The position numbers were made by a program, and so were the translations under genes. This document shows positions 1-64,000 of a stretch of DNA of 64,000 nucleotides, piece after piece. This stretch comes from a virus. Where the stretch lies: positions 85,877 through 149,876 of IMG/VR virus record IMGVR_UViG_3300027365_000009; one strand, 5' to 3'. The notes beneath the pieces were generated by a model, which was not told where the DNA came from, did no database searches, and saw nothing but the letters and a program-made list of their open reading frames with translations. Within the stretch, counting starts at the first letter, position 1. Every line of letters begins with the position of its first letter.

Positions 1-1367
1 AAGGGAAGCGAATTATCTCGTTCAAACTCATGATTCAATGGGTAGCGAAGTTCACCCACCACGGTGGTCTTTACGTAGCTTTTTACCGGAATCGAAGAAT
101 ACATGCCTGTCACGGGATAGCGTGTAATAAACGCATGGTTTTTGTACCACATCGAAAGGCCAGTGAGGTATATCAGTTCCACGTACGTGATGGGCCTCAC
201 CCACTGGGTGTCCCACCCCTCAGGGACTTCGTCGATACTCCGGAGGATACGATAGTTCTGTTCATCGTCTACATACACCAGCGCCAGGTAATGGCCTGCC
301 ACTTCCACATAACGGTGACGCTTGTCCACGACTTCTAAGTCGTTGATGACTTTCTCCAACCCTTCGTCTGTACTCCAACGATCCATGTCTTCGTTAGAGA
401 CCTCCACCCACACCCGCTGATAGGTCTTCGGGTCCACCAGCTCGACATTATTCGAGGTACTGGCAAAAATCTCTCCCACCAGGGAGGTTTTCAGGTGATA
501 GATCGTCTTGGGAAGTACTGCCTTGGCAGCCTGATAGAGACCGACTTGGCAGTCGTTAAACCGTGGTCGATTCGGAGCGTCAAGATCGGGCACCGACGTG
601 TCCATGGAGGAGATCACATTTCGGGTACCATTAAATACCCGTCGTGACGCCCAACGCCCCTGAATAAAACCTTTCTTACCAGAAATCAGATTTTCAATGT
701 ATTCATAGATCGCCTGTAGACGTAGAGTCAATACGAAACGCGTTCGATCGTACAGAGGGAGATCGCTTTTACCAATCTGGTCTGGAAGGTTACGGACGAG
801 CATAAGCACGTTTTGGTACAGCTCATTGATCTCATCCATGCTGACGCGGTTATCGCTGTCGATATCAGCGTCCCGGAGTCCCGCCGGCATTACCAACAAG
901 TGTTTCAGGGTGGCCTGTTGACGATACCGATTGATCAGCTCGACACGCATGTCCCGACTGGACGAACCTGTTTTCTTAGGGGACAGCTCCTCCCAGTGTG
1001 TCATGAAGAAAGCATACCCCGTCGCGCCATCCAGTTCAGTGGCGGCTTCAAAATCTTTTTCTTCGGGATTCCATTTGGCGTATTCTTGTCCTGAGAGAAT
1101 TCCTTTATAAAGACTTTTGAGTTTGATCAGTCGAGAGTACATGACGGGATGCAGGACAGCAATCTTTAGTGGGATGTACCCAAAGCGACGATCCCGGTCG
1201 GGGTCACCCACCCGACCAAACGTGACGGTGGAGAAGAGCCCATCATCATGGAAATTTCCACCCGGACCATCAAAGATGTCCAAACTGGTAATCGGACGAA
1301 GGCGTTGTAGCTGTTGTGGGGTGGGTGAGAGTAGGGATAAATTAAAAGGTACACTAACTGATTTCAT
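1..1367 (-). CDS. RNA polymerase beta'-like subunit, N-terminal part (cut by window edge)
   Basis: An open minus-strand frame runs from an ATG at 1367 off the left edge (455 codons visible). It carries beta' landmarks in the right order: DGLFSTVTFG then RFGYIPLKIAVLHP (residues about 42-74; compare DGLF..IFG and R.GHIEL..PV.H of bacterial beta'), LLVMPAGLRD followed by DEINELY (157-183; compare LPVLPPDLRP...DLNDLYRRV), SGKKGFIQ...SRRVFNGTRNVI (229-252; compare [23 protein letters not shown]), and ITRYPVTG (about 410; compare LNRAPTLHR). The N-terminal zinc-finger cysteines of cellular beta' are missing. The catalytic NADFDGD motif would lie beyond the edge or in another gene. In phiKZ relatives beta' is split into two chains, and the chain next to the giant SLT protein is a virion RNAP subunit (gp180, from memory); the same neighbour is seen here. 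AGGA lies about 8 bases upstream of the start. Confidence 0.87.
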   Translation of the reverse strand, partial: MKSVSVPFNLSLLSPTPQQLQRLRPITSLDIFDGPGGNFHDDGLFSTVTFGRVGDPDRDRRFGYIPLKIAVLHPVMYSRLIKLKSLYKGILSGQEYAKWNPEEKDFEAATELDGATGYAFFMTHWEELSPKKTGSSSRDMRVELINRYRQQATLKHLLVMPAGLRDADIDSDNRVSMDEINELYQNVLMLVRNLPDQIGKSDLPLYDRTRFVLTLRLQAIYEYIENLISGKKGFIQGRWASRRVFNGTRNVISSMDTSVPDLDAPNRPRFNDCQVGLYQAAKAVLPKTIYHLKTSLVGEIFASTSNNVELVDPKTYQRVWVEVSNEDMDRWSTDEGLEKVINDLEVVDKRHRYVEVAGHYLALVYVDDEQNYRILRSIDEVPEGWDTQWVRPITYVELIYLTGLSMWYKNHAFITRYPVTGMYSSIPVKSYVKTTVVGELRYPLNHEFERDNSLP

Positions 1368-1392
1368 AGTCTATCCTGTATAAAAGAATCGT

Positions 1393-1403
1393 CACAGTAT
1401 TAG
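1393..1403 (-). promoter_or_regulatory. Possible late-type promoter, weak match
   Basis: Read on the minus strand this is CTAATACTGTG, one base off the ACTATG-ending motif found in front of sheath, helicase, terminase and nrdJ. It lies about 26 bases upstream of the beta' start, inside the 94-bp divergent gap shared with the giant SLT gene. The single mismatch (TGTG for TATG) keeps confidence low. Confidence 0.3.
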
Positions 1404-1461
1404 GTAGAAGCGTGAAAGCGCTAGACGATATGACAGACTTCCTAGCGCCGGAGGATATTCC

Positions 1462-4400
1462 ATGGCGGATAAAAGAAAAGACCTCGAAGAAGAGAACCTG
1501 GATTTACGGATTCTTGACCTCGATGCGTTAGACGATGAATTTGATTTTGATCCCCCGAAAGACGATAAACCCGTTAAACGGTTTGCGGTCAATTTTAAGC
1601 GGGGGTTTTTACAGCAGACCAAATCAAAAGTCCTGCTGCGCAATTTCTTACGCAGTTCTCTACCGGATGGTTATTCCCGACTCTGGGCTGCGGGTGAGAG
1701 TGCGTTCTCTAGCGGTAAGTCCACGGCAGACGACGTCTTCCGGGAAACCGCGCCTGAGCTGGACAGCATTGCCCAAAAGATGGAAGAGGTCTTGCCGAAT
1801 ATTGAAGGCAGGACACCAAAGCGTCTTTATGGGCGTATTGAAAAGGGAGTAGGACGTTTCCGTCGGGCGACTCAGGATCAACAAGACTCAGGATTCTCGC
1901 GTCGCACCCAGGCGGATGACGATAACAGCGAACTTGCCGACGCACTGGATGCGCTTAATGAAACATCGCGTGCTGAAGGTGAACAGGCGTCATTAGAAGC
2001 TGAAGAAAGACGCGTCCGCGATAAGCTGGACGCGGGGCGCTTTGACGTTCTGACGCGCCAGATGGACCGCATCGGGACGGGCGTTGAGCATCAGGTTTCA
2101 TACCAAGACCAGATTCAGTACAAGTTCCAACGCAAGTCCTTAGAACTTCAATACCGTTCTTATTTCGCACTGCGCGACCTGCGTAAGTTTGCAGAAGTCG
2201 CCCAAGACACGCATGAGACGGCTTACAACGCCCTGGTTCACAACAGTGCGTTACCTGATCACCTCAAAATGACGAAAAGTCAGCGGGTGAGGTTTGGAAC
2301 TCAGGACAGCCTCGTCGGTGCCTTGGGTACCCAGATGGCGGCCTCATTGCCTGGGTTCTTGGCTTCCTACTACCCCACCATTATGGAGAATATCCGTAAG
2401 AGTGCGGTGCAGGGCATTCAAGCTGCGGGCGGTATGCTCTCTACCACTGACATGATGAGTGGGATGGGCGGCGACAGCGCCAGCACCGCCGGTCAGGTCG
2501 CCGGAGATGTCGCTGGGGGCTTTTTCCGCAATACCCTGGTGTCACGGGCTGCCATGATGGCCAAGCCTGGTATGGAGCGTTTAGGGGACAAGCTGGGTGG
2601 TGGGCATCACGTAGTGTCCTATTTCCTGAATAACCTCCCCGCATTACTGCAGGAGTACACTCAGGATCACTCCCACTCCACCGGGTTCCGTGGCGTTATC
2701 CAACGGATGGTGCGTGCTATTGTCCCGTCCTATTACCAGGACGATACTTTAGAGGACGGTTCCTTTCAGACCATTGATCGACAAGCGGCCTTTAACCAGC
2801 TGACACAACGTTCCATCGTTGAGGTCATCCCCGGATACCTGTCGCGCCTCCTGCAAGAAACCCGGATGATTCGCACCGGAAGTGACGACGTCGAACGTGA
2901 AGTGTGGGATGTCACCACTGGTCAGTTCACTGGTTATAAAGCGGCGAGAAAAGCCCTTCAGGGTCGTGTCATTAATGAGGCCCAGCGCCGCAACATTGAT
3001 GCCACCCTTAATCAAACCGTCGAGAACTTTGATCCGGATGGCTACCTGTCCGACACGGCACGTGCTGTCCTGAAAGAACGGATGATGCGGGAAGCCTCCC
3101 GTAATGACCGTTTTGATCCCAACACCTATGCGTCGGGTGAAGGTTATGGGGAGGAGGTCGATGACGCCACCCTGAAGGAACTGACGTCGTTCTTTAAGGC
3201 CCAGTTCGATTTTGACGACCAAGGCAGTATGGTAGAGGACGCCGAAAACCGTCGGCGCCGTAATGCCTTTTCGGACGCCTTCCTGGAAGTACGTAATACC
3301 ATCCCCGACCCACGCGCAGAGATTCAGCGGATTTCAGGGGTGGGGATGCAAGAGATCCTCCACGACCTGGGACTGATGACCAGTGATTACGGTCGTAACC
3401 GGGTGAACTACGATCGTGTGTGGGATCTGTATCGTGGCGATGGTCCTTCAACGCCCAACCGTAGCGGTCCGCGTCCTGAGGGACCGATCCCCCGTACCCA
3501 AATCAAGACCGGGTATGACGAGAACGTTACCTTTAAAGAGTCTGTCCAACGGGCTAAAGAGGCGGCCAAGGAGAATCTGCGGTTCAAACGCCTGAAAATT
3601 GAACTGCCTAAGTTCGATGACGCGCTTATCAAGCGTCTACCTGAATTGGATGGGAAAACCCTCGCCAAAGTGGTGGAGTGGCGGCCTGAGCTGCTCGATG
3701 CATTAAAACGTATCGATGGGGATATTGAACTCCGCCTTGCTCCCCATATTGAGAAATTACGCCAACGGGGCAAACCGAAGAAACTGGATCGTGAGACCGC
3801 TGAAGCCCTGTGGACACTCGTATCAGAAAAATCCCGGCATGAGTGGGATGATGTAAAAGCTAAGGCCAAAAAGCACTACGATCAAGCGGAAGAGGCCACA
3901 CGGGATTGGCGGATTAATACCGCAAGCGATGTCCACGAAACCGTAGAGAAAGCCAAGAAAACCTGGGAAGGTGTTGACAAAGACCCTGAGTCTTGGAAAG
4001 AGAAGGCGGCCAAGAAAACTCAAGAAGAGAAACAGCGACTTAAGGAGACTTGGGAAAAGACCCGTACTGCAACTGAGGAGCAAACCGAGCAGCTCAAAGA
4101 GCAAGTTCGGGAACACACCGATCCGATGGTTGAGCAAACGCGTGAGAATGCGAATCGCTGGCGCGAAGAAGCCAGTCGTCGTTCGGAAAATATCCGTGAA
4201 CAGTTCGCCCAACGGGTACGGGATCCACTCCATACACCCAGCGATGAAACGACCCCCGGTTATGGTCAAACCGAATACGATCAATACGTCGATGGTATTC
4301 AGCGTATAGCAGAGCGGCAAGCGGAGACGTCCGATAACATCTTTACCCTGCTACGTGAAGAAATGCAGCGTGGCTTCAAGGTAAGGGAGCTTCCGGAACT

Positions 4401-7400
4401 AACGTTTGCCGATCAGGATGGTAACGCCACCAAAGCGAAAGGTAAGGCCAAACCTGAGAAGAAATGGTCATCCATCCTGAAACGGGGAGCTGATGGTATT
4501 GCGGGGTACTATAAGAACCTATTCCCGGGCATCGGTAAGGGGATGGGTGGTCTCGTTTCAGGTATGGGACGTGGTACGGGTGCTGTGTTCAGTGGAATGG
4601 GACGTGCTGTCGGCCGCATGATTGGCGGTAAAGAGGACGAGGTATTGCCTGATATCTACGTCAAGGCCCGTCCTGACACGCCTGTTCTGCTAGCACGTGA
4701 CATTAAAACCGGGCGTTATATTGACGCCAACACCAACACCGTTATCAAAAGTATTGATGACATCACCGGTGGGGTGTGGGATACCGTTGAAGAACGCATC
4801 GCCATCACCCATACTGAGTTTGAAGAGGGCCTTTTCACACGAGGAGGCGAGAAAATTAAAACTACTCGGGGCCCTGGGATTTTGGGTACCTTGGGGAGTT
4901 TTTATAACAACGCTTACCTCAAGCCCACCCTCTTTGCGGCAAAACAGCTCCCCAATTTAGGGAATGTGGCCAAAGACATGATCTTCTCCGAACGGGATGC
5001 GTATATTCCCGGGGAGAAAGAACCTCGGATTCGGGCGAACCTACTGAAAAAGGGGATTTATTTCGACCAAGCCACAGGTGATCCCATCACCCGCTATAAG
5101 GACATTTCGGGCACCGTGGTGGATGCCAACAACAACGTCGTTGTCAATGCTGCCGAAATCCCTCACCTGGTTGGTTATGACGGACGTCCTCTTGAGACAG
5201 CCGGTACTAAGCTAGGTGGGGTAGCCAAAGCCATCGGTGGGGCGTATGTGGGGGCCCTTAAAGCAGGATGGCACGCTACGAAATCGGTAGCGAAAGGTGC
5301 TTTTGATCTAGGCAAAGCGGTTTCGGATCGTGTGATTGGCATGATTCGTGGCAAGCGAGGGAAGCGTGATGAAGAATCCATGTCCCGTGAAGGTCAGATA
5401 ATCTCCATTCTGGGGGGTATTTACGACCTGCTCGATCAGCGTCTTCCTCAGAACCAAAACTTCCGTAAAGGGTCATGGCAGGAAGAACTTGCCAAACGAG
5501 CTGAAGAACGGGAAGAGGAGAAAGACTTCAAGGAAGAACAAGAGTGGCGAGAAGAAGGTATCTTCGGAAGAATTGGTCGTCGTCTAGGTGGTCTACTGGG
5601 AATGTACCAGGACCGTCAGGATACCCTCGATGAGATCGCCGAAAACACCGAAGACATGGACGATGGTGGGACTGACATACTCGCGACAGGTGGCGGAGAC
5701 GGTCCTGATGGCCGACGGCGTCCTGGTCGCACCCGACGTACCCCTAAGAAGCCTGCACCAAAAGGGTTTTGGCGTAAAGCCGCTCATTACGGCGGTAAAG
5801 GTTTCCGTAGTGTGGGTCGCGGTGCAGCGTCACTTGGACGCGGTGCCCTGAACCTGATGGGTATGGGAGGTCTCGCCAATCCGATCGGTCGTGCCGCCGG
5901 TGGTCTCGGTAAGGGTATGGCCTGGGCCGGTAAGGGTCTGTTCGGTGTTGGGGGCATGCTTGTCCGCGGTGGAGCAATGGCCGCCACGGGCTTGGTCAGT
6001 ATGTTGGGCGCCCCCGTGGTGCTCGCCGGTACTGCTGTCGCCGGTGCTGCGGCTGGCGGTTTTTGGTTGTGGAACCGCCACAAGAAGACGGCCGGTAAGT
6101 TCCGGCAGTTGCGTCTCGCTCAGTATGGTTTCCCCGAAGATGGTGGGTTACAGCGCCGGGTGGTTGCCCTGGAAAACCGCCTGGATGAGGTCACCCAACG
6201 CAATGAAGGTTCTGAGCCCACGCTGAACTTACCGGAAATCGACCCATTAGAGTTAATTGAAATAATGGGCATTTCAGAGGACGATGAACCCGCCCTTCTC
6301 GCCTTGGGGGATTGGTTTGCCAACCGGATGCTTCCCGTTTATCGCAAGTACCAGCAAGTGATGATGACCCACTTCCCCGATACCCCCTTGGGGGAATTGG
6401 ATGACGTGGTGGATCATGATACCGCAGGTGATATTCTGCGCATGGTCTCATTTAGCGACGGTGGGAGTAGTCCTTACCAAGTGCGTGCTAATCCCTTCGA
6501 TCCCGAGACCCCACTGCCGGATGTCACATCCATTATTGAAGAACGTAAGGAGGCAATTCGTAAGGAGTATGATACCCCGGAAGCGGTACGTGACGCTTCC
6601 CGTGCAACCACCGCAGGGGCGGGAAGTACCGCGGCAATCATGACGTCAGTTAATCATGCCGTCGTACAAGCCCGTGAACGTGAGCGACGCAATAGACAGG
6701 CTGAACAGCAAGGAGGGCGTCAGGTATTTGGTAACGTGGGAGCTACTGCTGCGTTAGCGGTTGCGGGCGCTACTAACGTTACTGAACTGGCGAGTCGCCG
6801 CGCGGCGATCCCCGAGTACCGTCGCATGACCGGTAGTAACCTCACGGCCCTTCAAGCCATGCGGGTGCGGGGGTATGGCCTAGTTGACCTTAACCGGTCA
6901 AAGGTCATTGCGCTACTGACCCTTGAGGATACGGTAGTCCCTTACTTAACGTTCAGTGGGGATGGGACAGTTGCCTTTGAGGGGAGTATCAATGATGTTT
7001 TCCGTGAGGTTGCGCCCCTCTTTGGTCTATCGTTGTACGGGTCATCCACAGGGGACGAAACACGAACCGACAAGGAAAAGTTCCGTTTGTGGTTTAGGAG
7101 TCGCTTTTTGAGTGTCTTCCTCACCTACGTCAGTGCAATCCGGCAGATTGACGAAAACGTCGGTATCCCGAACGCGGAGCGTCGATTGGATGACATTGGT
7201 AAACTGGACGTCGGAAAGAGCCTGTACTCCGCCACCTGGGAATCGCGGGAGTCGGGTACCATGTCGGTTTGGGAAGTTCCATGGTTGATCTTTGATCAGC
7301 CCGCGGCCTTCTCTGCCAAGGAATTGGCGAAGATGGAGTTGATGGTATTGGAACAGGCAGTGAGTGGCGAAACCGTAGGGACAGCCGCACAAAGTGCAGA

Positions 7401-8922
7401 GCAGGCACGTCAACAGGCCCAAGGGAATGTAGCGCTGTCGGCATCGGCAATCAATTCTGCACTCCAAGTCGCTAACAGTGGAACGTCATCTCTCGCCTCA
7501 CGTCATCTCCAAGCCTCACGAACTGCAGTGCAACGGGCACAGAACCGTTGGGGAACCGCAGGAGTCGAACCCCCTCGGCGGCCCGGTGGTACCGCTGGCG
7601 CGTTAGGAAATACGTTCTCCGGTATTGTCCAAGGAAATGGAGGGCAGTGGGAGGAGGTCCCCATGCCGCGCGCTAATAAATCCAAGGAAGCCGCGTTACC
7701 GACACTTCAGGCGGTAGAAGCCATGACGGGTGTTGATGCCAACCTTCTCATGACGTTCGCCTCGATTGAGTCGGCGTTTGATTACACGGTAAAGGCACCG
7801 ACTTCATCCGCCACTGGGTGGTTCCAGTTCATTGACGCCACCTGGGATGGCATGATCGAACAACATGCCGACAAATATGGGATTCCTCATACCGGCATGA
7901 CCAAGAATGCCATTCGGGAAATGCGTAAGGACCCCCGTATAAACGCCTTGATGGGGGCGGAGTTCTTGAAAGGGAACTACAAGTACCTGGAACGAAAATT
8001 GGGACGCAAACCCACCGATACCGACCTCTACCTGGCGCACTTCTTTGGTGCAGGCACCGCATACAAGTTCTTGAAGGCGGACCAGAACGCTGTTGCGGCA
8101 AATCTGTTCCGTTCTCAAGCGAACTCTAACCGGAATATTTTCTACCGGGGCGGTCAGCCACGCACCATTGCTGAAGTGTATCAGGTCATGGACGAGAAAG
8201 TGTCGGGACATCGGTTTGGTGGAACCAGCGCCTCTCGTACAGTGGATATGGATGAACCTGATCCGGTGTCGGTTCCGGAAGGGGCGTCCATGGAAGCGGC
8301 GAATGATCCCGAAGCAGGGGATGCGGGGATTATTGAAGAGGGCGGTCGTGAGATGATCCAGCTGGCGCCAGAAGGGGTTAACAATCACCTTCAGGGTGTG
8401 GATAACCCCATGCTGACAGAAGGGCAACGAAATGCCCATCGGCGGCGGCAATCGACCAGTAGTCGCGTTGGGTCAACCATCAATCCAGCAAACGCCGCAG
8501 TGGCGGGCGCTGGCTTGGGTGGACCACTAGGTCAAAACGCCACACCACCGACTGGGGGTAGATTCTACGGGGCGATCGACTCCGATCCTCAGGATGACCC
8601 CGTGGTGCGTCAGCGGGAACGCCAACGCCAACAGGCGGAGGTGGCAGATCTCCAACAGCGCGAGCTTGCCGATCGAGATCGGGAAACCAACCGGAATGTG
8701 GGTCGTGTTCTCAGTCGCCAACTGGAAGTCCAGCAAACGATGGCGGATTACCTTAAAGCTATCGCGGAGAATATTACAGGTGGGGCGCGGGAATCCACGA
8801 CGACGGAACGTCAGGACGACCGTCAGAATCGCAATGATTCCAGTCGGCCCCCTGAACCGCGTGGGGGTGAACGACGTCAGCATCACGTACCGCCCATCAA
8901 CATGAGACGGAATTCTCCGTAA
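1462..8922 (+). CDS. Giant virion protein with C-terminal SLT lytic transglycosylase domain (phiKZ gp181-like)
   Basis: The protein has 2486 residues. The start ATG follows CGGAGGA at good spacing. Residues about 793-933 are a highly charged, probably coiled-coil stretch. Residues about 1440-1540 are Gly/Ala-rich and end in a hydrophobic segment (MLGAPVVLAGTAVAGAAAGG) that could insert in a membrane. Residues about 2090-2210 form an SLT (goose-lysozyme-like) fold with catalytic-type Glu in FASIES (E2103), then ATGWFQF and LAHFFGAG. The C-terminus (2370-2430) is rich in Gln/Arg/Glu and probably helical. The size, the SLT domain and the position beside an RNAP beta' gene match phiKZ gp181, a virion protein thought to open peptidoglycan during DNA entry. 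A tape-measure-like role is possible but not shown. Confidence 0.85.
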   Translation: MADKRKDLEEENLDLRILDLDALDDEFDFDPPKDDKPVKRFAVNFKRGFLQQTKSKVLLRNFLRSSLPDGYSRLWAAGESAFSSGKSTADDVFRETAPELDSIAQKMEEVLPNIEGRTPKRLYGRIEKGVGRFRRATQDQQDSGFSRRTQADDDNSELADALDALNETSRAEGEQASLEAEERRVRDKLDAGRFDVLTRQMDRIGTGVEHQVSYQDQIQYKFQRKSLELQYRSYFALRDLRKFAEVAQDTHETAYNALVHNSALPDHLKMTKSQRVRFGTQDSLVGALGTQMAASLPGFLASYYPTIMENIRKSAVQGIQAAGGMLSTTDMMSGMGGDSASTAGQVAGDVAGGFFRNTLVSRAAMMAKPGMERLGDKLGGGHHVVSYFLNNLPALLQEYTQDHSHSTGFRGVIQRMVRAIVPSYYQDDTLEDGSFQTIDRQAAFNQLTQRSIVEVIPGYLSRLLQETRMIRTGSDDVEREVWDVTTGQFTGYKAARKALQGRVINEAQRRNIDATLNQTVENFDPDGYLSDTARAVLKERMMREASRNDRFDPNTYASGEGYGEEVDDATLKELTSFFKAQFDFDDQGSMVEDAENRRRRNAFSDAFLEVRNTIPDPRAEIQRISGVGMQEILHDLGLMTSDYGRNRVNYDRVWDLYRGDGPSTPNRSGPRPEGPIPRTQIKTGYDENVTFKESVQRAKEAAKENLRFKRLKIELPKFDDALIKRLPELDGKTLAKVVEWRPELLDALKRIDGDIELRLAPHIEKLRQRGKPKKLDRETAEALWTLVSEKSRHEWDDVKAKAKKHYDQAEEATRDWRINTASDVHETVEKAKKTWEGVDKDPESWKEKAAKKTQEEKQRLKETWEKTRTATEEQTEQLKEQVREHTDPMVEQTRENANRWREEASRRSENIREQFAQRVRDPLHTPSDETTPGYGQTEYDQYVDGIQRIAERQAETSDNIFTLLREEMQRGFKVRELPELTFADQDGNATKAKGKAKPEKKWSSILKRGADGIAGYYKNLFPGIGKGMGGLVSGMGRGTGAVFSGMGRAVGRMIGGKEDEVLPDIYVKARPDTPVLLARDIKTGRYIDANTNTVIKSIDDITGGVWDTVEERIAITHTEFEEGLFTRGGEKIKTTRGPGILGTLGSFYNNAYLKPTLFAAKQLPNLGNVAKDMIFSERDAYIPGEKEPRIRANLLKKGIYFDQATGDPITRYKDISGTVVDANNNVVVNAAEIPHLVGYDGRPLETAGTKLGGVAKAIGGAYVGALKAGWHATKSVAKGAFDLGKAVSDRVIGMIRGKRGKRDEESMSREGQIISILGGIYDLLDQRLPQNQNFRKGSWQEELAKRAEEREEEKDFKEEQEWREEGIFGRIGRRLGGLLGMYQDRQDTLDEIAENTEDMDDGGTDILATGGGDGPDGRRRPGRTRRTPKKPAPKGFWRKAAHYGGKGFRSVGRGAASLGRGALNLMGMGGLANPIGRAAGGLGKGMAWAGKGLFGVGGMLVRGGAMAATGLVSMLGAPVVLAGTAVAGAAAGGFWLWNRHKKTAGKFRQLRLAQYGFPEDGGLQRRVVALENRLDEVTQRNEGSEPTLNLPEIDPLELIEIMGISEDDEPALLALGDWFANRMLPVYRKYQQVMMTHFPDTPLGELDDVVDHDTAGDILRMVSFSDGGSSPYQVRANPFDPETPLPDVTSIIEERKEAIRKEYDTPEAVRDASRATTAGAGSTAAIMTSVNHAVVQARERERRNRQAEQQGGRQVFGNVGATAALAVAGATNVTELASRRAAIPEYRRMTGSNLTALQAMRVRGYGLVDLNRSKVIALLTLEDTVVPYLTFSGDGTVAFEGSINDVFREVAPLFGLSLYGSSTGDETRTDKEKFRLWFRSRFLSVFLTYVSAIRQIDENVGIPNAERRLDDIGKLDVGKSLYSATWESRESGTMSVWEVPWLIFDQPAAFSAKELAKMELMVLEQAVSGETVGTAAQSAEQARQQAQGNVALSASAINSALQVANSGTSSLASRHLQASRTAVQRAQNRWGTAGVEPPRRPGGTAGALGNTFSGIVQGNGGQWEEVPMPRANKSKEAALPTLQAVEAMTGVDANLLMTFASIESAFDYTVKAPTSSATGWFQFIDATWDGMIEQHADKYGIPHTGMTKNAIREMRKDPRINALMGAEFLKGNYKYLERKLGRKPTDTDLYLAHFFGAGTAYKFLKADQNAVAANLFRSQANSNRNIFYRGGQPRTIAEVYQVMDEKVSGHRFGGTSASRTVDMDEPDPVSVPEGASMEAANDPEAGDAGIIEEGGREMIQLAPEGVNNHLQGVDNPMLTEGQRNAHRRRQSTSSRVGSTINPANAAVAGAGLGGPLGQNATPPTGGRFYGAIDSDPQDDPVVRQRERQRQQAEVADLQQRELADRDRETNRNVGRVLSRQLEVQQTMADYLKAIAENITGGARESTTTERQDDRQNRNDSSRPPEPRGGERRQHHVPPINMRRNSP

Positions 8923-8934
8923 CGGTATGACCTA

Positions 8935-8964
8935 GGGCCTCCTAGTGAGGCCCTTTTCTTTTTT
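8935..8964 (+). terminator. Rho-independent terminator after the giant SLT gene
   Basis: Stem GGGCCTC / GAGGCCC with loop CTAGT, followed by a T-rich tract. It sits 12 bases after the stop codon and 13 bases before the next start, so the downstream virion gene depends on readthrough or its own promoter. Confidence 0.85.
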
Positions 8965-8976
8965 CCGGAGGTAATT

Positions 8977-10995
8977 ATGGGATCACCCACGAACGACAGG
9001 CGTTGGATTCGTCACGCCTTCTTGTTACCCATCAACTCCACTAGTGCTGAGGTGGGTACTAATTCGCGTCGGCGGCTGGCCACTTCCGCCGCCTATAAAT
9101 TTCAAAACGCTTCCCTAGGAGGTCATTACGCTGTTAATGTCCCACCCCAATTCACACGCTTTGCGGACATCCGCGTGCCCGGTAAGGGACGTTCCGAAGA
9201 CGAGTGGGATAAAGGCATGGGGCGTTATTACAGTGAAGCGATTGATGACCCCAAGCAGATTGTTCACCTTTCGTTTGGTGTCCCTCGGTATTCGTCGTGG
9301 ACAAGTTTCTTCACCAACTTCTATGACCGACATAGTGCGTTATTGGCCAATACCGGTCGCTCCAGTGGGCCGTTCTATAACCTCGGCCTGGCGGGTGGGT
9401 ATATCGTCAGTCTCCCGCTGCAGCCTTTCATTATGGCGTTTAGTGGGGCTTCTAGGGTATGGAACTTCTTGTCCAAAGCCCAACCGAGTAAATGGTACTA
9501 CTTTAAACCCACCATGCATTCGTATTGGTCGTCGGTGAATACCATCGCCAACGAACTGGCCATCAACATGGGATTGATTCCCCGTGTGTTCTCCGATGGT
9601 CAATCATCCCTGCAGGAAGGCGGTGAAATTAGCGATCAAGAAATCAGACGGATGCACGAAATGTTCCCGACCATTTGGCGGGAGGACGGTGGTATTGATG
9701 TCATGTCGCTGGCGCGGGAAGCACAGCGTCGCTCCGATCATGCGGACCTTGCCGCTAAACGCATGAAAGAAAGTGCCACCAACATTCGAGAACTGGGTGA
9801 TGCCTTGGTGCAATTTCAACGCCAAAAAGCAGAAGAGCCCCAACGGAATTTCTCAGATGCAAAAGACTACTTTCTGGCAGCTGTAAAACAAGAAGATTAT
9901 CGGACGGACGATGGTATTGTCACTGAAGGTTTCCAATCAACCGGAACAGGTAACGAAGAAGAACCGACCTTCTCCACTTGGAAAGGGCTGAATGGGATGT
10001 ATGAATTTGTGCGGGCTTCTCAACGTGATGGTTCGCAGTTCGCGTCTTTCTATGTTCAGTATAATGGTTCAGTATCGGAATCATTCAATAACTCAACACG
10101 TGAGTCCAATATCTCCCAGACACTCAATCAAAAGGTCGCTTCTGGACGCTCGGCAAGTTTCGACCTGATGGCCGGTAATATATCCGGTGGGATCGGGGAA
10201 ATTATTAACTCGTTTCAATCTTTCGCTGCTGGATTGTTGGACAGTGTAAATCTGGGTGGTCTAGCAACGCTTGCTGGTACCGCCTATCTTGACATACCTA
10301 AGATGTGGGATGGTTCCACAGCGAACTTACCGCGGGCTGAATACACCGTTCCCCTACCCAGTCCGTATGGGAATCCCATTTCCCGCTACACCAACATGAT
10401 GATTCCGTTGAGCATGCTGCTAGCGGGGGCCTTGCCTTTATCGGCAGGTAAATCCGCCTACACCAGCCCGTTCTTGTGTCAGATCTACCATCAGGGACGA
10501 GTACAAATCCAGTTAGGGATGATTGACTCGATCACCATCACCCGCGGTACCGGCAACGTGGGGTGGAGTGCTGAACACAACATGCTGGGGGCAGAGGTCA
10601 GCTTCTCGGTGGTGGACATGTCATCCATTATGCATGTGCCCATCAAAGGGGGGTTCGCCAGTGCAGATTGGATTGGGACCGCCACGCGGGCGGCTGTCAT
10701 GCAGGGTGCTCAGTCTGGGGGTGGGGATACCGCCGCGGCGATTGCCGGTATGGCCACCAACGGGTCGGTATGGGATGAACAAAACACCTTTACGGATTAC
10801 ATGTCAGTGCTCAGTTCCTTGTCGCTTGATAATATCTATTACGTCGGTAAACGTCTGAACCTTAACATGACGCGTACATTACGTAGCTTCAAAACGTGGA
10901 AATCACCGTCTAATGTTATGTCGTGGATGTTAGATGGTCAACCTGCCCGGACCCTATCGGGTCTTTCCCAGTACAGTAACCGTTTCAACGAATAA
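8977..10995 (+). CDS. Putative virion structural protein (phiKZ gp182-like by position)
   Basis: 672 residues; the ATG is preceded by CCGGAGG, which is an excellent ribosome site. No catalytic motif was recognised. The middle (residues about 210-340) is charged and helical. Two hydrophobic patches are visible: MIPLSMLLAGALPLSAG near residue 475 and AAAIAGMA near 590. The gene follows the giant SLT protein on the same strand, as gene 182 follows 181 in phiKZ, so a virion role is inferred from synteny rather than from a domain. Confidence 0.7.
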   Translation: MGSPTNDRRWIRHAFLLPINSTSAEVGTNSRRRLATSAAYKFQNASLGGHYAVNVPPQFTRFADIRVPGKGRSEDEWDKGMGRYYSEAIDDPKQIVHLSFGVPRYSSWTSFFTNFYDRHSALLANTGRSSGPFYNLGLAGGYIVSLPLQPFIMAFSGASRVWNFLSKAQPSKWYYFKPTMHSYWSSVNTIANELAINMGLIPRVFSDGQSSLQEGGEISDQEIRRMHEMFPTIWREDGGIDVMSLAREAQRRSDHADLAAKRMKESATNIRELGDALVQFQRQKAEEPQRNFSDAKDYFLAAVKQEDYRTDDGIVTEGFQSTGTGNEEEPTFSTWKGLNGMYEFVRASQRDGSQFASFYVQYNGSVSESFNNSTRESNISQTLNQKVASGRSASFDLMAGNISGGIGEIINSFQSFAAGLLDSVNLGGLATLAGTAYLDIPKMWDGSTANLPRAEYTVPLPSPYGNPISRYTNMMIPLSMLLAGALPLSAGKSAYTSPFLCQIYHQGRVQIQLGMIDSITITRGTGNVGWSAEHNMLGAEVSFSVVDMSSIMHVPIKGGFASADWIGTATRAAVMQGAQSGGGDTAAAIAGMATNGSVWDEQNTFTDYMSVLSSLSLDNIYYVGKRLNLNMTRTLRSFKTWKSPSNVMSWMLDGQPARTLSGLSQYSNRFNE

Positions 10996-11008
10996 CGCAG
11001 GAGTTCGT

Positions 11009-11254
11009 ATGGGTAATTTTGTCTTAAAGCTGTTGATTTCACAGCTCATTGGTCGTATCATGAAAAACGTCGATCTGGATGCGCTGATCGACTTTGTGGT
11101 GGAGGCAGAGAAGCAGTACGATAATGCCTTTGCCAAGAAAGGTTATGTGTATCGCACCATCAAGGAACTGGAACCTCAAGACATCTCCACCACGGCGGTG
11201 AACCTCGCCATTGAAGCAGGGGTATACTACGCCAAGCGCTACGTCTTTTCATGA
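11009..11254 (+). CDS. Small conserved hypothetical protein
   Basis: 81 residues. The start is chosen at ATG 11009 because GCAGGAG lies just upstream; an in-frame extension to 10934 would overlap the preceding gene by 60 bases. It begins with an amphipathic or hydrophobic helix (FVLKLLISQLIGRIM) and is mostly helical. It ends the virion operon: 13 bases separate it from the upstream stop and a strong terminator hairpin follows. No function recognised. Confidence 0.75.
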   Translation: MGNFVLKLLISQLIGRIMKNVDLDALIDFVVEAEKQYDNAFAKKGYVYRTIKELEPQDISTTAVNLAIEAGVYYAKRYVFS

Positions 11255-11259
11255 CATAC

Positions 11260-11281
11260 GGCCTCCCCGAATGGGGAGGCC
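11260..11281. terminator. Bidirectional terminator hairpin
   Basis: Stem GGCCTCCCC / GGGGAGGCC with loop GAAT. It ends the plus-strand virion operon and also lies just downstream (minus sense) of the tail-fibre remnant at 11323-11628. Confidence 0.8.
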
Positions 11282-11322
11282 AATAAACCGCTGGGGCATT
11301 TTCTATCGGGCGTGGTGGTCTG

Positions 11323-11628
11323 TTAGACCACGAGTTCTAATACGGGTCTCCAACCAATATCCGAAAGCATGTACGACGAAGTATTCGTCTTGAAGTTCGT
11401 CAAGGAAGAACGACCCCGGTAGACACGCCGTGAGGCGTCTGACGCCGAGGTCTCCTGCACCCACGACGCGCGTCCGTACCCCGACCCCACGCCAATGTCT
11501 CCATTGGTGTAGGATGCCCAATGGGTGCCGGTGGGGTCGTCGACGTGGACGCGGTAGATCAAGTCGTTCCATTCACCCCCTAAACGTCCTCTTCTTGGTT
11601 TAACAAAAAAAAAACGTGTCCGTCACAT
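11323..11628 (-). pseudogene. Remnant of tail-fibre-tip gene (C-terminal domain only)
   Basis: On the minus strand an open frame with no usable start encodes GGEWNDLIYRVHVDDP..., ending DIGWRPVLELVV. This aligns over about 85 residues with the C-termini of the proteins at 41795-42550 (GGEWNRLMYPIHIDDP...GWRPVLRSVE) and 52584-53417 (SEWNRLLYPVHRDDP...GWRPVLELIE). Upstream in the same frame the sequence reads ATG, TGA, then codons for RTRFFF. The intact paralogue starts MRTRFL, so the middle of about 165 residues may have been lost and the N-terminus joined to the tip domain; this N-terminal match is short and could be chance. It lies alone between a terminator and a plus-strand gene. Confidence 0.7.
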
Positions 11629-11689
11629 AACATTGTTAATCTTCACGGGCCTCCGCAATATAATGACACACACCAAAAGGAGGTACCCA

Positions 11690-12091
11690 ATGTCAACTCG
11701 CACGTTACGTTCCCATATCGTCAATCCCGCTAACGATAAGATCACGATCAACGTCACCGACGAGCCCGGAGATGGTGGTGCCAACCATCGTTATGAGATT
11801 AGCGGTTTCAATATCGAATCCAACGCCTCAAAAGAAGACCATGACGGGAACCGAAATCAGGTGAACCTCCTGTTCCAAAATGGTCCGATTCCTGAAAAGG
11901 GTGTCAATGGTATCACCCATGAGGTGTTGCTCGCTATCTTGATTGACCGCCTCCAAGGGTTCCAGGACGGTCCCTTCCGCTGCCGTGAAAATGCCCTGGC
12001 CCTCACCAAACTGGAAGAGGCTCAGATGTGGTTGCAGAAGCGCACACGTGATCGGATGTCAAGAGGGGTCGAGGGGACCCATGAGCAGTAA
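11690..12091 (+). CDS. Acb2/Tad1-hairpin-like protein (putative cyclic-nucleotide sponge)
   Basis: 133 residues; ATG at 11690 follows AAAAGGAGG. The C-terminal helical part reads RENALALTKLEEAQMW, then LQKRTRDRMSRGVEGTH. The pattern RE.(A/S)LA(L/I)TKLEEA.MW is, from memory, the second helix of the Acb2/Tad1 hairpin family, whose members bind CBASS cyclic oligonucleotides or Thoeris cADPR-type signals and so blunt host abortive defence. A phiKZ homologue is remembered as lying just after the gp180-183 block, the same place as here. The family call rests on this short motif and position; ligand binding is inference. It overlaps the next gene by 11 bases, so the two are probably co-translated. 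Confidence 0.6.
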   Translation: MSTRTLRSHIVNPANDKITINVTDEPGDGGANHRYEISGFNIESNASKEDHDGNRNQVNLLFQNGPIPEKGVNGITHEVLLAILIDRLQGFQDGPFRCRENALALTKLEEAQMWLQKRTRDRMSRGVEGTHEQ

Positions 12092-12386
12092 CCCCGTTAG
12101 TGACCATGATATCAACGGGATGCCCATACGGCATCTCTATGTGCGGTATCTGATGGCCAGCTACTTGTACTATGTGTGTGATGAAGCCTCACCTTGGTCG
12201 GATTACGAATACGACCTCGCCTGCCGGCGTTTACACACTGAGTGGGAAAGCTTCGATCATCCCCATAAGTACCTATTACGTAATCCCGATAGTCTCTTAG
12301 CGGGGACAGGGTTTGATATCATCAACTACCCCAGCATTGTCCGGGTCTGTTCCTGGTCATGGAAAGAGGGTGAGTTCAACAGATAG
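12081..12386 (+). CDS. LigA domain Ia-like small protein
   Basis: 101 residues; ATG 12081 after GAGGGGA, overlapping the previous stop. The N-terminal half, YLYYVCDEASPWSDYEYD followed by L..R.L...W.SFDHPHK, resembles domain Ia of bacterial NAD-dependent DNA ligase (YY..D.P..SD.EYD.L...L...E..HP), the part that binds the NMN half of NAD. No adenylation domain or KxDG motif is present, so it cannot be a ligase. A stand-alone NAD/NMN-recognising module between an Acb2/Tad1-like and a Tad2-like gene is suggestive, but binding is inference. Confidence 0.5.
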   Translation: MSSNPVSDHDINGMPIRHLYVRYLMASYLYYVCDEASPWSDYEYDLACRRLHTEWESFDHPHKYLLRNPDSLLAGTGFDIINYPSIVRVCSWSWKEGEFNR

Positions 12387-12397
12387 GAGTAGCAACA

Positions 12398-12631
12398 ATG
12401 CGTTTTCAAACCGCGTATGTGTGGATGAAGCATGGTAAGCGGATGCGTGTGCCAGGCTTCAAGGGGTATTGGCGTTTCAATAAAGAAACCGAAACTATTG
12501 AGATTGTCACGAAAGACAATGTTGTCATGGATATCCGTGACACTAAAGACGTTGATTTCACGATGTCGTTCATTAACTCCGACGAATGGGAGTTCTACGA
12601 AGGACATAATGACCCGCGTCAGAACACATAA
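12398..12631 (+). CDS. Tad2 (DUF2829)-like protein, putative Thoeris anti-defence
   Basis: 77 residues; ATG 12398 lies 11 bases after the upstream stop, with TAGGAG in front. The layout fits DUF2829/Tad2: an N-terminal 'FxxAxxxMKxGKRMRVPGF' segment, then GYWRFNKETETIEI, a turn with DIRDTKDVDF, and a C-terminal DEWEFYE that matches the usual (D)DWE ending. Tad2 proteins bind the cyclic-ADP-ribose isomer made by Thoeris TIR proteins. The assignment comes from remembered motif order and size and needs a profile search. A terminator follows directly, closing a three-gene cluster with the genes at 11690 and 12081. Confidence 0.55.
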   Translation: MRFQTAYVWMKHGKRMRVPGFKGYWRFNKETETIEIVTKDNVVMDIRDTKDVDFTMSFINSDEWEFYEGHNDPRQNT

Positions 12632-12636
12632 CTCCA

Positions 12637-12656
12637 AGGGCTCCTGCGGGAGCCCT
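12637..12656 (+). terminator. Terminator hairpin
   Basis: Stem AGGGCTCC / GGAGCCCT with a four-base loop (TGCG). It lies 6 bases after the Tad2-like stop codon and has no long T tract. Confidence 0.7.
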
Positions 12657-12683
12657 ACTATGCCGTCCCACTGTATTTAACAT

Positions 12684-12693
12684 CTATATCACT
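12684..12693 (+). promoter_or_regulatory. Early-type promoter motif CTATATCACT
   Basis: CTATATCACT preceded by TTTAACAT, 35 bases upstream of the ATG at 12728 and just after a terminator. Nine or ten bases of the motif recur at 13253, 15545, 26686 and 39443, each time in front of a small accessory gene. It resembles the phiKZ early motif TATATTAC. Confidence 0.6.
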
Positions 12694-12727
12694 CTATTGC
12701 CCACTCACCCAAGGAACTAACACGCTA

Positions 12728-13231
12728 ATGAATACCAATGCTTCGTTAATCACACTAAGTAACCGCATCCCCGACACTGACGTCACTGCGTTTATCGCAG
12801 CCCTTGAAAACAAAGAGGGCCCATACTTCCCCAAAACCGTCGTATTCGATGATCCAGTATCACATTACCAAGTATATTGTGGGAATGTCGAAAAGGGGAG
12901 TCGTCACTGGTATTTGGATTTCACCAGCATTGCCCTCAAAGAAGGGAAAATCGACGCGCGTGAGGTTTTGCGCGTATACAATGACCTGGCGCTGAAAGGC
13001 GGGGATCTCCTCTACGCAGGCGATACCAGTCACTTTATCTTGGACATAGCGCGACGCATTACTAACGGTCCGCGGTTCTACCGTCAGGACGGCATTACCG
13101 TTTATGGCATTGTCCGTGAGTTCTGCCATCGGATGGAAGACCTCAACCATCACCTAGTGGAGATAGGTCCCGTCAATAACCCCAACCACCCTTACGTTAT
13201 CAAGGTCGTCAGCAAGACCAATCGGGATTAG
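12728..13231 (+). CDS. Hypothetical protein, 167 aa
   Basis: ATG 12728 follows CAAGGA. Soluble alpha/beta-type composition, no membrane segment and no recognisable catalytic motif. It is the first gene behind an early-type promoter motif (12684-12693), and another copy of the motif follows it, so it is probably a monocistronic early gene. Function unknown. Confidence 0.75.
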   Translation: MNTNASLITLSNRIPDTDVTAFIAALENKEGPYFPKTVVFDDPVSHYQVYCGNVEKGSRHWYLDFTSIALKEGKIDAREVLRVYNDLALKGGDLLYAGDTSHFILDIARRITNGPRFYRQDGITVYGIVREFCHRMEDLNHHLVEIGPVNNPNHPYVIKVVSKTNRD

Positions 13232-13252
13232 TCATCCCAACGAGTTTAACAC

Positions 13253-13262
13253 CTATATCACT
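13253..13262 (+). promoter_or_regulatory. Early-type promoter motif CTATATCACT
   Basis: Exact CTATATCACT, preceded by GTTTAACAC, 31 bases upstream of the GTG at 13294. The upstream context is shared with the copy at 12684 (TTTAACA). Confidence 0.6.
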
Positions 13263-13293
13263 ACCATGCATCCACTGGAAAAGGAACCCCGTC

Positions 13294-13401
13294 GTGAAAC
13301 AATTTCTCAAAGCCGTCGCCATCGGTACCATCACTGGCGTCGCCATCACGCTGACCATGGAAGAAATCCATAAGTGGCGCCAGCGTAACGCACGTCACTG
13401 A
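13294..13401 (+). CDS. 35-residue membrane peptide
   Basis: A GTG start after AAAAGGAA encodes MKQFLKAVAIGTITGVAITL followed by a charged tail ending in NARH. The first 20 residues form one hydrophobic helix with a positive N-terminus; the tail carries KWRQRNAR. The strong ribosome site and the promoter motif directly upstream make it a likely real gene despite its size. Function unknown; an early host-membrane effector is a guess. Confidence 0.6.
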   Translation: MKQFLKAVAIGTITGVAITLTMEEIHKWRQRNARH

Positions 13402-13454
13402 CCCCCATCAAGCCTTAGAATAAACCGAAACACAATCACAGGACACGCAACACC

Positions 13455-13592
13455 ATGGACATCAATACCCTGATCGATCTTGTCGAAGCTCACGATGACC
13501 TCTCCGCTTCCCTGTACGAAGAGCAGTTTCGGCACGTCGATCCCGAGCAAGTTTCCCTCTCCACCAACGACAAACTCGTTGATGTGGAATAA
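13455..13592 (+). CDS. 45-residue acidic hypothetical protein
   Basis: ATG 13455 to TAA 13592 encodes MDINTLIDLVEAHDDLSASL and a further 25 residues, acidic and probably helical. The ribosome site is weak (ACAGGACACG). It lies between the 35-residue peptide and two small hairpins. No family recognised. Confidence 0.55.
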   Translation: MDINTLIDLVEAHDDLSASLYEEQFRHVDPEQVSLSTNDKLVDVE

Positions 13593-13596
13593 CCAT

Positions 13597-13647
13597 GGCG
13601 GGGAAACTACCCGCCAGCACCATCCGATGAGGGGTAATGCCCTCACC
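13597..13647. other. Two small hairpins between genes
   Basis: GGCGGG / CCCGCC at about 13597-13614 and TGAGGG / CCCTCA at about 13630-13646, both with short loops and no T tract. They fill the 81-base gap before the gene at 13674 and may be weak terminators or mRNA stabilisers. Confidence 0.4.
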
Positions 13648-13673
13648 ACTGACCCAGAGAAGAGAGAACTGTA

Positions 13674-14087
13674 ATGAGCGAACTCAAGTCCCGCAAGTAC
13701 GCCGACAAACATGGCCTGGCTGACAAGCTGAAGGTGGACGCCAAAACTGGCGAGATCACCCCCAGTGATGATTACTACGAGGCCACACTCGAGGGAACGG
13801 GTGTGACCCTGGACCAACTCAAGAAGGTCCAGAATAACAATGCCGAGCTACTTTCATCCACCACCCTGGTGGCTGGGGAAATGGCTGCCGAACATTTCAA
13901 GGAACACCCCGAGACGAACGAGCTGTCGCTGCGCTATTCCGCTGGACGCGATACCTATGCGATGAACTTCTCCCGCGCGGAAGACGCCAAGCCAGTCCGG
14001 CATGAGATCAGCATCTATGGCGCTGAAGACAAAGGTGAGCTCAAGAAGGTGAAAAAGCTCGTCAAGGGTCTCTTTGACGAGATCTGA
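13674..14087 (+). CDS. Hypothetical protein, 137 aa
   Basis: ATG 13674 after GAGAAGAGAG. The sequence is rich in Lys and Glu and soluble; its ends are charged (MSELKSRKYADKHG; KKVKKLVKGLFDEI). It includes TLDQLKKVQNNNAELL, a likely helix. A terminator follows its stop. Function unknown. Confidence 0.7.
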   Translation: MSELKSRKYADKHGLADKLKVDAKTGEITPSDDYYEATLEGTGVTLDQLKKVQNNNAELLSSTTLVAGEMAAEHFKEHPETNELSLRYSAGRDTYAMNFSRAEDAKPVRHEISIYGAEDKGELKKVKKLVKGLFDEI

Positions 14088-14112
14088 TCACAGCGTGTCA
14101 AAACCTGTTGCT

Positions 14113-14140
14113 AACCGTTCCACCTTCGGGTGGGGCGGTT
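14113..14140 (+). terminator. Terminator hairpin
   Basis: AACCGTTCCACC / GGTGGGGCGGTT with a TTCG tetraloop (two G-U pairs), then TATTTGTT. It lies 25 bases after the stop at 14087 and separates this gene from the thymidylate kinase operon. Confidence 0.75.
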
Positions 14141-14218
14141 TATTTGTTACCTCCTTTCTTTTTTAGGTTCCGTAATCGTATGTCATCCCCTGTTACTTTG
14201 TTACCTAAGGTTCCTATT

Positions 14219-14860
14219 ATGCAACACCAACCTCTTTTCATTTGTTTTGAGGGTATTGATGGTGCGGGTAAAACGACCCAACTGGATCGACTTTACACCT
14301 ACTTGGTGGACTGTGGTATCGATGTTATCAAGACACGCGAGCCTGGCGGGACCCCATTGGCAGAACATATTCGAGAAGGTATGCTATCAACTGACTTAAC
14401 CGAGTCCGTCAGTCCGATGACGGAACTTCTCATGGTTTATGCGGCTCGTCAACAACACCTCGATAATGTGATTCGTCCCGCCCTTACCAATGGCACATGG
14501 GTGTTATGCGACCGTTTTATCGATACCACCTACGCGTACCAAATCCGCGGACGCTGTCTATCCCCAGCCCTATTCCATCAGCTAAACGACATCGTAGTGC
14601 GGGACACGAAACCCGATCTGACGCTATTCTTCACTCTCCCCGACGAGGTCTACCAGGCACGTCTCGCTGGACGGACCGAGAAGTCCGATCGTCTTGATCG
14701 TGAATCCCACTTATTTGCCGAGAGGGTCATTGGCGGCCTAAAAGAACGAGCCCGGTTCTGTGGGCATCCGACGGTTATGGCCGATGGGGCGATTGAAGAA
14801 GTTACCGAACGCATGCTTGACACACTGCGTCGTTATATTAACCTCCCGGAGGCCGCATGA
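14219..14860 (+). CDS. tmk: Thymidylate kinase
   Basis: Phosphorylates dTMP to dTDP. With the start at ATG 14219 (CTAAGG 8 bases upstream) the protein is 213 residues, the usual TMK length; upstream in-frame ATGs would add a non-conserved tail. Motifs: P-loop FEGIDGAGKTTQ (residues about 8-19), TREPGGTP, the LLMVYAARQQH helix, and the DR motif CDRFIDTTYAYQ. It starts an operon: the next gene overlaps by ATGA, and an HNH gene then overlaps by GTGA. With DHFR, ThyA, dCTP deaminase and NrdJ in the same window it completes a phage dTTP pathway. Confidence 0.95.
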   Translation: MQHQPLFICFEGIDGAGKTTQLDRLYTYLVDCGIDVIKTREPGGTPLAEHIREGMLSTDLTESVSPMTELLMVYAARQQHLDNVIRPALTNGTWVLCDRFIDTTYAYQIRGRCLSPALFHQLNDIVVRDTKPDLTLFFTLPDEVYQARLAGRTEKSDRLDRESHLFAERVIGGLKERARFCGHPTVMADGAIEEVTERMLDTLRRYINLPEAA

Positions 14861-15108
14861 ACCCCGACCTGTATTTACTACAACAGAACTCTAAGGGATT
14901 CTGGCAACACCCACGGACCGAGCGGGTCTATCAAGTGCTCACGGTCGCCAACAAACACAGCACCCGACCTGACGAGTTTCCGATAACTGTGGTTTATCAA
15001 GATATCGTTGATGAACGTATCTGGTCCCTTCCCATCAAGTGTTTTGTCGATAAGTTCGACCCTTGGCAACCACATACCCCCGAGACCGCTCCAGGAGGCC
15101 GTCAGTGA
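14857..15108 (+). CDS. DUF1653-like small protein
   Basis: 83 residues; the ATG overlaps the tmk stop (ATGA). The core GFWQHPRTERVYQVL, TVVYQD, RIWSLPIKCFVDKF resembles DUF1653, small beta-rich proteins with Y.V......VVYQ......W.RP...F found in phages and bacteria. The biochemical role of that family is not known. Translational coupling to tmk suggests it is made with it. Confidence 0.6.
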   Translation: MNPDLYLLQQNSKGFWQHPRTERVYQVLTVANKHSTRPDEFPITVVYQDIVDERIWSLPIKCFVDKFDPWQPHTPETAPGGRQ

Positions 15109-15527
15109 GCTTTTCACCCACTCCCTGTGACAAGCACCCGGGGTTTTATGAAATACCCGGATATCGCCGCTACGGAGCAAATAGAAAGGGGGAGATCCTC
15201 TTTAAGGATACGGGTCATGTGACTGCTGGTGGAAATGCCGGTCGTTACCTTAAGGTTGCGGTTTTCCGAGACGGAGATAGTGAGAGAACGCTACAGTATG
15301 TCCACGATCTCATCTGTCGGGCGTTTCGTGGGAAACCCAAACCTGGTCAGGTTGTATTGCATGCCGATGATGATCGCCGCAATAATCGCCCAAGTAACCT
15401 GGCATGGGGGACGCAGTCCTCTAACATTAAGGCGACCTATGATAATGGTTTGAGAAAGCCCACCACCGGACCACGCCCGAGTAAGGAAGAGTATCGCCAC
15501 TCTCCTTTCGTGCGACCTTGTCTATAA
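15105..15527 (+). CDS. HNH homing-type endonuclease (NUMOD4 + HNH)
   Basis: 140 residues from a GTG at 15105, which overlaps the previous TGA and has AGGAGG 6 bases upstream. The N-terminal GFYEIPGYRRYGANRKGEI is NUMOD4-like, followed by an HNH_3-type core: YVHDLICRAFRG, then VVLHADDDRRNNRPSNLAWG. The central His-Asn and the N..NL.W.T ending are typical of free-standing phage homing endonucleases. It sits inside the tmk operon, a common kind of landing place. The nicking target is unknown; nucleotide-metabolism genes are typical neighbours of such enzymes. Confidence 0.85.
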   Translation: MSFSPTPCDKHPGFYEIPGYRRYGANRKGEILFKDTGHVTAGGNAGRYLKVAVFRDGDSERTLQYVHDLICRAFRGKPKPGQVVLHADDDRRNNRPSNLAWGTQSSNIKATYDNGLRKPTTGPRPSKEEYRHSPFVRPCL

Positions 15528-15544
15528 ACCAAATACTTTCACGC

Positions 15545-15554
15545 CTATATCACT
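15545..15554 (+). promoter_or_regulatory. Early-type promoter motif CTATATCACT
   Basis: Exact CTATATCACT preceded by TTTCACGC, about 55 bases upstream of the ATG at 15610 and directly after the HNH gene. Confidence 0.6.
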
Positions 15555-15609
15555 ATGGTGCAGGACTTTGACTGCCCTAACGTAACACTAAGTGACTCAA
15601 GGAACTCAC

Positions 15610-15804
15610 ATGGCTGTTAATGCAATCGAACAAAACCTCAACAAACTGTTCGTTAAAGAGATGTACGGGCAAACCACCGAAGCCATTCTACGAGAAATCC
15701 GTAAGAAGAAAGTCGTACTTCAGTGTCCTAAGCGAGAGGACAGCTACACGATCCCTGTCGCTGAATTCAATAAGAAGTACCGCCTGGCAGCCATGGCTCC
15801 TTAA
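15610..15804 (+). CDS. Hypothetical protein, 64 aa
   Basis: ATG 15610 after CAAGGAA. A basic, probably helical protein (TTEAILREIRKKKVVLQ) with no recognised domain. It lies alone between an early-type promoter motif and a terminator, so it appears to be its own early transcription unit. Confidence 0.7.
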   Translation: MAVNAIEQNLNKLFVKEMYGQTTEAILREIRKKKVVLQCPKREDSYTIPVAEFNKKYRLAAMAP

Positions 15805-15810
15805 GTAAGG

Positions 15811-15832
15811 CCCTCCCCGCGGGGAGGGTTTT
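15811..15832 (+). terminator. Rho-independent terminator
   Basis: CCCTCCCC / GGGGAGGG with a two-base GC loop, followed by TTTT, 6 bases after the stop codon. Confidence 0.85.
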
Positions 15833-15954
15833 ATGACGTCACCGCTGTCTAAACGTTCTGTTCGCGGTAAAAACTACTGGTTGTTGCAATGATACACCGG
15901 GGGTCGTTTGACCTCCACTTATTCAGGCCCTACCAAAGGAAGGATTGCGTTATC

Positions 15955-16350
15955 ATGTTGATTCCGGCTCACGAGCGGCGTGTGATGCGTCACGACAGCG
16001 AAACCCTGATGCACACCCCGTCGTCCAAATCCCCCTTCGATATGTTCCATAAGGACGCCGTGTCACACCCCAGTGACAGTTATTCCGAGAACGAACTCGA
16101 GGCCATGTCCCACAGTGAGTTGGCTGACCTCAGTGACTTTAGCGTTACCACCATCCGCATTCGGCGTGAGAAGAAAGGGCTATGTGCTCGGGATTCGGTC
16201 GTTCGTGCGACGTTAACCTCTTCCAGTCATTACCGGGCCCTTGCCCAAGACAATGATATCACCTATCACAAGTTAATGGCGGCTCGACGTAAGTACCCGG
16301 ATGTTGCACTAACGGACATCGTTGAACGTCTCAAGATGGGGAAGAAGTGA
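15955..16350 (+). CDS. Putative helix-turn-helix protein, tandem paralogue 1
   Basis: 131 residues from ATG 15955 (AAAGGAAGG upstream; an earlier ATG at 15889 has no ribosome site). The core YSENELEAMSHSELADLSDF followed by SVTTIRIRREKKGL is matched in the next gene by RYSEEELSKMSWRELSKLSR followed by SHQAIRYRVVEMG. A second matching block follows (ITYHKLMAARRKYPDVAL / LGYSTLMSRKRRNPNVPL). Both blocks look like short helix-turn-helix units that could bind DNA. The pair arose by tandem duplication; regulator function is inference. Confidence 0.6.
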   Translation: MLIPAHERRVMRHDSETLMHTPSSKSPFDMFHKDAVSHPSDSYSENELEAMSHSELADLSDFSVTTIRIRREKKGLCARDSVVRATLTSSSHYRALAQDNDITYHKLMAARRKYPDVALTDIVERLKMGKK

Positions 16351-16353
16351 TCC

Positions 16354-16746
16354 ATGCGTTTATCCGCCCATGAGAAATCCCGACTTACGCAATCACGATA
16401 CAGTGAAGAAGAACTAAGTAAGATGAGCTGGCGCGAGTTATCTAAACTCAGTCGGTTCAGTCATCAGGCGATCCGTTACCGGGTAGTCGAAATGGGGATG
16501 TCCTACCGGGATGCTATCACCAAACCACAGACACCTCGAACGTCTAAGGTGTCTCAGTTGGCAGAAGAACACAATCTCGGGTATTCCACACTGATGAGCC
16601 GTAAACGCCGAAACCCCAACGTTCCGCTTGAGGTACTCGCTAAACAACCGTTACTTGACCCCTGTGAGTCCTCCCGCCGCGCTAACGATCAGAAAAGGAG
16701 GCGTCTTGAGCAAAACCAAACAACGTCGTCAAGCAGCGTACAATGA
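16354..16746 (+). CDS. Putative helix-turn-helix protein, tandem paralogue 2
   Basis: 130 residues, ATG 16354, three bases after the previous stop. It shares two blocks with the gene at 15955 (see there) and, like it, is basic at the C-terminus (RRANDQKRRRLEQ). The spacing implies one transcript. Its last 41 bases overlap the next gene in a different frame. DNA binding is likely from composition and the HTH-like helices; the target is unknown. Confidence 0.6.
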   Translation: MRLSAHEKSRLTQSRYSEEELSKMSWRELSKLSRFSHQAIRYRVVEMGMSYRDAITKPQTPRTSKVSQLAEEHNLGYSTLMSRKRRNPNVPLEVLAKQPLLDPCESSRRANDQKRRRLEQNQTTSSSSVQ

Positions 16747-16894
16747 AGGGTATCGTGATGGACAGGCGGGTGTTCGCCCCAAGCGTCGACATAAACTCCC
16801 CGGCTTTTACCGCCGGGGATATAATCGGGCTATCCGAGAAGAACGTCTGAAACGACCTAAACACCTATCTTTCGATGACGACTATCTGGATTGA
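16706..16894 (+). CDS. Small basic GYxDGxxG-family protein A
   Basis: 62 residues from a TTG start at 16706, chosen because AAAAGGAGG lies 5 bases upstream and no ATG fits. Very basic. The core AYNEGYRDGQAGVRPKRR, followed by GFYRRGYNRA, is one of three related units in this region (others at 16897 and 18079): aromatic-x-x-Gly-x-x-Asp-Gly-x-x-Gly, then a second Tyr-x-x-Gly-Tyr unit. The arrangement is reminiscent of ribosome modulation factor, but the match is weak. It overlaps the previous gene by 41 bases. Confidence 0.55.
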   Translation: MSKTKQRRQAAYNEGYRDGQAGVRPKRRHKLPGFYRRGYNRAIREERLKRPKHLSFDDDYLD

Positions 16895-16896
16895 CC

Positions 16897-17178
16897 ATGG
16901 GACGCCATCACCATAAACGAGGTCGTCAAACATTGGATACCCTTTACTATCAGGGACGTGCCGATGGACGACGGGGACGACCTTACACGATGATACATGC
17001 CAAGAAACTCCGTGGGGTATGGTACTGGCATGAAGATCGGTATTGGCAAGGGTATCGGGATGGGAAATGTGAAGGAACACCGTGGGTACTTGCGATTTGG
17101 CAGAAACGATGGGCGCGCCAAGTCTGCTACCTTTTCCTCGCTTCCGGTCTCACTGTTGCCATCCTTAGTTTATTATAA
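16897..17178 (+). CDS. GYxDGxxG-family protein B with C-terminal membrane segment
   Basis: 93 residues, ATG 16897, two bases after the previous stop. It has two copies of the motif, YYQGRADGRRGRP and YWQGYRDGKCEGTP, then a hydrophobic tail (VCYLFLASGLTVAILSLL) that is probably a single membrane helix with the basic part on the cytoplasmic side. It is paralogous to proteins A (16706) and C (18079). Function unknown. Confidence 0.6.
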   Translation: MGRHHHKRGRQTLDTLYYQGRADGRRGRPYTMIHAKKLRGVWYWHEDRYWQGYRDGKCEGTPWVLAIWQKRWARQVCYLFLASGLTVAILSLL

Positions 17179-17293
17179 CCATAGCGAAGAAATCATTCGG
17201 TTAATGGACGGACCTTCCGATAGCATCCACCATTCCAGGGAGTATTTTGATGCAACGGACGGTAAATAAAACACCTTACTAGGAGGTGGTGTT

Positions 17294-17485
17294 ATGTTCA
17301 AACACATTAACATTCCCAATGTTGGTTATTTTTCCGTGACTGAAAACAGCGCCAAAGGTCGCCACCGGTGCGTGGGTATGCGCCCACTACTGACGGAAGA
17401 ATCAACCCGCCCAATTACTGAAGAAAAGCAACGCTATATCAATGAGATTCAACAGCGAATCATGAGAAAACCCAATGACCGATAA
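17294..17485 (+). CDS. Hypothetical protein, 63 aa
   Basis: ATG 17294 with a very strong AGGAGGTGG site that can partly pair with an upstream CACC. A small basic soluble protein whose C-terminal half is helical (EEKQRYINEIQQRIMRK). Its last 11 bases overlap the start of the 28-codon frame that carries the thyA-like repeat. Function unknown. The 115 bases before it hold only an unsupported 21-codon frame. Confidence 0.65.
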   Translation: MFKHINIPNVGYFSVTENSAKGRHRCVGMRPLLTEESTRPITEEKQRYINEIQQRIMRKPNDR

Positions 17486-17529
17486 CATCCGTAACACCAT
17501 GTTCGGACCGAATGCAACGTTCGGTAGAA
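17475..17529 (+). repeat. 55-bp direct repeat, copy 1 (in front of DHFR)
   Basis: Identical over 55 bases to 19599-19653; identity stops abruptly at both ends (AAC versus ACC follows). Copy 1 ends 28 bases before the DHFR start. Confidence 0.95.
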
Positions 17530-17561
17530 ACGCACTTTTTGATATGGGAATCCCTTTATGA
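17475..17561 (+). CDS. 28-residue leader peptide duplicating the ThyA N-terminus
   Basis: ATG 17475 to TGA 17559-17561 encodes MTDNIRNTMFGPNATFGR plus ten further residues. The first 18 residues are identical to the start of the thymidylate synthase at 19599, because a 55-bp DNA repeat covers both. Its stop overlaps the DHFR start (TTATGATG), a classic coupling arrangement, so it may act as a translated leader for DHFR. There is no clear ribosome site, and whether it is a functional peptide or debris of recombination cannot be told from sequence. Confidence 0.45.
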   Translation: MTDNIRNTMFGPNATFGRNALFDMGIPL

Positions 17562-18082
17562 TGATTTCGCTAATTGCGGCAGTAGGGACCAACCGTGTGA
17601 TCGGTCACGAAGGAAAGATTCCTTGGTACGTGCCGCGGGACTTCCGGTTCTTTAAGAAGGCCACCACGGGGTGTCCGTGTATCATGGGACGAAAGACGTT
17701 CGACTCATTGCCAGGGCCCTTACCAGAACGCCTCAACCTCGTTTTGACGCGCCACCCTCATCTGGTGAACGTCAAAGGGGGTAACGTACTTCCCCATGCT
17801 GAGTGGAGGCATCTCCTGAACAAGGCGATCCAGTATGCCGAGAACAACCACTCCCCTCGAATCGTCATCATGGGCGGTGAAGACGTCTACCGTCAGTTTA
17901 TGCCCCTTGCCCACGAATTGCTCTTGACTCGCATTCGCTATGATGGACCGGGCGATACGTTTTTCCCCGAACTACCACCCAACGAATGGGAGCTTGTCGA
18001 AACGATGGACATCTCCGAAGAGGCGCTTGTGCAACGATACGGGCGCTGTTTTCCCGAGACTATTATGCCGTTATTCCCGTGA
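17558..18082 (+). CDS. folA: Dihydrofolate reductase
   Basis: Reduces dihydrofolate to tetrahydrofolate, regenerating the folate used by thymidylate synthase. 174 residues, standard size. Motifs: MISLIAAVGTNRVIGHEGKIPWYVPRDFRFFK (Trp of the W..P.D segment, acidic Asp in PRD), the CPCIMGRKTFDSLP NADPH-loop, and VIMGGEDVYRQFMPLA (GG-V-Y). The start is ATG 17558 or 17561; both overlap the stop of the 28-residue leader. The next gene starts with a GTG overlapping the stop. The location two kilobases before thyA suggests one functional unit. Confidence 0.95.
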   Translation: MMISLIAAVGTNRVIGHEGKIPWYVPRDFRFFKKATTGCPCIMGRKTFDSLPGPLPERLNLVLTRHPHLVNVKGGNVLPHAEWRHLLNKAIQYAENNHSPRIVIMGGEDVYRQFMPLAHELLLTRIRYDGPGDTFFPELPPNEWELVETMDISEEALVQRYGRCFPETIMPLFP

Positions 18083-18378
18083 CGCGGCGCGCCCAACGAG
18101 AGCGCACGGTGTTTGAGCAGGGGTTTGCTGACGGACAAAAAGGACGCCCTTTCCGTTACAACAAACCCACCAAGCGTCGGCGTGGGCACGATGGAATACC
18201 GGGGCGATACTCCCATCTGTACTGGTATTACACCAAATATCAAGCTGGTTACAAGCTAGGGAAAGAAAGTCGGGGCACCTACTGGCTCCATCAACCAAAA
18301 GTGTCCAAGTGGGTAGTGAAGTGCCTCATAGGGGCACTAGGAGCTCTTCTGGTGGTTTCTTTTTATGCGGCACTGTAA
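18079..18378 (+). CDS. GYxDGxxG-family protein C with C-terminal membrane segment
   Basis: 99 residues from a GTG that overlaps the DHFR stop (GTGA), so it is probably translated by coupling; no separate ribosome site is visible. It reads FEQGFADGQKGRPFRYNKP, then YWYYTKYQAGYKLGKESRGT, then a hydrophobic C-terminal helix (KCLIGALGALLVVSFYAAL). It is closest to protein B at 16897 in having two motif units plus a tail anchor. Function unknown. Confidence 0.6.
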   Translation: MTRRAQRERTVFEQGFADGQKGRPFRYNKPTKRRRGHDGIPGRYSHLYWYYTKYQAGYKLGKESRGTYWLHQPKVSKWVVKCLIGALGALLVVSFYAAL

Positions 18379-18389
18379 GGGGTGGAGTC

Positions 18390-18560
18390 ATGACAAAAAA
18401 CAAACACGAGCGCTTGTTGATCGAAATACAGCGTGAGTTAGAAATCTTACAGCGAGACCTTAAAATAGCCATTAACACCCGTCCCGAGGACGCCATCGGG
18501 ATTTGTATCAGGACACGGCGAGTTATTAAACGACTGTCGGTCATGAAAGAGCCCACCTAA
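18390..18560 (+). CDS. Small helical protein, 56 aa
   Basis: ATG 18390 after GGGGTGGAG. A short, charged, helical protein (LLIEIQRELEILQRDLKIAI) with coiled-coil character in the first half. It lies between the membrane protein C and the gene at 18578 with short gaps. No function recognised. Confidence 0.65.
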   Translation: MTKNKHERLLIEIQRELEILQRDLKIAINTRPEDAIGICIRTRRVIKRLSVMKEPT

Positions 18561-18577
18561 TCAAAGAGGACCACCTC

Positions 18578-19330
18578 GTGAGCAATGACAACATCACACA
18601 GCTTAACTCGTTTCGCAGCAAGAAACGCAACCGCGAACGGCTTGAGGACAATCAGGCGTTCAACCAAAGACTAGTGGATGACGTGGCCGCACTGAACCGG
18701 ATCTTGAATCCTCAGCGATTAGCGCTGGATGGGTTTGTAGAGGCCATCCGGGGGTATATGCGCTTGTCCGCTCGGACATTGGCCGAAGATCCCCACAATC
18801 CGATAGCCGGCCAGTTTATTGGAGGTGTTGAACAAGGAGGTGACGACCCCAATAGCGTGGTCCTCGTTTTTTACAACGGCTTTGTTGTTGATGGTGCAGT
18901 GACCGTTGAGGACCTCCCTAACTACCAGATCAACCGTCTTGCCTGTACAGTCCTTGACACTCCCCAGTGGTTTCCTACGGTCCTTGATGACGACGCGGTA
19001 TTCGCCGCTATGGAAAACGACATTGAGACGTTCCACGAGGGGCGTCCGATTCTGCAGGAGTTTGCCCACCTGTATTTGCTGTCAATTACGGCACTTCAGC
19101 GCCTTGAGTTCAAAATGACCCACTACGTTTTCCATGACGGCGTGATGGAACTGACCCTGGTTAACCGAGCGGAGCAGGTCGCCATATCTCTCGATGTGAA
19201 ACAACTAATCCTCTCGGCCGAAAAGGTAGCCAGGAAGTACCGAGAGGGTCTTCATCACATCACCCAAGAAGAGGCTCGGGACCTGGGGGTGGAAGTTGAG
19301 AAAGACTGGCTGGAAGAGAACCCGAAGTGA
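18578..19330 (+). CDS. Hypothetical protein, 250 aa
   Basis: GTG start at 18578 with AAAGAGGA 7 bases upstream. N-terminus basic (RSKKRNRERLEDNQ), remainder acidic and mixed alpha/beta. No P-loop, zinc site or membrane segment seen. It is in the DHFR-ThyA stretch of small genes. Function unknown. Confidence 0.7.
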   Translation: MSNDNITQLNSFRSKKRNRERLEDNQAFNQRLVDDVAALNRILNPQRLALDGFVEAIRGYMRLSARTLAEDPHNPIAGQFIGGVEQGGDDPNSVVLVFYNGFVVDGAVTVEDLPNYQINRLACTVLDTPQWFPTVLDDDAVFAAMENDIETFHEGRPILQEFAHLYLLSITALQRLEFKMTHYVFHDGVMELTLVNRAEQVAISLDVKQLILSAEKVARKYREGLHHITQEEARDLGVEVEKDWLEENPK

Positions 19331-19367
19331 CGTAGCCGTAAATCGATAATTGAAAAAGGATATCCCC

Positions 19368-19571
19368 ATGTCAGACAGCTCCCACCGTATTCCGGAAGCC
19401 CTCAACATCAATAGCCTTATGTCGTGCGCTATGTACAACCCCAACCCCGGGATTGGGCGAGACGCAATGTTCTCCACCCCCGCAGAAAGACAGAGGTCGG
19501 CTGTCCAATTCGCTGAGCGGGATTTGAAGAAAATCGCCGACATTCAGAAAAAGATTGCTCGCCGTACTTGA
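19368..19571 (+). CDS. Hypothetical protein, 67 aa
   Basis: ATG 19368 after AAAAAGGAT. The N-terminal part ends in NPNPGIGRDAMFSTPAER, reminiscent of the FGPNATFGR segment in the ThyA extension, followed by a charged helix (FAERDLKKIADIQKKIARR). It lies directly upstream of thyA (24-base gap). The similarity is short and may be chance. Confidence 0.65.
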   Translation: MSDSSHRIPEALNINSLMSCAMYNPNPGIGRDAMFSTPAERQRSAVQFAERDLKKIADIQKKIARRT

Positions 19572-19598
19572 TTCAACCCAACCGAAAAGGAATGTATG

Positions 19599-19653
19599 AT
19601 GACCGATAACATCCGTAACACCATGTTCGGACCGAATGCAACGTTCGGTAGAA
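19599..19653 (+). repeat. 55-bp direct repeat, copy 2 (start of thyA)
   Basis: Exact copy of 17475-17529, in the same orientation and reading frame, covering the first 18 codons of thymidylate synthase. The two copies are 2124 bases apart and flank DHFR and four small genes. Confidence 0.95.
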
Positions 19654-21140
19654 CCTATGTCGACACTCAAACCCCCAACAGTAAGGACATCACAGTGACC
19701 AAGCGTTTTGAACTTCCCAAATCCCTAGTTAACGTCGCCAAAACCCAGAAGGGCCAGGAGATCCTGAAGAAAGCGCAGCAGGGCATACCGCAAACCATGG
19801 AAGAACACGATGCTGACATCTTTCCGAAGTTTCCCGAAAACAACTACGAGGAACACCAATACCTATCGCTCCTGGAGCATATCCTTGAGAATGGTCAATA
19901 TAAGGGAGACCGTACTGGGGTGGGATGTTACTCCGTGTTCGGTGAGATGATGCGGTTCGACCTCAAGGGCGGAAAGATCCCGCTACTGACTACCAAGAAG
20001 ATGGGGATTAAATCCATCATCGCTGAACTGCTGTGGTTCCTGGAAGGATCTACCGACAATCGCCGACTCAACGAGCTCGGTGCGACTATCTGGGACGAGT
20101 GGGCACTAGAGAACGGCGACCTGGGTCCCATTTATGGGAAGTGGTGGACGGCCTGGGAAGTGGTGGACAACCACCACATCGAAACAACCCTCCATGAGGC
20201 ACTAAACGACCTTAATAGTGATAAGGAAATCGCGAGAGCCCGTCTGTCGGGACTTCTTGAGTACATTAAAAACCCACCCAAGATTAACCAGATTCAGGAG
20301 CTAGTCACCGCGCTTAAGGAGAACCCCACCTCGCGCCGGATGCTGGTGACTGCTTGGAACCCGGCAGTTCTTCCCCGTGATGTCAAGTGGGAGTATAATT
20401 GGCTTGACCCCATGGCGGCGACGGAAGCGGTACATACTCGCTGGGAACCCATGTCGTTTGACCAGCGGGCGGACTGGCTCTGGGAAACCAAAGGAATCGG
20501 TAACGGTGTTTTTGAAGAGGACTACCTCGAAGAGTACAATGCTCCCACTCACCGACGGCGTGTGAAAGTATCGCCTCAGGATAACGTCAAGGAAGGACGC
20601 GCAGCACTTCCGGCATGTCACACCATGTTCCAGGTTCATACTCGGGAGCTATCGGTGGATGAACGCCTTAACATAGCAGAACGCACAGTCAGTGACGGGG
20701 TGGCGTTAGACGAAATGTTCGAGTTGGCAATTTGTGGTTTGGTCGACGATGACAAAGAGGTCATCCAACGGGAACTTGTTGAAAAACTGGACGCAGTGTC
20801 GGTTCCCAAGAGGGCCCTGACGCTACAGTTCTACGCTCGTTCCCAAGACACGCCGCTTGGAACACCGTATAACATCGCTTCCTACGCAATCCTTGCCCAC
20901 ATGCTGGCGCAATCGGTTGGGATGGTTGCCGAAGAGTGCATCTGGATGGGAGGCGATTGCCATATCTACAGCAACCAACTCGAAGGCGTCAAAGTCCAAT
21001 TGGAGCGTGAACCCAGAAGTTGGCCAACGATTAAACTTAACCCTGACGTAAAGGATATTTTCTCCTTTACAACTGAAGACATTGAACTGATCGGGTACGA
21101 ACCTCACCCCAAGATTGATTTTGGGCCGGTTGCGATATAA
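19599..21140 (+). CDS. thyA: Thymidylate synthase, enlarged (ThyA family)
   Basis: Methylates dUMP to dTMP with methylene-tetrahydrofolate. About 513 residues against about 265-320 for usual ThyA. Recognisable blocks: GDRTGVGCYSVFG (folate/phosphate loop), PLLTTKKM, ELLWFLEGSTDN, the catalytic Cys in LPACHTMFQ, LTLQFYARSQDTPLGTPYNIASYA, and GDCHIYSNQ. The extra length is an N-terminal extension of about 75 residues and insertions between the WFLEGST block and the catalytic Cys (residues about 190-335), plus one after the Cys. AAAAGGA precedes a doubled ATG (19596/19599); the second has better spacing. A perfect hairpin terminator follows. Confidence 0.95.
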   Translation: MTDNIRNTMFGPNATFGRTYVDTQTPNSKDITVTKRFELPKSLVNVAKTQKGQEILKKAQQGIPQTMEEHDADIFPKFPENNYEEHQYLSLLEHILENGQYKGDRTGVGCYSVFGEMMRFDLKGGKIPLLTTKKMGIKSIIAELLWFLEGSTDNRRLNELGATIWDEWALENGDLGPIYGKWWTAWEVVDNHHIETTLHEALNDLNSDKEIARARLSGLLEYIKNPPKINQIQELVTALKENPTSRRMLVTAWNPAVLPRDVKWEYNWLDPMAATEAVHTRWEPMSFDQRADWLWETKGIGNGVFEEDYLEEYNAPTHRRRVKVSPQDNVKEGRAALPACHTMFQVHTRELSVDERLNIAERTVSDGVALDEMFELAICGLVDDDKEVIQRELVEKLDAVSVPKRALTLQFYARSQDTPLGTPYNIASYAILAHMLAQSVGMVAEECIWMGGDCHIYSNQLEGVKVQLEREPRSWPTIKLNPDVKDIFSFTTEDIELIGYEPHPKIDFGPVAI

Positions 21141-21146
21141 GAAGAC

Positions 21147-21172
21147 GAGGGGAGGGCTATAGCCCTCCCCTC
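21147..21172 (+). terminator. Terminator, perfect inverted repeat
   Basis: GAGGGGAGGGC / GCCCTCCCCTC around TATA, 6 bases after the thyA stop; no long T tract. Confidence 0.8.
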
Positions 21173-21259
21173 TACCGTGACGCTGTACTCATTATAACCA
21201 ACCTTTCTAAAGATGCTAACCGCGTTCCAAGTCAATCATCACCCCAAGAGGAAATTAAG

Positions 21260-21955
21260 ATGGCAGAGCAAATTGTAAGTAACCTGTCCCACCATGACGC
21301 AATCGAATGGGCGATCAATGGCATCGGGGTAAACACCAGTCCCCAAGTCGTATTCGAAGAAGGCAAACAATGCCAAATTGGCCTGACCATGGTAAATGGA
21401 GGTGAGGTCGATTTAGGGCCCAGTGACTATACCCACACGTTTACCTTGGTGAAAACCCTAGATGAGCTACGTTTTCATGCTAGAACGAATTGTCCCGAGA
21501 ATAAGCGGGTCGTTTACATTCGTGTCTACCCGTCCGAAGAGCCGCTCGATACCGTGAAGGAAGTCCACGACAGTTCCTTTCATTTCTTCTGGGAGGAATA
21601 CGCCTTCTTTAGCGGTGGACCTCACCCTAGCCCGTATGACCAAGGCTATGCAGTGACGGAAGAGAAAAACGATTTTCTCAATCTTGTTTACACCGAAGGT
21701 CGCCATGCGATTAAAGAGCTATGGGATAAACGCGATAAATACGGTACATCCGAAGAAAACGTAAAAGAATTGTTGGCCGATTCGGTGCGGCTTGGTCAAC
21801 GCTCCGTGTTTAACGTACTAGATGGGGATCCTGAAATCCACGACTCCGGGTATCATGTCATCGCGCGAAAATACAACACTCCCGATGAGTGCATTAAGAA
21901 AAGTGTCTCGGGGGACCTTAAAGCCACTATTAGGTTGTTGTTCGACAACATCTGA
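21260..21955 (+). CDS. Hypothetical protein, 231 aa
   Basis: ATG 21260 after AAGAGGAAATT. Acidic, soluble, with many aromatic residues (FHFFWEEYAFFSGG near residue 110). It lies alone between two terminators, so it has its own promoter, probably in the AT-rich 87-base gap upstream (ATTATAACC at 21191). No domain recognised. Confidence 0.7.
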   Translation: MAEQIVSNLSHHDAIEWAINGIGVNTSPQVVFEEGKQCQIGLTMVNGGEVDLGPSDYTHTFTLVKTLDELRFHARTNCPENKRVVYIRVYPSEEPLDTVKEVHDSSFHFFWEEYAFFSGGPHPSPYDQGYAVTEEKNDFLNLVYTEGRHAIKELWDKRDKYGTSEENVKELLADSVRLGQRSVFNVLDGDPEIHDSGYHVIARKYNTPDECIKKSVSGDLKATIRLLFDNI

Positions 21956-21993
21956 TATCGTTCCGTCACAACCTATTGGTACCACCTAAAAAC

Positions 21994-22019
21994 ATTGGCA
22001 TGGGGTTTCCTATGCCAAT
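21994..22019 (+). terminator. Terminator-like hairpin
   Basis: ATTGGCAT / ATGCCAAT around a ten-base loop (GGGGTTTCCT), 38 bases after the stop at 21955. Confidence 0.6.
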
Positions 22020-22051
22020 CATAGCCCAGTTCATTCATAGAGGGTATTGTC

Positions 22052-22867
22052 ATGGCCACCCGTCGCCTTGAACGCATCAAAACTCGAATCGATGAAGAAC
22101 GTCGAGAACTCAAACATAGTTCGTCGTCGTACGATGTCGAACGCATCGCCGACCTACACAAAGTTTTCAATAGCCTCAACAAACTTAGGGATGAAGTTAT
22201 TCGGAATTTGGTGCATGTTGGCGGTAATTCGCTTGATGATGTGACCAAACTTTTTGATATATCTTCCGCTGAAGTGTACCAAATCGCCCATGGGAAACAC
22301 GCCAGCACTAGATTGGTTAATGCCCTGGCCGCACGCTTTGTTAATCTTGACGAAACCCAATACATTGCTACTCAGAAATTCAACAATGCAAAACCAACAA
22401 CGACAGAAACGTGCTACCCAGTGACCCTCACATTTAGCGAAGACGAGTCATACACCATTGTCACTGACGGTGAGGGGTATGTACGAACCCTGGATGATTC
22501 AGTGGTGGTAAAATACACCACATTTGAAGATGCCGACTATCAGCCGAACAATCGGCCAGTCATCATGTTGTCGCCGGTACCGAATATGGCATTTGATGAC
22601 ATGGAAAGCGAATTTGACGGTACGCGCTATTGTGAATATAACGCCTATGTCAACGATGTTCACCTCAGCGAAGAAGCAATCCGACACACTATCGGGCTAC
22701 TCATCGCGGTAGATCGGTTCTACCGGGATTCGAATCGCCCAGGGCGCTTTGTGACCTGGGTCTTCGATGACGTCAAAAACGACCTCTTTGAAAACCAACC
22801 CATCCCCGTCCCCGAGTTCGATCGCGAGTATCAACTCGATATCGGGGTTAACTACACCTATAAGTAG
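22052..22867 (+). CDS. Hypothetical protein with HTH-like N-terminal part, 271 aa
   Basis: ATG 22052 after AGAGGGTA. The N-terminal 30 residues are a charged helix; residues about 60-90 (SLDDVTKLFDISSAEVYQIA followed by HGK) have the shape of a helix-turn-helix. The C-terminal two thirds are acidic and beta-rich, with no known motif. A DNA-binding early regulator is possible but only from this local pattern. Confidence 0.65.
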   Translation: MATRRLERIKTRIDEERRELKHSSSSYDVERIADLHKVFNSLNKLRDEVIRNLVHVGGNSLDDVTKLFDISSAEVYQIAHGKHASTRLVNALAARFVNLDETQYIATQKFNNAKPTTTETCYPVTLTFSEDESYTIVTDGEGYVRTLDDSVVVKYTTFEDADYQPNNRPVIMLSPVPNMAFDDMESEFDGTRYCEYNAYVNDVHLSEEAIRHTIGLLIAVDRFYRDSNRPGRFVTWVFDDVKNDLFENQPIPVPEFDREYQLDIGVNYTYK

Positions 22868-22888
22868 GTCCTAGGGGAAACCACAACA

Positions 22889-23191
22889 ATGAAAACATTA
22901 CACATCGTCAAGTATAGCCCGCCCAGTACACCGGCCTGTTATACCGTGCCCATTCCCGACCGTCATGAGAAATGGGGATATAAGACCGAACTGTCGCTGA
23001 ATGCGTTCATGAAAGCGCAGTCCTATCTGAAACAACAGGGATGTACCTACGCAGTGATCATGGAGGACTGTCATGGTAAGGAAACCAACATACCTAAATT
23101 CCCCTGTGAGGATCTGTGGGATTTCTACCAAAAGACCCATTGGGATGCGTCTCACCGTGCGTTCACCGGTCTGGGTGATCGGTGGAATTGA
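22889..23191 (+). CDS. Hypothetical protein, 100 aa
   Basis: ATG 22889 after CTAGGGGAAACC. It starts with a beta-strand-like KTLHIVKYSPPSTP. Four Cys, none arranged as a clear metal site. Linked by a 21-base gap to the previous gene. Function unknown. Confidence 0.65.
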   Translation: MKTLHIVKYSPPSTPACYTVPIPDRHEKWGYKTELSLNAFMKAQSYLKQQGCTYAVIMEDCHGKETNIPKFPCEDLWDFYQKTHWDASHRAFTGLGDRWN

Positions 23192-23231
23192 GTTAATTCG
23201 ATCACCAATGTCAGTGCAAAGAGAAACTACC

Positions 23232-23600
23232 ATGTCAACCACCACTGAAATTGTTAACCACCCTTCAGAATTTGAGCATGACTTTCTGAAGAATATGGTG
23301 GGGGTTCCGGCGATAGACCCAGAACGATATTCGCCGTTCTATACGTACCTGGCAGTGTTTGATAAAACACGGAATTACCCGGGCGAAAAGTACAACGAAT
23401 TGTTAAAAGACAGCTTTTCACCTGAGGCGATCGTTGACGTTATCCTTAACCAAACGTCCCATAGGCAGTATGAGTTTAGTATTGGTGGATACGACGGTCT
23501 TGTCGACACGTGGTTTTTTCAGGATGGCGCTGCCGACCAAGAAAAACCGCAGATCGAGGTCGTTACCGTAATCGACGTCACTACCCGCCAGGAGACATGA
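23232..23600 (+). CDS. Hypothetical protein, 122 aa
   Basis: ATG 23232 preceded by AGAGAAACTACC (weak ribosome site); earlier in-frame codons would run into the previous gene. Acidic, soluble. The next gene follows after three bases, so the two are translated together. No domain recognised. Confidence 0.65.
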   Translation: MSTTTEIVNHPSEFEHDFLKNMVGVPAIDPERYSPFYTYLAVFDKTRNYPGEKYNELLKDSFSPEAIVDVILNQTSHRQYEFSIGGYDGLVDTWFFQDGAADQEKPQIEVVTVIDVTTRQET

Positions 23601-23603
23601 AAC

Positions 23604-23927
23604 ATGCAAAAGCCCATTAAGGGAATCGATCGACTTCTCGCCCAACTCCAACAGCTTGTCCATCACGACGAATACCCGGAGAATCCCGGGTTTGATCTAA
23701 GTGCAGCACTCCCATTCCTCAATCTTTCCGACGGAGCACGGAGACTTGTGGAAGACATCATTCGCCTTGCTGCCGAGGAGTGTTTCGGCGAGTCCAATAA
23801 TGTCATTTGGTCACAGCTCGACTACTTGCGACAGTACGGCTTTCCCTGCGACCTAGGCTACGATCACGAGGGTCTGGGTCGTTTGAGTTTAGTGATCTAC
23901 ACCACCAAAGGTGCCATTGAAGTTTAG
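23604..23927 (+). CDS. Hypothetical protein, 107 aa
   Basis: ATG 23604 with CAGGAG inside the end of the previous gene. Helical N-terminal half (IDRLLAQLQQLVHHDEYP). A Cys pair at ECFGES and FPCDLG; no recognised metal motif. Function unknown. Confidence 0.65.
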   Translation: MQKPIKGIDRLLAQLQQLVHHDEYPENPGFDLSAALPFLNLSDGARRLVEDIIRLAAEECFGESNNVIWSQLDYLRQYGFPCDLGYDHEGLGRLSLVIYTTKGAIEV

Positions 23928-23977
23928 TGTTTTACTCAGTTCACCAATAGCATGACCCACCCATCGAAGGAGCTTCC

Positions 23978-24358
23978 ATGTCCGCAAGTGCTGTTTATTC
24001 AGATAACGTCCTGATTGATCTCATCGCTGAGAAGCTGTCCCAGTACCAGGAGATTCTGATCTCCCGCGTAGCAAGCGGACGTACACAAGACCAATCCATT
24101 GAACCCACCATGATCCTGTCAATCGATGAACTCAAGACCTTGACGGGTCGTCGTCGTGGTCGTCAAGCATTCATCGAAGCATTCATCGAAGGACTTGAAG
24201 AAAAGGGCCTTTCTGTGGAACGTCTCAAACACAACCGTTTTGCGGTAACAAAACCCGCAGATAACCTCCCCACTGAGTTTGATTCATTTGAAGAATTCAG
24301 TGAGCTGTATGATGAGGTCATCAGCGAGTTAGAACTCGAACAGGAAGAAGCCGCTTAA
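23978..24358 (+). CDS. Hypothetical protein, 126 aa
   Basis: ATG 23978 after GAAGGAG. The middle carries a basic patch (SIDELKTLTGRRRGRQAFIE) and the C-terminal 30 residues are strongly acidic (ELYDEVISELELEQEEAA). The central region may be a DNA- or RNA-binding helix-turn-helix. A strong terminator follows. Function unknown. Confidence 0.7.
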   Translation: MSASAVYSDNVLIDLIAEKLSQYQEILISRVASGRTQDQSIEPTMILSIDELKTLTGRRRGRQAFIEAFIEGLEEKGLSVERLKHNRFAVTKPADNLPTEFDSFEEFSELYDEVISELELEQEEAA

Positions 24359-24367
24359 CTTATAAAC

Positions 24368-24387
24368 GCCCTCCCGCCGGGGAGGGC
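24368..24387 (+). terminator. Terminator hairpin
   Basis: GCCCTCCC / GGGAGGGC with loop GCCG, 9 bases after the stop codon at 24358. Confidence 0.8.
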
Positions 24388-24390
24388 TAT

Positions 24391-24400
24391 CTATATTCAC
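24391..24400 (+). promoter_or_regulatory. Variant early-type promoter motif CTATATTCAC
   Basis: CTATATTCAC differs from the CTATATCACT motif by one inserted T. It lies directly after a terminator and 22 bases before the ATG at 24422. Confidence 0.4.
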
Positions 24401-24421
24401 TTTCACTTTTTTGGAGTTGTT

Positions 24422-25357
24422 ATGAGTTCGGTTGAGGCCCGTTTAAAAAACTTAGAAGATGCTTTTCGTTATCTCTCTTCTCAGCTCGATGCGGCCTTCC
24501 CCACCATGGGACTTGGCGGGGAGAGCGATGTAATGGACGCCACCCTACGGGAGATTCGTGATTTAACTGCAGAGCAACAGCTTCGCGGGGAAACGGAATC
24601 CGCTGAACTCTTCCGTCGTATTGTCCCGAAACTGGATGCTTCGGTAGGAAAACGTAACGAGACATTCTATCCGCGCGACCTTCTGCGTCCCACAATAGAA
24701 CGGTACAGTGGGATTCATGCTGTTGAACGGTGGATGAAGGATTTCTATCTGGGTCGGGGTTTTGATCTTCCTATCATTGCCAGCTTTGCGAAGCAACTCC
24801 GAGAGACTTTCATTCGTAAAGCCCGGGAGAATCCTGTTGAGGAACCACCAACCACAGCCAAGGAAGGTGTGGTATTTCGTCACCGTATGGGACTCTGGTT
24901 TCGTATGACAATCGAACACCGGACAGGAGAACGTCATCAGGTTGATGTCGGGTGGGAGGATGCCAATAAGTTCGGCTTTGATCTCCAGTGGCCCACCATT
25001 CTGATCACCACAGAAGTGGAATGGGAACCTCGTCCGATTGGACCCCACCGCCGCATTGAGTTACTGCGTTACGATGACCTCACTCGGGTTTTCCGCCAGC
25101 TGGCGAAGACCGTAGGAATTGAACTCCCCTTCCAACACACCAGCCATTTTAAGCCTGGTCCAATCGACAACCCCGTCGCGGTGGTAGGCTTTGGGAAAAA
25201 GGCCCTCAACTGGTCTGTCCATGGGGAAGTCCTGATCAATAACAGTACCATCGGGACCCCGCATTGGGTACGTATCCCATATGCAGGACTCCATGAACTC
25301 CACATGCTCCATCCTGACCACCCCATTTCTCAGAAGGTAACCGATGATGATGGATAA
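24422..25357 (+). CDS. Hypothetical protein, 311 aa
   Basis: ATG 24422 after TTGGAG. The N-terminal 70 residues look helical with coiled-coil character (VEARLKNLEDAFRYLSSQLD; REIRDLTAEQQL). The rest is mixed, with a tryptophan-rich stretch (LWFRMTIEHR; VDVGWEDANKFGFDLQWP). No known motif. Its end overlaps the next gene by 14 bases. Confidence 0.7.
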   Translation: MSSVEARLKNLEDAFRYLSSQLDAAFPTMGLGGESDVMDATLREIRDLTAEQQLRGETESAELFRRIVPKLDASVGKRNETFYPRDLLRPTIERYSGIHAVERWMKDFYLGRGFDLPIIASFAKQLRETFIRKARENPVEEPPTTAKEGVVFRHRMGLWFRMTIEHRTGERHQVDVGWEDANKFGFDLQWPTILITTEVEWEPRPIGPHRRIELLRYDDLTRVFRQLAKTVGIELPFQHTSHFKPGPIDNPVAVVGFGKKALNWSVHGEVLINNSTIGTPHWVRIPYAGLHELHMLHPDHPISQKVTDDDG

Positions 25358-25895
25358 GTATTACACCGGCGTAGGGAGCCGCAATACCCCAAAGGAAATT
25401 CAAGCTTGGGAGAGCCGTCTAGCGACCGAACTTGAACAACGTGGATATAAGGTACGCACAGGCGGCGCACAAGGCTCTGACAAGGCATTCGAATGGGGAG
25501 TAGGGAATGTGTTCCGCAAAGAGGTTTACGTCCCTTGGGAGGGCTTTAACGGCTATTCTGAAGGACCTGGAGTCATTGTCGCCCCAACCTTGAACAATTA
25601 CCATCAAGCGGTTGAGATTGCCGCCTCCATACACCCCGCTTGGAACCGCCTTACCAGGGGCGCACGCGCGCTACATATCCGCAACGTCTACCAGGTATTG
25701 GGACAGGACCTTAATACCCCCAGTCAGTTTCTTCTGTGCTGGGCCGAGTATCAGGGTAAAACGAGAACGGCGGTAAAAGGCGGGACAAACACTGCCGTGC
25801 AGCTGGCACGCCAACATCATGTTCCAGTGATTAACCTTTTCGGCGCCCCTAGCTACGACGCCATTTACGAAAAAGTCCAACCGTACCTCATTTGA
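25344..25895 (+). CDS. SLOG/DprA-like Rossmann nucleotide-binding protein
   Basis: 183 residues starting at one of three consecutive ATGs (25344, 25347, 25350), AAGGT upstream. YYTGVGSRNTPKEI, then RTGGAQGSDKAFEWG, is the glycine-rich signature of the SLOG superfamily (DprA/LOG-like), with the loop GGA.GSD expected to hold a nucleotide or ligand phosphate. A later VIVAPTL and the C-terminal VPVINLFG are the usual beta strands. Related stand-alone proteins are common in phages. SLOG domains sense or cut nucleotide signals in several immune systems, so an anti-signalling role is conceivable but unproved; a recombination-mediator role is the alternative. Confidence 0.7.
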   Translation: MMMDKYYTGVGSRNTPKEIQAWESRLATELEQRGYKVRTGGAQGSDKAFEWGVGNVFRKEVYVPWEGFNGYSEGPGVIVAPTLNNYHQAVEIAASIHPAWNRLTRGARALHIRNVYQVLGQDLNTPSQFLLCWAEYQGKTRTAVKGGTNTAVQLARQHHVPVINLFGAPSYDAIYEKVQPYLI

Positions 25896-25932
25896 TCTAA
25901 CCGAGAGAGTCCCCACGATAGGAGGGTCTCGT

Positions 25933-26628
25933 ATGGCGCTTCAAATTGGTAAGTTAATAAGGAAGACGTTTGAAAGCCCGGATGGCTTATTTCATCTCTA
26001 CACCTTATACTGTCCAGGGGGTCATTTCGAGACGGCCGTTTACCGTGGAGACGATGCACCACCTCCCAGAAAAACGGTGGAGTATCAACTCAGTGGGGAA
26101 TGGATCACCCATCCTCGATACGGCAAAGAGTTCGAGATTTCCCGATGGCAGAAAACAGGCCGACCCGACCATCGTGGAGAAAGTAAAGTCATGTTGCGGG
26201 TCATGAAAAAACTCAAGGAGTCCGATGTGAAAGACGAAGCATACTACCAGCAAGACCAAGACGTCATCTGGAAACATGAGCGCGATGTATTCATGGAGCA
26301 GGTGATCGATGCTGTCGATAAACGGATCGTACAGGCTGAAGAGGATCTCAACGAGTACCCCGCTGATAAACTCCATGAGTTGATGACTAACCATATCCGC
26401 GGTACAGCAGGTGACGTCCTCGGTGTGTTGGATAACGGCGGATCAGGTCATGGGTATTTTGTTATCGAGAAAACCGACGACCTGGGGATGTTGCCGGCTT
26501 CTCAGGAAGTCTATCATCAGTCCCGAGATAAAGACCAGATGAAGGTGGGTCTGGATATTGCCGAAAAAGGATCTCTTGCAAAAGAACTCCTGGATCGAGT
26601 ATCTAATCAGGACGACATCGAAGAGTGA
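25933..26628 (+). CDS. RecD2-type OB-domain-like protein
   Basis: 231 residues; ATG 25933 with GATAGGAGG upstream. Residues about 20-75 (FHLYTLYCPGGHFETAVYRG, then GEWITHPRYGKEF) resemble the N-terminal OB domain of RecD2 helicases, where GEWV.HP.YG.QF is the typical end. No helicase motifs follow; the remainder is charged and helical (WKHERDVFMEQVIDAVDKRI). It may bind single-stranded DNA or a partner helicase. The assignment rests on the HP.YG.(E/Q)F block alone. Confidence 0.5.
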   Translation: MALQIGKLIRKTFESPDGLFHLYTLYCPGGHFETAVYRGDDAPPPRKTVEYQLSGEWITHPRYGKEFEISRWQKTGRPDHRGESKVMLRVMKKLKESDVKDEAYYQQDQDVIWKHERDVFMEQVIDAVDKRIVQAEEDLNEYPADKLHELMTNHIRGTAGDVLGVLDNGGSGHGYFVIEKTDDLGMLPASQEVYHQSRDKDQMKVGLDIAEKGSLAKELLDRVSNQDDIEE

Positions 26629-26635
26629 CATAACA

Positions 26636-26662
26636 AGCCTCCTTATCGGGAGGCTTTTTTTT
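26636..26662 (+). terminator. Rho-independent terminator
   Basis: AGCCTCC / GGAGGCT around a short loop, then a run of ten T. A textbook intrinsic terminator, 8 bases after the stop. Confidence 0.95.
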
Positions 26663-26685
26663 TTACATTCCAACCATTTTTAGGT

Positions 26686-26694
26686 CTATATCAC
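26686..26694 (+). promoter_or_regulatory. Early-type promoter motif CTATATCAC
   Basis: CTATATCAC preceded by TTTTTAGGT, just behind a terminator and about 46 bases upstream of the ATG at 26741. Confidence 0.6.
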
Positions 26695-26740
26695 AGACAT
26701 GAAGAAGCCCACATAACTAAGAACCCCAATGGAGTTTCCC

Positions 26741-26869
26741 ATGACCATCGAACAGAAAGTCGCCATGCGCCAAGCCCTTCGCCGCCTGGATCGTCAAGAC
26801 CTACATAAGAAACGCGAAGAACAGCGCCGTAAGGCCGCTTTGGCCCGTATTCTGCGCCAACACCAATAA
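26741..26869 (+). CDS. 42-residue basic helical peptide
   Basis: ATG 26741 after ATGGAG encodes MTIEQKVAMRQALRRLDRQD followed by 22 more residues, ending in LRQHQ. It is almost wholly charged and helical, net strongly positive, as expected of a nucleic-acid or RNAP-binding early peptide. It is the first frame behind an early-type promoter motif. Function unknown. Confidence 0.65.
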   Translation: MTIEQKVAMRQALRRLDRQDLHKKREEQRRKAALARILRQHQ

Positions 26870-26914
26870 ATGCTACATACACCATAAAACGAAAGAACCA
26901 TAAGGAGTACGATC

Positions 26915-27454
26915 ATGAACTTCAACTTCGCCAATGCCTCTCTTGCCGGTGAGATGGGTATCCCTGTTAACGAAGAGTATGACATCAACCAGGTTATGAG
27001 TGTCTTTAATAACATCAGTGACGCGGCACGCTCCCGCATTCACGAACTGATTGATGACACACCTGTTGTAGTAATTGACCACATGGAAGTACCAATGGCG
27101 GCCGTTGTTGTGTTGAACAATGAGCCCCACTTTGCCCTGAATGCCGACACCTTCAACAACCTCTTTGAAGGCGAGGAAAACGCCGTCATTGAGATCATTG
27201 CGCATGAAGCCTGCCATCTACAGCAGGTGCGGGATGGACGCCTTATCATCGACAACACTACCCGCACCCTCACCTGGGAAGGGAAAGCGTACGACGCGGA
27301 TGAGATTGACCCCTACGACGAATCCTATCTGGATCTCCCATGGGAGTTTGAAGCCCATGAGGCGGGACTCAAAGAACTGGTTAAACTCGGCCGGTTTGAT
27401 TCCTTAGACGAAGGGTGGGCTACCCTTCGTGAAGCATACCAGAACCTGATCTAA
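26915..27454 (+). CDS. Putative zinc metalloprotease
   Basis: 179 residues; ATG 26915 after AAGGAG. IIEIIAHEACHLQQ-type helix: HEACH fits the HExxH zinc-binding motif (residues about 92-96), and a downstream LPWEFEAHEAG supplies a glutamate (E-x-x-A) suitable as the third ligand, the pattern of small phage-encoded peptidases with a ...PWE.EA tail. No signal peptide, so it probably acts in the host cytoplasm. The substrate is unknown; a host defence or regulatory protein, or a phage precursor, are both possible. Confidence 0.65.
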   Translation: MNFNFANASLAGEMGIPVNEEYDINQVMSVFNNISDAARSRIHELIDDTPVVVIDHMEVPMAAVVVLNNEPHFALNADTFNNLFEGEENAVIEIIAHEACHLQQVRDGRLIIDNTTRTLTWEGKAYDADEIDPYDESYLDLPWEFEAHEAGLKELVKLGRFDSLDEGWATLREAYQNLI

Positions 27455-27481
27455 CCCAACGAAAGAAAAAAGGAAACCAAA

Positions 27482-27745
27482 ATGACCACTATCGCTATCC
27501 TCGATATCGCTCTCTTCATCGCCTTCACCGGCATGGCCGTACTGAAAGCGGCCAGTTGCTGGGATCATAAAGACATCCCCGATCGTCGGGATATCGCTGC
27601 TTGGACCGTTGCCCTGTGTGTTATCGCCTACGGACTGAGCGCCATCCTAGGACTCGTCTTTGCTGCGCTTGGCATGTTTGTATGGGCCCTCTCTGTTGTA
27701 GTAAAAGGTTTGACGTTACGTTTCAATCGTCATCTCGCGGAATAA
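27482..27745 (+). CDS. Small membrane protein, 87 aa
   Basis: ATG 27482 after AAAAGGAAACC. Two or three hydrophobic helices: IAILDIALFIAFTGMAVLKA, then TVALCVIAYGLSAIL continuing into GLVFAALGMFVWALSVV. A short loop with DHKDIPDRRD lies between them. Inner-membrane location is likely; function unknown. A terminator follows. Confidence 0.7.
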   Translation: MTTIAILDIALFIAFTGMAVLKAASCWDHKDIPDRRDIAAWTVALCVIAYGLSAILGLVFAALGMFVWALSVVVKGLTLRFNRHLAE

Positions 27746-27749
27746 CATC

Positions 27750-27776
27750 AAGGGCCCACAACGGGCCCTTATTTTT
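27750..27776 (+). terminator. Rho-independent terminator
   Basis: AAGGGCCC / GGGCCCTT with loop ACAAC, then ATTTTTT; 5 bases after the stop. Confidence 0.9.
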
Positions 27777-27802
27777 TACTTGTAAACCCGAAGGTACTGA
27801 CC

Positions 27803-28369
27803 ATGTACACCGATATGTCTTTATTCAACGCCGATACCCGCCAATGTTTTCAAGACTTTCTTGGCGAGCTTCTTCTCGCACATGGGGAGGGGGAAGTCCC
27901 GGACTTTGCACTGAAGGAAAACGACCGCCCAGATAAATGTGATCGCAATACCCTGTATGTTGATATATGCCGCGATGTAGTTGAGTTACGTCGTCCTTTC
28001 CCCCAAATGCATGGACTGATTGATCACTTGGTCGAGCGTGTAAGTCTTCCTTACCTGTTGACTAAAAAACCTGATCAAGGTGTTGTCTCAATCACAGATG
28101 CGATGTCGGGACTCCTTCAACGGCTCTACCCGAGTCATCAAAAGATTCATCGCCTTAAGTTAGACCATGACAACCGATTTGGGCGCGATGTGGTCAACTA
28201 TGCAACTTTCCGAAATGAACTGCGAGCGTCGTTCTATCGGTTAGAGAAAGAACCCGCCGTAAAGGCGGTAAGGATCGCCATCACCTCTTCGGGCATGGTG
28301 TCGATCACAGTAATGAGTAGCCGTGGAATTCCCATTTCCGAATACACCCGCCGTTTCACTTTCCAATAA
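27803..28369 (+). CDS. Hypothetical protein, 188 aa
   Basis: ATG 27803 after CGAAGG. Soluble, slightly basic C-terminal half with many Arg and aromatic residues (SFYRLEKEPAVKAVRIAITS). No recognised domain. The next gene starts 10 bases after its stop. Function unknown. Confidence 0.7.
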   Translation: MYTDMSLFNADTRQCFQDFLGELLLAHGEGEVPDFALKENDRPDKCDRNTLYVDICRDVVELRRPFPQMHGLIDHLVERVSLPYLLTKKPDQGVVSITDAMSGLLQRLYPSHQKIHRLKLDHDNRFGRDVVNYATFRNELRASFYRLEKEPAVKAVRIAITSSGMVSITVMSSRGIPISEYTRRFTFQ

Positions 28370-28379
28370 AGGAATACTC

Positions 28380-28541
28380 ATGGCCGATAATAGTCTTAAT
28401 GCCCTGATGAAACAGTATCAGGATACCAATCGGGAACATCCGGAACCGTCACCACAGAAGGTGTTGAAAAACGAACTCGATCGGGCCTTCGAGCGTAGCC
28501 GTACTCACCGAACGGTGGAAATCAACTTTATCGGTCTCTAA
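28380..28541 (+). CDS. Hypothetical protein, 53 aa
   Basis: ATG 28380 preceded by AAAGGAATACTC. Short charged protein (LMKQYQDTNREHPEPSPQ; NELDRAFERSRTHR) lying between two longer genes with 10-base gaps, so part of one operon. Function unknown. Confidence 0.65.
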   Translation: MADNSLNALMKQYQDTNREHPEPSPQKVLKNELDRAFERSRTHRTVEINFIGL

Positions 28542-28551
28542 GGAAAACATC

Positions 28552-29352
28552 ATGAAAACGTTCATCTACATTGTACTAAGCTTTCTGTTTTTCGGTATCA
28601 CGGCCGAAGCCCATGCCGACTGGTGGTATAAAGAAACACCCTCTTTTCTGAGCGACCAGTACCCTGACACGCTTTCCTGCCGTACAGACGGTTTAAACCA
28701 CTCGGGGAAATTGAGTGTTCTCTGTTATCCTAAAGGGATTGCAGCTACGGAACAAGTCCTGGTGAAAACCACCGACGGGAAGGTTCAGGTCGAAAGCCAT
28801 GACACTGTGGCCATAGCGAATTGCAGTCAGGGTCTGTGTGTGGATACGCGCTACGGCGATTACATGGGAAAACTGGACCTTTCGCGTCTTCCCGACGCTT
28901 CAAGAAAAATACTCGGGTTAGATTTCATTAAGGTCTTCAGTGGGTACTACCTCCATCTCAACGACGACGATATCATCGTTGCCTATCGGGTGGGGACAGG
29001 TCCGTTAGCGGACGATTTCCCGATTCCACTGATCGAAGACGACGCTGGTGCATTCTATCATGACCTGGCGGGTGTCGAGGAGACCACTGAGTCGGCGATC
29101 ACCGTCAGCGCACCCCAGGGATCGTCCATGTCCGGAGGTCAAACTGACGAAACCTACGATCTCTGGTGCGACCCTCGAGGAGATTACTGCTATTACACTA
29201 CCGACGATGGGACGGGATACGAGCTCACACGTGAAGAGCTCACTACGTACATCCCGATCGCACAGGACACCAGTGATTGCGACATGGAAGTGTGCTATGA
29301 TGCTGACATGAATGTCATTGGTCTCAATCCTCAATATCACCTCTACGATTGA
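28552..29352 (+). CDS. Exported cysteine-containing protein with signal peptide
   Basis: 266 residues; ATG 28552 after TAAGGAAAAC. It begins with a Sec signal: MK, hydrophobic FIYIVLSFLFFGITAEA, then HADWWY with likely cleavage after AHA. The mature part has many Cys in pairs (SC...C; NCSQGLC; WCDPRGDYC; DCDMEVC), as expected of a periplasmic protein with disulfides, and it is acidic. The DPRGDYC and MEVC segments are reminiscent of calcium-binding turns but no domain is recognised. A phage protein sent to the periplasm could act in superinfection exclusion, lysis control or host-envelope change; this is inference. Confidence 0.7.
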   Translation: MKTFIYIVLSFLFFGITAEAHADWWYKETPSFLSDQYPDTLSCRTDGLNHSGKLSVLCYPKGIAATEQVLVKTTDGKVQVESHDTVAIANCSQGLCVDTRYGDYMGKLDLSRLPDASRKILGLDFIKVFSGYYLHLNDDDIIVAYRVGTGPLADDFPIPLIEDDAGAFYHDLAGVEETTESAITVSAPQGSSMSGGQTDETYDLWCDPRGDYCYYTTDDGTGYELTREELTTYIPIAQDTSDCDMEVCYDADMNVIGLNPQYHLYD

Positions 29353-29408
29353 CCTACGCAGCACCGATTACCGAAGTTACTCACCAACGAAATTATAAAG
29401 AGGACTCT

Positions 29409-29999
29409 ATGTCAAATCTGCTGGCCAACATCCTGGAAGAGGACGTTCGCATGACCCAATACAAAAAAGCGCTGAAGGCGCTGGAGGACGTCATCCGTGA
29501 TGACGAGTATCGGACCATTGAGGACTCCGCTGTCGCGCAAGCTGGAGTGGTTGTCGCGGACTTCACGTTGGGTGCTGTCGCCCTGCGGTGGATCTTCACC
29601 AACTACACCTATTTCTTCATTGATCTGATGAAGGAAATGGGTCGGCTGAGTTACGTCCTTAAGGATCGTCAAACCAAGTACGATCCCTATAAGACATCGG
29701 TGTCGATGATCGCCACATTCTGCTTGTGGGTAGTAAAAGATTATGCCGCTGAGCGGGAAGGTCGTATCACACCCGCAATGGGTCTCAGAGAAGCGAACCG
29801 CGTGATGCGTTCACTGAAAGTCCCGGATGACATTCAAATTCACGTTCGGTCGGCGTTCCGACACCATTTCAGGCTGTACATCTCGGAATCCGGATGCTAC
29901 CACTGTGGTCTTACCCAGATGGTAGCGGAGGGTACAGTCTCCCCCAAAACGGGCTGGGGGAGCGGCACGGTCGTTCGCCTTCCCTCAGGTAACAAGTGA
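29409..29999 (+). CDS. Hypothetical protein, 196 aa
   Basis: ATG 29409 preceded by AAAGAGGAC. Largely helical; residues about 45-75 include hydrophobic stretches (VVVADFTLGAVALRWIFTNY) without being a clear membrane helix. A C-terminal CYHCG pair could be half of a metal site. A strong terminator follows. Function unknown. Confidence 0.7.
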   Translation: MSNLLANILEEDVRMTQYKKALKALEDVIRDDEYRTIEDSAVAQAGVVVADFTLGAVALRWIFTNYTYFFIDLMKEMGRLSYVLKDRQTKYDPYKTSVSMIATFCLWVVKDYAAEREGRITPAMGLREANRVMRSLKVPDDIQIHVRSAFRHHFRLYISESGCYHCGLTQMVAEGTVSPKTGWGSGTVVRLPSGNK

Positions 30000-30008
30000 G
30001 TGATCCAT

Positions 30009-30051
30009 GAGGCCCCCGCGGGGGTCTCTTTTTTTTTTCGTTTTTTTTTTT
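30009..30051 (+). terminator. Rho-independent terminator with double T tract
   Basis: GAGGCCCCCG / CGGGGGTCTC, followed by two runs of about ten and eleven T separated by CG, then the next gene. Very strong terminator; the doubled T run is unusual. Confidence 0.95.
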
Positions 30052-30089
30052 GTTCCCAATCACATGTACTAACTACAACAGGGAACAGA

Positions 30090-30476
30090 ATGATGCCATC
30101 TACCACCTACGCAGCCACTGAGCGTGTTAAACTCCAAGATCCGCTATTATTAAAGTATGCTGCATTGGCTGCCAATTACACCATTCATGACGTATTGCCT
30201 TCAGGGGAATTGCTCATCGGTGAATATCCCGAAGGTTACTGGAATCCCCTATCCTGTAGCGTAAGTGCCCTACACCTGACAGGAACGCTCAGTATGAGTG
30301 TCTCTTCGGTATTACAGCAAGGTCACGGCGTGATGCCCTATTACCAGATTACGGTGTGGTCGCCTTATCTCCCCGGACGACCATTGATTCTCCACGGAAG
30401 CCAATACCCGCAGCTTTATCGGGACGCCGTCACGCTCCTGGCGGCACAATGCTACATCGCGACCATCGACGATTAA
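30090..30476 (+). CDS. Hypothetical protein, 128 aa
   Basis: Start at ATG 30090 or 30093 (CAGGGAACAG upstream). Rich in Leu, Tyr and Ser, possibly beta-rich, with no recognised motif. Its stop is 11 bases before the exonuclease gene, so the two are probably on one transcript. Function unknown. Confidence 0.6.
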   Translation: MMPSTTYAATERVKLQDPLLLKYAALAANYTIHDVLPSGELLIGEYPEGYWNPLSCSVSALHLTGTLSMSVSSVLQQGHGVMPYYQITVWSPYLPGRPLILHGSQYPQLYRDAVTLLAAQCYIATIDD

Positions 30477-30487
30477 AAGGAAACCCC

Positions 30488-30919
30488 ATGTACTTCTTTA
30501 TTGATTGTGAGTTTAACTCGTTAGGCGGGAACCTCATTTCTTTGGCGCTAGTAGCGGAAGACGGAGTGCATGAGTTCTATGAGGTGTTAAAACTCAACGA
30601 ACCGATAGATCCCTGGGTCGAAGAAAACGTCATGCCTCATCTTGAGAAAGACGCCATCGAATATGCGATCTTCCAAGACAAGCTAAAGAAGTTCCTCAAG
30701 CAATTCCCTAAAGTCCACGTGCTTGCCGATTACCCCATCGATTTGAAACACTTCTGTCAATCGATCGAAACGGGTGCCGGAGATTGGATGGAAATTCAGC
30801 CCCTGGTACTTGAAATTGACGACGATTTGTCAGCTAAGGCATCCAAGGTCCCACACAACGCTCTACATGATGCTCGGGCCCTGAGGGAGTCATGGTTGAA
30901 AAAGGAAGGAGTACTTTAA
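30488..30919 (+). CDS. DEDD 3'-5' exonuclease-like protein
   Basis: 143 residues; ATG 30488 after AAAAGGAAACC. Exo I: MYFFIDCEFNSLGGNLISLA (D-x-E). Exo II: VLADYPIDLKHF with Asp. Exo III: VPHNALHDARALRESW, H-x(4)-D, so the DEDDh subtype of the RNase T/DnaQ fold. It is shorter than RNase T (about 215 residues) but has all four carboxylates and the His. It probably trims DNA or RNA 3' ends using two metal ions. The next gene follows after one base. Confidence 0.8.
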   Translation: MYFFIDCEFNSLGGNLISLALVAEDGVHEFYEVLKLNEPIDPWVEENVMPHLEKDAIEYAIFQDKLKKFLKQFPKVHVLADYPIDLKHFCQSIETGAGDWMEIQPLVLEIDDDLSAKASKVPHNALHDARALRESWLKKEGVL

Positions 30920-30920
30920 G

Positions 30921-31652
30921 ATGTCCAAGCCACACACTCGCCACACAATGAAATATCAAAAACCCCTGTCGCCTGAAGAGTTGGTGGTTAAGAAACCTCA
31001 ACGCAGAAGCTCGGGCGAAGGATTGCTACGCCGATTGATGGCGAGTAGCTACCCTCACGCCATATTTGCCAACACAGCTTATAAGCTGGTAGATGGGATC
31101 GATAAAGAACAATTCGAGCTTTCTCAAGAACAAATCCTCAGTGAGTTGGCTAAAGTGGAAGGAGAATTTAGCTTTCTCGACTTCCCACGTTACATCGAAC
31201 TAAAGCGTCACGACGAGGGTATAGTTGTTACCTTTCGCCGCCTAATACTCGACGATTCCGCATCGACCATTAAAGACCAACGCCACCACCATGAGGATTT
31301 AGCGGAATACCACCTCAATGTTGATGATTCTGTCGTAATTGATCGGGTTGAAGACATTGTTATGGAGTGGGCTAATGCCCATTATCACGTAGCCGTTCCG
31401 TTCCAGCTTCGGACGAAGAACATTAATGATTCAGAATGGGTTCTTCAGAGCAAAGTAATGAAAGCGGAACGTAACACATGGGACCTTAGAGATGTGAAGT
31501 TTGCAAAAGAAGCCCACAACGGCGTGTTTTCTGATGTAGTAAACGCGATGAAAGCGAGTATGGAGAAACCGCGGTTTCATGTCGCCATGACCCCCAAAGC
31601 CATCTTCTGTTTTGATCAGGGTCTAAAGATCACTACTGCCCGTATTAAGTAA
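30921..31652 (+). CDS. Hypothetical protein, 243 aa
   Basis: ATG 30921, one base after the exonuclease stop, with GGAAGGAG upstream, so translationally linked. Basic N-terminus (KKPQRRSSGEGLLRRLM), mixed remainder with a His cluster (DQRHHHEDLAEYHLN). No recognised domain; partnership with the exonuclease is inferred only from gene order. Confidence 0.7.
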   Translation: MSKPHTRHTMKYQKPLSPEELVVKKPQRRSSGEGLLRRLMASSYPHAIFANTAYKLVDGIDKEQFELSQEQILSELAKVEGEFSFLDFPRYIELKRHDEGIVVTFRRLILDDSASTIKDQRHHHEDLAEYHLNVDDSVVIDRVEDIVMEWANAHYHVAVPFQLRTKNINDSEWVLQSKVMKAERNTWDLRDVKFAKEAHNGVFSDVVNAMKASMEKPRFHVAMTPKAIFCFDQGLKITTARIK

Positions 31653-31661
31653 CGGCATACA

Positions 31662-31684
31662 CTCCCTCCCGGTATGGGAGGGAG
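31662..31684. terminator. Bidirectional terminator between convergent genes
   Basis: CTCCCTCCC / GGGAGGGAG with loop GGTAT. It lies between the plus-strand gene ending at 31652 and the minus-strand gene ending at 31693. Confidence 0.85.
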
Positions 31685-31692
31685 GTATGTCA

Positions 31693-33483
31693 TTAAATGG
31701 GAGTGAGACCCACGCCATCGTAATTAAACGGATTGCCTGTGGACGCGGATTGAATGGTGCAGGGGTACGGTAGTATCTTTTTCAATTCAGAAAATGCCTT
31801 AAACTCCCACGACCCCACAACTGGATCAAACACACCAAAGGTTATTCCCTGTTCATCCATGATGTACCATGTATCGTCACCAACTACATTTAGTTCGGCA
31901 TCAATATCCCCACTCGTTGCCACTGTATGTGGAGTGACAGTGGGGAACGTATTACCCCCACCCTCTAACAAAGCGCGCTGCTCTAGGCTGATTCTCTGCA
32001 ACACCGCCGCCAATGAGAGATAACTGCCACCGTAGTGTCGCGTTACATAATCCGCTAACTCCTCGACGAGGCTATAGCGATTTAGTCCTGACGCATCGAC
32101 ACTTTGAAGCTCTTCTAGTGTTAGTGATGTGTTGTAAGAGCCTGACAGAGGGATGGGTTGCGTTTCTACCGAATGCGTTGATGCATACCGGATTGGGGCA
32201 TCAATCTGTATATCGACAGTGACGTTATCGAAAGTTGGGAACCCAGTACTTCCTGGAATTGCCCATTGATAAGTGGTACCATCGGTCTGGTTTGTCTGAA
32301 ACGTGCCCGCAAACACCCCGTCGACGTAAATGCGCCCAAATAACGTACCCAATTCCGCATCAAGATTTTCGATGCGTATATCGCCGATACCACGAAATGT
32401 GGTTAGTCCTCTGGCGGTAGGGACGGTTCGATCCAGCCTTCCTGGATAGATAAACTCTCCGTCCACCACCGTGAAGGCATAACGTTCGGTTACCACAGAG
32501 CCATCGTCCATCAAGCCCAGGAAATTAACTTCATGCTTTCCTGGAATGGTCAGGTCGGTAGGTGGGATTGATGTCGGACTATACGTCGTGACTTCTGTCA
32601 CCACCACACGGGATTCTGATCCCCCCGCCCAAATGTCTTCTGCGTCAGCCATTCCACTGTAAAGTGGGTGGTCGCCGTACGTACTCCTTAAAAACCCCAC
32701 ATTGACTGGTGTGCGATCATAGTCATCCGTGAAATAAGCGCCGAAGTTAACAGCAATCCGATTCACTAGCGTAAAGAACCCAGTGTGGGGGAGCATTGCC
32801 GCATCCATCCCCGAGAGTACCGGACCATGATCTGTAATCAAGATCATTCCATTACCCTGTTCTCTGTATGTCACAATATCCTGAACAGAAGAGTTAGTAA
32901 TAACGTCGAAGTTATCGGTAGCGACACTTGCCATGACAATGATGCATGCGTACTGATCAAGTTCAGCAAACGTGGGGGTGAGAGTACCACCCCAGTCGTC
33001 TCGGTCTTTTATTGTGAGCGTAAATCCCGCAATATTACACAATCGCTCAAAACTCGTTCTAAAGTCGCTTGCGTTGGTCCCCTTTAGTGAATATGATTGG
33101 CCTAATATAGCATCACCGAAGGCCAGGACTTTTTTATTGCCCGCTGCAACTTTTTCGGGGTTAGCGGTAAAGTTCAACGCGTTATATAGAAACTTGAAAC
33201 TCCCATTAAGATCCCCGAACGTGGTGTCGGTACTCAATGGACCATTTGTGTTGTAAAATTTAGGGAATCCCCCGTCATACACTACATTCCCTTTCCCGTC
33301 TTGGGTGACAGCAAGGAAGGGATTCGGGGGGTTGAGAGTATCGTACGCAATATACTCGGAAATGGCAGGAGGAAGGGAGTTAATCGAACTCGCCACTTGA
33401 CGTACTGACGGATTAGCAGTCCAGTTGATGGTCTGGGTGGTACTATAATAGCGAGGTTCTTTATCCGGGGTAAAGACAGCCAT
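31693..33483 (-). CDS. Putative virion protein, 596 aa (tail-associated?)
   Basis: Start at the second of two adjacent ATGs (33483), which has AAGGAGG at good spacing; the first is at 33486. Rich in Thr, Asn, Gly and beta-prone segments, typical of fibre or baseplate proteins. Residues about 115-235 (KKVLAFGDAILGQSY...; DIVTYREQGNGMILITDHG) look like a Rossmann or amidotransferase-like fold, as in large carbohydrate-processing or GldG-like domains, but no catalytic residues could be fixed. It is last in an operon with the helicase and the 120-residue protein. Function is inference from composition. Confidence 0.55.
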   Translation of the reverse strand: MAVFTPDKEPRYYSTTQTINWTANPSVRQVASSINSLPPAISEYIAYDTLNPPNPFLAVTQDGKGNVVYDGGFPKFYNTNGPLSTDTTFGDLNGSFKFLYNALNFTANPEKVAAGNKKVLAFGDAILGQSYSLKGTNASDFRTSFERLCNIAGFTLTIKDRDDWGGTLTPTFAELDQYACIIVMASVATDNFDVITNSSVQDIVTYREQGNGMILITDHGPVLSGMDAAMLPHTGFFTLVNRIAVNFGAYFTDDYDRTPVNVGFLRSTYGDHPLYSGMADAEDIWAGGSESRVVVTEVTTYSPTSIPPTDLTIPGKHEVNFLGLMDDGSVVTERYAFTVVDGEFIYPGRLDRTVPTARGLTTFRGIGDIRIENLDAELGTLFGRIYVDGVFAGTFQTNQTDGTTYQWAIPGSTGFPTFDNVTVDIQIDAPIRYASTHSVETQPIPLSGSYNTSLTLEELQSVDASGLNRYSLVEELADYVTRHYGGSYLSLAAVLQRISLEQRALLEGGGNTFPTVTPHTVATSGDIDAELNVVGDDTWYIMDEQGITFGVFDPVVGSWEFKAFSELKKILPYPCTIQSASTGNPFNYDGVGLTPI

Positions 33484-33493
33484 CATAGCCTCC

Positions 33494-33856
33494 TTAGGTC
33501 AGACGTGGGACGTCGATGCGGACATGACATGTCACACTGCTGGTTCGGTAGTTATGTAGTCTTACCGTCCCAGTGGCGTTGGCACCAACGGTGATTACGC
33601 CCTCTGAGTTGATGTACAAATTATGCGTTGGTGATGTGGTTTCATCATCTAATACTTTAACTTCAACACGTGCGGAGAGTAGATCATAGTTGGCGGAATC
33701 CGCCCCAATCAGGGCGGCGACATCATAGTCTTTAGTTCCATTGCCACTTAATGTGACTTGCTCCGATATCAGAGCGATACCTAGGTTGGATCTAAGGTAG
33801 TCTTTTATTGCCTGGGTATAGTTGCTAATCGACGTGGTTAAGTCAGCTAGTGCCAT
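33494..33856 (-). CDS. Putative virion protein, 120 aa
   Basis: ATG 33856, GGAGCATTCC upstream. The first 40 residues are helical (ISNYTQAIKDYLRSNLGIAL). The rest is beta-rich and includes LYINSEGVITVGANATGTVR, a repeat-free sandwich-like pattern seen in small fibre or capsid decoration proteins. It sits 15 bases after the helicase stop and 10 before the 596-residue protein. Function unknown. Confidence 0.6.
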   Translation of the reverse strand: MALADLTTSISNYTQAIKDYLRSNLGIALISEQVTLSGNGTKDYDVAALIGADSANYDLLSARVEVKVLDDETTSPTHNLYINSEGVITVGANATGTVRLHNYRTSSVTCHVRIDVPRLT

Positions 33857-33871
33857 AAGGAATGCTCCTGT

Positions 33872-35920
33872 TTACCATGTGGTGTACACGGGTCGGGTGT
33901 TTATCAATTGACGCTCCAGGGTTTTGAGATCGTAGGTCTCTTCCAATTCGTACGCCTCACTAGACACCGTCATGGTACCGTTATCCTCAGATACGTCGAA
34001 CGGAGACTTAATCCCTAGGATAGCCTCCACTTGTTGTTGAGACCATGCCAAGATATCGCCGGAGCGTGTGGAGATGTTAGGTTCATTTCCAGTGTCGAGG
34101 AAACATTCCCACACCGTCGTTTGGGTGTCAGCTCCGAGGCGATGAATCCGGCTGATCGCTTGTTCACGAATGTACGCACGGAACGGTGCGTTAATCATGA
34201 TCATCGTATCGGCCATAGTGAGTGGGACTGCGGTGGACAGTGACTGATAGGTCGCGATGAGGGGGTTGAGGTCTTCCTGTCGGTCAAACTGCTGGACCGT
34301 TTTATTCAGTTCACTGTTATTCTTTCCGTACACCATCACCGGGTTCATTTCCTGTTTGGTGAGGTGGTCATAGGACGCCTCGAGTGCCTCAACAAATGAC
34401 GTAAATACCACGGTCTTCTTCGGGGTCGATCCACACACCCCTTTGAAGTCAATGTGGGGTACCATGTCCACATGACACTGAATGCGTTTACGTCCTAGAA
34501 TGCGACCTAACGCCTCACCCTGGATTTTCAAGTTTACGTACTTAACGATAGACTTGATGTCCTTGAACTCATTGCGAAGTTCTTTGGGGAGACTTGGGAT
34601 AATATACCGTTTCTCGTAGTCGTTAGATCGTTTGATCTCTTCGGCACAGAACCGCGCGTCCCCATTGAACTTCTGGACCTTCTTAACATCTTCCCGATAG
34701 ATCGCTAGGTCGGCTGCGTGCTTACGGTCCTTGACTTGGTCAGCATGGATCTTCATACATTTGTCGTAAAACGCATGATCGTCCTTTTTCCGACTCTGGT
34801 AATACTTAGTCCTTTCCGCAATAAACGCTTTCATGTCTTTGCGGATTTCCGTTAAGGTATAATCCCTACCGTTCGGGATTACCACCGGGAGTTTCTTCAT
34901 CACTGGCTTATCTAGACCAAGTTGATGTTTCTCGACCTTAAAAGCGATCTTTCCAATACGATGTTGAAGAATGTCCAAAGCACGCAGACCGTCACGTCCA
35001 TAGATTTTCTTGAACCGTTCCTCTACGTCCTTGGTGAAATAAGGATCAATCGCCCTGAGAAGCGGAATCGCTTCACTACCAATACTCTTGAACGGCGTCC
35101 CTGAGGCGTATAGCGTATCAGTGGGCTCAAGCTTTTCCAGCAAGGTAAGGAACTTCTGGGTACGTTGACTACCGATGTCGTTCAGATTATGGGATTCATC
35201 CAGGATCACTACCGTACGTTCGGTGCGTAGGTCATTGGCGAGATCCAATGCTTTATCTAGCGCCTCATAATGGAAGATCGCAACATGTTCGTTTTTGAAC
35301 GGTTTGTCGTGCTGGGCGACCCAACTCGACGGGGCTTTCTTGAATAGTTTATTGACCTCACTTTCCCAGACACGCTCTGTGGCATTTTTAGGGCAGACCA
35401 CCACAATCCGTTCAGCCTTTAAACAGTTGGCAATAGTGAGGCCCATCAGGGTCTTACCACTACCCGCTACCGCAGCAAGAAGGTATCCTTTAAGTTGGTA
35501 CTGCTGGGTGAGTCGATCATATTCTTCATAAAACGTCTGTTGGTAATCCAACGGACGGTAGATCATGTCATTGACAAGGGACAAATCCATTCTCGGCTTC
35601 GGTTCCAACTGTGTGTCTTGGAGCCAGGTGTGTTCGAGAAGTAGATCCTTGATCTTAGTCAGAGTACGGACATTGGTCCACCGGGAACGATGGGTAGTCA
35701 TCGTCTCCAACATGTAATAAATGTCGGTCGCAAAAAAGATAGGAAACGCCAGCGTGTTACGTGACGCGGTCGTGAACATGTACTGGTTAATGCGCGATGT
35801 CTTCCAAATGCGTGAAATATCGCGGGCCATGGTATCAGCAGGAATCCCGCTGATCACAATTTCTTTTTCGGTCTGAGTGACTTTAATGTTGCCAAGAATG
35901 CGGCGGATTTTAGAGAACAC
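33872..35920 (-). CDS. SNF2-like superfamily 2 helicase
   Basis: 682 residues. Motif I (Walker A) AAVAGSGKTLMGLTIAN at about residue 147; motif Ia IVVVCPKNA; motif II VVILDESHNLND (DESH); motif III LYASGTPF; motif V ATYQSLSTAVPLT; motif VI QAISRIHRLG. The order and the SRIHRLG ending point to SNF2/DEAD-type DNA translocases. The N-terminal 100 residues are non-conserved and the C-terminal 40 acidic. It is transcribed from a late-type promoter motif 111 bases upstream, with two virion-like genes behind it, so it may be a late or packaged protein, as helicases are in phiKZ virions. Confidence 0.9.
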   Translation of the reverse strand: MFSKIRRILGNIKVTQTEKEIVISGIPADTMARDISRIWKTSRINQYMFTTASRNTLAFPIFFATDIYYMLETMTTHRSRWTNVRTLTKIKDLLLEHTWLQDTQLEPKPRMDLSLVNDMIYRPLDYQQTFYEEYDRLTQQYQLKGYLLAAVAGSGKTLMGLTIANCLKAERIVVVCPKNATERVWESEVNKLFKKAPSSWVAQHDKPFKNEHVAIFHYEALDKALDLANDLRTERTVVILDESHNLNDIGSQRTQKFLTLLEKLEPTDTLYASGTPFKSIGSEAIPLLRAIDPYFTKDVEERFKKIYGRDGLRALDILQHRIGKIAFKVEKHQLGLDKPVMKKLPVVIPNGRDYTLTEIRKDMKAFIAERTKYYQSRKKDDHAFYDKCMKIHADQVKDRKHAADLAIYREDVKKVQKFNGDARFCAEEIKRSNDYEKRYIIPSLPKELRNEFKDIKSIVKYVNLKIQGEALGRILGRKRIQCHVDMVPHIDFKGVCGSTPKKTVVFTSFVEALEASYDHLTKQEMNPVMVYGKNNSELNKTVQQFDRQEDLNPLIATYQSLSTAVPLTMADTMIMINAPFRAYIREQAISRIHRLGADTQTTVWECFLDTGNEPNISTRSGDILAWSQQQVEAILGIKSPFDVSEDNGTMTVSSEAYELEETYDLKTLERQLINTRPVYTTW

Positions 35921-35979
35921 GAAAATTGCCTCGGGCGTGGATAGGTTGCGAAATCATAAGATTGACGACATAACCGGAT

Positions 35980-36002
35980 GACCTCCCTGCGCGTGGGAGG
36001 TC
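35980..36002. other. Hairpin in the helicase leader
   Basis: GACCTCCC / GGGAGGTC with a seven-base loop, between the late-type promoter motif and the helicase start. Read on the minus strand it would be in the 5' leader of the helicase mRNA; read on the plus strand it could stop unwanted transcription. Confidence 0.5.
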
Positions 36003-36030
36003 GGTACCACAACTGTAACAGTGTGTCTTA

Positions 36031-36044
36031 CATAGTATTACGTA
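36031..36044 (-). promoter_or_regulatory. Late-type promoter motif (helicase operon)
   Basis: Minus-strand reading TACGTAATACTATG, 111 bases upstream of the helicase ATG. Ten bases (TAATACTATG) are identical to the sheath upstream motif at 45830-45840. Confidence 0.55.
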
Positions 36045-36054
36045 TAATGCCCTA

Positions 36055-36240
36055 ATGTTATAGCACTGGTAGGGTTCGGCGTAATGCCCTACGTTAAGGA
36101 AGGTGATCCAGTCGCTAAAGGTCGGTAGGAGGATGAGTTCCGCACTACCGGCTGGGGGTCAACCAATCACCGTGAGGTGACCGTATCCCCACCCTAGGCT
36201 ACCGGTGCGCATCGCCCTCCCTTCGGGGAGGGCCCCTATT
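36055..36240 (+). ncRNA. Possible structured noncoding RNA with terminator
   Basis: No gene fits this stretch. It holds a chain of hairpins: GTAGGG / CCCTAC (about 36069-36092), CGGTAG / CTACCG (about 36124-36153), TCACC / GGTGA (about 36167-36180), and finally CGCCCTCCC / GGGAGGGC with a TTCG loop (about 36210-36232), which looks like a terminator. A TATAAT lies at 36044-36049. It could be a small RNA or just a long structured leader for the 46-residue gene at 36261. Folding is judged by eye only. Confidence 0.35.
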
Positions 36241-36260
36241 CCAACTCTTAGGTGTTAACC

Positions 36261-36401
36261 ATGGATATTCCTCCTGAAGGTACATCCCCTGAGGAAACGA
36301 TCAACCATTGTTTACATGAGCTTCTGTCTCGACAACGACCTCTTGATGAAGAATTTCAGCGTGTCTTAAACGAAGAGGCGTTCGACCTCTACGAGGAGTA
36401 G
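36261..36401 (+). CDS. 46-residue acidic peptide
   Basis: ATG 36261 to TAG encodes MDIPPEGTSPEETINHCLHE and 26 more residues, ending in DLYEE. Strongly acidic and probably helical. Ribosome site TTAGGTG. It is the only supported frame between the hairpin region and 36520. Function unknown. Confidence 0.5.
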   Translation: MDIPPEGTSPEETINHCLHELLSRQRPLDEEFQRVLNEEAFDLYEE

Positions 36402-36519
36402 TTATACGCACAGTACCCATGATGTGCTGAGGTACATAACTACCGAAGCATTTTAGAAAGTTCGCCGCCCATTGGCTTAGTGGCAGGCGAGCACCACTAA
36501 ACAAGAACGGTAGTATGAA

Positions 36520-36762
36520 TTGTTCCTAAACCCATTTCTCGTGTTTCTATCGTCTCTTTTGGTTCTTCTTTGGTTAACCCGACCCTGTGGTGGGCAGTTG
36601 GGGTTTACCTGGTCTGAAGAGCATCGTGAAACGCGGGACACACTAAAGATTGGGTGTTCATTACACCGCAACGCTCTGGCCGTTGTATGGATAATGACGC
36701 TTAGTCTAGGCCCACCACCCAGTAAGTCGTGGTTAAAACGAAACACTCCCCTGCGGGAGTGA
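36520..36762 (+). CDS. Doubtful 80-residue membrane protein (TTG start)
   Basis: A TTG-initiated frame encodes FLVFLSSLLVLLWLTRPCGG (one likely membrane helix), a charged middle (WSEEHRETRDTLK), and ALAVVWIMTLSLG (a second). There is no good ribosome site, and the stop lies inside a terminator-like hairpin, so it may not be a gene. Otherwise 36402-36740 holds nothing recognisable. Confidence 0.35.
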   Translation: MFLNPFLVFLSSLLVLLWLTRPCGGQLGFTWSEEHRETRDTLKIGCSLHRNALAVVWIMTLSLGPPPSKSWLKRNTPLRE

Positions 36763-36804
36763 TACCCGACGCGGGTATAAGGAGCCTCCCATGTGGGAGG
36801 CTCC
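36741..36804. terminator. Three hairpins in a row
   Basis: CACTCCC / GGGAGTG (36745-36761), ATACCC / GGGTAT (36762-36778), and GGAGCCTCCC / GGGAGGCTCC with loop ATGT (36781-36804). The last is the strongest. Such stacking is unique in this window. Confidence 0.65.
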
Positions 36805-36912
36805 TATGTCGTAGGGTAGTATTATTACGATAAAGATAATCTTATGACGAGATGTGTGAGTCTCATAATACCAAACCAAAACGCAATCACGCAGCACTGA
36901 AGGATACCACCC

Positions 36913-37101
36913 ATGGATTTACCCAATGATACCTTTTTAGTTGACCAACATGTGTTAGATCTCCCGGTACAGGCCATTAGCCTCGACTGCAATTTCTGGC
37001 AGGGAATGGACCCCTACATGGAAGTCCCACAAGAAATGACTCGCTATGTCCCAGACCTTATCGACTGTGGGGAGTTTGGTCAGCGCCTACTAGAAAACTG
37101 A
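36913..37101 (+). CDS. Hypothetical protein, 62 aa
   Basis: ATG 36913, AAGGATACC upstream. Acidic, with two Cys and a PYMEVPQEMTRYVPDL segment. It follows a region (36820-36860) with TATTATTACG and TCTTATGACG that could serve as promoter. Function unknown. Confidence 0.6.
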   Translation: MDLPNDTFLVDQHVLDLPVQAISLDCNFWQGMDPYMEVPQEMTRYVPDLIDCGEFGQRLLEN

Positions 37102-37123
37102 TTATCGTCTAAAAGGTATTGTA

Positions 37124-37606
37124 ATGTACGCCATATCACAAGAACGATTTCTGGCTCGCGTGAGCGACACATTCGACATTGAACTCACCAACAGTCAACC
37201 CGATAGCATCGAAAGCTACCAGGTCACGCCGATGTGGCTAGGGAATGGCTGGTTCCAGTTGGACGATCACCACCCGCGATTGTTGTCGATCACCACCCGC
37301 GATCGACATTGGGGCGTATTGGTATATTTCTTGAATGGCGCAACACACAAACCCTACATGACGGTACATGGTGCTAATGTTACGTGTTGGGATGATTTCC
37401 CTTCAGAAGTCCAGTGGGCGCTTTGGAAGATCCTTCATCATTTCCATCGCCCGGACAGCGATCTTCATCCCAAACATCTAACACAACACACGTTACACCT
37501 CTTACAAGAGAACGGTACTTTATCGAAGCGAAAGTGCGCTAAGATACGTCCCATCATGGAGCGTTGGTTCTATCGACTGAATCCCGTGTATCAACCACCC
37601 ATGTAG
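37124..37606 (+). CDS. Hypothetical protein, 160 aa
   Basis: ATG 37124, AAAAGGTATTG upstream. Rich in His, Trp and Tyr (WKILHHFHRPDSDLHPKHLT), basic at the C-terminus, soluble. The histidine clusters are not in a recognised metal motif. A terminator follows. Function unknown. Confidence 0.7.
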   Translation: MYAISQERFLARVSDTFDIELTNSQPDSIESYQVTPMWLGNGWFQLDDHHPRLLSITTRDRHWGVLVYFLNGATHKPYMTVHGANVTCWDDFPSEVQWALWKILHHFHRPDSDLHPKHLTQHTLHLLQENGTLSKRKCAKIRPIMERWFYRLNPVYQPPM

Positions 37607-37617
37607 ATGGCGCCCCG

Positions 37618-37639
37618 CCCTCCCTTCGGGGAGGGATTT
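37618..37639 (+). terminator. Rho-independent terminator
   Basis: CCCTCCC / GGGAGGG with a TTCG tetraloop, then ATTTT; 12 bases after the stop. Confidence 0.9.
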
Positions 37640-37723
37640 TCTGTCCTTAACGTGAAAATACCCACTTGCCTGATGATCTGCTAATGACTTTCTGTCTGTC
37701 ACTTGACTACTAAGGATATGTCC

Positions 37724-38215
37724 ATGGATATGCAATCACCCAATGAGACCCCTGCGGTGTTCGTTCAATCACGGCCTTTTACCATCAAGATGGGGGAGTC
37801 CTGCTTTGGCCTACAAACCACGGACGCTGATAGCGTTCAACACACGACGCTTACCCTGTATCAGGAAGAAGGCGGTGCCAATACCATTATTCAAGCCGAA
37901 GGGCAGGTGGTAGCCACTACAGTCGAACCCATCATGGGCGTTGATGAAGAAGGCAAGGTTATTGCTGACCGGTCAGTCGGGGCCTATATTGGTGTCCTCA
38001 CCCAGTGTCAAGACGACGTTTTTATTGTCACCCTCATCATCGAGGGTACTGATGGAATCTTCCATGAGCAACGGTCGGTGTCCGTGGAGTGTGATCGGAA
38101 AGACGACCTAGTGTTAAGTTATCATCACCACCATAACTGCGTTTTCATTACGTCTAACCGAAAGAACGGGACCTTGGCCCGCATCGATAACATCCGCAAA
38201 GGAGTCGCCGCGTGA
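37724..38215 (+). CDS. Hypothetical protein, 163 aa
   Basis: Three in-frame ATGs (37718, 37724, 37730) follow TAAGGA; 37724 has the best spacing. A beta-rich acidic protein ([41 protein letters not shown]). Its stop overlaps the GTG of dCTP deaminase, so the two are coupled. Function unknown. Confidence 0.7.
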
Positions 38216-38871
38216 TCCTTTCTGACCGCACCATTCGTAATCTTTGTCAACACCCTTATCAACACGAACATGTTATTGAACGGAAGACATACGAGAGTGG
38301 GTTAGAGGCTGTACGTATCGACGATAACCTGTCGATCTACAACAACCAACGCCCAATGATTCAGCCGTTTGTCGATGGTCAAGTGCGGGAAGTGGAAGGA
38401 CAGAAGATCGTTAGCTATGGCTTGTCGTCTTATGGATACGATGTCCGACTGGCCGACGAATTCAAAATTTTCACTAACGTCAGAAACGCCGTGATTGATC
38501 CTCTCAATCCTGACCCGGATTGTTTTATCAGTCACAAGGGTGATTCCTGCATTATCCCGCCGAACAGCTACATCCTGGGACACACGGTAGAAACCTTTCG
38601 TATCCCTCGCAATGTCATGGTGGTGGCGGTTGGGAAAAGTACCTATGCACGTCTCGCCGGTATCATTAATGTGACACCGATCGAACCTGAGTTCGAAGGA
38701 AATGTGGTCATCGAAATCGCAAACGCGTCCACGCTTCCATTGAAGGTTTATGCAGGTCAAGGCATTGCGCAGTTCATGTTTTTCAAAGGCGATGCGGAAT
38801 GTGAAACCTCTTATGCGGATAAGGATGGAAAATACCAAGGTCAGACGGGCTTGACGCTCGCTCGTCTCTAA
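38212..38871 (+). CDS. dcd: dCTP deaminase
   Basis: Deaminates dCTP to dUTP, feeding dUMP to thymidylate synthase. 219 residues from a GTG overlapping the previous TGA. Signatures of the Dcd/dUTPase trimeric fold: [17 protein letters not shown], the catalytic block [20 protein letters not shown] with the E in [15 protein letters not shown], and the C-terminal [11 protein letters not shown] tail. The family usually has about 190 residues; the extra sits at the N-terminus. A terminator follows. It is not obviously bifunctional. Confidence 0.93.
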
Positions 38872-38876
38872 ATATA

Positions 38877-38897
38877 CCCTCCCCAATATGGGGAGGG
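38877..38897 (+). terminator. Terminator hairpin
   Basis: CCCTCCCC / GGGGAGGG with loop AATAT, 5 bases after the dcd stop. Confidence 0.85.
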
Positions 38898-38928
38898 AGT
38901 CTATGCCGATAAGAAAAAGGAACACGTA

Positions 38929-39405
38929 ATGACGCACACTATAATGACCAAACACCGGCCACACCTTCTAGATTTCTTTATGCCGTTAAATGGGTACTGT
39001 GGGTCGGAACTCCACATCCAGCTCACCATGACTCCCATTGAGATTGTCACCAAAACAAAGTATCATGACTATCTATCTGAGGTAGTGGTAGAAGGAGACC
39101 TTGGGATTTATCGATACACGGTGATATTCCCAACAGCGGAATGGGACCATTTGCACATATACGACGCCCTGGACATCCAACGCGAATGTTTGGCCAAAAT
39201 CGGAGATAACCACGGTGTTGTGTTACGCTATGTAGGACCGGCAGTGAAACATCGGGCGTGTCCCAGTAACATGCTGTCCCCTACGGATGACCTGCCAATC
39301 TTCAACCAATACTACGATCCAGAAGACTATACCGATTGGCGTTTGGGAATTGAAGCCCATCCTCAGCGAGAAACCCTGTTTCTTCCTTACCGTATCACAC
39401 GGTGA
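38929..39405 (+). CDS. Hypothetical protein, 158 aa
   Basis: ATG 38929, AAAAAGGAACAC upstream. Begins MTHTIMTKHRPHLLDFFMP; soluble, with alternating beta-like stretches (YLSEVVVEGDLGIYRYTVIF). No domain recognised. Confidence 0.7.
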   Translation: MTHTIMTKHRPHLLDFFMPLNGYCGSELHIQLTMTPIEIVTKTKYHDYLSEVVVEGDLGIYRYTVIFPTAEWDHLHIYDALDIQRECLAKIGDNHGVVLRYVGPAVKHRACPSNMLSPTDDLPIFNQYYDPEDYTDWRLGIEAHPQRETLFLPYRITR

Positions 39406-39442
39406 GCCTTAAGGGTGGGTGTGAGTCAACCAGTAATAAAAC

Positions 39443-39452
39443 CTATATCACT
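39443..39452 (+). promoter_or_regulatory. Early-type promoter motif CTATATCACT
   Basis: Exact CTATATCACT preceded by TAATAAAAC, 35 bases upstream of the ATG at 39487. Confidence 0.6.
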
Positions 39453-39486
39453 GACATGACCCATCCACCCTAAGAAGGACACCGCC

Positions 39487-40410
39487 ATGTTGTTCTGTAC
39501 CCGCCAACCGCTGTTCGTCGATATCACCAAGCATATTTTGGTGTGGCTTGCCGATCTGTCTATCACCCCGGATAGTGTTATCCAAAACACCCTTAGTGCA
39601 TTACCCAAATGCCAGGATTATCAGATTCGACTCTCGTCGGCGACGGTAGAGGTCGTCGCGATTGACGATGACGAGTATCCTTACGGGTTTACGTTGGCTA
39701 AACGTGATCTCCCCCTCCGAGATAAAGCAATCCAGTTCAGCACTGCCGACGCAACCGCTCAGCAGATTGCACAGATTATCACGGAAAGCAGCGTGGTAGA
39801 CGACATGCCACTTCAACACGCTCATTTCGGGACCGCAATGACATACGCCTTGATGCGCCATGTTGGCGAGGACCTTCGGCTGACGCTGCATTTTCGCTCC
39901 TCCATTGTAGGTCTCCATCTTGGTATTGTGGGGAAAACCCGCACAGGGAGAGCGGTGGTGAATGAAGGGTTCGATTACCCCATCGAGATGGACAGTGCTC
40001 TTACGCCAAACGACCTACCGTTGGTTGATACAGGGAAAGAACACTTCTTCCGTCTCCACTACCTAGGGAAAGGGAATCAGGATATCGTTTATATGGCTTC
40101 AGAATGCGATCTGGAGGCTGTTCTCTTCCAAGGTAGGGACTTGTCCTACCTAGCAGGACAATGGCCTTATAAGGCGTTTACGGCCCTTTGTCGAGGGGAT
40201 AACACAAAACGCCCTGGACTTGCATTAAAAACTCCTAAAGGTTGGATCGTTTTGCTTCACGATTCACGCCATGATTCAGCTCCGTTTTATGTCTATCGTC
40301 TCCCTGATGCCTACAAAGGACAGTATGGTATATCTAATGGCATGTACCTGGGAAGTGAGATGACACAACTCCTGCTGGCTAGCCAGCCGTTCCACGTTCT
40401 TACCCATTAA
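39487..40410 (+). CDS. Hypothetical protein, 307 aa
   Basis: ATG 39487, AGAAGGACACC upstream, directly behind an early-type promoter motif. Soluble mixed alpha/beta protein with no membrane segment. A lone FRLHYLGKGNQDIVYMAS-like middle gave no family match from memory. Its size is unusual among the small genes here. A terminator follows, so it is a single-gene unit. Function unknown. Confidence 0.7.
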   Translation: MLFCTRQPLFVDITKHILVWLADLSITPDSVIQNTLSALPKCQDYQIRLSSATVEVVAIDDDEYPYGFTLAKRDLPLRDKAIQFSTADATAQQIAQIITESSVVDDMPLQHAHFGTAMTYALMRHVGEDLRLTLHFRSSIVGLHLGIVGKTRTGRAVVNEGFDYPIEMDSALTPNDLPLVDTGKEHFFRLHYLGKGNQDIVYMASECDLEAVLFQGRDLSYLAGQWPYKAFTALCRGDNTKRPGLALKTPKGWIVLLHDSRHDSAPFYVYRLPDAYKGQYGISNGMYLGSEMTQLLLASQPFHVLTH

Positions 40411-40416
40411 CCACAC

Positions 40417-40434
40417 GCCCTTCTACGGAAGGGC
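40417..40434 (+). terminator. Terminator hairpin
   Basis: GCCCTTC / GAAGGGC with loop TACG, then CTCTCT; 6 bases after the stop. Confidence 0.8.
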
Positions 40435-40456
40435 CTCTCTACCGAGGATCGATACC

Positions 40457-41005
40457 ATGATGATTCGTGCTGCACTGTATAACCTTTACCTGACGCTTGT
40501 CGCATTGGCATATGGAATAGTTCACCGAATACCGGGCTGGAAATATCCATTGACCCACCAGATTGATCAAGGGGATACCTTCCACACCCATGGGTCGTCG
40601 ATGGAACTCTTTGCTTTTAATCGTCTAAAACACGCCAAACAGCTGACATTGCTATCGTGGGTAAACGCCCCACTGGTGTTGGTCACCACGTTCCAGGGCA
40701 ACATCATGTATGTAACAGCCTTTCGGTTAGTGAAAGACATTGGCCAAACCGATATCGCCGTTGCCACTCGGGGCGTGCAGGGTAAAGACGGCCGTTTCTT
40801 CTACCACTATACCAACGGCCAACTCCAACGGGCGCTCCGCCCGACCGGGAAAAGTCGGCATATGGGATTCCTTCCGAACGATCCCCTCTTCACTGTTGTG
40901 GAGCCACTGACCGACCGCGATAGAGCAGCGATTGATAATTATCGTGATAAGGCCGACGGACCACTTCTTCCGGATGTCGGTCCAGAAACGATCATCTCCC
41001 ATTAA
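40457..41005 (+). CDS. Hypothetical protein with N-terminal hydrophobic helix, 182 aa
   Basis: ATG 40457 or 40460; weak ribosome site. N-terminus MIRAALYNLYLTLVALAYGI is a likely signal-anchor; the rest is soluble and basic-aromatic. It may be a bitopic inner-membrane protein. No domain recognised. The following GNAT gene starts 20 bases on. Confidence 0.65.
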   Translation: MMIRAALYNLYLTLVALAYGIVHRIPGWKYPLTHQIDQGDTFHTHGSSMELFAFNRLKHAKQLTLLSWVNAPLVLVTTFQGNIMYVTAFRLVKDIGQTDIAVATRGVQGKDGRFFYHYTNGQLQRALRPTGKSRHMGFLPNDPLFTVVEPLTDRDRAAIDNYRDKADGPLLPDVGPETIISH

Positions 41006-41025
41006 TTCCCGTACTGGTGAACACG

Positions 41026-41436
41026 ATGTTAACGACCCCCGACTTACTGAAACTTATCGCCACCAACGGCGGAATCGAACAACAAAAAAACAACGCAGTA
41101 ACCGCCTTAGTCAACCACCTTCATCTCGATCACGATGAGAGTCCCCTGAAGCGCCGTCTTCAAGCCATTTTCCTAGACAATGTTTTCGGTTATGTGGCGA
41201 TTGAATACATCGAGAAAACTCGTCCAGTTGGCGTATTATGGATAGGTAGTAAACAGATCATGGTATTTGTACATCCCGATCATCGTCGGTGTGGTATTGC
41301 CAAAAAACTAATCGGTCGGGTAACGGGTATTCTCGATGACCGACCCAGTCTGTGGTATGATAATAGCGAGGGCCTCTATCGTCTAATGGATCCATTCTGT
41401 ACGTTGAGTGGCCCCACTCAACGACAGCGCGCCTGA
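41026..41436 (+). CDS. GNAT-family N-acetyltransferase
   Basis: 136 residues from ATG 41026 (an in-frame GTG at 41017 is possible). GNAT motif A is clear: IMVFVHPDHRRCGIAKKLIG (V.P..R..GI...L), binding the acetyl-CoA pyrophosphate; a preceding strand VGVLWIGSKQ fits beta 4. It is short for the family but has the full core. The substrate is unknown; phage GNATs can modify host or defence proteins or small molecules. Confidence 0.8.
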   Translation: MLTTPDLLKLIATNGGIEQQKNNAVTALVNHLHLDHDESPLKRRLQAIFLDNVFGYVAIEYIEKTRPVGVLWIGSKQIMVFVHPDHRRCGIAKKLIGRVTGILDDRPSLWYDNSEGLYRLMDPFCTLSGPTQRQRA

Positions 41437-41451
41437 TTGGCGTCATAGAAG

Positions 41452-41480
41452 AAGGGTCCTGCGGGGCCCTCTTTTTTTTT
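41452..41480. terminator. Rho-independent terminator between convergent genes
   Basis: AAGGGTCC / GGGGCCCT around a short loop, then a run of ten T. It terminates the GNAT unit; the minus-strand gene stops at 41483. Confidence 0.9.
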
Positions 41481-41482
41481 GT

Positions 41483-41737
41483 TTAACGGCGTTGGTTTCG
41501 GTATTGATATCGGTACATGGCCAGTTCGGTCACCAGTCTCACTGCCGGTTCACTGTTCCCATGTTCGATACCTCGAAGGCGATCTTTCACATAGTGGCGT
41601 TTTGCTGCAGTGGTACTCTGCCATCGATGGGCATTGATCACGATATCATGCAGTGCTTCTCCGGTTAGTGCCGATAACTGAGAACGAATTAAAAAATCAA
41701 TCGCAACATGCATGGCGATCTGTTTGACGTCTTTCAT
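41483..41737 (-). CDS. Hypothetical protein, 84 aa
   Basis: ATG 41737 with GAAGGGT 8 bases upstream. A basic, helical protein (TTAAKRHYVKDRLRGIE; MYRYQYRNQRR at the end). It follows the tail-fibre-like gene on the same strand after 57 bases. It could be a fibre chaperone by position, but nothing in the sequence shows it. Confidence 0.6.
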   Translation of the reverse strand: MKDVKQIAMHVAIDFLIRSQLSALTGEALHDIVINAHRWQSTTAAKRHYVKDRLRGIEHGNSEPAVRLVTELAMYRYQYRNQRR

Positions 41738-41794
41738 TTTAGTACCCTTCAGGATAGTAGTGAAATCCTTCAGGTTCCCTGGTTTTTTTTTGGT

Positions 41795-42550
41795 TTACTC
41801 AACGGATCGCAGCACCGGCCGCCAACCATGGACGGCGACAGCATAATCTGTTCTTACTGAACTGAAGGCCGTCAAGGAAGAATGACCACGGAATATTCTA
41901 TCCCCGTAGGTATCGGTTTCACTTGCCGATGTCCAAGTGGCTCGCCCATCTCCCTCGCCAATAGATAAATCGCCATTCGTATAGTTAATACCCCACTCCA
42001 AACCGTCCGGATCGTCAATATGTATTGGATACATCAGTCTATTCCACTCACCCCCAGGACTCGATGCTGGATTGGTATCACCGCCAGTGAGTAGGGTGAC
42101 TTTAAAAACATTATCATTTACCGTGACCGTTGAGGTGCTACTATTTTCAACTGTCAGATGCTGGTCGTTAATCTCCCGCGCTGTAATTGTGTGGCGAATG
42201 GGTTTCTTCGCCACGTAAACCACACGTCCATCTAGACTAAATTTCAACCACGCTGACTCGGCGTCATGTTGTAGGGTCCCGGCACTCAAGCCCACTTGGT
42301 ACGACAAGGAACTATATGTTATAAAATCAGAACCGACTATTTCGCCGTAAAATCCTGTTAGTTCGTCGCCTGCAATTATGGTGGACCCCGGAGGTACATA
42401 GGCTTGAGTCCCGAGGATCTCAAAACACCCTAAGGTACTCCCGTCGTGCAACCTGAGTGCACGCTTCTCCAGATCGATAGAAAGCTCCCCATTGGGAAGT
42501 GTCAAGCCATTATTCTGTGTCGTATCGCCTCTCAAGAAACGCGTTCTCAT
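41795..42550 (-). CDS. Tail-fibre-like protein, intact paralogue
   Basis: 251 residues from ATG 42550 (GAGGAG 7 bases upstream). N-terminus: MRTRFLRGDTTQNNGLTLPN, followed by GELSIDLEKRALRLHDG, a common opening of phage fibre or receptor-binding proteins (GEL.ID...LR.HDG.T). Middle: beta-rich. C-terminal domain of about 85 residues: GGEWNRLMYPIHIDDP ... GWRPVLRSVE, shared with the remnant at 11323 and the amber-broken copy at 52584. It lies behind the tube genes but is separated from them by a terminator hairpin (42579-42598), so its expression may be regulated apart. A receptor-binding role is inferred. Confidence 0.7.
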   Translation of the reverse strand: MRTRFLRGDTTQNNGLTLPNGELSIDLEKRALRLHDGSTLGCFEILGTQAYVPPGSTIIAGDELTGFYGEIVGSDFITYSSLSYQVGLSAGTLQHDAESAWLKFSLDGRVVYVAKKPIRHTITAREINDQHLTVENSSTSTVTVNDNVFKVTLLTGGDTNPASSPGGEWNRLMYPIHIDDPDGLEWGINYTNGDLSIGEGDGRATWTSASETDTYGDRIFRGHSSLTAFSSVRTDYAVAVHGWRPVLRSVE

Positions 42551-42578
42551 AATCTTACTCCTCAAAGTCTTCATAAAA

Positions 42579-42598
42579 CCCCTCCCCGTGGGGAGGGG
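42579..42598 (-). terminator. Terminator hairpin before the tail-fibre-like gene
   Basis: CCCCTCCCC / GGGGAGGGG with a two-base loop; read on the minus strand it is followed by TTTTATG. It lies between the 51-residue gene and the fibre-like gene. Confidence 0.8.
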
Positions 42599-42607
42599 TG
42601 TATACGG

Positions 42608-42763
42608 CTACAGCTTCAAGCGCCGTTCGGCGCCACGTTCCAGTTGAGACACCAAACCAACTTTCGCCTCCGCCACATTACGCGCTACCTGATTCGGGTA
42701 GTTAATTTGACGGGTGTTCACGTTAGCCTGCTGTCCACGGGGAGTAACTGGACCAGATGCCAT
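42608..42763 (-). CDS. 51-residue protein sharing a C-terminal motif with the tail tube
   Basis: ATG 42763 with GGGGG upstream, 17 bases after the tube stop. It encodes MASGPVTPRGQQANVNTRQI, then a segment ending SQLERGAERRLKL. The tail tube protein just upstream ends [13 protein letters not shown]. The shared SQLE(R/Q)GA..R suggests that both C-termini bind the same partner (for example sheath or a tail chaperone/terminator), or that one is a partial duplicate. A small virion or assembly protein is likely. Confidence 0.6.
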   Translation of the reverse strand: MASGPVTPRGQQANVNTRQINYPNQVARNVAEAKVGLVSQLERGAERRLKL

Positions 42764-42779
42764 ACTTACCCCCTATGCC

Positions 42780-43643
42780 TTAATAGCTGATCCGATTGCT
42801 GGCACCTTGCTCCAGCTGAGACGCAGTGCCGTTATCGGCCGCCTCAACATCAGCACCGATGTTCTCGAGCCACAGCGGATTCTCATTGGGGTTCATGCCT
42901 GCCAGGTTCAGGTTCTGGAGAATCTGTTTGGCAAAGAGCTGAGTGCCCAGTGAGACATCTGAGGTCGCAGTGAACTCGATGTTGATGTCGAGGTTCTGAC
43001 CCAGTTGCGAAGCATCCTTGGAACCTTCCCATGCCGGAGTAGCGGTCGGGTACATGTTGGTGCACAGCCAAGCACTGACCACATCGGTGAAGGTGGGGTC
43101 AGGCTCAACGTACAGGACCGTTGCGCCATAGAAGGTCGCGTCGTAGTCCTCAGCTGTCACCTGACCGTTAGAGACCACCAGCGGGACCTTGGTGTTCTCG
43201 TCCCCGATACCATAGGTGATCCACCACCGCATGAACTTGGTGATGGCACGGCCCTGGAGTTCCCAGGTACCGTGAGTCGGGTTGGAGACCGCACGGGTCA
43301 CGTTGGTCGGAGTCTGGATACGCTCACCAGAACCACCCACCGGTGATTCGGCAGTATCCACGGTCAGCTGCTGGTTGAGACCATCGATAGTCCGGGTATG
43401 GTTCTCGATGAACGCTTTCAGGCAGCGGACCATCAGGGCCGGGTCAGGAGCGAACTGAAAGAAACGCGGCGCTTCGATCAGGAAAGGGACGACATTACGG
43501 CGAACGTAAGGAGTGTTCGCTGCCAGGTTGGCCAGGTTCGGCGCAAACTGTTTGGTCCCCGATTGGGACATGTCGATCGTATTTGCCGCTTGGCCCGCGC
43601 CATAAGCGCGGTTACCAATGAACGGGTTCGTATAACGTGCCAT
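42780..43643 (-). CDS. Tail tube protein
   Basis: 287 residues, ATG 43643. It lies 30 bases after the sheath stop, the position of the tube gene in contractile tails and of phiKZ gp30, whose size (under 300 residues) fits. Beta-rich, with an opening [20 protein letters not shown] and an acidic middle. No diagnostic motif; the call relies on order, size and composition. The hexameric tube would carry DNA through the sheath. Confidence 0.8.
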
Positions 43644-43673
43644 TCGAGTTATCCTCTATGCGCTTATGGGGGG

Positions 43674-45761
43674 TTACTGGTTGAGGTCTTCCATCCGACG
43701 AGTTTCCAGATCGAAGATCATCACCGTCTTCGGGTTGTTGGCGTAGACCGTCACCCGACAGTGCCAGCTGAAACCACGCTGGTCGTCTGCCTCGGTGAAG
43801 TAGGTCTCTGGCACCACCACCACACGGTCATTGTAACGACCTTCCACCAGCTGCAGCACAAGGTTATCACAGCGCTCGATGAACTGCGGACGAGTCAGCT
43901 TAGCGTTACCAGACAGCTCAGCATGGACACGACGAACCAGGCGCATCACGTCACAGCAGATAGACACCGTGATCGGAGAGATCAGCACGGAGGTGTCATC
44001 GTTGTAGACAGAATGCAGGGCCGGGTAGTACTGACTACGGCGGTCGTAAGAGAGGGTGTAAGTAGCACCGTTCTCCCACAGGTCGGACTGGGTGCGCTCG
44101 TTGAAGAACTTAACGTTCAGGTCCTTCACCAGCTCCACGCGGTTGTTCGGGCTGACGTCGATATCAGCGCCTTCACGCATGTTGCCGGTACCCGCGCCAG
44201 CAAACCGCGCCCAGCGTTGGGCGTAGTCGAGCACCAGGGGCACTGGCTTGGTATAACCGCCACCTGCCAGACGACCAGTCTGCTGGATGATCTCAGCGCG
44301 ACACACCGGGGTCGAATACAGTGTGGACTCCGGGTAAGCCCGCAGACGCGCCATCAATGCCTGGGAACGGGAGATCTCCTCGGACTTGGTGGGCGAACGA
44401 CCTTCAGCTTCCACGTATGTGGTGAAGATAGCGCGGATGTCTTGACGTCGACCCAGGATGTTCATCATCTGGTACTTACCGTCCATGGAAAGGCCGGTAT
44501 CATATACCACTGAGAACGGATAAACCGCGAGGTTATCGTACTCGTCACCGAGATCGCCGAAGTTGAGGTTCTCGCGATTCACGAGTTTCTCATATTCGGC
44601 AAGGCTAGTGGTACCATCGCCGCCACCAGAAGCGTAAACGGTGGTTTCCTTACCCATGCTGATGCCGCCTTTCAGCGGACCTTCCAGCACGAGGGCGTGG
44701 TAGGGGTCGCCATCGATGTCCACGCCAGTGAAGACATCAAACTGACCCGGATCTTCCATATGCGCGGTTGCAGCGGGGTTCACGGCCATTTCGGCGTTGA
44801 ACAGGTGCATCTGGACAGACTCCAGATTCTCCTGGTATACATAGAACTCACTGAACGGCGCGTAGAGGGGCGGAGTACCAGACTCGATACCGTCGTCCTC
44901 GTAGGACTGGACCACCACTTCAGGAGCGTAATACTCCTTATCAGTAGACTCGCTATAAGCCCCCGGAGTGAAGCAGAAATCCACGTAGTCCTCACCGGAA
45001 GCAGTACGCACCACCACGGGGGAAGAACTTTCGCGATCGCGCCGCATAAACTGCGCGCGGTACATGCGCGTTTTAAAGGTGTTGTAGGTCTGCTCATCAA
45101 AGGGCAGAGCGTCTTCTGTGGTCGGGGCCCACATACGGAAACCGAGCAGATTACCCATTTCACCAAAGAAGCTGGCAGGCATCTCGAGCAGCGGTACCAG
45201 AGTTGACTGGGCACCATCGCGGTTGGCCACAAAGCTACCATCGACAGTCTCTTGCTTGCCGACATTGGTACCATTGTCCTCAATCAGAACGATCTTGGCC
45301 CGCACCCCGTCGACCATGACGACGTTACCGTCTTCATCATACTCGTAGTCGTCTTCCACGGTACCGGGGTAGTTGAAGCCGCTCAGTTTCATGGAGCGCT
45401 TCGGCACCTCATCGTCAACCATATCGATGGCCACGATGATGCGCGCGGGATTGGGGGCATCTTCCGGACGCAGGCGCTTCACAAAGAAGCTATTGCCCTC
45501 CGCCAACAGGGTCTCCGCCAGCAGAGACTGGAGGTTGAAGAATTTACCCCGCCGGCTCAGGGTTTCCATACCGAACAGGTCATTGAAATAACCACTGTTC
45601 TGGTTCACCAGGGTGGTCTCTTCAGGACCGGTTTGGGTGAACAGGCGCAGCAAGGGCATATGCTGCGGATACGTTTCCGGCTCAAGGACCATTGTCCGAC
45701 GGGACAGGTCATTGATACCACCGAAGATAAACTTCGGGGCGGCGTTAGTCATAGTCGCCAT
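43674..45761 (-). CDS. Tail sheath protein (phiKZ gp29-like)
   Basis: 695 residues, ATG 45761 with GGAGGA upstream. From memory phiKZ gp29 sheath is also 695 residues and is followed by the tube gene, as here. Conserved myoviral-sheath features: N-terminal GINDLSRRTMVLEPETYPQH, a C-terminal domain with LVLDYAQRWARFAG and MRLVRRVHAELSGNAK, and an end rich in Tyr/Val (WHCRVTVYANNPKTV). The sheath contracts to drive the tube into the host. Strong late-type promoter motif at 45830-45840, 69 bases upstream. Confidence 0.88.
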   Translation of the reverse strand: MATMTNAAPKFIFGGINDLSRRTMVLEPETYPQHMPLLRLFTQTGPEETTLVNQNSGYFNDLFGMETLSRRGKFFNLQSLLAETLLAEGNSFFVKRLRPEDAPNPARIIVAIDMVDDEVPKRSMKLSGFNYPGTVEDDYEYDEDGNVVMVDGVRAKIVLIEDNGTNVGKQETVDGSFVANRDGAQSTLVPLLEMPASFFGEMGNLLGFRMWAPTTEDALPFDEQTYNTFKTRMYRAQFMRRDRESSSPVVVRTASGEDYVDFCFTPGAYSESTDKEYYAPEVVVQSYEDDGIESGTPPLYAPFSEFYVYQENLESVQMHLFNAEMAVNPAATAHMEDPGQFDVFTGVDIDGDPYHALVLEGPLKGGISMGKETTVYASGGGDGTTSLAEYEKLVNRENLNFGDLGDEYDNLAVYPFSVVYDTGLSMDGKYQMMNILGRRQDIRAIFTTYVEAEGRSPTKSEEISRSQALMARLRAYPESTLYSTPVCRAEIIQQTGRLAGGGYTKPVPLVLDYAQRWARFAGAGTGNMREGADIDVSPNNRVELVKDLNVKFFNERTQSDLWENGATYTLSYDRRSQYYPALHSVYNDDTSVLISPITVSICCDVMRLVRRVHAELSGNAKLTRPQFIERCDNLVLQLVEGRYNDRVVVVPETYFTEADDQRGFSWHCRVTVYANNPKTVMIFDLETRRMEDLNQ

Positions 45762-45829
45762 GTTACAATCCTCCTCCGGGTATGGAGCGTTCTAACTGGA
45801 TGTTATGAATCGAAACTTCACATGCGGGT

Positions 45830-45840
45830 CATAGTATTAC
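45830..45840 (-). promoter_or_regulatory. Late-type promoter motif (sheath-tube operon)
   Basis: Minus-strand GTAATACTATG, 69 bases upstream of the sheath start. It shares ten bases with the helicase promoter motif at 36031-36044. Confidence 0.6.
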
Positions 45841-45924
45841 CGCCACATGACTATAATAGTCACTTAGGTAAAGTTTCCCACGGTGTCGTTTTCTCCCTCT
45901 TTTTACTCACCAAGGATATTGGCT

Positions 45925-46845
45925 ATGTTGGTTTCTCCCTATCACACACTGATCTGTCAAATGTATCCGGTGGAACGACTGCGCCGTGAGCTGCAGCGTA
46001 TGGATATTGAATACCCTCTCCCTCCGCTCACCACACCGGCAGGTAATGTAATCGCCGATGCTGTGGTCGTGGTACCTCGCGACCACTACCAGACTCAAGC
46101 GGCATTTACCCAATTCCTGAACCTGGGCGATACCAAAACCAGCAAGTGGGTCGTCGACGGGCGCGCTTACATGCGCTGGAACCATCGGGATGATTCATAT
46201 CGTCTAACAGCCGAGAACGATTATTCGTTCCAGGCGTCTCGGCTGGCGTTGTCTCAAGTGGCCGAACAAGAAGGGGATCGTCCCTTCCGCCGGTTAGGGG
46301 ATCTTCCGGTTAAAACCTTTGTAAGGTGGATTACGCTTGCCGTTGCCCAGCGGTTTAATCTTCCACTGGAGGATCAGATCCGCGTATCGGTCATTGTGGC
46401 GTATTACTATTTCACTCAGCTCAACGACACTCGCGAACAGACCGAAGATGAACGAAATCGCCTCGCCAACATGGTCAGCCGCATTGTGGGGGCACCGGTA
46501 CCCACCGTACTCGAGGCCATTGACCCCGTGGGGGCACTGACTGATCCCAAGGCACTCTCACAAGCGATTGCGGATCACAGCGGGAATGTCCGTCTGGCTA
46601 ACCTGAAATTCACTGACCTCTATATGGTACTCGCCTCTTCCTGGATTGGTGTCAATAGCCGGGAAAACGTCGGCGTTGCCCTCGAGCATATCCCGACGTT
46701 CATCGCCACGGTCTACATGGCGCTGGGGGATCGGAGTTACCGGAAAACCGTGATCACACGTCGTGCCGAATCGTCCGGTCGTCTAAACGATCAGAAACAG
46801 TTCGTCACCCAAGTCTATCGCCTGGTGGAGTCACGCTTCGCGTAA
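45925..46845 (+). CDS. Virion/tail structural protein (phiKZ gp28-like by position)
   Basis: 306 residues from ATG 45925 (AAGGA 8 bases upstream; an earlier in-frame TTG at 45883 has no ribosome site). Soluble alpha/beta protein with no known catalytic motif. It is divergent from the sheath gene and starts the block 45925-51200 which, with terminase further right, mirrors phiKZ genes 28, 27, 26, 25. The shared intergenic region holds a small palindrome GACTATAATAGTC at 45849-45861. Confidence 0.7.
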   Translation: MLVSPYHTLICQMYPVERLRRELQRMDIEYPLPPLTTPAGNVIADAVVVVPRDHYQTQAAFTQFLNLGDTKTSKWVVDGRAYMRWNHRDDSYRLTAENDYSFQASRLALSQVAEQEGDRPFRRLGDLPVKTFVRWITLAVAQRFNLPLEDQIRVSVIVAYYYFTQLNDTREQTEDERNRLANMVSRIVGAPVPTVLEAIDPVGALTDPKALSQAIADHSGNVRLANLKFTDLYMVLASSWIGVNSRENVGVALEHIPTFIATVYMALGDRSYRKTVITRRAESSGRLNDQKQFVTQVYRLVESRFA

Positions 46846-46860
46846 GCCACAGGAGGGAAT

Positions 46861-49539
46861 ATGAACGATTACCTGCTGCGGCATGCCGTGGCCAACGTCT
46901 GGTGTAATCCGGGTCAGGATCGCCAGTTCGTTTACCACCTGTCGCGTTTATCACCAAAATATGGTGTACGACATACCATCAATCTTTTTTACGAGCGTTT
47001 AACGCTGCCGACGCAAGGGGACACGTACCACGTCTACCAGATCGGTCAAGCATTGCCCTCCCGTATTGGGGTACCGCATACCAAACGTCAGTGGATGAGT
47101 TTGGCCTATCTGGCCAATGAGCATCTTCTTCACACTGATTTGTACACCGAAGAGGGGATTCAGTTCCCCCGGTTTGAGTCCTTTATCTGGATCACGCCCA
47201 GCCGTAATGTGATCGTGGCGGTCAAGATCAACCCCCGTATCTACGATCTGGAAAGCGGTCCTCTGTACCTGCGATTTTACAGCAACGCTTATTTCCAATC
47301 GGAGCGTTCTGATCTGGATCGCTATCTGATTGTTAAGGGCATGCAGGTCACCGATGATAATGCCCTACTTACGTTCCAGCGGGAAGTCCGCACAATCGTA
47401 AATGAACGGGGTGGGTTTCCCCAATACTTCGTCAATGGTCGTTTTGTCCACAACATCTCATTGGTCACGGCTGAGAAAGACGACGTCGTTGAGTTTGTGC
47501 TGGATAGTTCCATCAAACGCATGGTGGAATTCAAGCCTTCTGACCTTAAGGAATTCGAGTCTACCTTAGATCAAGAGCGCAAATACATCCTGCATTACGA
47601 TGAGCCTGACGTCGATACCATCGAGTACCTGGACGACGTGGATCTATACCTGTATAAACCAGGGATTCAAGATCGTTTTATGGGAGTGTATTACCACCAC
47701 AATGAGGGTACCTGGCTGCGAATGCTGACGCATAAGGACTACAGCATCTCGATCGAGCGGTTGGGTAGCTTTGTAGATACTCACCCTACCGACCCGCGTC
47801 ATCAGCTTAATCCCGAACGTTGGGGAAAAGACGACTGGCAAAGTCTTCAGGAAGTAGTGCTTCGTCTATACATCCGTGAATCCGGTTATCACCGTCCTCT
47901 GGTGGCAGACTCCCACCGTATTCAAGAGCTCTATCGTTTATCCAGCGATAAGATCCTTGATGCCATGACCGGGCTCAATGCAGTCAATCCCCTGTGGAAG
48001 GCCGAGGCGTTAGAACAGTCCCCCTACGTGCGGTTCATGTCGGCGTCAGATGACGTGGTTTATCCCATCGCATACAATGACCCCTACGTCGGTTCCGATG
48101 GGGAGAAGGCTGCACAGGAGTTCGTAGGGGATGTCTATGGGTATCATGCCGCGGCGACCCATTTGGCCAAGACACCGTCCGCTGTGTATACCTACGCCGG
48201 TAACCGGTACGCGGACCTCGCCTTTGAGCACCAACTCAACAGTACTGTGTTTGAGTATGATACCGACGGCGTGTTGCTGGAATGGCACTATCACGTCAAC
48301 GGAACGTATTACATTCCACGCAATGCCAACACGGTTAAGGTCGAGGCATTGACCGGGAAGGGGGGTTTCCACTCCAACACGGTATTCGGTAATGGCCCAG
48401 TGGAAATTGCCTACGGCCATAACTTCCGGGTGTACGTCAAGGACGTATGGGCCCTGACCCCGGTGGGGGAGTGGTCCGACATTACCGACGCCGCGGATCG
48501 ACACACCTATGGGTTCCTGGACACGACAGTTACCCCGAACCGATGGGTCTGGACATTGGATGACACGACCCATTATGGGGCGGTTGCCGTCGACGATGGC
48601 TTTCTGTGCTACGATCTCATGTTGACCCGTACCGACGGTCACCTTAGGTTTAGTTTGGCGTCTGTCGAGGTTCATGACGGTGTCGAGGATGAGCGGGTAT
48701 TGGATCTCCCCTTTGGGCAGTTAGATGTATACCTGGATGGACGTCCGTTGATTGAGGGACTGGATTACGTGGTCCACTGGCCCGAGGTGGTGTTGTCGCA
48801 TCTCGAGTATCTGGGGGAGAGCACGACCCACAAACTCACCATTCGCGGCTACGGGTTTGCGGACAGTTCACTGTCACGCCTCCCCACCACCGAAAGTGGG
48901 TTTATCCGGTATGGGGTGCTCTCCATGGACCGGGTGTACAACATCTGGACCCACAAAGTCCTGCGGTTGGTGGTGGATGGACACTACCACGATCCGGCAG
49001 ATCTGGTCTTTGACGAAGACCGTGGGGTACTGACCATCGATGGAGAGCGTAACGGGGCCCCATATGCGATCCAGACGCCCCCGGTGGTCTTCCGGGACGT
49101 CTACCCCCATGACCGACAGGCACGGGCCGACGATGACCAACGGGATGAGTACGTCGCTAACTACATGGACGAATACTTCCCGAAACCGGTCCGCCCTAAC
49201 CCGGACTTCATTGAAACCCAGTACCACATCATCTCCCCGTTCGCCAACAAGGTACTTCACGATCTACTGGAAGGGCATTTCTACCCCCCGGGGATTGAAG
49301 ACCAGTACAGCGAACACGAAATCCGGGAATGGTGTAAGGACTACGAGTGGCTGTTGCCGTATGACCTGTGTAATCAGGAGTACGTCGATAGTCATATCGA
49401 GATTTACCCGCACTGGCATCCCGAACCGGTGGAGTTGAATCTGTACCAATACAACTTCTATGTTCGTATCCTGGAGACGTACCTGCGTCATCCGCCCGAT
49501 GTCACTCCCTTTGTTGCTGTTAAGAGCCTACGAGGTTAA
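46861..49539 (+). CDS. Large structural protein, 892 aa (baseplate/tail, phiKZ gp27-like by position)
   Basis: ATG 46861 with AGGAGGG upstream, 15 bases after the previous stop. Very rich in aromatic residues, Asp and His (many YH.., DDV..Y), mostly beta, no membrane segment. Such composition is typical of baseplate wedge or fibre proteins. The C-terminal 100 residues carry many Trp/Tyr/Pro (EWCKDYEWLLPYDLC). Placement in the sheath-tube-terminase cluster supports a tail role; the exact position is unknown. Confidence 0.7.
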   Translation: MNDYLLRHAVANVWCNPGQDRQFVYHLSRLSPKYGVRHTINLFYERLTLPTQGDTYHVYQIGQALPSRIGVPHTKRQWMSLAYLANEHLLHTDLYTEEGIQFPRFESFIWITPSRNVIVAVKINPRIYDLESGPLYLRFYSNAYFQSERSDLDRYLIVKGMQVTDDNALLTFQREVRTIVNERGGFPQYFVNGRFVHNISLVTAEKDDVVEFVLDSSIKRMVEFKPSDLKEFESTLDQERKYILHYDEPDVDTIEYLDDVDLYLYKPGIQDRFMGVYYHHNEGTWLRMLTHKDYSISIERLGSFVDTHPTDPRHQLNPERWGKDDWQSLQEVVLRLYIRESGYHRPLVADSHRIQELYRLSSDKILDAMTGLNAVNPLWKAEALEQSPYVRFMSASDDVVYPIAYNDPYVGSDGEKAAQEFVGDVYGYHAAATHLAKTPSAVYTYAGNRYADLAFEHQLNSTVFEYDTDGVLLEWHYHVNGTYYIPRNANTVKVEALTGKGGFHSNTVFGNGPVEIAYGHNFRVYVKDVWALTPVGEWSDITDAADRHTYGFLDTTVTPNRWVWTLDDTTHYGAVAVDDGFLCYDLMLTRTDGHLRFSLASVEVHDGVEDERVLDLPFGQLDVYLDGRPLIEGLDYVVHWPEVVLSHLEYLGESTTHKLTIRGYGFADSSLSRLPTTESGFIRYGVLSMDRVYNIWTHKVLRLVVDGHYHDPADLVFDEDRGVLTIDGERNGAPYAIQTPPVVFRDVYPHDRQARADDDQRDEYVANYMDEYFPKPVRPNPDFIETQYHIISPFANKVLHDLLEGHFYPPGIEDQYSEHEIREWCKDYEWLLPYDLCNQEYVDSHIEIYPHWHPEPVELNLYQYNFYVRILETYLRHPPDVTPFVAVKSLRG

Positions 49540-49541
49540 TC

Positions 49542-51200
49542 ATGGCTGAACCACATAAGACGTTCTACCGGGACCCCGATCGGGGGTTCCGTATCTGGAA
49601 CCGCGATGAAATCGTCCGCGATGACGGCGGGGGTCGTTGGGTTCCCAATGTTGGGGACCTGGTGTTTGATCCTGACCAAGGCTTCATGCAGGTCATTGAG
49701 GTCGATTACACCACCGGGTACTCCGTGCTGAAACTCTGGCAGGCTCCCGCTGAACCTGAAGAGGCCGAAGTCGAGGATGTCCTGCTGGGTATCGGGCCCG
49801 GCTACGCGTCCGAGTCCTATCGGATTTTCCTGGACCAGTCGGTGACGCCCCATATCCTGGCCCCAGATAGCCGTCTGCATTTCTACGGCTCCATGGTTCA
49901 CTCTTACAAGGTGTTTCTGGGAACGGACATCAGTGAGGAATACGGGAAAGTTATCTCGTCGTTCTTTGATCCGTCTGGGAATTTCCTGGGTAATGCCATT
50001 CCGGTTGAGTCCATTGAGGTCCCTGGGGCCACCAACCAGGTGATCAAGGCCCCAACCGTAGGGTACACCAGCGAGGCGATGGAAGACGGTGAGATCGTCA
50101 CGCTGGTGGCCTATGACGACGAGGGGGGTGTGGTGTCGCGTGCGCAGCTGCTCGTGAACAACACCGAAGCGATTCGTCAGGGTGAAGCGTCACGTAAATA
50201 CGTGAAAGCGATCCAGATTGATTCGCCATTTGTGAGCAGTGCTGACCCGCAGACCATCGAGTTCCCAATTAACGTCACTGTGGAATCCCTACCCATGACG
50301 GGGGTGGTCCACTATAGTGATGGTAGTCGGATTCGTCTACCCATTGATGGCTCGAAGTTCACCCTGTACGGCTTACGTAACTACGTGGCGACCATTGTAG
50401 GGCAGGAGTTCCCTATGGTACTCGCTTACAATATGGCCGAAGATGAGATTTCCTATAACCTGGAACCGTCAGCTAACCGTCGTCTGACCATGTCGTATCA
50501 GGCACGGACAACGACCGCCGATGGGTCGTACGAAGTCAAGCTCTTCGTCTACCCGGTGTGGGTCAGCGAAGCGGTGGGTTACCGTCTGGAATACTGGCTC
50601 TATAACCTGGATCGTCAGACCTACTACAACGTCACGCCGTACATTGAACTGGGCACAACCTCCGCGCCGTTTAACCCGACCCAATACGGTACGACCCAGA
50701 CCATCACGGTGGCGTTGGATCTCAATAAGGTCGATGGTAAATTCGCACCGTATCGTCACGTACAGACCTTCCAGATCGCCCTGCTGTCTCGTGGGGACCA
50801 GAACCAGGATAACTGGATTATCTACTTTACCCCGGATCAAGTCGACGGCTTTGGGCGGAGCGTGAAGGCGGAAGTAGAGTACGTCAATACCAACTATTGG
50901 CACCTGCGTCTGGATCAAGGTCTGCCCTCGAAAGAACTGTGGCTGAAGGAACTCTATGAACGAGTAGAGCCGCTGGTGAATAGCCAGGTCGAAGCGTGGG
51001 CGCCCGTCCCCACCCACTTCGTGGTCAAGACCCTCCACAATACTTACGAGTTTAGTGTGGAGCAGTGGAACGAAGAGTTGGTCATTAACAACGATCTGGA
51101 TGAAGGTGAGCTCCTTTATGTACATTGGATTCGTAAGAACTATGACACCTCACTTCAGTTGGCTGTTACTGCCCTTCCCATTCACCAAATAGGTAATTGA
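49542..51200 (+). CDS. Structural protein, 552 aa (phiKZ gp26-like by position)
   Basis: ATG 49542, two bases after the previous stop, with GAGGTTAATC upstream. N-terminus HKTFYRDPDRGFRIWNRDEI; repeated beta patterns (GDLVFDPDQGFMQVIEVDYT) suggest a jelly-roll or Ig-like body. No catalytic site. It is the last gene of the block and is followed by a terminator shared with the opposing HNH gene. Confidence 0.7.
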   Translation: MAEPHKTFYRDPDRGFRIWNRDEIVRDDGGGRWVPNVGDLVFDPDQGFMQVIEVDYTTGYSVLKLWQAPAEPEEAEVEDVLLGIGPGYASESYRIFLDQSVTPHILAPDSRLHFYGSMVHSYKVFLGTDISEEYGKVISSFFDPSGNFLGNAIPVESIEVPGATNQVIKAPTVGYTSEAMEDGEIVTLVAYDDEGGVVSRAQLLVNNTEAIRQGEASRKYVKAIQIDSPFVSSADPQTIEFPINVTVESLPMTGVVHYSDGSRIRLPIDGSKFTLYGLRNYVATIVGQEFPMVLAYNMAEDEISYNLEPSANRRLTMSYQARTTTADGSYEVKLFVYPVWVSEAVGYRLEYWLYNLDRQTYYNVTPYIELGTTSAPFNPTQYGTTQTITVALDLNKVDGKFAPYRHVQTFQIALLSRGDQNQDNWIIYFTPDQVDGFGRSVKAEVEYVNTNYWHLRLDQGLPSKELWLKELYERVEPLVNSQVEAWAPVPTHFVVKTLHNTYEFSVEQWNEELVINNDLDEGELLYVHWIRKNYDTSLQLAVTALPIHQIGN

Positions 51201-51207
51201 CAACATA

Positions 51208-51233
51208 AGCGGAGGGCATTAATGCCCTCCGCT
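51208..51233. terminator. Bidirectional terminator between convergent genes
   Basis: AGCGGAGGGCAT / ATGCCCTCCGCT around TA, followed on the plus strand by CTTTATTT. It lies between the structural gene ending at 51200 and the HNH gene ending at 51236. Confidence 0.85.
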
Positions 51234-51235
51234 CT

Positions 51236-52417
51236 TTATTTCAAAAACACAACGTCTATTCCAGGCAATGTATTCTGTTGAGCTTTGTATCTCACCCAAT
51301 GCGTGGGATTATCATATTCTTCCGATAGTTCATGAACACTCAAATAATACTTAACTTCGCCTGTTTTATTATTACGTGTTTTCAGTGGATGTGCTTTACC
51401 GGGGATACCTAACAAACTTATTTGGATTTGGTCTTCGTTATAAGGCAGAAATTCTTCGTTTTTGTGAGGTCTTCTGATATGATGACCTTTTAGGAAACGT
51501 GCGCGCCCACTGTCCAACCATCCGCTCAATTGGTTTTCTGTTATTTCTAAATAATTAATAACCTCCCTACTCGTGGAAAATACCCGGATAGTATCGGTTA
51601 GATAATTCTTAACTTCAAAAGTACCCCCACGGCTAGCTCTTCGCTGGCTGTATTCTTTGACTGAATCATCAATGTCTTTTTTATTGATTCCATTTAATAT
51701 TTTTCTCCATGATTTGTCACCATGTCTGAATATAATCCATCCATTGACCAAAATGCTCTTTTCTAACGATTCTCTTAGTCTCGTATCGGATAACCCCGTC
51801 ATGAAACTAAGTTCAAATATCGAGTTAGCTGTAATTGAAATATTGTTCGATAAATTAAGTGCAAATACGGGAATGCGTCTTTTAAGTTGAACTGAAGAAT
51901 ATTTTATTACGCTCACTATAAATTTATCGAGATAGGGCTGCCTGCTGTTGTTATAAGTCCTTAATATCGAATACGCCTCATTTTTGGTTAAACCAAAGTA
52001 ATCCCCAAATTCACGCATGGAATAAAAATCTGTTATCTTCTTATCCTCAACATTAGTGATTTGTATATGTGTCGTTGATTTAATTAACCTGTTTCTAACG
52101 GCGTGTAATTTATTCTCCGTTGGTGTAGTCCATTCCACATTGTCTTTATGGTTATTATCTTTAATACCGTCCTTATGGTTGACATTTGTTTTATCCGGAC
52201 TATCGGGCATGCCGTGGAAGCTAAGACAGACTAGGCGGTGAACGGTCTTATTGTACCGTTTGCCATCACGGTAAGGGTGGACTCTAAGATAACCAAAACG
52301 TTTATCTATATATTGTTTGAGAAGTCGTCCGGTATTTTTTCTTCGGACTCTCCCGATTGACGAAATTTCATATAAAGGGAAGTCATACATGTCAACCCAT
52401 ATTTCTTCTTCACACAT
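51236..52417 (-). CDS. HNH homing endonuclease with repeated DNA-binding modules
   Basis: 393 residues, ATG 52417. NUMOD4-like start (MYDFPLYEISSIGRVRRKNT), then HNH core: HRLVCLSFHG, NVNHKDGIKDNNHKDNVEW (H-N-H with NHKDG.K.N....NLEW pattern). The C-terminal two thirds carry several NUMOD-like repeats (ALNLSNNISITANSIFELSF; VINYLEITENQLSGWL) that read DNA bases. Base composition is clearly more A/T-rich than the neighbours, a sign of recent arrival. It sits between a structural gene and a broken tail-fibre gene, next to terminase. A target in one of these genes is likely. Confidence 0.9.
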   Translation of the reverse strand: MCEEEIWVDMYDFPLYEISSIGRVRRKNTGRLLKQYIDKRFGYLRVHPYRDGKRYNKTVHRLVCLSFHGMPDSPDKTNVNHKDGIKDNNHKDNVEWTTPTENKLHAVRNRLIKSTTHIQITNVEDKKITDFYSMREFGDYFGLTKNEAYSILRTYNNSRQPYLDKFIVSVIKYSSVQLKRRIPVFALNLSNNISITANSIFELSFMTGLSDTRLRESLEKSILVNGWIIFRHGDKSWRKILNGINKKDIDDSVKEYSQRRASRGGTFEVKNYLTDTIRVFSTSREVINYLEITENQLSGWLDSGRARFLKGHHIRRPHKNEEFLPYNEDQIQISLLGIPGKAHPLKTRNNKTGEVKYYLSVHELSEEYDNPTHWVRYKAQQNTLPGIDVVFLK

Positions 52418-52495
52418 GTTCGTTTAATCCATTTAAAATATAAACCATATTATATGGCACTAGTATATTTTTGTTTGTTTAGGCCTGCAGCTCGC

Positions 52496-52563
52496 GGTAA
52501 CAGCGTTACCTGTTCATCAGGTAGGATCTTAACGACATAGTCGGGCCCTCATGACGAGGGCCC
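52496..52563 (+). other. Hairpin cluster upstream of the amber-broken fibre gene
   Basis: Three inverted repeats: GGTAAC / GTTACC (52496-52510), ACCTG / CAGGT (52508-52522, overlapping the first, so the two are mutually exclusive), and GGGCCCTC / GAGGGCCC with loop ATGAC (52543-52563). The last looks like a terminator and lies 20 bases before the ATG at 52584, as a terminator also lies before the intact paralogue at 42550. A switchable leader is possible. 52418-52495 is AT-rich and holds no gene. Confidence 0.45.
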
Positions 52564-52583
52564 CCTAATTGGAGTCTTTAGCA

Positions 52584-53417
52584 ATGAGAACACGGTTTTT
52601 ACGCGGGAATACCGCGGAGAATAATGGACTCACACTCCCGAACGGGGAGTTGAGCATTGATCTGTAGAAGAAAGCCCTCCGTCTTCATGATGGTCAGACC
52701 CCCGGTGGCTTTGAGATGGTGGGCCAGAAAGCTTACATACCACCTGTGGGGCCCGGACCCACCACCCTAGTCGCCGGCGACACCGCGGCGGGCTTTTATG
52801 GTGAGGTAACTGGGGAGGAACTGATAACCTATGGGGCGTTATCGACGTCGGTAGGACTGTCTGCCGGTACTCTTATTAATGATTCTACATCGGTGTGGCT
52901 CAAGTTTGCCCTTGATGGAAAAACATTATTTATTAGTAAGAAACGCGTACGTAATGAAATTAGTTGGGAGGATATCTACAATATAGGTGCGGTTTATGGA
53001 ACGGGGGACACCGGCACGCACCCCATTAACGGAGGAGTTATTCAGGATCGAACGGTAACCATCGGACAAAACATCTTTAAAGTCCGCAATTTGAAAGGCG
53101 CCGCGGAAGACCCAGTCCCTAATCTCGCCTATGCCACTCATACCGACCCAATTGAAACAGCAGGCTCCGAGTGGAACCGACTACTTTACCCCGTACATAG
53201 AGATGACCCAGCGGGTTGGGCAACGTACAATAATGGGGATTTAGAATTCGGCACCGGTGTTGTTAGTTATGGAAGTCATGTACAAGAAACGTTTGAAACC
53301 GATACCACAAAACGCATATCCCGTGGGGTAAATGGCTACAATACCTTAGGGGGTGTGGAACTCACCACTAACCGTGTCATTGAGGGTTGGCGTCCCGTGT
53401 TGGAACTCATTGAATAA
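52584..53417 (+). pseudogene. Tail-fibre-like protein interrupted by one amber codon
   Basis: From ATG 52584 the frame reads MRTRFLRGNTAENNGLTLPN, GELSIDL, then TAG at 52665-52667, then KKALRLHDGQTPGG and on to a stop at 53415. The intact paralogue at 42550 has Glu (GAG) at that codon 28: one G-to-T change. The rest (277 codons in all) is open and ends with the shared tip domain GSEWNRLLYPVHRDDP ... GWRPVLELIE. So it is either a very recent pseudogene, or it is made by amber read-through or restart at a later codon. It lies beside the HNH gene and terminase. Confidence 0.85.
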
Positions 53418-53426
53418 CTACATAGG

Positions 53427-53447
53427 GAGGCCCCCACTGGGGGCCTC
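53427..53447. terminator. Bidirectional terminator between convergent genes
   Basis: GAGGCCCCC / GGGGGCCTC with loop ACT, then GTTTT on the plus strand. It separates the fibre pseudogene from the terminase, which ends at 53451. Confidence 0.9.
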
Positions 53448-53450
53448 GTT

Positions 53451-55622
53451 TTATGCCACAAAGCGTAGATGTTTTCCTGCCCGTGAAGTAAAGCGTTTCA
53501 GTTTCGAGTTACGACTGCGCTCTTCTTGAGCCTGCTTGATCATCGCATCAATACCTACCCCCATCATCTCCTGGACGTCAATGCGACCTGACAGACGACG
53601 CAGTTTCATCTCCAGTTTCTGTACCACCATTGGATCTTGGGCTCCTTTGAGTTCTTCGACTAAGGCGTTAAACTCATGCTGGTACTGTTGCTGCTGCTGG
53701 CGCTTGTATTGCTGCTCAGGACTCATCTCTCGCGTATTGTTCACGGCTTCGGAGAATACACGAGCGGAATCAATCCCGTAATACTGCAAGTGGCGAGCCT
53801 TTGTACAGAACCAGTGAGCTAACAGCCAGGAGATGACCATGTCATCGTGGTTACCTGCTGAGTGGTCAATGCGACCATTCTTGATGGTCAGTGATAACAG
53901 CTCATTGATCAAGGTCTTGTCATTGACCCGTTTGGCTCCTAACCGTAGCGCGGACTTCAATGCTTCACCGTACAGGGCATCGCGGGAATGACGACCGGCT
54001 CCCGTTGTATTGAACCCGAAATACTTCTTGAAACGGTCATAGAAGTAAGACGGGCGAGACGACAACGGCTTCTGAATTTCCGCATACTCTGTCTTGTAGG
54101 ATTCTGGTTCATCCACAATCCGGTTGTAGATCCGTTTGAAGGGATCAACACCCTTAATCGGTAAATGAATGAACATGGTATCCAGAATCGCCGTGCCCAT
54201 GGATTTCCGCTCAGGAATCATGGTGAGTTTTGGGAAACGGATCAACAGGTTAGCAAAGAACATCCCCAGTTTGGTGATGTTGGTTTCGTTATACCGTCCA
54301 GTGGCTAGAACATCATGAGTATATGAATCAATGATCACCATGCCGGTGGCATCGGTATCCTCCCCTAACGCCTCACTGGGGTCATTCCCCAGTACCGGAT
54401 GGCAGTTATTCATCCGCTCGGCAATTTCATGGTGAGGAATGTACCAACGGATCACATACCCATCGTCACTGATCTCCGTGTACAGAACTTCACGCTCGCT
54501 GTTCTTGACGTTGTGTTTCTCTTCGGTGGACAGCGGCGTACCCTCGGTACCCGTGGTCCAGATGTTAAAGTAGTCACGATCCGCCAGCTCGCCTGAGGAG
54601 TTGGATTCACGCAACTTACGGTACAACCACTCATCGGTTTTACCCAGCTGACGATGGTTGAATGCTCCGTAGATCAAGGGTTTGAGGCCCGTGGAGTTCT
54701 TCTCAACGATCTTGGCGTACTCTTCTCGACTCCCTGCATCGTAGTAGGTCTCACTCCAAGGTGCTCCTCCGGTCATAAAGCGGTAGGCAAACGCACCATC
54801 GCGCGAGTTGATGTTACCCGCCGTCGTCGTGTAGACGTTACCATAAGGTTGGTCGGCAGCGGCCGCCTCATCGCGCGCCGCCGAGCCAGACGACAGGGCA
54901 ACGGGAAGTGAGAGTTCGACCAAGTTAATGAACGCCAACTCGTCAAAGTGGAGCACGGGTACTGTTAGACCACGGCCCAGCTTATCAGCACCCACCTTGT
55001 CATTACGACCTACCGCGGTTTTGTAATAATTACCCGCCACGACATTGGTCAACATTTCATTGTTGTCAGCGTCATTACGGTTAGGGTAATAGATGTACTC
55101 GGGAAGGAGGTCACGAATCTCTTTGAGTCGTTCGATGTTGTTGTTACGTAGTGCGTTGTCTTTCGTAATCAGGTATACGGTGGTGTTTGCTGCCCAGATA
55201 AATTGGAGGCCCACCATCAGACAATCAGTGGAGACCGACTTACCGGTCTGACGGGGTTGGAGAAGCCCAAAGTCCACATGGTTAAAGAACGACCAATACA
55301 TGGCGATATTACCGCGATTGGCTTGGAAACGAATCGGCTCCGTACCCGCGTTCGGTGGTATGCGCATCAACTCACGAAATACGTACCATGGATTATAGCG
55401 GGCCTCCAATGCTATCTTGAACTTTTCTTCTTTAGTCAGTGTGGGACTGAACGGATCAATCCCTGAGAGTTCCGGCTGCATTAAGGCCAGGGGAAACTCC
55501 GCATTACGGATTCCCATTTTCTTGTACAAATACACCAGGCGTTTGAAGGATTCGTTGGTGGTGTTGTAATCAACAACTGCGTTGGGAAACCGCTCCCAAT
55601 CGCTTAGGTGGAGAATGGCCAT
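53451..55622 (-). CDS. Terminase large subunit
   Basis: 723 residues, ATG 55622. Packaging motor ATPase and nuclease. Walker A-like LLQPRQTGKSVSTDCLMVG near residue 120; Walker B VLHFDELAFI near 227 (acid pair DE). In the C-terminal nuclease half, acidic candidates are GMVIIDSYTHD (about 430), ERKSMGTAILD, and NGRIDHSAGNHDDMVISWLLAHW near 590, where HDDM-type acids end TerL nucleases. The tail (Q-rich, YKRQQQQQYQHEF) is helical. It is transcribed alone from a late-type motif 22 bases upstream, with terminators on both sides. Confidence 0.92.
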   Translation of the reverse strand: MAILHLSDWERFPNAVVDYNTTNESFKRLVYLYKKMGIRNAEFPLALMQPELSGIDPFSPTLTKEEKFKIALEARYNPWYVFRELMRIPPNAGTEPIRFQANRGNIAMYWSFFNHVDFGLLQPRQTGKSVSTDCLMVGLQFIWAANTTVYLITKDNALRNNNIERLKEIRDLLPEYIYYPNRNDADNNEMLTNVVAGNYYKTAVGRNDKVGADKLGRGLTVPVLHFDELAFINLVELSLPVALSSGSAARDEAAAADQPYGNVYTTTAGNINSRDGAFAYRFMTGGAPWSETYYDAGSREEYAKIVEKNSTGLKPLIYGAFNHRQLGKTDEWLYRKLRESNSSGELADRDYFNIWTTGTEGTPLSTEEKHNVKNSEREVLYTEISDDGYVIRWYIPHHEIAERMNNCHPVLGNDPSEALGEDTDATGMVIIDSYTHDVLATGRYNETNITKLGMFFANLLIRFPKLTMIPERKSMGTAILDTMFIHLPIKGVDPFKRIYNRIVDEPESYKTEYAEIQKPLSSRPSYFYDRFKKYFGFNTTGAGRHSRDALYGEALKSALRLGAKRVNDKTLINELLSLTIKNGRIDHSAGNHDDMVISWLLAHWFCTKARHLQYYGIDSARVFSEAVNNTREMSPEQQYKRQQQQQYQHEFNALVEELKGAQDPMVVQKLEMKLRRLSGRIDVQEMMGVGIDAMIKQAQEERSRNSKLKRFTSRAGKHLRFVA

Positions 55623-55643
55623 AGAGGTATCCTAGAAGGTTAA

Positions 55644-55656
55644 CATAGTCTATACC
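55644..55656 (-). promoter_or_regulatory. Late-type promoter motif (terminase)
   Basis: Minus-strand GGTATAGACTATG, only 22 bases upstream of the terminase start. It shares ACTATG and the preceding A/T bases with the motifs at 36031, 45830 and 60644. Confidence 0.5.
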
Positions 55657-55676
55657 ATCTCACTATGGCGGCATAA

Positions 55677-55698
55677 CAGGGCTCCCGTAGGAGCCCTG
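55677..55698 (-). terminator. Terminator hairpin
   Basis: CAGGGCTCC / GGAGCCCTG with loop CGTA, 6 bases beyond the stop of the P-loop gene (minus strand), separating it from terminase. Confidence 0.85.
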
Positions 55699-55704
55699 GA
55701 TATA

Positions 55705-56175
55705 TTACGTCCCTACTTCGATGACCTTTGTGTAATTATCTCCCACCATCGCCGCCCACTGGTATATTTTTGACGGTTTGATCCGCTGATTGATAACTTT
55801 GGACTCGTCCACGAGGATATACCGTGCTCTAATCGGCCGCCGATAATTAAGGTCATTTAAATTATCGAGTATATCGATGGGCGTCAACACCTGACGATCG
55901 CGGATATGTCCGGTGGTATTCTCCAAATATAGGTCTTTATGCTCGGCGTTGATGGTAAGTATATACACCCCATTATTATGATTAGCCCAGTTGATCAGGG
56001 CGGCAGTTTTTCCACATTGACGCGGTAACGTAAGACCGATGGTATTGTATTCCCGCAAGAAAGTGGGGAGTGCTATACCCTCAGACATCCATGAAACATC
56101 GTGGATCGACGGGGTGAACGCTAACAGCTCATTCAGGACAGCACTGATATCAGTGTTCCTCTGAGACGTGATCAT
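55705..56175 (-). CDS. Small P-loop NTPase resembling a terminase ATPase core
   Basis: 156 residues, ATG 56175 after AAGGAT. Walker A LTLPRQCGKTAALINWA (compare LLQPRQTGKS of the adjacent terminase) and Walker B ARYILVDESKVI with DE. The N-terminal 50 residues hold an adenine-side region. There is no nuclease domain and the whole is about a fifth of TerL. It lies directly upstream of terminase in transcription order. It could be a packaging accessory, a small-terminase-like factor or an anti-host ATPase. The two Walker motifs are certain; the role is inference. Confidence 0.7.
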   Translation of the reverse strand: MITSQRNTDISAVLNELLAFTPSIHDVSWMSEGIALPTFLREYNTIGLTLPRQCGKTAALINWANHNNGVYILTINAEHKDLYLENTTGHIRDRQVLTPIDILDNLNDLNYRRPIRARYILVDESKVINQRIKPSKIYQWAAMVGDNYTKVIEVGT

Positions 56176-56180
56176 AGCAA

Positions 56181-56279
56181 TTAATCCTTTTGGTTCGGAG
56201 AAGAGTGTCGGCCCAACCGGATAACCAACACCAGAAACGCCAACACCACCATGCTACTGGAGAAGAGTAGCATAATCAT
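56181..56279 (-). CDS. 32-residue membrane peptide
   Basis: ATG 56279 to TAA encodes MIMLLFSSSMVVLAFLVLVI followed by RLGRHSSPNQKD: one membrane helix and a short basic tail. Six bases before the P-loop gene and 18 after the previous stop, so it fits the operon; GGGGTGA serves as ribosome site. Too short for family recognition. Confidence 0.5.
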   Translation of the reverse strand: MIMLLFSSSMVVLAFLVLVIRLGRHSSPNQKD

Positions 56280-56297
56280 TCACCCCGTGGGTAATTT

Positions 56298-56504
56298 TCA
56301 TTTTCGAGAGAACAGACGACGCCACCAAGGAAGACGTTTCTTGGGAAATGGAGTTGATGGAGGATATTCCACATGGTGGGTGGTGATGCTCTCACCCAAT
56401 CCCGGTCCAATGAATCGTGATTTCTCGTCAGAAGAAATAGTCCGTTTTATATCCAGCTTCGGTTTCATTACAATGATTTCGTAAGACATTGCCGGCACAG
56501 GCAT
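56298..56504 (-). CDS. Small basic-tailed protein, 68 aa
   Basis: ATG 56504 (GGGGATAA upstream, overlapping the previous gene by 37 bases) or ATG 56489. The C-terminus KKRLPWWRRLFSRK is a strongly basic, Trp-containing amphipathic tail of the type that binds membranes or nucleic acid. Function unknown. Confidence 0.55.
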   Translation of the reverse strand: MPVPAMSYEIIVMKPKLDIKRTISSDEKSRFIGPGLGESITTHHVEYPPSTPFPKKRLPWWRRLFSRK

Positions 56505-56821
56505 TTATCCCCATCGGCAATATCGGGGTTATAAGTTTTGGGTTTGTCCATACACCAGCAAGTACTCGAGGATTTACCGGCGTCGATGGCACAATAAGCA
56601 GGACCACCACAGGAGGGGCAATCGTGCGTGGATATCTGGCCTTTCAATTGTTCCATAAGCTGCATACGGTCGCCCACGGGTAATCCTCCCCACTGCATGA
56701 TTTCGGTACGTGTACGATAACACCCCCGACAAAGAAACTCCCCTACCAGACGACACTGTTTAATACAGGGCGTGAGGGGTTTCTCTACCGGGAGTGTCTT
56801 ACCGCAAGGGCGCTTAGCCAC
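56468..56821 (-). CDS. DUF1289 + cysteine-rich CWC fusion protein
   Basis: 117 residues from a GTG at 56821 that overlaps the previous TAA and has GGAG 5 bases upstream (an ATG at 56863 would add 14 residues). N-terminal half: TPCIKQCRL...EFLCRGCYRTRTEIMQW matches DUF1289 (PC...C......C.GC.RT..EI..W), a small probable metal-binding domain. C-terminal half: DCPSCGGPAYCAI...CWCM matches the cysteine-rich CWC family (CP.C.....C.....CWC). It then ends KCLCRQCLTKSL, another Cys pair. Twelve or so Cys in 117 residues imply one or two zinc or Fe-S sites. It lies between the NrdJ tail gene and small membrane genes; a redox or metal role with NrdJ is conceivable. Confidence 0.7.
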   Translation of the reverse strand: MAKRPCGKTLPVEKPLTPCIKQCRLVGEFLCRGCYRTRTEIMQWGGLPVGDRMQLMEQLKGQISTHDCPSCGGPAYCAIDAGKSSSTCWCMDKPKTYNPDIADGDKCLCRQCLTKSL

Positions 56822-57575
56822 ACTTACTCCAACCACACCCTTCCACGCAGGTGGGACACCCATCCATCAGGACGAGATCCGAGCTACACTCAGGACATTT
56901 GCCTACAGACTTAGCAGCGGGCTCATCTTTCCCACCAATCGGGGTAACCTCGGGTTCCGGTTGGGGAGCTTTCGCTTCCGGTTCCGGGGTATAACCCGAC
57001 AGCTTTTGGGTATAACGTCCCACGATGTCCTGAAGTGGTGCTTGGAAGCCATCCTCGTCCAGGAAGCCACGCTTAAACAGGATCTGTTGGATCGACCAGG
57101 CGATAGCCGCCACCTCGGAGTCATGGAATGCCGGCTTACCGTACTTGTTCCAGCCACAACGCACCAGGCCCTTATCCCAAGCGACTTTACGTAGGTCCTG
57201 GAGGGCTTGGGTAGCATACCCACCGCGAGCGGCCAGGGACAGGCTACGCATGGTGGCGGTCACCCACTGGTGCTCGGTGGAGAGTTGACCTGACGGGATG
57301 AAGAATTCGATGGGACGCTCGATAGTGAGTTCCTTACCGTCCACCACACCGGTGACTGGCATGAACGACACCACCACGTAGAGTTTCTTCTTGCCTTCAG
57401 CACCGACCATGCTGATCTTTTCAGAGACCGCCTCCAGTGATCCCTCGGGACGAGACTCAACACGGGAGGTTAAGGGGTTATCGTCCGGGATCGCAACATC
57501 AACGGTGGCGTCATCCGGGTTAGCCTTGGTCGCCACTTGATAGCCCACGATCTTTGAGGTAATTTCAACAGTCAT
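56814..57575 (-). CDS. nrdJb: NrdJ second polypeptide: TSCPD-like domain plus C-terminal cysteine tail
   Basis: 253 residues, ATG 57575, GGAAG upstream. The middle (KKKLYVVVSFMPVTG ... FFIPSGQLSTEHQWVTATMRSLSLAARGG) resembles the TSCPD domain found near the C-terminus of single-chain class II reductases. The last 28 residues are CPECSSDLVLMDGCPTCVEG followed by CGWSKCG: a zinc ribbon and the terminal ..SKC. tail that normally ends NrdJ and reduces the active-site disulfide. The catalytic polypeptide just upstream lacks any such tail, so the two genes together make one enzyme, like nrdJa/nrdJb described for pseudomonads. A Pro/Glu-rich linker separates the two domains. Confidence 0.75.
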   Translation of the reverse strand: MTVEITSKIVGYQVATKANPDDATVDVAIPDDNPLTSRVESRPEGSLEAVSEKISMVGAEGKKKLYVVVSFMPVTGVVDGKELTIERPIEFFIPSGQLSTEHQWVTATMRSLSLAARGGYATQALQDLRKVAWDKGLVRCGWNKYGKPAFHDSEVAAIAWSIQQILFKRGFLDEDGFQAPLQDIVGRYTQKLSGYTPEPEAKAPQPEPEVTPIGGKDEPAAKSVGKCPECSSDLVLMDGCPTCVEGCGWSKCG

Positions 57576-57653
57576 GATATCTTCCGAAATTATATTACTG
57601 GATAGGGGAGGGGACCCCGTAAGGCCCCCTAGGTTTATCTCGATAAATGGGAC

Positions 57654-60581
57654 TTACCACTTACCATAGGTGCCTTCCTTGAGGGCGTCGTAGAGATTGG
57701 CCACGACATGCTCCTCTCCTTCGTAGATGACTTTCTCGTTGCCTGCCAACTCCACCTTCTCGCCGTTCTCCAACGTGAAGATATACGAGGTATCCTTCAG
57801 GTCATCTTCGCGCACTAAGACGCCCTGGAAAGCGGTTGGGTTGAACCGAAAAGTGGTTGCGCCCTTCAGCCCGCGCTCATAAGCGTCCAGGTACAGGTTC
57901 TCGAAACGCTCAAAAGCGAAATCCGTCGGAACATTCACCGTCTTGGAAATGGAGGAATCAATCCAATACTGGGACGCGGACTGAATCGACACGTGCTCTT
58001 CTGGGGTGATGTCATCGGAGACCACGAAGTAATCGGGGAGATCCTCTTCAGTGGCGTCAGGCTTCACGAAGTGGCGATAGGCGAGCAGTTCGAACGAGAC
58101 AACTTCCACCTGTTCTTTCGTCTTCTTACCCGACTGGATGATGTTGCGGTAGTAGCGATGCGAGAACGACGGTTCAATGCCATTGGAGGCATTATTGCCC
58201 AGAGACAGGGAGATAGTGCCTGTCGGCGCAATGGAACTGTGGTGGGTAAATCGCGCACCCACTTCCGCCAGTTCCGCTACCAGTTCGGGATTGGCTTTCG
58301 CAATGCGCTTCATGTACTCGCTGTACTTGGCATGCAGAATACGACCCGGGATCTTATCGCCCACTTCATAACCATCCTTCACCATTTCAGGACGCTGACG
58401 AAGCATCTTCGGGGTGACGGCAAACTCTTCGGTCATGATCGGTGCCGGGCCCTTCTCCTTGGCGAGTTGCAGGGCTTGTTGCCAGCCCACCAGGGCCAGT
58501 TCCTTGGTGACCTGGGTGGTGAAGCCCACAGAATCAACTTTACCGTAGGGCATCCCCAACATGGTCAGCGTAGAGCCCAGGCCCAGATACCCCATGCCAT
58601 GGCGACGTTTGGAAGTGATCTCCTTACGTTGATTCTCCAGGGGCAGGCCATTGATCTCCACCACATTGTCAAGCATGCGGGTAAAGATGGCCACCACCTT
58701 ACGGTAGCGCTCCCAATCGAAACGTGCCTTATCGGTAAAGGGATCAATCACGAACTTGGTCAGGTTCACTGACCCGAGCAGACACGCACCTTCTGGGGGG
58801 AGGGGTTGTTCACCGCAGTTGTGAACCAGAACCCCGTCATTATCTCCGGTGGCTACAAAGAAACGACTGAACTCGTCGACACTACCACAATAAACATCCT
58901 CGTTATAATCTAGAAACCGCACGCATTCTACCCGATGATTAGCTTCAGTAACGCGCTTGCGTACAGTATATGGGGAACACCCCAGTTGAGACGCGATCGT
59001 TCTATACGAAGCACCGCCCTCCCGCAGTTGAATCATTGTTTGGGTATTTAAATCGTTTCTATAACGACCGTTATTACCACCACTAAAATCAGTAGTTAAG
59101 AAGTGATTGCGTTCTGGGAAACGACGCATCGGATTTAAATCTCCGCGCATGTGCATTGAATTATGCTCGTTAGCCACCATTAATTCAATGTTCTCAGGTC
59201 TGTTATCCCATTTAATTCCATTTTTATGGTGTGCGTGATATCCATCAGGAACGCCATTCTCAAAAGGAACGTGGTGTTCTAAGGGCAAATGCTTCCCATT
59301 GGTTAGCCGCAAGTAACCTTTCTGATTTGCCTTATAACGGTAAACACTTTCAAGCGACATTCCGGGCTGAAGGTGCTGCGCCTCAACTTGACTGCCGTCT
59401 TTCAAAAAGAAGCGGTGTTCTGGTGTGCACCGTACCGTCTGACCATCGCCCAGAGAAACTTCGACTAAACGCGCATTTCGCTGGGTTACTCGAATATTGC
59501 GCATTGGGCGGTAAACCATTTGACCTTGGTGATTCTGAGTCAATACGTTTATATCAGTGCCCACTAACTGGTTGAATGGAATGTGTCCACGATCAGTCCA
59601 AACCCGAGTGTCTCCTGTGAAACATGGGTTCGTTGCGGTGATGGTCTCACACCACCAATTATTGTTCATGCGGTTGACCGCATCGATCAGGATAAAGCCG
59701 GGTTCTGCATAGTCATACGTCGAACGCATGATCTTCTTCCACAGGTCGCCAGCATTAATTCGTTGATACACCTTACAGGCCACCCGACCCTGATCGTCCA
59801 GGATGTAGTCGTCCTCAATGACCGGCCAATCGCGGTAGATGATGTCATCCTTAGACAGATCGTCGAACTCGGCTGCTTTGGTCGGGAAGACCAGGGGCCA
59901 CTCACTTCGGTTCTTGACCGCCTCCATGAACTCATCGGTAATGAGAAGGCTCATGTTGAATTGACGCAGCCGACCGTCTTCGCGCTTGGCGTCGATAAAC
60001 TCCTCGACATCGGGATGGGAGACATCAAACGTCGCCATCTGGGCACCCCTACGACCACCGGCAGAGGCTACGGTAAAGCACATCTTGTCGAAGATGTCCA
60101 TGAACGCAATCGGACCGTTCGTTCCAGCGCCAGCGCCATGAACGTACGCGCCGCGAGGACGGATGGTGCTGAATGAATACCCGATACCACAACCGGCTTT
60201 CAAGGTAATCCCCGCATCGGAGACCGCCGACAGGATCTCGGCCATGCCATCACGGACATTTTTGGAAACGGTACAATTTATAAGGGATACCGCGGTCTTA
60301 TGATCGGAGGCTCCGGCATTGGAGGTAATGCGTCCCGCGGGGATAGCACCATTCTCCAGCGCCCACAGGAACCGTTCTTCCCAGAACTCTCTTTCTTCTT
60401 CATGCTCGATACTGGCCAGTGTCTTGGCCACCCGCTTGTAGGTATCCTCTACCGTCTGGTCGACCGGTTCTCCATGACGATCCCGAAGGCGATACTTCGA
60501 ATCCCAAATATCATAAGAGGGTAACTGCATCGGGACATCATTGGTAGAATTAAGTTCCGGCTGCGAGACGTGTTCAGTCAT
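57654..60581 (-). CDS. nrdJ: Class II (B12-dependent) ribonucleotide reductase catalytic chain with intein
   Basis: 975 residues, ATG 60581; mature enzyme about 706 after loss of a 269-residue intein. It reduces ribonucleotides using adenosylcobalamin, independent of oxygen. Class II features: SLINCTV (first redox Cys, residue 103), GCGIGYSFS, AGGRRGAQMA, FNMSLLITD, NPCGEQPLPPEGACLLGS (radical Cys then second redox Cys), ATGTISL, and GATTFRFNP near the end. The intein interrupts NP/CGE, just before the radical Cys. The C-terminus (ANLYDALKEGTYGKW) has no Cys tail; that tail lies in the next gene. Late-type promoter motif 63 bases upstream. Confidence 0.92.
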   Translation of the reverse strand: MTEHVSQPELNSTNDVPMQLPSYDIWDSKYRLRDRHGEPVDQTVEDTYKRVAKTLASIEHEEEREFWEERFLWALENGAIPAGRITSNAGASDHKTAVSLINCTVSKNVRDGMAEILSAVSDAGITLKAGCGIGYSFSTIRPRGAYVHGAGAGTNGPIAFMDIFDKMCFTVASAGGRRGAQMATFDVSHPDVEEFIDAKREDGRLRQFNMSLLITDEFMEAVKNRSEWPLVFPTKAAEFDDLSKDDIIYRDWPVIEDDYILDDQGRVACKVYQRINAGDLWKKIMRSTYDYAEPGFILIDAVNRMNNNWWCETITATNPCFTGDTRVWTDRGHIPFNQLVGTDINVLTQNHQGQMVYRPMRNIRVTQRNARLVEVSLGDGQTVRCTPEHRFFLKDGSQVEAQHLQPGMSLESVYRYKANQKGYLRLTNGKHLPLEHHVPFENGVPDGYHAHHKNGIKWDNRPENIELMVANEHNSMHMRGDLNPMRRFPERNHFLTTDFSGGNNGRYRNDLNTQTMIQLREGGASYRTIASQLGCSPYTVRKRVTEANHRVECVRFLDYNEDVYCGSVDEFSRFFVATGDNDGVLVHNCGEQPLPPEGACLLGSVNLTKFVIDPFTDKARFDWERYRKVVAIFTRMLDNVVEINGLPLENQRKEITSKRRHGMGYLGLGSTLTMLGMPYGKVDSVGFTTQVTKELALVGWQQALQLAKEKGPAPIMTEEFAVTPKMLRQRPEMVKDGYEVGDKIPGRILHAKYSEYMKRIAKANPELVAELAEVGARFTHHSSIAPTGTISLSLGNNASNGIEPSFSHRYYRNIIQSGKKTKEQVEVVSFELLAYRHFVKPDATEEDLPDYFVVSDDITPEEHVSIQSASQYWIDSSISKTVNVPTDFAFERFENLYLDAYERGLKGATTFRFNPTAFQGVLVREDDLKDTSYIFTLENGEKVELAGNEKVIYEGEEHVVANLYDALKEGTYGKW
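58818..59624 (-). other. Intein with HNH endonuclease region inside nrdJ
   Basis: Residues 320-588 of the precursor. It opens with CFTGDTRV (block A, Cys1), has TPEHRFFL (block B, TxxH), and ends FFVATGDNDGVLVHN before C+1 (blocks F/G, ending His-Asn). In the middle, YHAHHKNGIKWDNRPENIEL is an HNH-type homing endonuclease, and MIQLREGGASYRTIASQLG continuing into CSPYTVRKRV is a helix-turn-helix. All splicing residues (C1, H of block B, HN, C+1) are in place, so it should splice. Insertion just before a catalytic Cys is typical of inteins, which choose sites that cannot be deleted. Confidence 0.92.
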
Positions 60582-60643
60582 GACATTTTACTCGTTGAAG
60601 GTGAACGAAAGGTAATACAAAACTGGTCTGATCCTTTCTCAGG

Positions 60644-60656
60644 CATAGTATAGTAC
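60644..60656 (-). promoter_or_regulatory. Late-type promoter motif (nrdJ operon)
   Basis: Minus-strand GTACTATACTATG, 63 bases upstream of the nrdJ start. It shares TACTATG with the sheath and helicase motifs. Confidence 0.55.
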
Positions 60657-60711
60657 GCTAAGTAAACTAACGGGAAACGCCCGTCTCATGCGGGTTTCAG
60701 GGACATATAGC

Positions 60712-60733
60712 GAGGCGCTCCTAGGAGCGCCTC
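60712..60733. terminator. Perfect inverted repeat, terminator
   Basis: GAGGCGCTCC / (A)GCGCCTC arranged around TAGG; the two 11-base halves are perfectly complementary. It is downstream (minus sense) of the gene ending at 60805. A weaker hairpin, GAAAC.CCCG / CGGG.TTTC, lies at 60674-60698. The 60582-60804 gap holds no gene. Confidence 0.75.
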
Positions 60734-60804
60734 TATGCCATTTTAGCCGTTACCTTACCCTAGGTACTACCTCACTACCTTAAGGCGAACTAAAGGGCCT
60801 TTGG

Positions 60805-61884
60805 TCAGCGAATGGAGGCATCAATCCAGATGGCGTATGACCTTACGACCGAATAGATAATTTCCTTGAACTTGGTGGTGATGGGGGGAGGGGTTCCTTT
60901 AAACGGACGAAGGAGAGACATCCAGGCTTTGGCACGATTTTCATCGGTCAACATATCCCGGGCCATGTCGGTACCCACCTCGGAAAGAATCCGGGTTCCC
61001 ATGTTCAGCCAAGGATTGTCGGTCTGGGGAATTTCAACCTCACTTCCTTTGGGGATGTGTTTGGCAATGTTGTTCTTCCCATACAGGTATTCGTTGATCT
61101 GAGTCCACCCATGCCAACTCTGGTCGGCAGCAAACGATACCGTACGGTTAGTGGAAAGGTCGCGAATTTGTCCCCAGAAAGCATCCATCACGTCCAGATA
61201 CTCTAACATGACCTGTGCGTGGGCAATGATCTCCTGTTGTGTCATGGCAGGGACATGCCGCACGGATGTGCGCATGGGTTCGGTAAAACCGCGTTTTACG
61301 TAAATGCGATTTCCCAGTGGGAACTCAAACTTACGTTCCATCTCCCGAGCAATTGCCGTTTCTGGAAGGGTCAAGGCATTCACACGGTCTGAAATATCTC
61401 GAAGGGTCTCATCGTTAACTTCCGAACGGGAAAGGTCACGAGCAATGGGCTCCAGGCGTCGATAGTACGCCGCGACCTCTTTGGTGGTCTTGTCCATCCA
61501 CACTTTGAGGTCGTTCAATGCATCACGTGCCTGTTCGGGAGTTGCCACCTCATTATTAACCGCCAAGTAGGGAATGGCGTGAGTGAGTTTTAAATCCTTC
61601 TCTACGAAACGTCGCTTCTCCAGCCATTGTGGATTGGCATAGTAGAGTCGAATCGCTTCTCTGACATGTTTGATGCTGTATTTCCAATCGGTGGGCTTAC
61701 CGCCCTCCTTGAAATTGCGTTTGATATCACCAAAGAAATTGGCAACGGCTTCGGAGATACCCTCATTGGAAATTTCCAGTTCCTGATCCTGACCAAACAG
61801 ATCCGGGAAAAAGGATTCCAATGATGGGGTTTCTTCGGTGGTACCGAGAGGGAACTGAGTTTCGAGAAGATTACGAATTGACAC
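60805..61884 (-). CDS. Hypothetical protein, 359 aa, possibly a processed virion protein
   Basis: GTG start at 61884, AAGGA 8 bases upstream. The N-terminal 70 residues (SLESFFPDLFGQDQELEISN, then EGISEAVANFFGDIKRN) look like internal head proteins of phiKZ-type phages, which are trimmed by the prohead protease after S/A-x-E; here SNE-GIS would be such a site (residue about 42). The remainder is helical. The assignment as an inner-head protein is inference. It follows the gene at 61897 after 12 bases. Confidence 0.5.
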   Translation of the reverse strand: MSIRNLLETQFPLGTTEETPSLESFFPDLFGQDQELEISNEGISEAVANFFGDIKRNFKEGGKPTDWKYSIKHVREAIRLYYANPQWLEKRRFVEKDLKLTHAIPYLAVNNEVATPEQARDALNDLKVWMDKTTKEVAAYYRRLEPIARDLSRSEVNDETLRDISDRVNALTLPETAIAREMERKFEFPLGNRIYVKRGFTEPMRTSVRHVPAMTQQEIIAHAQVMLEYLDVMDAFWGQIRDLSTNRTVSFAADQSWHGWTQINEYLYGKNNIAKHIPKGSEVEIPQTDNPWLNMGTRILSEVGTDMARDMLTDENRAKAWMSLLRPFKGTPPPITTKFKEIIYSVVRSYAIWIDASIR

Positions 61885-61896
61885 GGGTATTTTCCT

Positions 61897-63129
61897 TTAT
61901 GATGAATAGTAGCTCTTTGTTAACGTCCGGAGCGCTACATAGAGCAGCACTCCTGTACGCACGGAGGCAATGACGGGTTGGTTACGGGTCTTGACTGCAT
62001 TACGCACCAGTTTCTCTGTCCATTCACGCAGTTTCAGCACGGTGGGATCAGAGGATCGGGAGGCCATCAGTTGATTACGTAGGCGTACCATCAATCCCGC
62101 CAGGTCGTTATTATGCTTCAGTAGCTGGCGCTGACTGTGGAGGTAATCGAAGACATACAACAAGTCTTCCTTCACAATGTCTTCCAGATAACTTTGACCA
62201 CGCTGTCGATAGTTTTTCGACATGTAGGACAGAGTGTCTCGAAGAAGGGGCTCGGGTAACGTCCGCATGGCGTTAACCACCACCTCAACTAACTCGTCAC
62301 GAATGAAGTTACGTTCGTTTTGCACGACTTCATTGGCATAACGCAGATAGCTACTATACCCGTTACGACGATCACGGAGGACGGTTTCGCCATCGGTACT
62401 GACCATGGTGGCTGACACGGTATTCACCCGAGTGTTGGACTGGAGGGTTGTGAGATACACCGCATAGATCTTCTTAACGACTTCGCGAATCCGACCTTGG
62501 GTGTCGGTCACCACACGAATGATCATCGGATCTGGGGCAAACTTCTTGATTGGTTGGCGGTAGATGGAATTAGGGGAGATCAGGTCTTCACTACGCGCTT
62601 CCAGCAGGGCACGCCATGATCCGTAGCGGCGGATGTCATACCGTCCTGAGAGCATCCCGTACGTCGCTCGGGCGACCGCAGGATCAGCCGGGTACTTAAA
62701 ACGAGGAATCAGAAGACTGGTCAGGAACCGGTAATGCATGACCATGAAGGCGTGCTTCGCCGCTTCTTTGCGCAGCTTTTGGGGAATCGATGTTTCATTC
62801 TCCAGGCGGTGGGCAATGTAGACTGGCGTGTAGTTAAATACATCGCCCATTACCTTGAAGTCGTGGTTAACCGATCTCACCTGACGGAAGGCATTGATCA
62901 ACAATCCTTCATCGACGTCCAGGACCTCTTCATACCAGGCGTCACGGTCGGACTCCAGGAAGCGAATCGGATGGACACCTAATAAGACCCCACCGAAGAA
63001 CGCACTGTGGTCCTCGTTACGTGTCATGAACTGATTGGAAAAGCGGATAATGCGCTCACACAACTTTCGATCGAACTTAACCTGATCGAACTGTTCGTCG
63101 AACACATCCTTCAATGTAGGGGAAGACAT
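61897..63129 (-). CDS. Hypothetical protein, 410 aa, possibly virion-associated
   Basis: ATG 63129 with GAGG 5 bases upstream (an in-frame GTG at 63135 is the alternative). Mostly helical and basic, with many Arg and Tyr (HAFMVMHYRFLTSLLIPRFK) and no known motif. It is co-transcribed with the 359-residue protein. Position upstream of nrdJ and terminase on the same strand suggests a late virion role, not proven. Confidence 0.6.
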   Translation of the reverse strand: MSSPTLKDVFDEQFDQVKFDRKLCERIIRFSNQFMTRNEDHSAFFGGVLLGVHPIRFLESDRDAWYEEVLDVDEGLLINAFRQVRSVNHDFKVMGDVFNYTPVYIAHRLENETSIPQKLRKEAAKHAFMVMHYRFLTSLLIPRFKYPADPAVARATYGMLSGRYDIRRYGSWRALLEARSEDLISPNSIYRQPIKKFAPDPMIIRVVTDTQGRIREVVKKIYAVYLTTLQSNTRVNTVSATMVSTDGETVLRDRRNGYSSYLRYANEVVQNERNFIRDELVEVVVNAMRTLPEPLLRDTLSYMSKNYRQRGQSYLEDIVKEDLLYVFDYLHSQRQLLKHNNDLAGLMVRLRNQLMASRSSDPTVLKLREWTEKLVRNAVKTRNQPVIASVRTGVLLYVALRTLTKSYYSS

Positions 63130-63233
63130 GGCCACCTCGTAGGGATAGATAGGATCAGAAGATTGAACGCAATCCCACGAAGTTACAGACCTAGATCATC
63201 TCTATGCAATCCCACTACTAGGAATGTACCCCC

Positions 63234-63617
63234 ATGAGTCATTACCTGTACCACTCGGTTATACTTAGCGTCCCCAACACCCAACAGTTGGACGTCGTTA
63301 CTCAAGAACTGGACAAACGGGAGCTTGAATATGCCGTCTCTCAAAAAACCGTGAACGAGACCTGCAGTGTTTGTGTCTTCCCCTCTGGGTCGAAAGCCGG
63401 TTGGGATGAATGGAGAGAACACGCAAGGAAGATCCAGGCCTTTGTCGCCAATTTAAAGAGTCACTCCCCTTCCGTGGAATGGGCCTGGGTCTGTTTTGGT
63501 GACGACACCAATAATCGAGCTTACGCGGACATCCACGACTTCCACGGAAACCCTAACGTTTCTCCAGAACCCCATCAAGCAGGTCTCGCCGTAGTCACCG
63601 AAACCCGTTACGAATAA
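63234..63617 (+). CDS. Hypothetical protein, 127 aa
   Basis: ATG 63234, CTAGGAATG upstream. Soluble alpha/beta protein: beta strand HYLYHSVILSVPN, helix QLDVVTQELDKRELEYAV, then an SVEWAWVCFGDD strand. The gap upstream (63136-63233) holds ATCTCTATGCAAT, which may be a promoter. Function unknown. Divergent from the gene at 63129. Confidence 0.65.
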   Translation: MSHYLYHSVILSVPNTQQLDVVTQELDKRELEYAVSQKTVNETCSVCVFPSGSKAGWDEWREHARKIQAFVANLKSHSPSVEWAWVCFGDDTNNRAYADIHDFHGNPNVSPEPHQAGLAVVTETRYE

Positions 63618-63634
63618 CCGAAAAGGAGATCCCC

Positions 63635-64000
63635 ATGCAAGCACTTGCTCTCCCCAACACCGATTCCCTTAACCGCCTGATCGAATCCCAGGCGAGTCAC
63701 CGTCGGTCGCTTCCTAAAGCGCACTTCGAGGTACCTCAGATTGATGAGGGGAAAGCCCAACACTTGGAACTCAATGCCCTCCTGCGTCACCTACTGTCGA
63801 TTCGTCGGGTCGTCGAAATCGAGAACCGGCTCGGAACCCTGCGGGGTGGTGATATCACTCCATTCGTAGATGCCATCGTACCGGACGCAGTAGAACGCAT
63901 CGGGGACATCACTGAGGGGCACAACCTGGACGTCGAGAACCGTCTCTTTGAGCAGGGATTTCTCTACACTTGCCTAGCCCACGAGGGTCCGCGTCTGTAC
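63635..64000 (+). CDS. Hypothetical protein, cut by window end (first 122 residues)
   Basis: ATG 63635 after AAAAGGAG; the frame runs open to the right edge. The start is MQALALPNTDSLNRLIESQA; the visible part is helical and charged (LLRHLLSIRRVVEIENRLG; DAVERIGDITEGHNLDVENR). The repeated V.EIENRL / LDVENRL-like pieces may mark a helical repeat. No family recognised. It lies 17 bases after the previous stop, in one operon. Confidence 0.65.
   Translation, partial: MQALALPNTDSLNRLIESQASHRRSLPKAHFEVPQIDEGKAQHLELNALLRHLLSIRRVVEIENRLGTLRGGDITPFVDAIVPDAVERIGDITEGHNLDVENRLFEQGFLYTCLAHEGPRLY

Follow-up and report, generated by a model that had tools for sequence, protein, structure and literature searches.

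The gene at positions 52584-53417 of the window encodes a putative Mtd-type receptor-binding protein of the tail-fibre tip, and its reading frame is interrupted by one amber codon (Table 1). The window, the whole 64,000-nucleotide stretch analysed, is C1:85877-149876 of a 149,876-bp IMG/VR record (C1), which is itself a fragment; coordinates without a prefix are those of the window. The frame consists of 27 sense codons, the TAG, 249 open codons and a terminal TAA. The counterpart of codon 28 is GAG in the paralogues at 41795-42574 and C1:11722, and GAA in that at C1:70663. An earlier note, made from the letters alone, had described this frame with its single TAG in place of GAG and its 249 open codons, and the translation and the paralogue codons agree with it. 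The gene is 45 to 52% identical to the four stop-free paralogues in the record over all 277 positions, spanning the stop, and up to 54% identical to intact copies in a relative. Since the homology continues across the TAG, the gene is a true homologue and not a chance frame. In the record, 21 of 2,363 TAGs are followed by at least 249 fully open codons, and 8 of these 21 have an in-frame ATG upstream.

The large terminase gene is 64 to 67% identical in DNA to those of Noxifer, Psa21, PhiPA3 and similar Pseudomonas jumbo phages, and PHROG assignment places the tail sheath and structural genes in families of the Pseudomonas jumbo-phage group. The phage is therefore phiKZ-like. Another IMG/VR contig, 3300009194_000005 (G012), overlaps record positions 1-70878 with a single mismatch, and 45.6 kb of further sequence lie beyond the record.

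Table 1. Features of the amber-interrupted gene, its surroundings and its family
Feature	Position	Strand	Basis or remark
Mtd-type receptor-binding (tail-fibre tip) gene with amber codon 28	52584..53417	+	ORF reading, paralogue homology, PHROG 1062/3589/16120, tblastn
Amber codon 28 (TAG), within the beta-prism domain	52665..52667	+	Frame translation, paralogue codons
N-terminal beta-prism domain, residues 1-44, presumed tail attachment	52584..52715	+	Pfam Mtd_N, PDB Mtd profile
Open frame of 233 codons that starts with the ATG of codon 45 and spans the complete tip domain; restart possible	52716..53417	+	AlphaFold, fold match, SD energy
8-bp stem preceded by CATA, recurrent intergenic element, not specific to fibre genes	52543..52563	.	
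Free-standing homing endonuclease, NUMOD4/HNH_3/NUMOD1	51236..52417	-	Domain search; 37% GC vs 52% in the genome
Stretch without counterpart in L004: HNH gene, hairpin region and fibre gene	51201..53417	.	
Intact paralogue cited in the earlier note	41795..42574	-	Family start is the frame from 42550; downstream of the tail-tube gene
Decayed paralogue, C-terminal ~90 residues and TR1 variable repeat, most of the gene deleted	11329..11600	-	
DGR 1 target, family member	C1:968-1819		
DGR 1 bAvd-like ORF	C1:1937-2272		Weak match
DGR 1 template repeat (TR1)	C1 about 2300-2389		
DGR 1 reverse transcriptase	C1:2554-3588		
DGR 2: target, bAvd-like ORF, template, reverse transcriptase	L177 (G012, IMGVR 3300009194_000005) 5501-8339	-	

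The low-GC island over the neighbouring homing endonuclease (HNH) gene ends near 52475. In L004, the closest relative by terminase (84% amino-acid identity), the homologue of the structural gene at 49542-51200 is convergent with the terminase gene, about 50 bp apart, and this junction holds neither the HNH gene nor the fibre gene. In L016, an HNH homologue (L016:4775-5917, 32%) has the same place and orientation after the structural gene, with no fibre gene there. The simplest reading of this arrangement would be two accessory insertions side by side, one a homing endonuclease and the other a receptor-binding gene. The relative G002 likewise has an HNH gene next to a family member, lying directly upstream of another receptor-binding paralogue (G002:C1:221156-221920; L077), so that joint mobility is possible. 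A connection between homing endonucleases and the spread of receptor-binding genes may exist. Homologous HNH genes occupy the same site in distant phiKZ-like phages (L016 and this window), and elsewhere in the window a ribonucleotide-reductase-like gene (57654-60581) has an intein-like insert containing an HNH motif.

Anchor and tip domains of the encoded protein

Residues 1-44 of the amber gene are MRTRFLRGNTAENNGLTLPNGELSIDL, the amber codon and KKALRLHDGQTPGGFE. When a family profile was compared with the PDB, residues 4-47 of the amber gene aligned with residues 6-49 of BPP-1 Mtd (1yu0-1yu4; E 1.5e-5). Pfam Mtd_N matched the amber copy itself at E 4e-4 and 20.7 bits, under the cut-off of 26.3. 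By its predicted N-terminal beta-prism, the protein would belong to the Mtd-type receptor-binding proteins. In BPP-1, trimeric Mtd is presumably held on the tail fibre by the beta-prism (PMC10743442). Residues 45-277 form the tip domain of PHROG 1062 (E 4e-44), which tblastn found to be common to many phiKZ-like virion proteins. The earlier description of the gene as tail-fibre-like is borne out.

AlphaFold modelling of the ORF from ATG 52716 with 57 homologues gave a confident structure (pLDDT 95.3, pTM 0.91), superseding an earlier model from 10 sequences that was poor in the tip. The best fold match of the tip model was gp70 of Erwinia phage Rebecca, a 233-residue virion protein (TM 0.83) with a separately annotated gene. 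Among PDB structures, Treponema denticola TvpA (2y3c) came first, a DGR variable protein with a C-type lectin fold of the formylglycine-generating enzyme (FGE) type, and several formylglycine-generating enzymes and PvdO followed further down. A C-type-lectin fold of the tip is only suggested by the model, because the matches to TvpA and FGE-fold proteins are weak (TvpA: E 5.5e-3, TM 0.23).

BPP-1 Mtd, which was the best fold match of the full-length model, shares with the amber gene an N-terminal beta-prism and the architecture of an anchor with a C-terminal receptor domain; relatives of the amber gene in the same phage are, like Mtd, targets of diversity-generating retroelements (DGRs). However, Mtd has 381 residues compared with 277 here, the tips are unrelated at the sequence level, and the amber copy has the amber codon and no recognisable variable repeat. 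The virion proteins of PHROG 1062/3589/16120 (PhiPA3, PhiEaH1, Noxifer, Rebecca gp70) have the same tip domain, but most of them are missing the Mtd-type N-terminus that is present in the amber gene.

Family copies and diversity-generating retroelements

A scan for related loci with the single amber-gene protein gave nothing, and a family alignment was used in its place. The 149.9-kb record holds at least five full-length family copies including the amber copy; the other four are intact, and a fifth intact full-length copy is on the overlapping contig G012, so that all five non-amber copies are without interruption.

Two complete DGRs target this receptor-binding family, one on the record and one on G012. 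DGR 1 (C1:968-3588; L068:968-3588) has the order target, bAvd-like ORF, template repeat and reverse transcriptase, and its template and variable repeats differ at 12 positions, 10 of them template adenines (p 7e-5). In DGR 2, where the bAvd-like ORF was matched at E 2.4e-6, 16 of the 17 differences are at template adenines (p 8e-9). The paralogue C1:70660-71544 carries a second, remote variable repeat of the DGR 2 template, with 15 differences (12 at adenines). The decayed paralogue at 11329-11600 has a TR1-like variable repeat with 16 differences, of which 9 are at adenines (p 0.02), and the 3' end of the intact paralogue at 41795-42574 is still partly similar to TR1.

The 3' end of the amber copy scored at shuffle level against both TR1 and TR2. 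Since it matches neither template, the amber copy belongs to the family without being a DGR target at present; the targets are C1:968-1819, C1:70660-71544 and the L177 copy. A DGR as the origin of the amber was rejected as well: no variable repeat lies anywhere near codon 28, the altered base does not correspond to a template adenine, and there is no template match. The switch between two fibre versions suggested in the earlier note undercounts the family, which has at least five full-length copies; variation does exist in this family, but it comes from DGRs that do not act on the amber copy.

An RVT_1 search in 11 phiKZ-like relatives found no reverse transcriptase, so that these 11 records are without a DGR, compared with two in this phage. 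Among the matches listed for the DGR reverse transcriptase there was no jumbo-phage isolate. A 2021 survey of 224 jumbo phages reported none of the C-type-lectin (FGS) domains that DGRs diversify (PMC7824862).

Upstream hairpins and the proposed read-through of the amber codon

Upstream of the gene, two stems overlap (GGTAAC/GTTACC at 52496-52510 and ACCTG/CAGGT at 52508-52522), while the 8-bp stem is separate. The region as a whole did not fold significantly better than its shuffles (z -1.5), and an Rfam search of it found no match. At least 26 intergenic hairpins of a similar kind are flanked by CATA or TATG, the strong 8-bp stem among them. Of the 44 hairpins in the record with a stem of at least 8, CATA precedes 19 and TATG follows 15, in each case within 10 nt, compared with about 2% for random positions. 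CATA-hairpin-TATG elements occur throughout the record, for example at window positions 51208, 52543, 53427, 55677 and 60712, and the pattern also follows the upstream structural gene in relatives. Since TATG is the phiKZ late-promoter motif (PMC4666361), the hairpins are probably terminator/promoter junctions, in which back-to-back late start motifs would surround terminators. The mutually exclusive stems noticed earlier do exist; the cluster, however, is largely a recurrent intergenic element. Because the strong stem is of a common kind in this phage, a fibre switch is not needed, and we rejected the hairpins as such a switch.

It was also proposed that amber suppression in a suppressor host would give host-range variation. 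Regulated read-through or suppression in certain hosts would produce the full-length protein, and the sequence is indeed preserved before and after the stop. The amber is followed by A, a context in which UAG is comparatively leaky. However, a tRNA search, which the earlier note had suggested for finding a suppressor, found no tRNA gene in about 195 kb of this phage, made up of the record and the part of G012 beyond it. TAG is an ordinary terminal stop in 16 of the 124 greedy gene calls, four of these genes having at least 300 aa, and in the record a median of 29.5 codons separates TAG from the next other stop, which argues against stop-codon recoding or an alternative code. The comparison at codon 28, likewise suggested earlier, showed that no other family member, in the record or in relatives, carries the stop, and no relative covers this codon of the locus; programmed read-through thus has no counterpart in the family. 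Neither a known RNA family nor a significant fold was found nearby. From the sequence, suppression of amber 28 is unlikely, although a tRNA gene outside these 195 kb or a suppressing host may exist, and we regard regulated read-through as highly improbable.

Age of the lesion and state of the amber copy

The tip of the amber copy keeps 16 of 16 invariant and 36 of 38 near-invariant columns, no worse than the intact copies, as the earlier note had anticipated in calling it well preserved. Apart from codon 28, the N-terminal 43 codons match the family consensus wherever a consensus exists. A stop would result from 3.8% of the single substitutions possible in these codons; on this basis, the lack of a further stop in 250 codons bounds the neutral divergence since the amber at about 10% or less from stops only, and at about 3% or less if indels are assumed to be ten times rarer than substitutions. 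The absence of decay around the amber means that the stop is recent, or wrong, or that the gene is still used, in line with the earlier view of a stop that is either very recent or tolerated. Of the earlier interpretation, then, the gene type, the single amber, the preserved tip and the recent or tolerated stop are upheld, and suppression and the hairpin switch are not. A literature search on premature stops in tail fibres found no paper with the terms used.

That the stop is wrong would require an error in the consensus or the assembly, or the assembler's choice of a minority variant, the gene being intact in the population. Codon 28 is known from a single metagenomic contig: a pattern scan of the codon-28 region, allowing any base at that position, found no other record containing the codon, and G012, which is 99.999% identical, ends before it. 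The five other full-length copies in the phage, four on the record and one on the overlapping contig, are all intact, as an error would lead one to expect. On the other hand, the two assemblies differ at one base over their 70,878-bp overlap, though reads may be shared, and the other large genes of the window are without interruptions. We consider such an error rather unlikely.

The reading that we consider most probable is a nonsense allele of recent origin, the affected Mtd-type receptor-binding paralogue being redundant and part of an accessory insertion. The amber at codon 28, which lies inside the beta-prism, would have arisen by one substitution in the very recent past. A stop there would abolish tail anchoring and leave a fresh null or near-null allele for the tail-anchored protein. 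With at least four further full-length copies intact, some of them DGR-diversified, the phage could tolerate the loss. Its place next to a homing endonuclease, in an accessory insertion that the closest relative lacks, would likewise make the copy expendable. We infer loss of anchoring, dispensability and recency from this pattern. The copy would accordingly class as a pseudogene or null allele by its disrupting lesion relative to intact homologues and its dispensable locus. Taken alone, the amber is probably a routine lesion that has recently struck a redundant gene.

The nonsense allele may still yield a residual tip protein of 233 residues from ATG 52716. A further alternative is that the locus is now a stand-alone tip gene, translated from this ATG or restarted there after the 27-codon leader, and without an anchor. 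The ATG at codon 45 is present only in the amber copy, the sole copy with an early stop, and the confident fold model covers exactly the ORF 52716-53417. Natural tip-only genes exist in relatives, namely Erwinia phage Rebecca gp70 (233 aa) and L119 (205 aa). The SD-like energy of ATG 52716 (-5.1 kcal/mol) beats that of most internal ATGs (median -2.5, 10th percentile -6.1). It is, however, weaker than at strong starts; a strong SD is absent, GGTGG being the only element, and the ATG could be a chance substitution among I, V and M. Moreover, the N-terminal 43 codons are undecayed though they would be free to drift. Because both sides of the amber are undecayed, recency is favoured over long tip-only use, and a stand-alone tip gene is possible but unlikely. 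Our order of preference is a recent nonsense allele, then a sequencing error, with a tip-only gene possible and suppression unlikely.

A second family copy is likewise broken between anchor and tip: in G002, the copy at C1:60384-61135 (L073) is frameshifted exactly at the anchor/tip border. The two breaks are suggestive but too few to conclude from. That they reflect a recurrent, selected switch between tail-anchored and free tip proteins in phiKZ-like genes of this DGR-targeted family seems to us very unlikely.

The family is of more interest than the amber, since in a phiKZ-like jumbo phage it brings together Mtd-type receptor-binding proteins in at least five full-length copies, two complete DGR cassettes and dispersed variable repeats, and it opens the birth and death of hypervariable receptor-binding genes in giant phages to direct tests. 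Turnover of the family in these phages is shown by the frameshifted G002 copy and by the deletion remnant at 11329-11600, the start region of which reads ATG TGA CGG ACA CGT.
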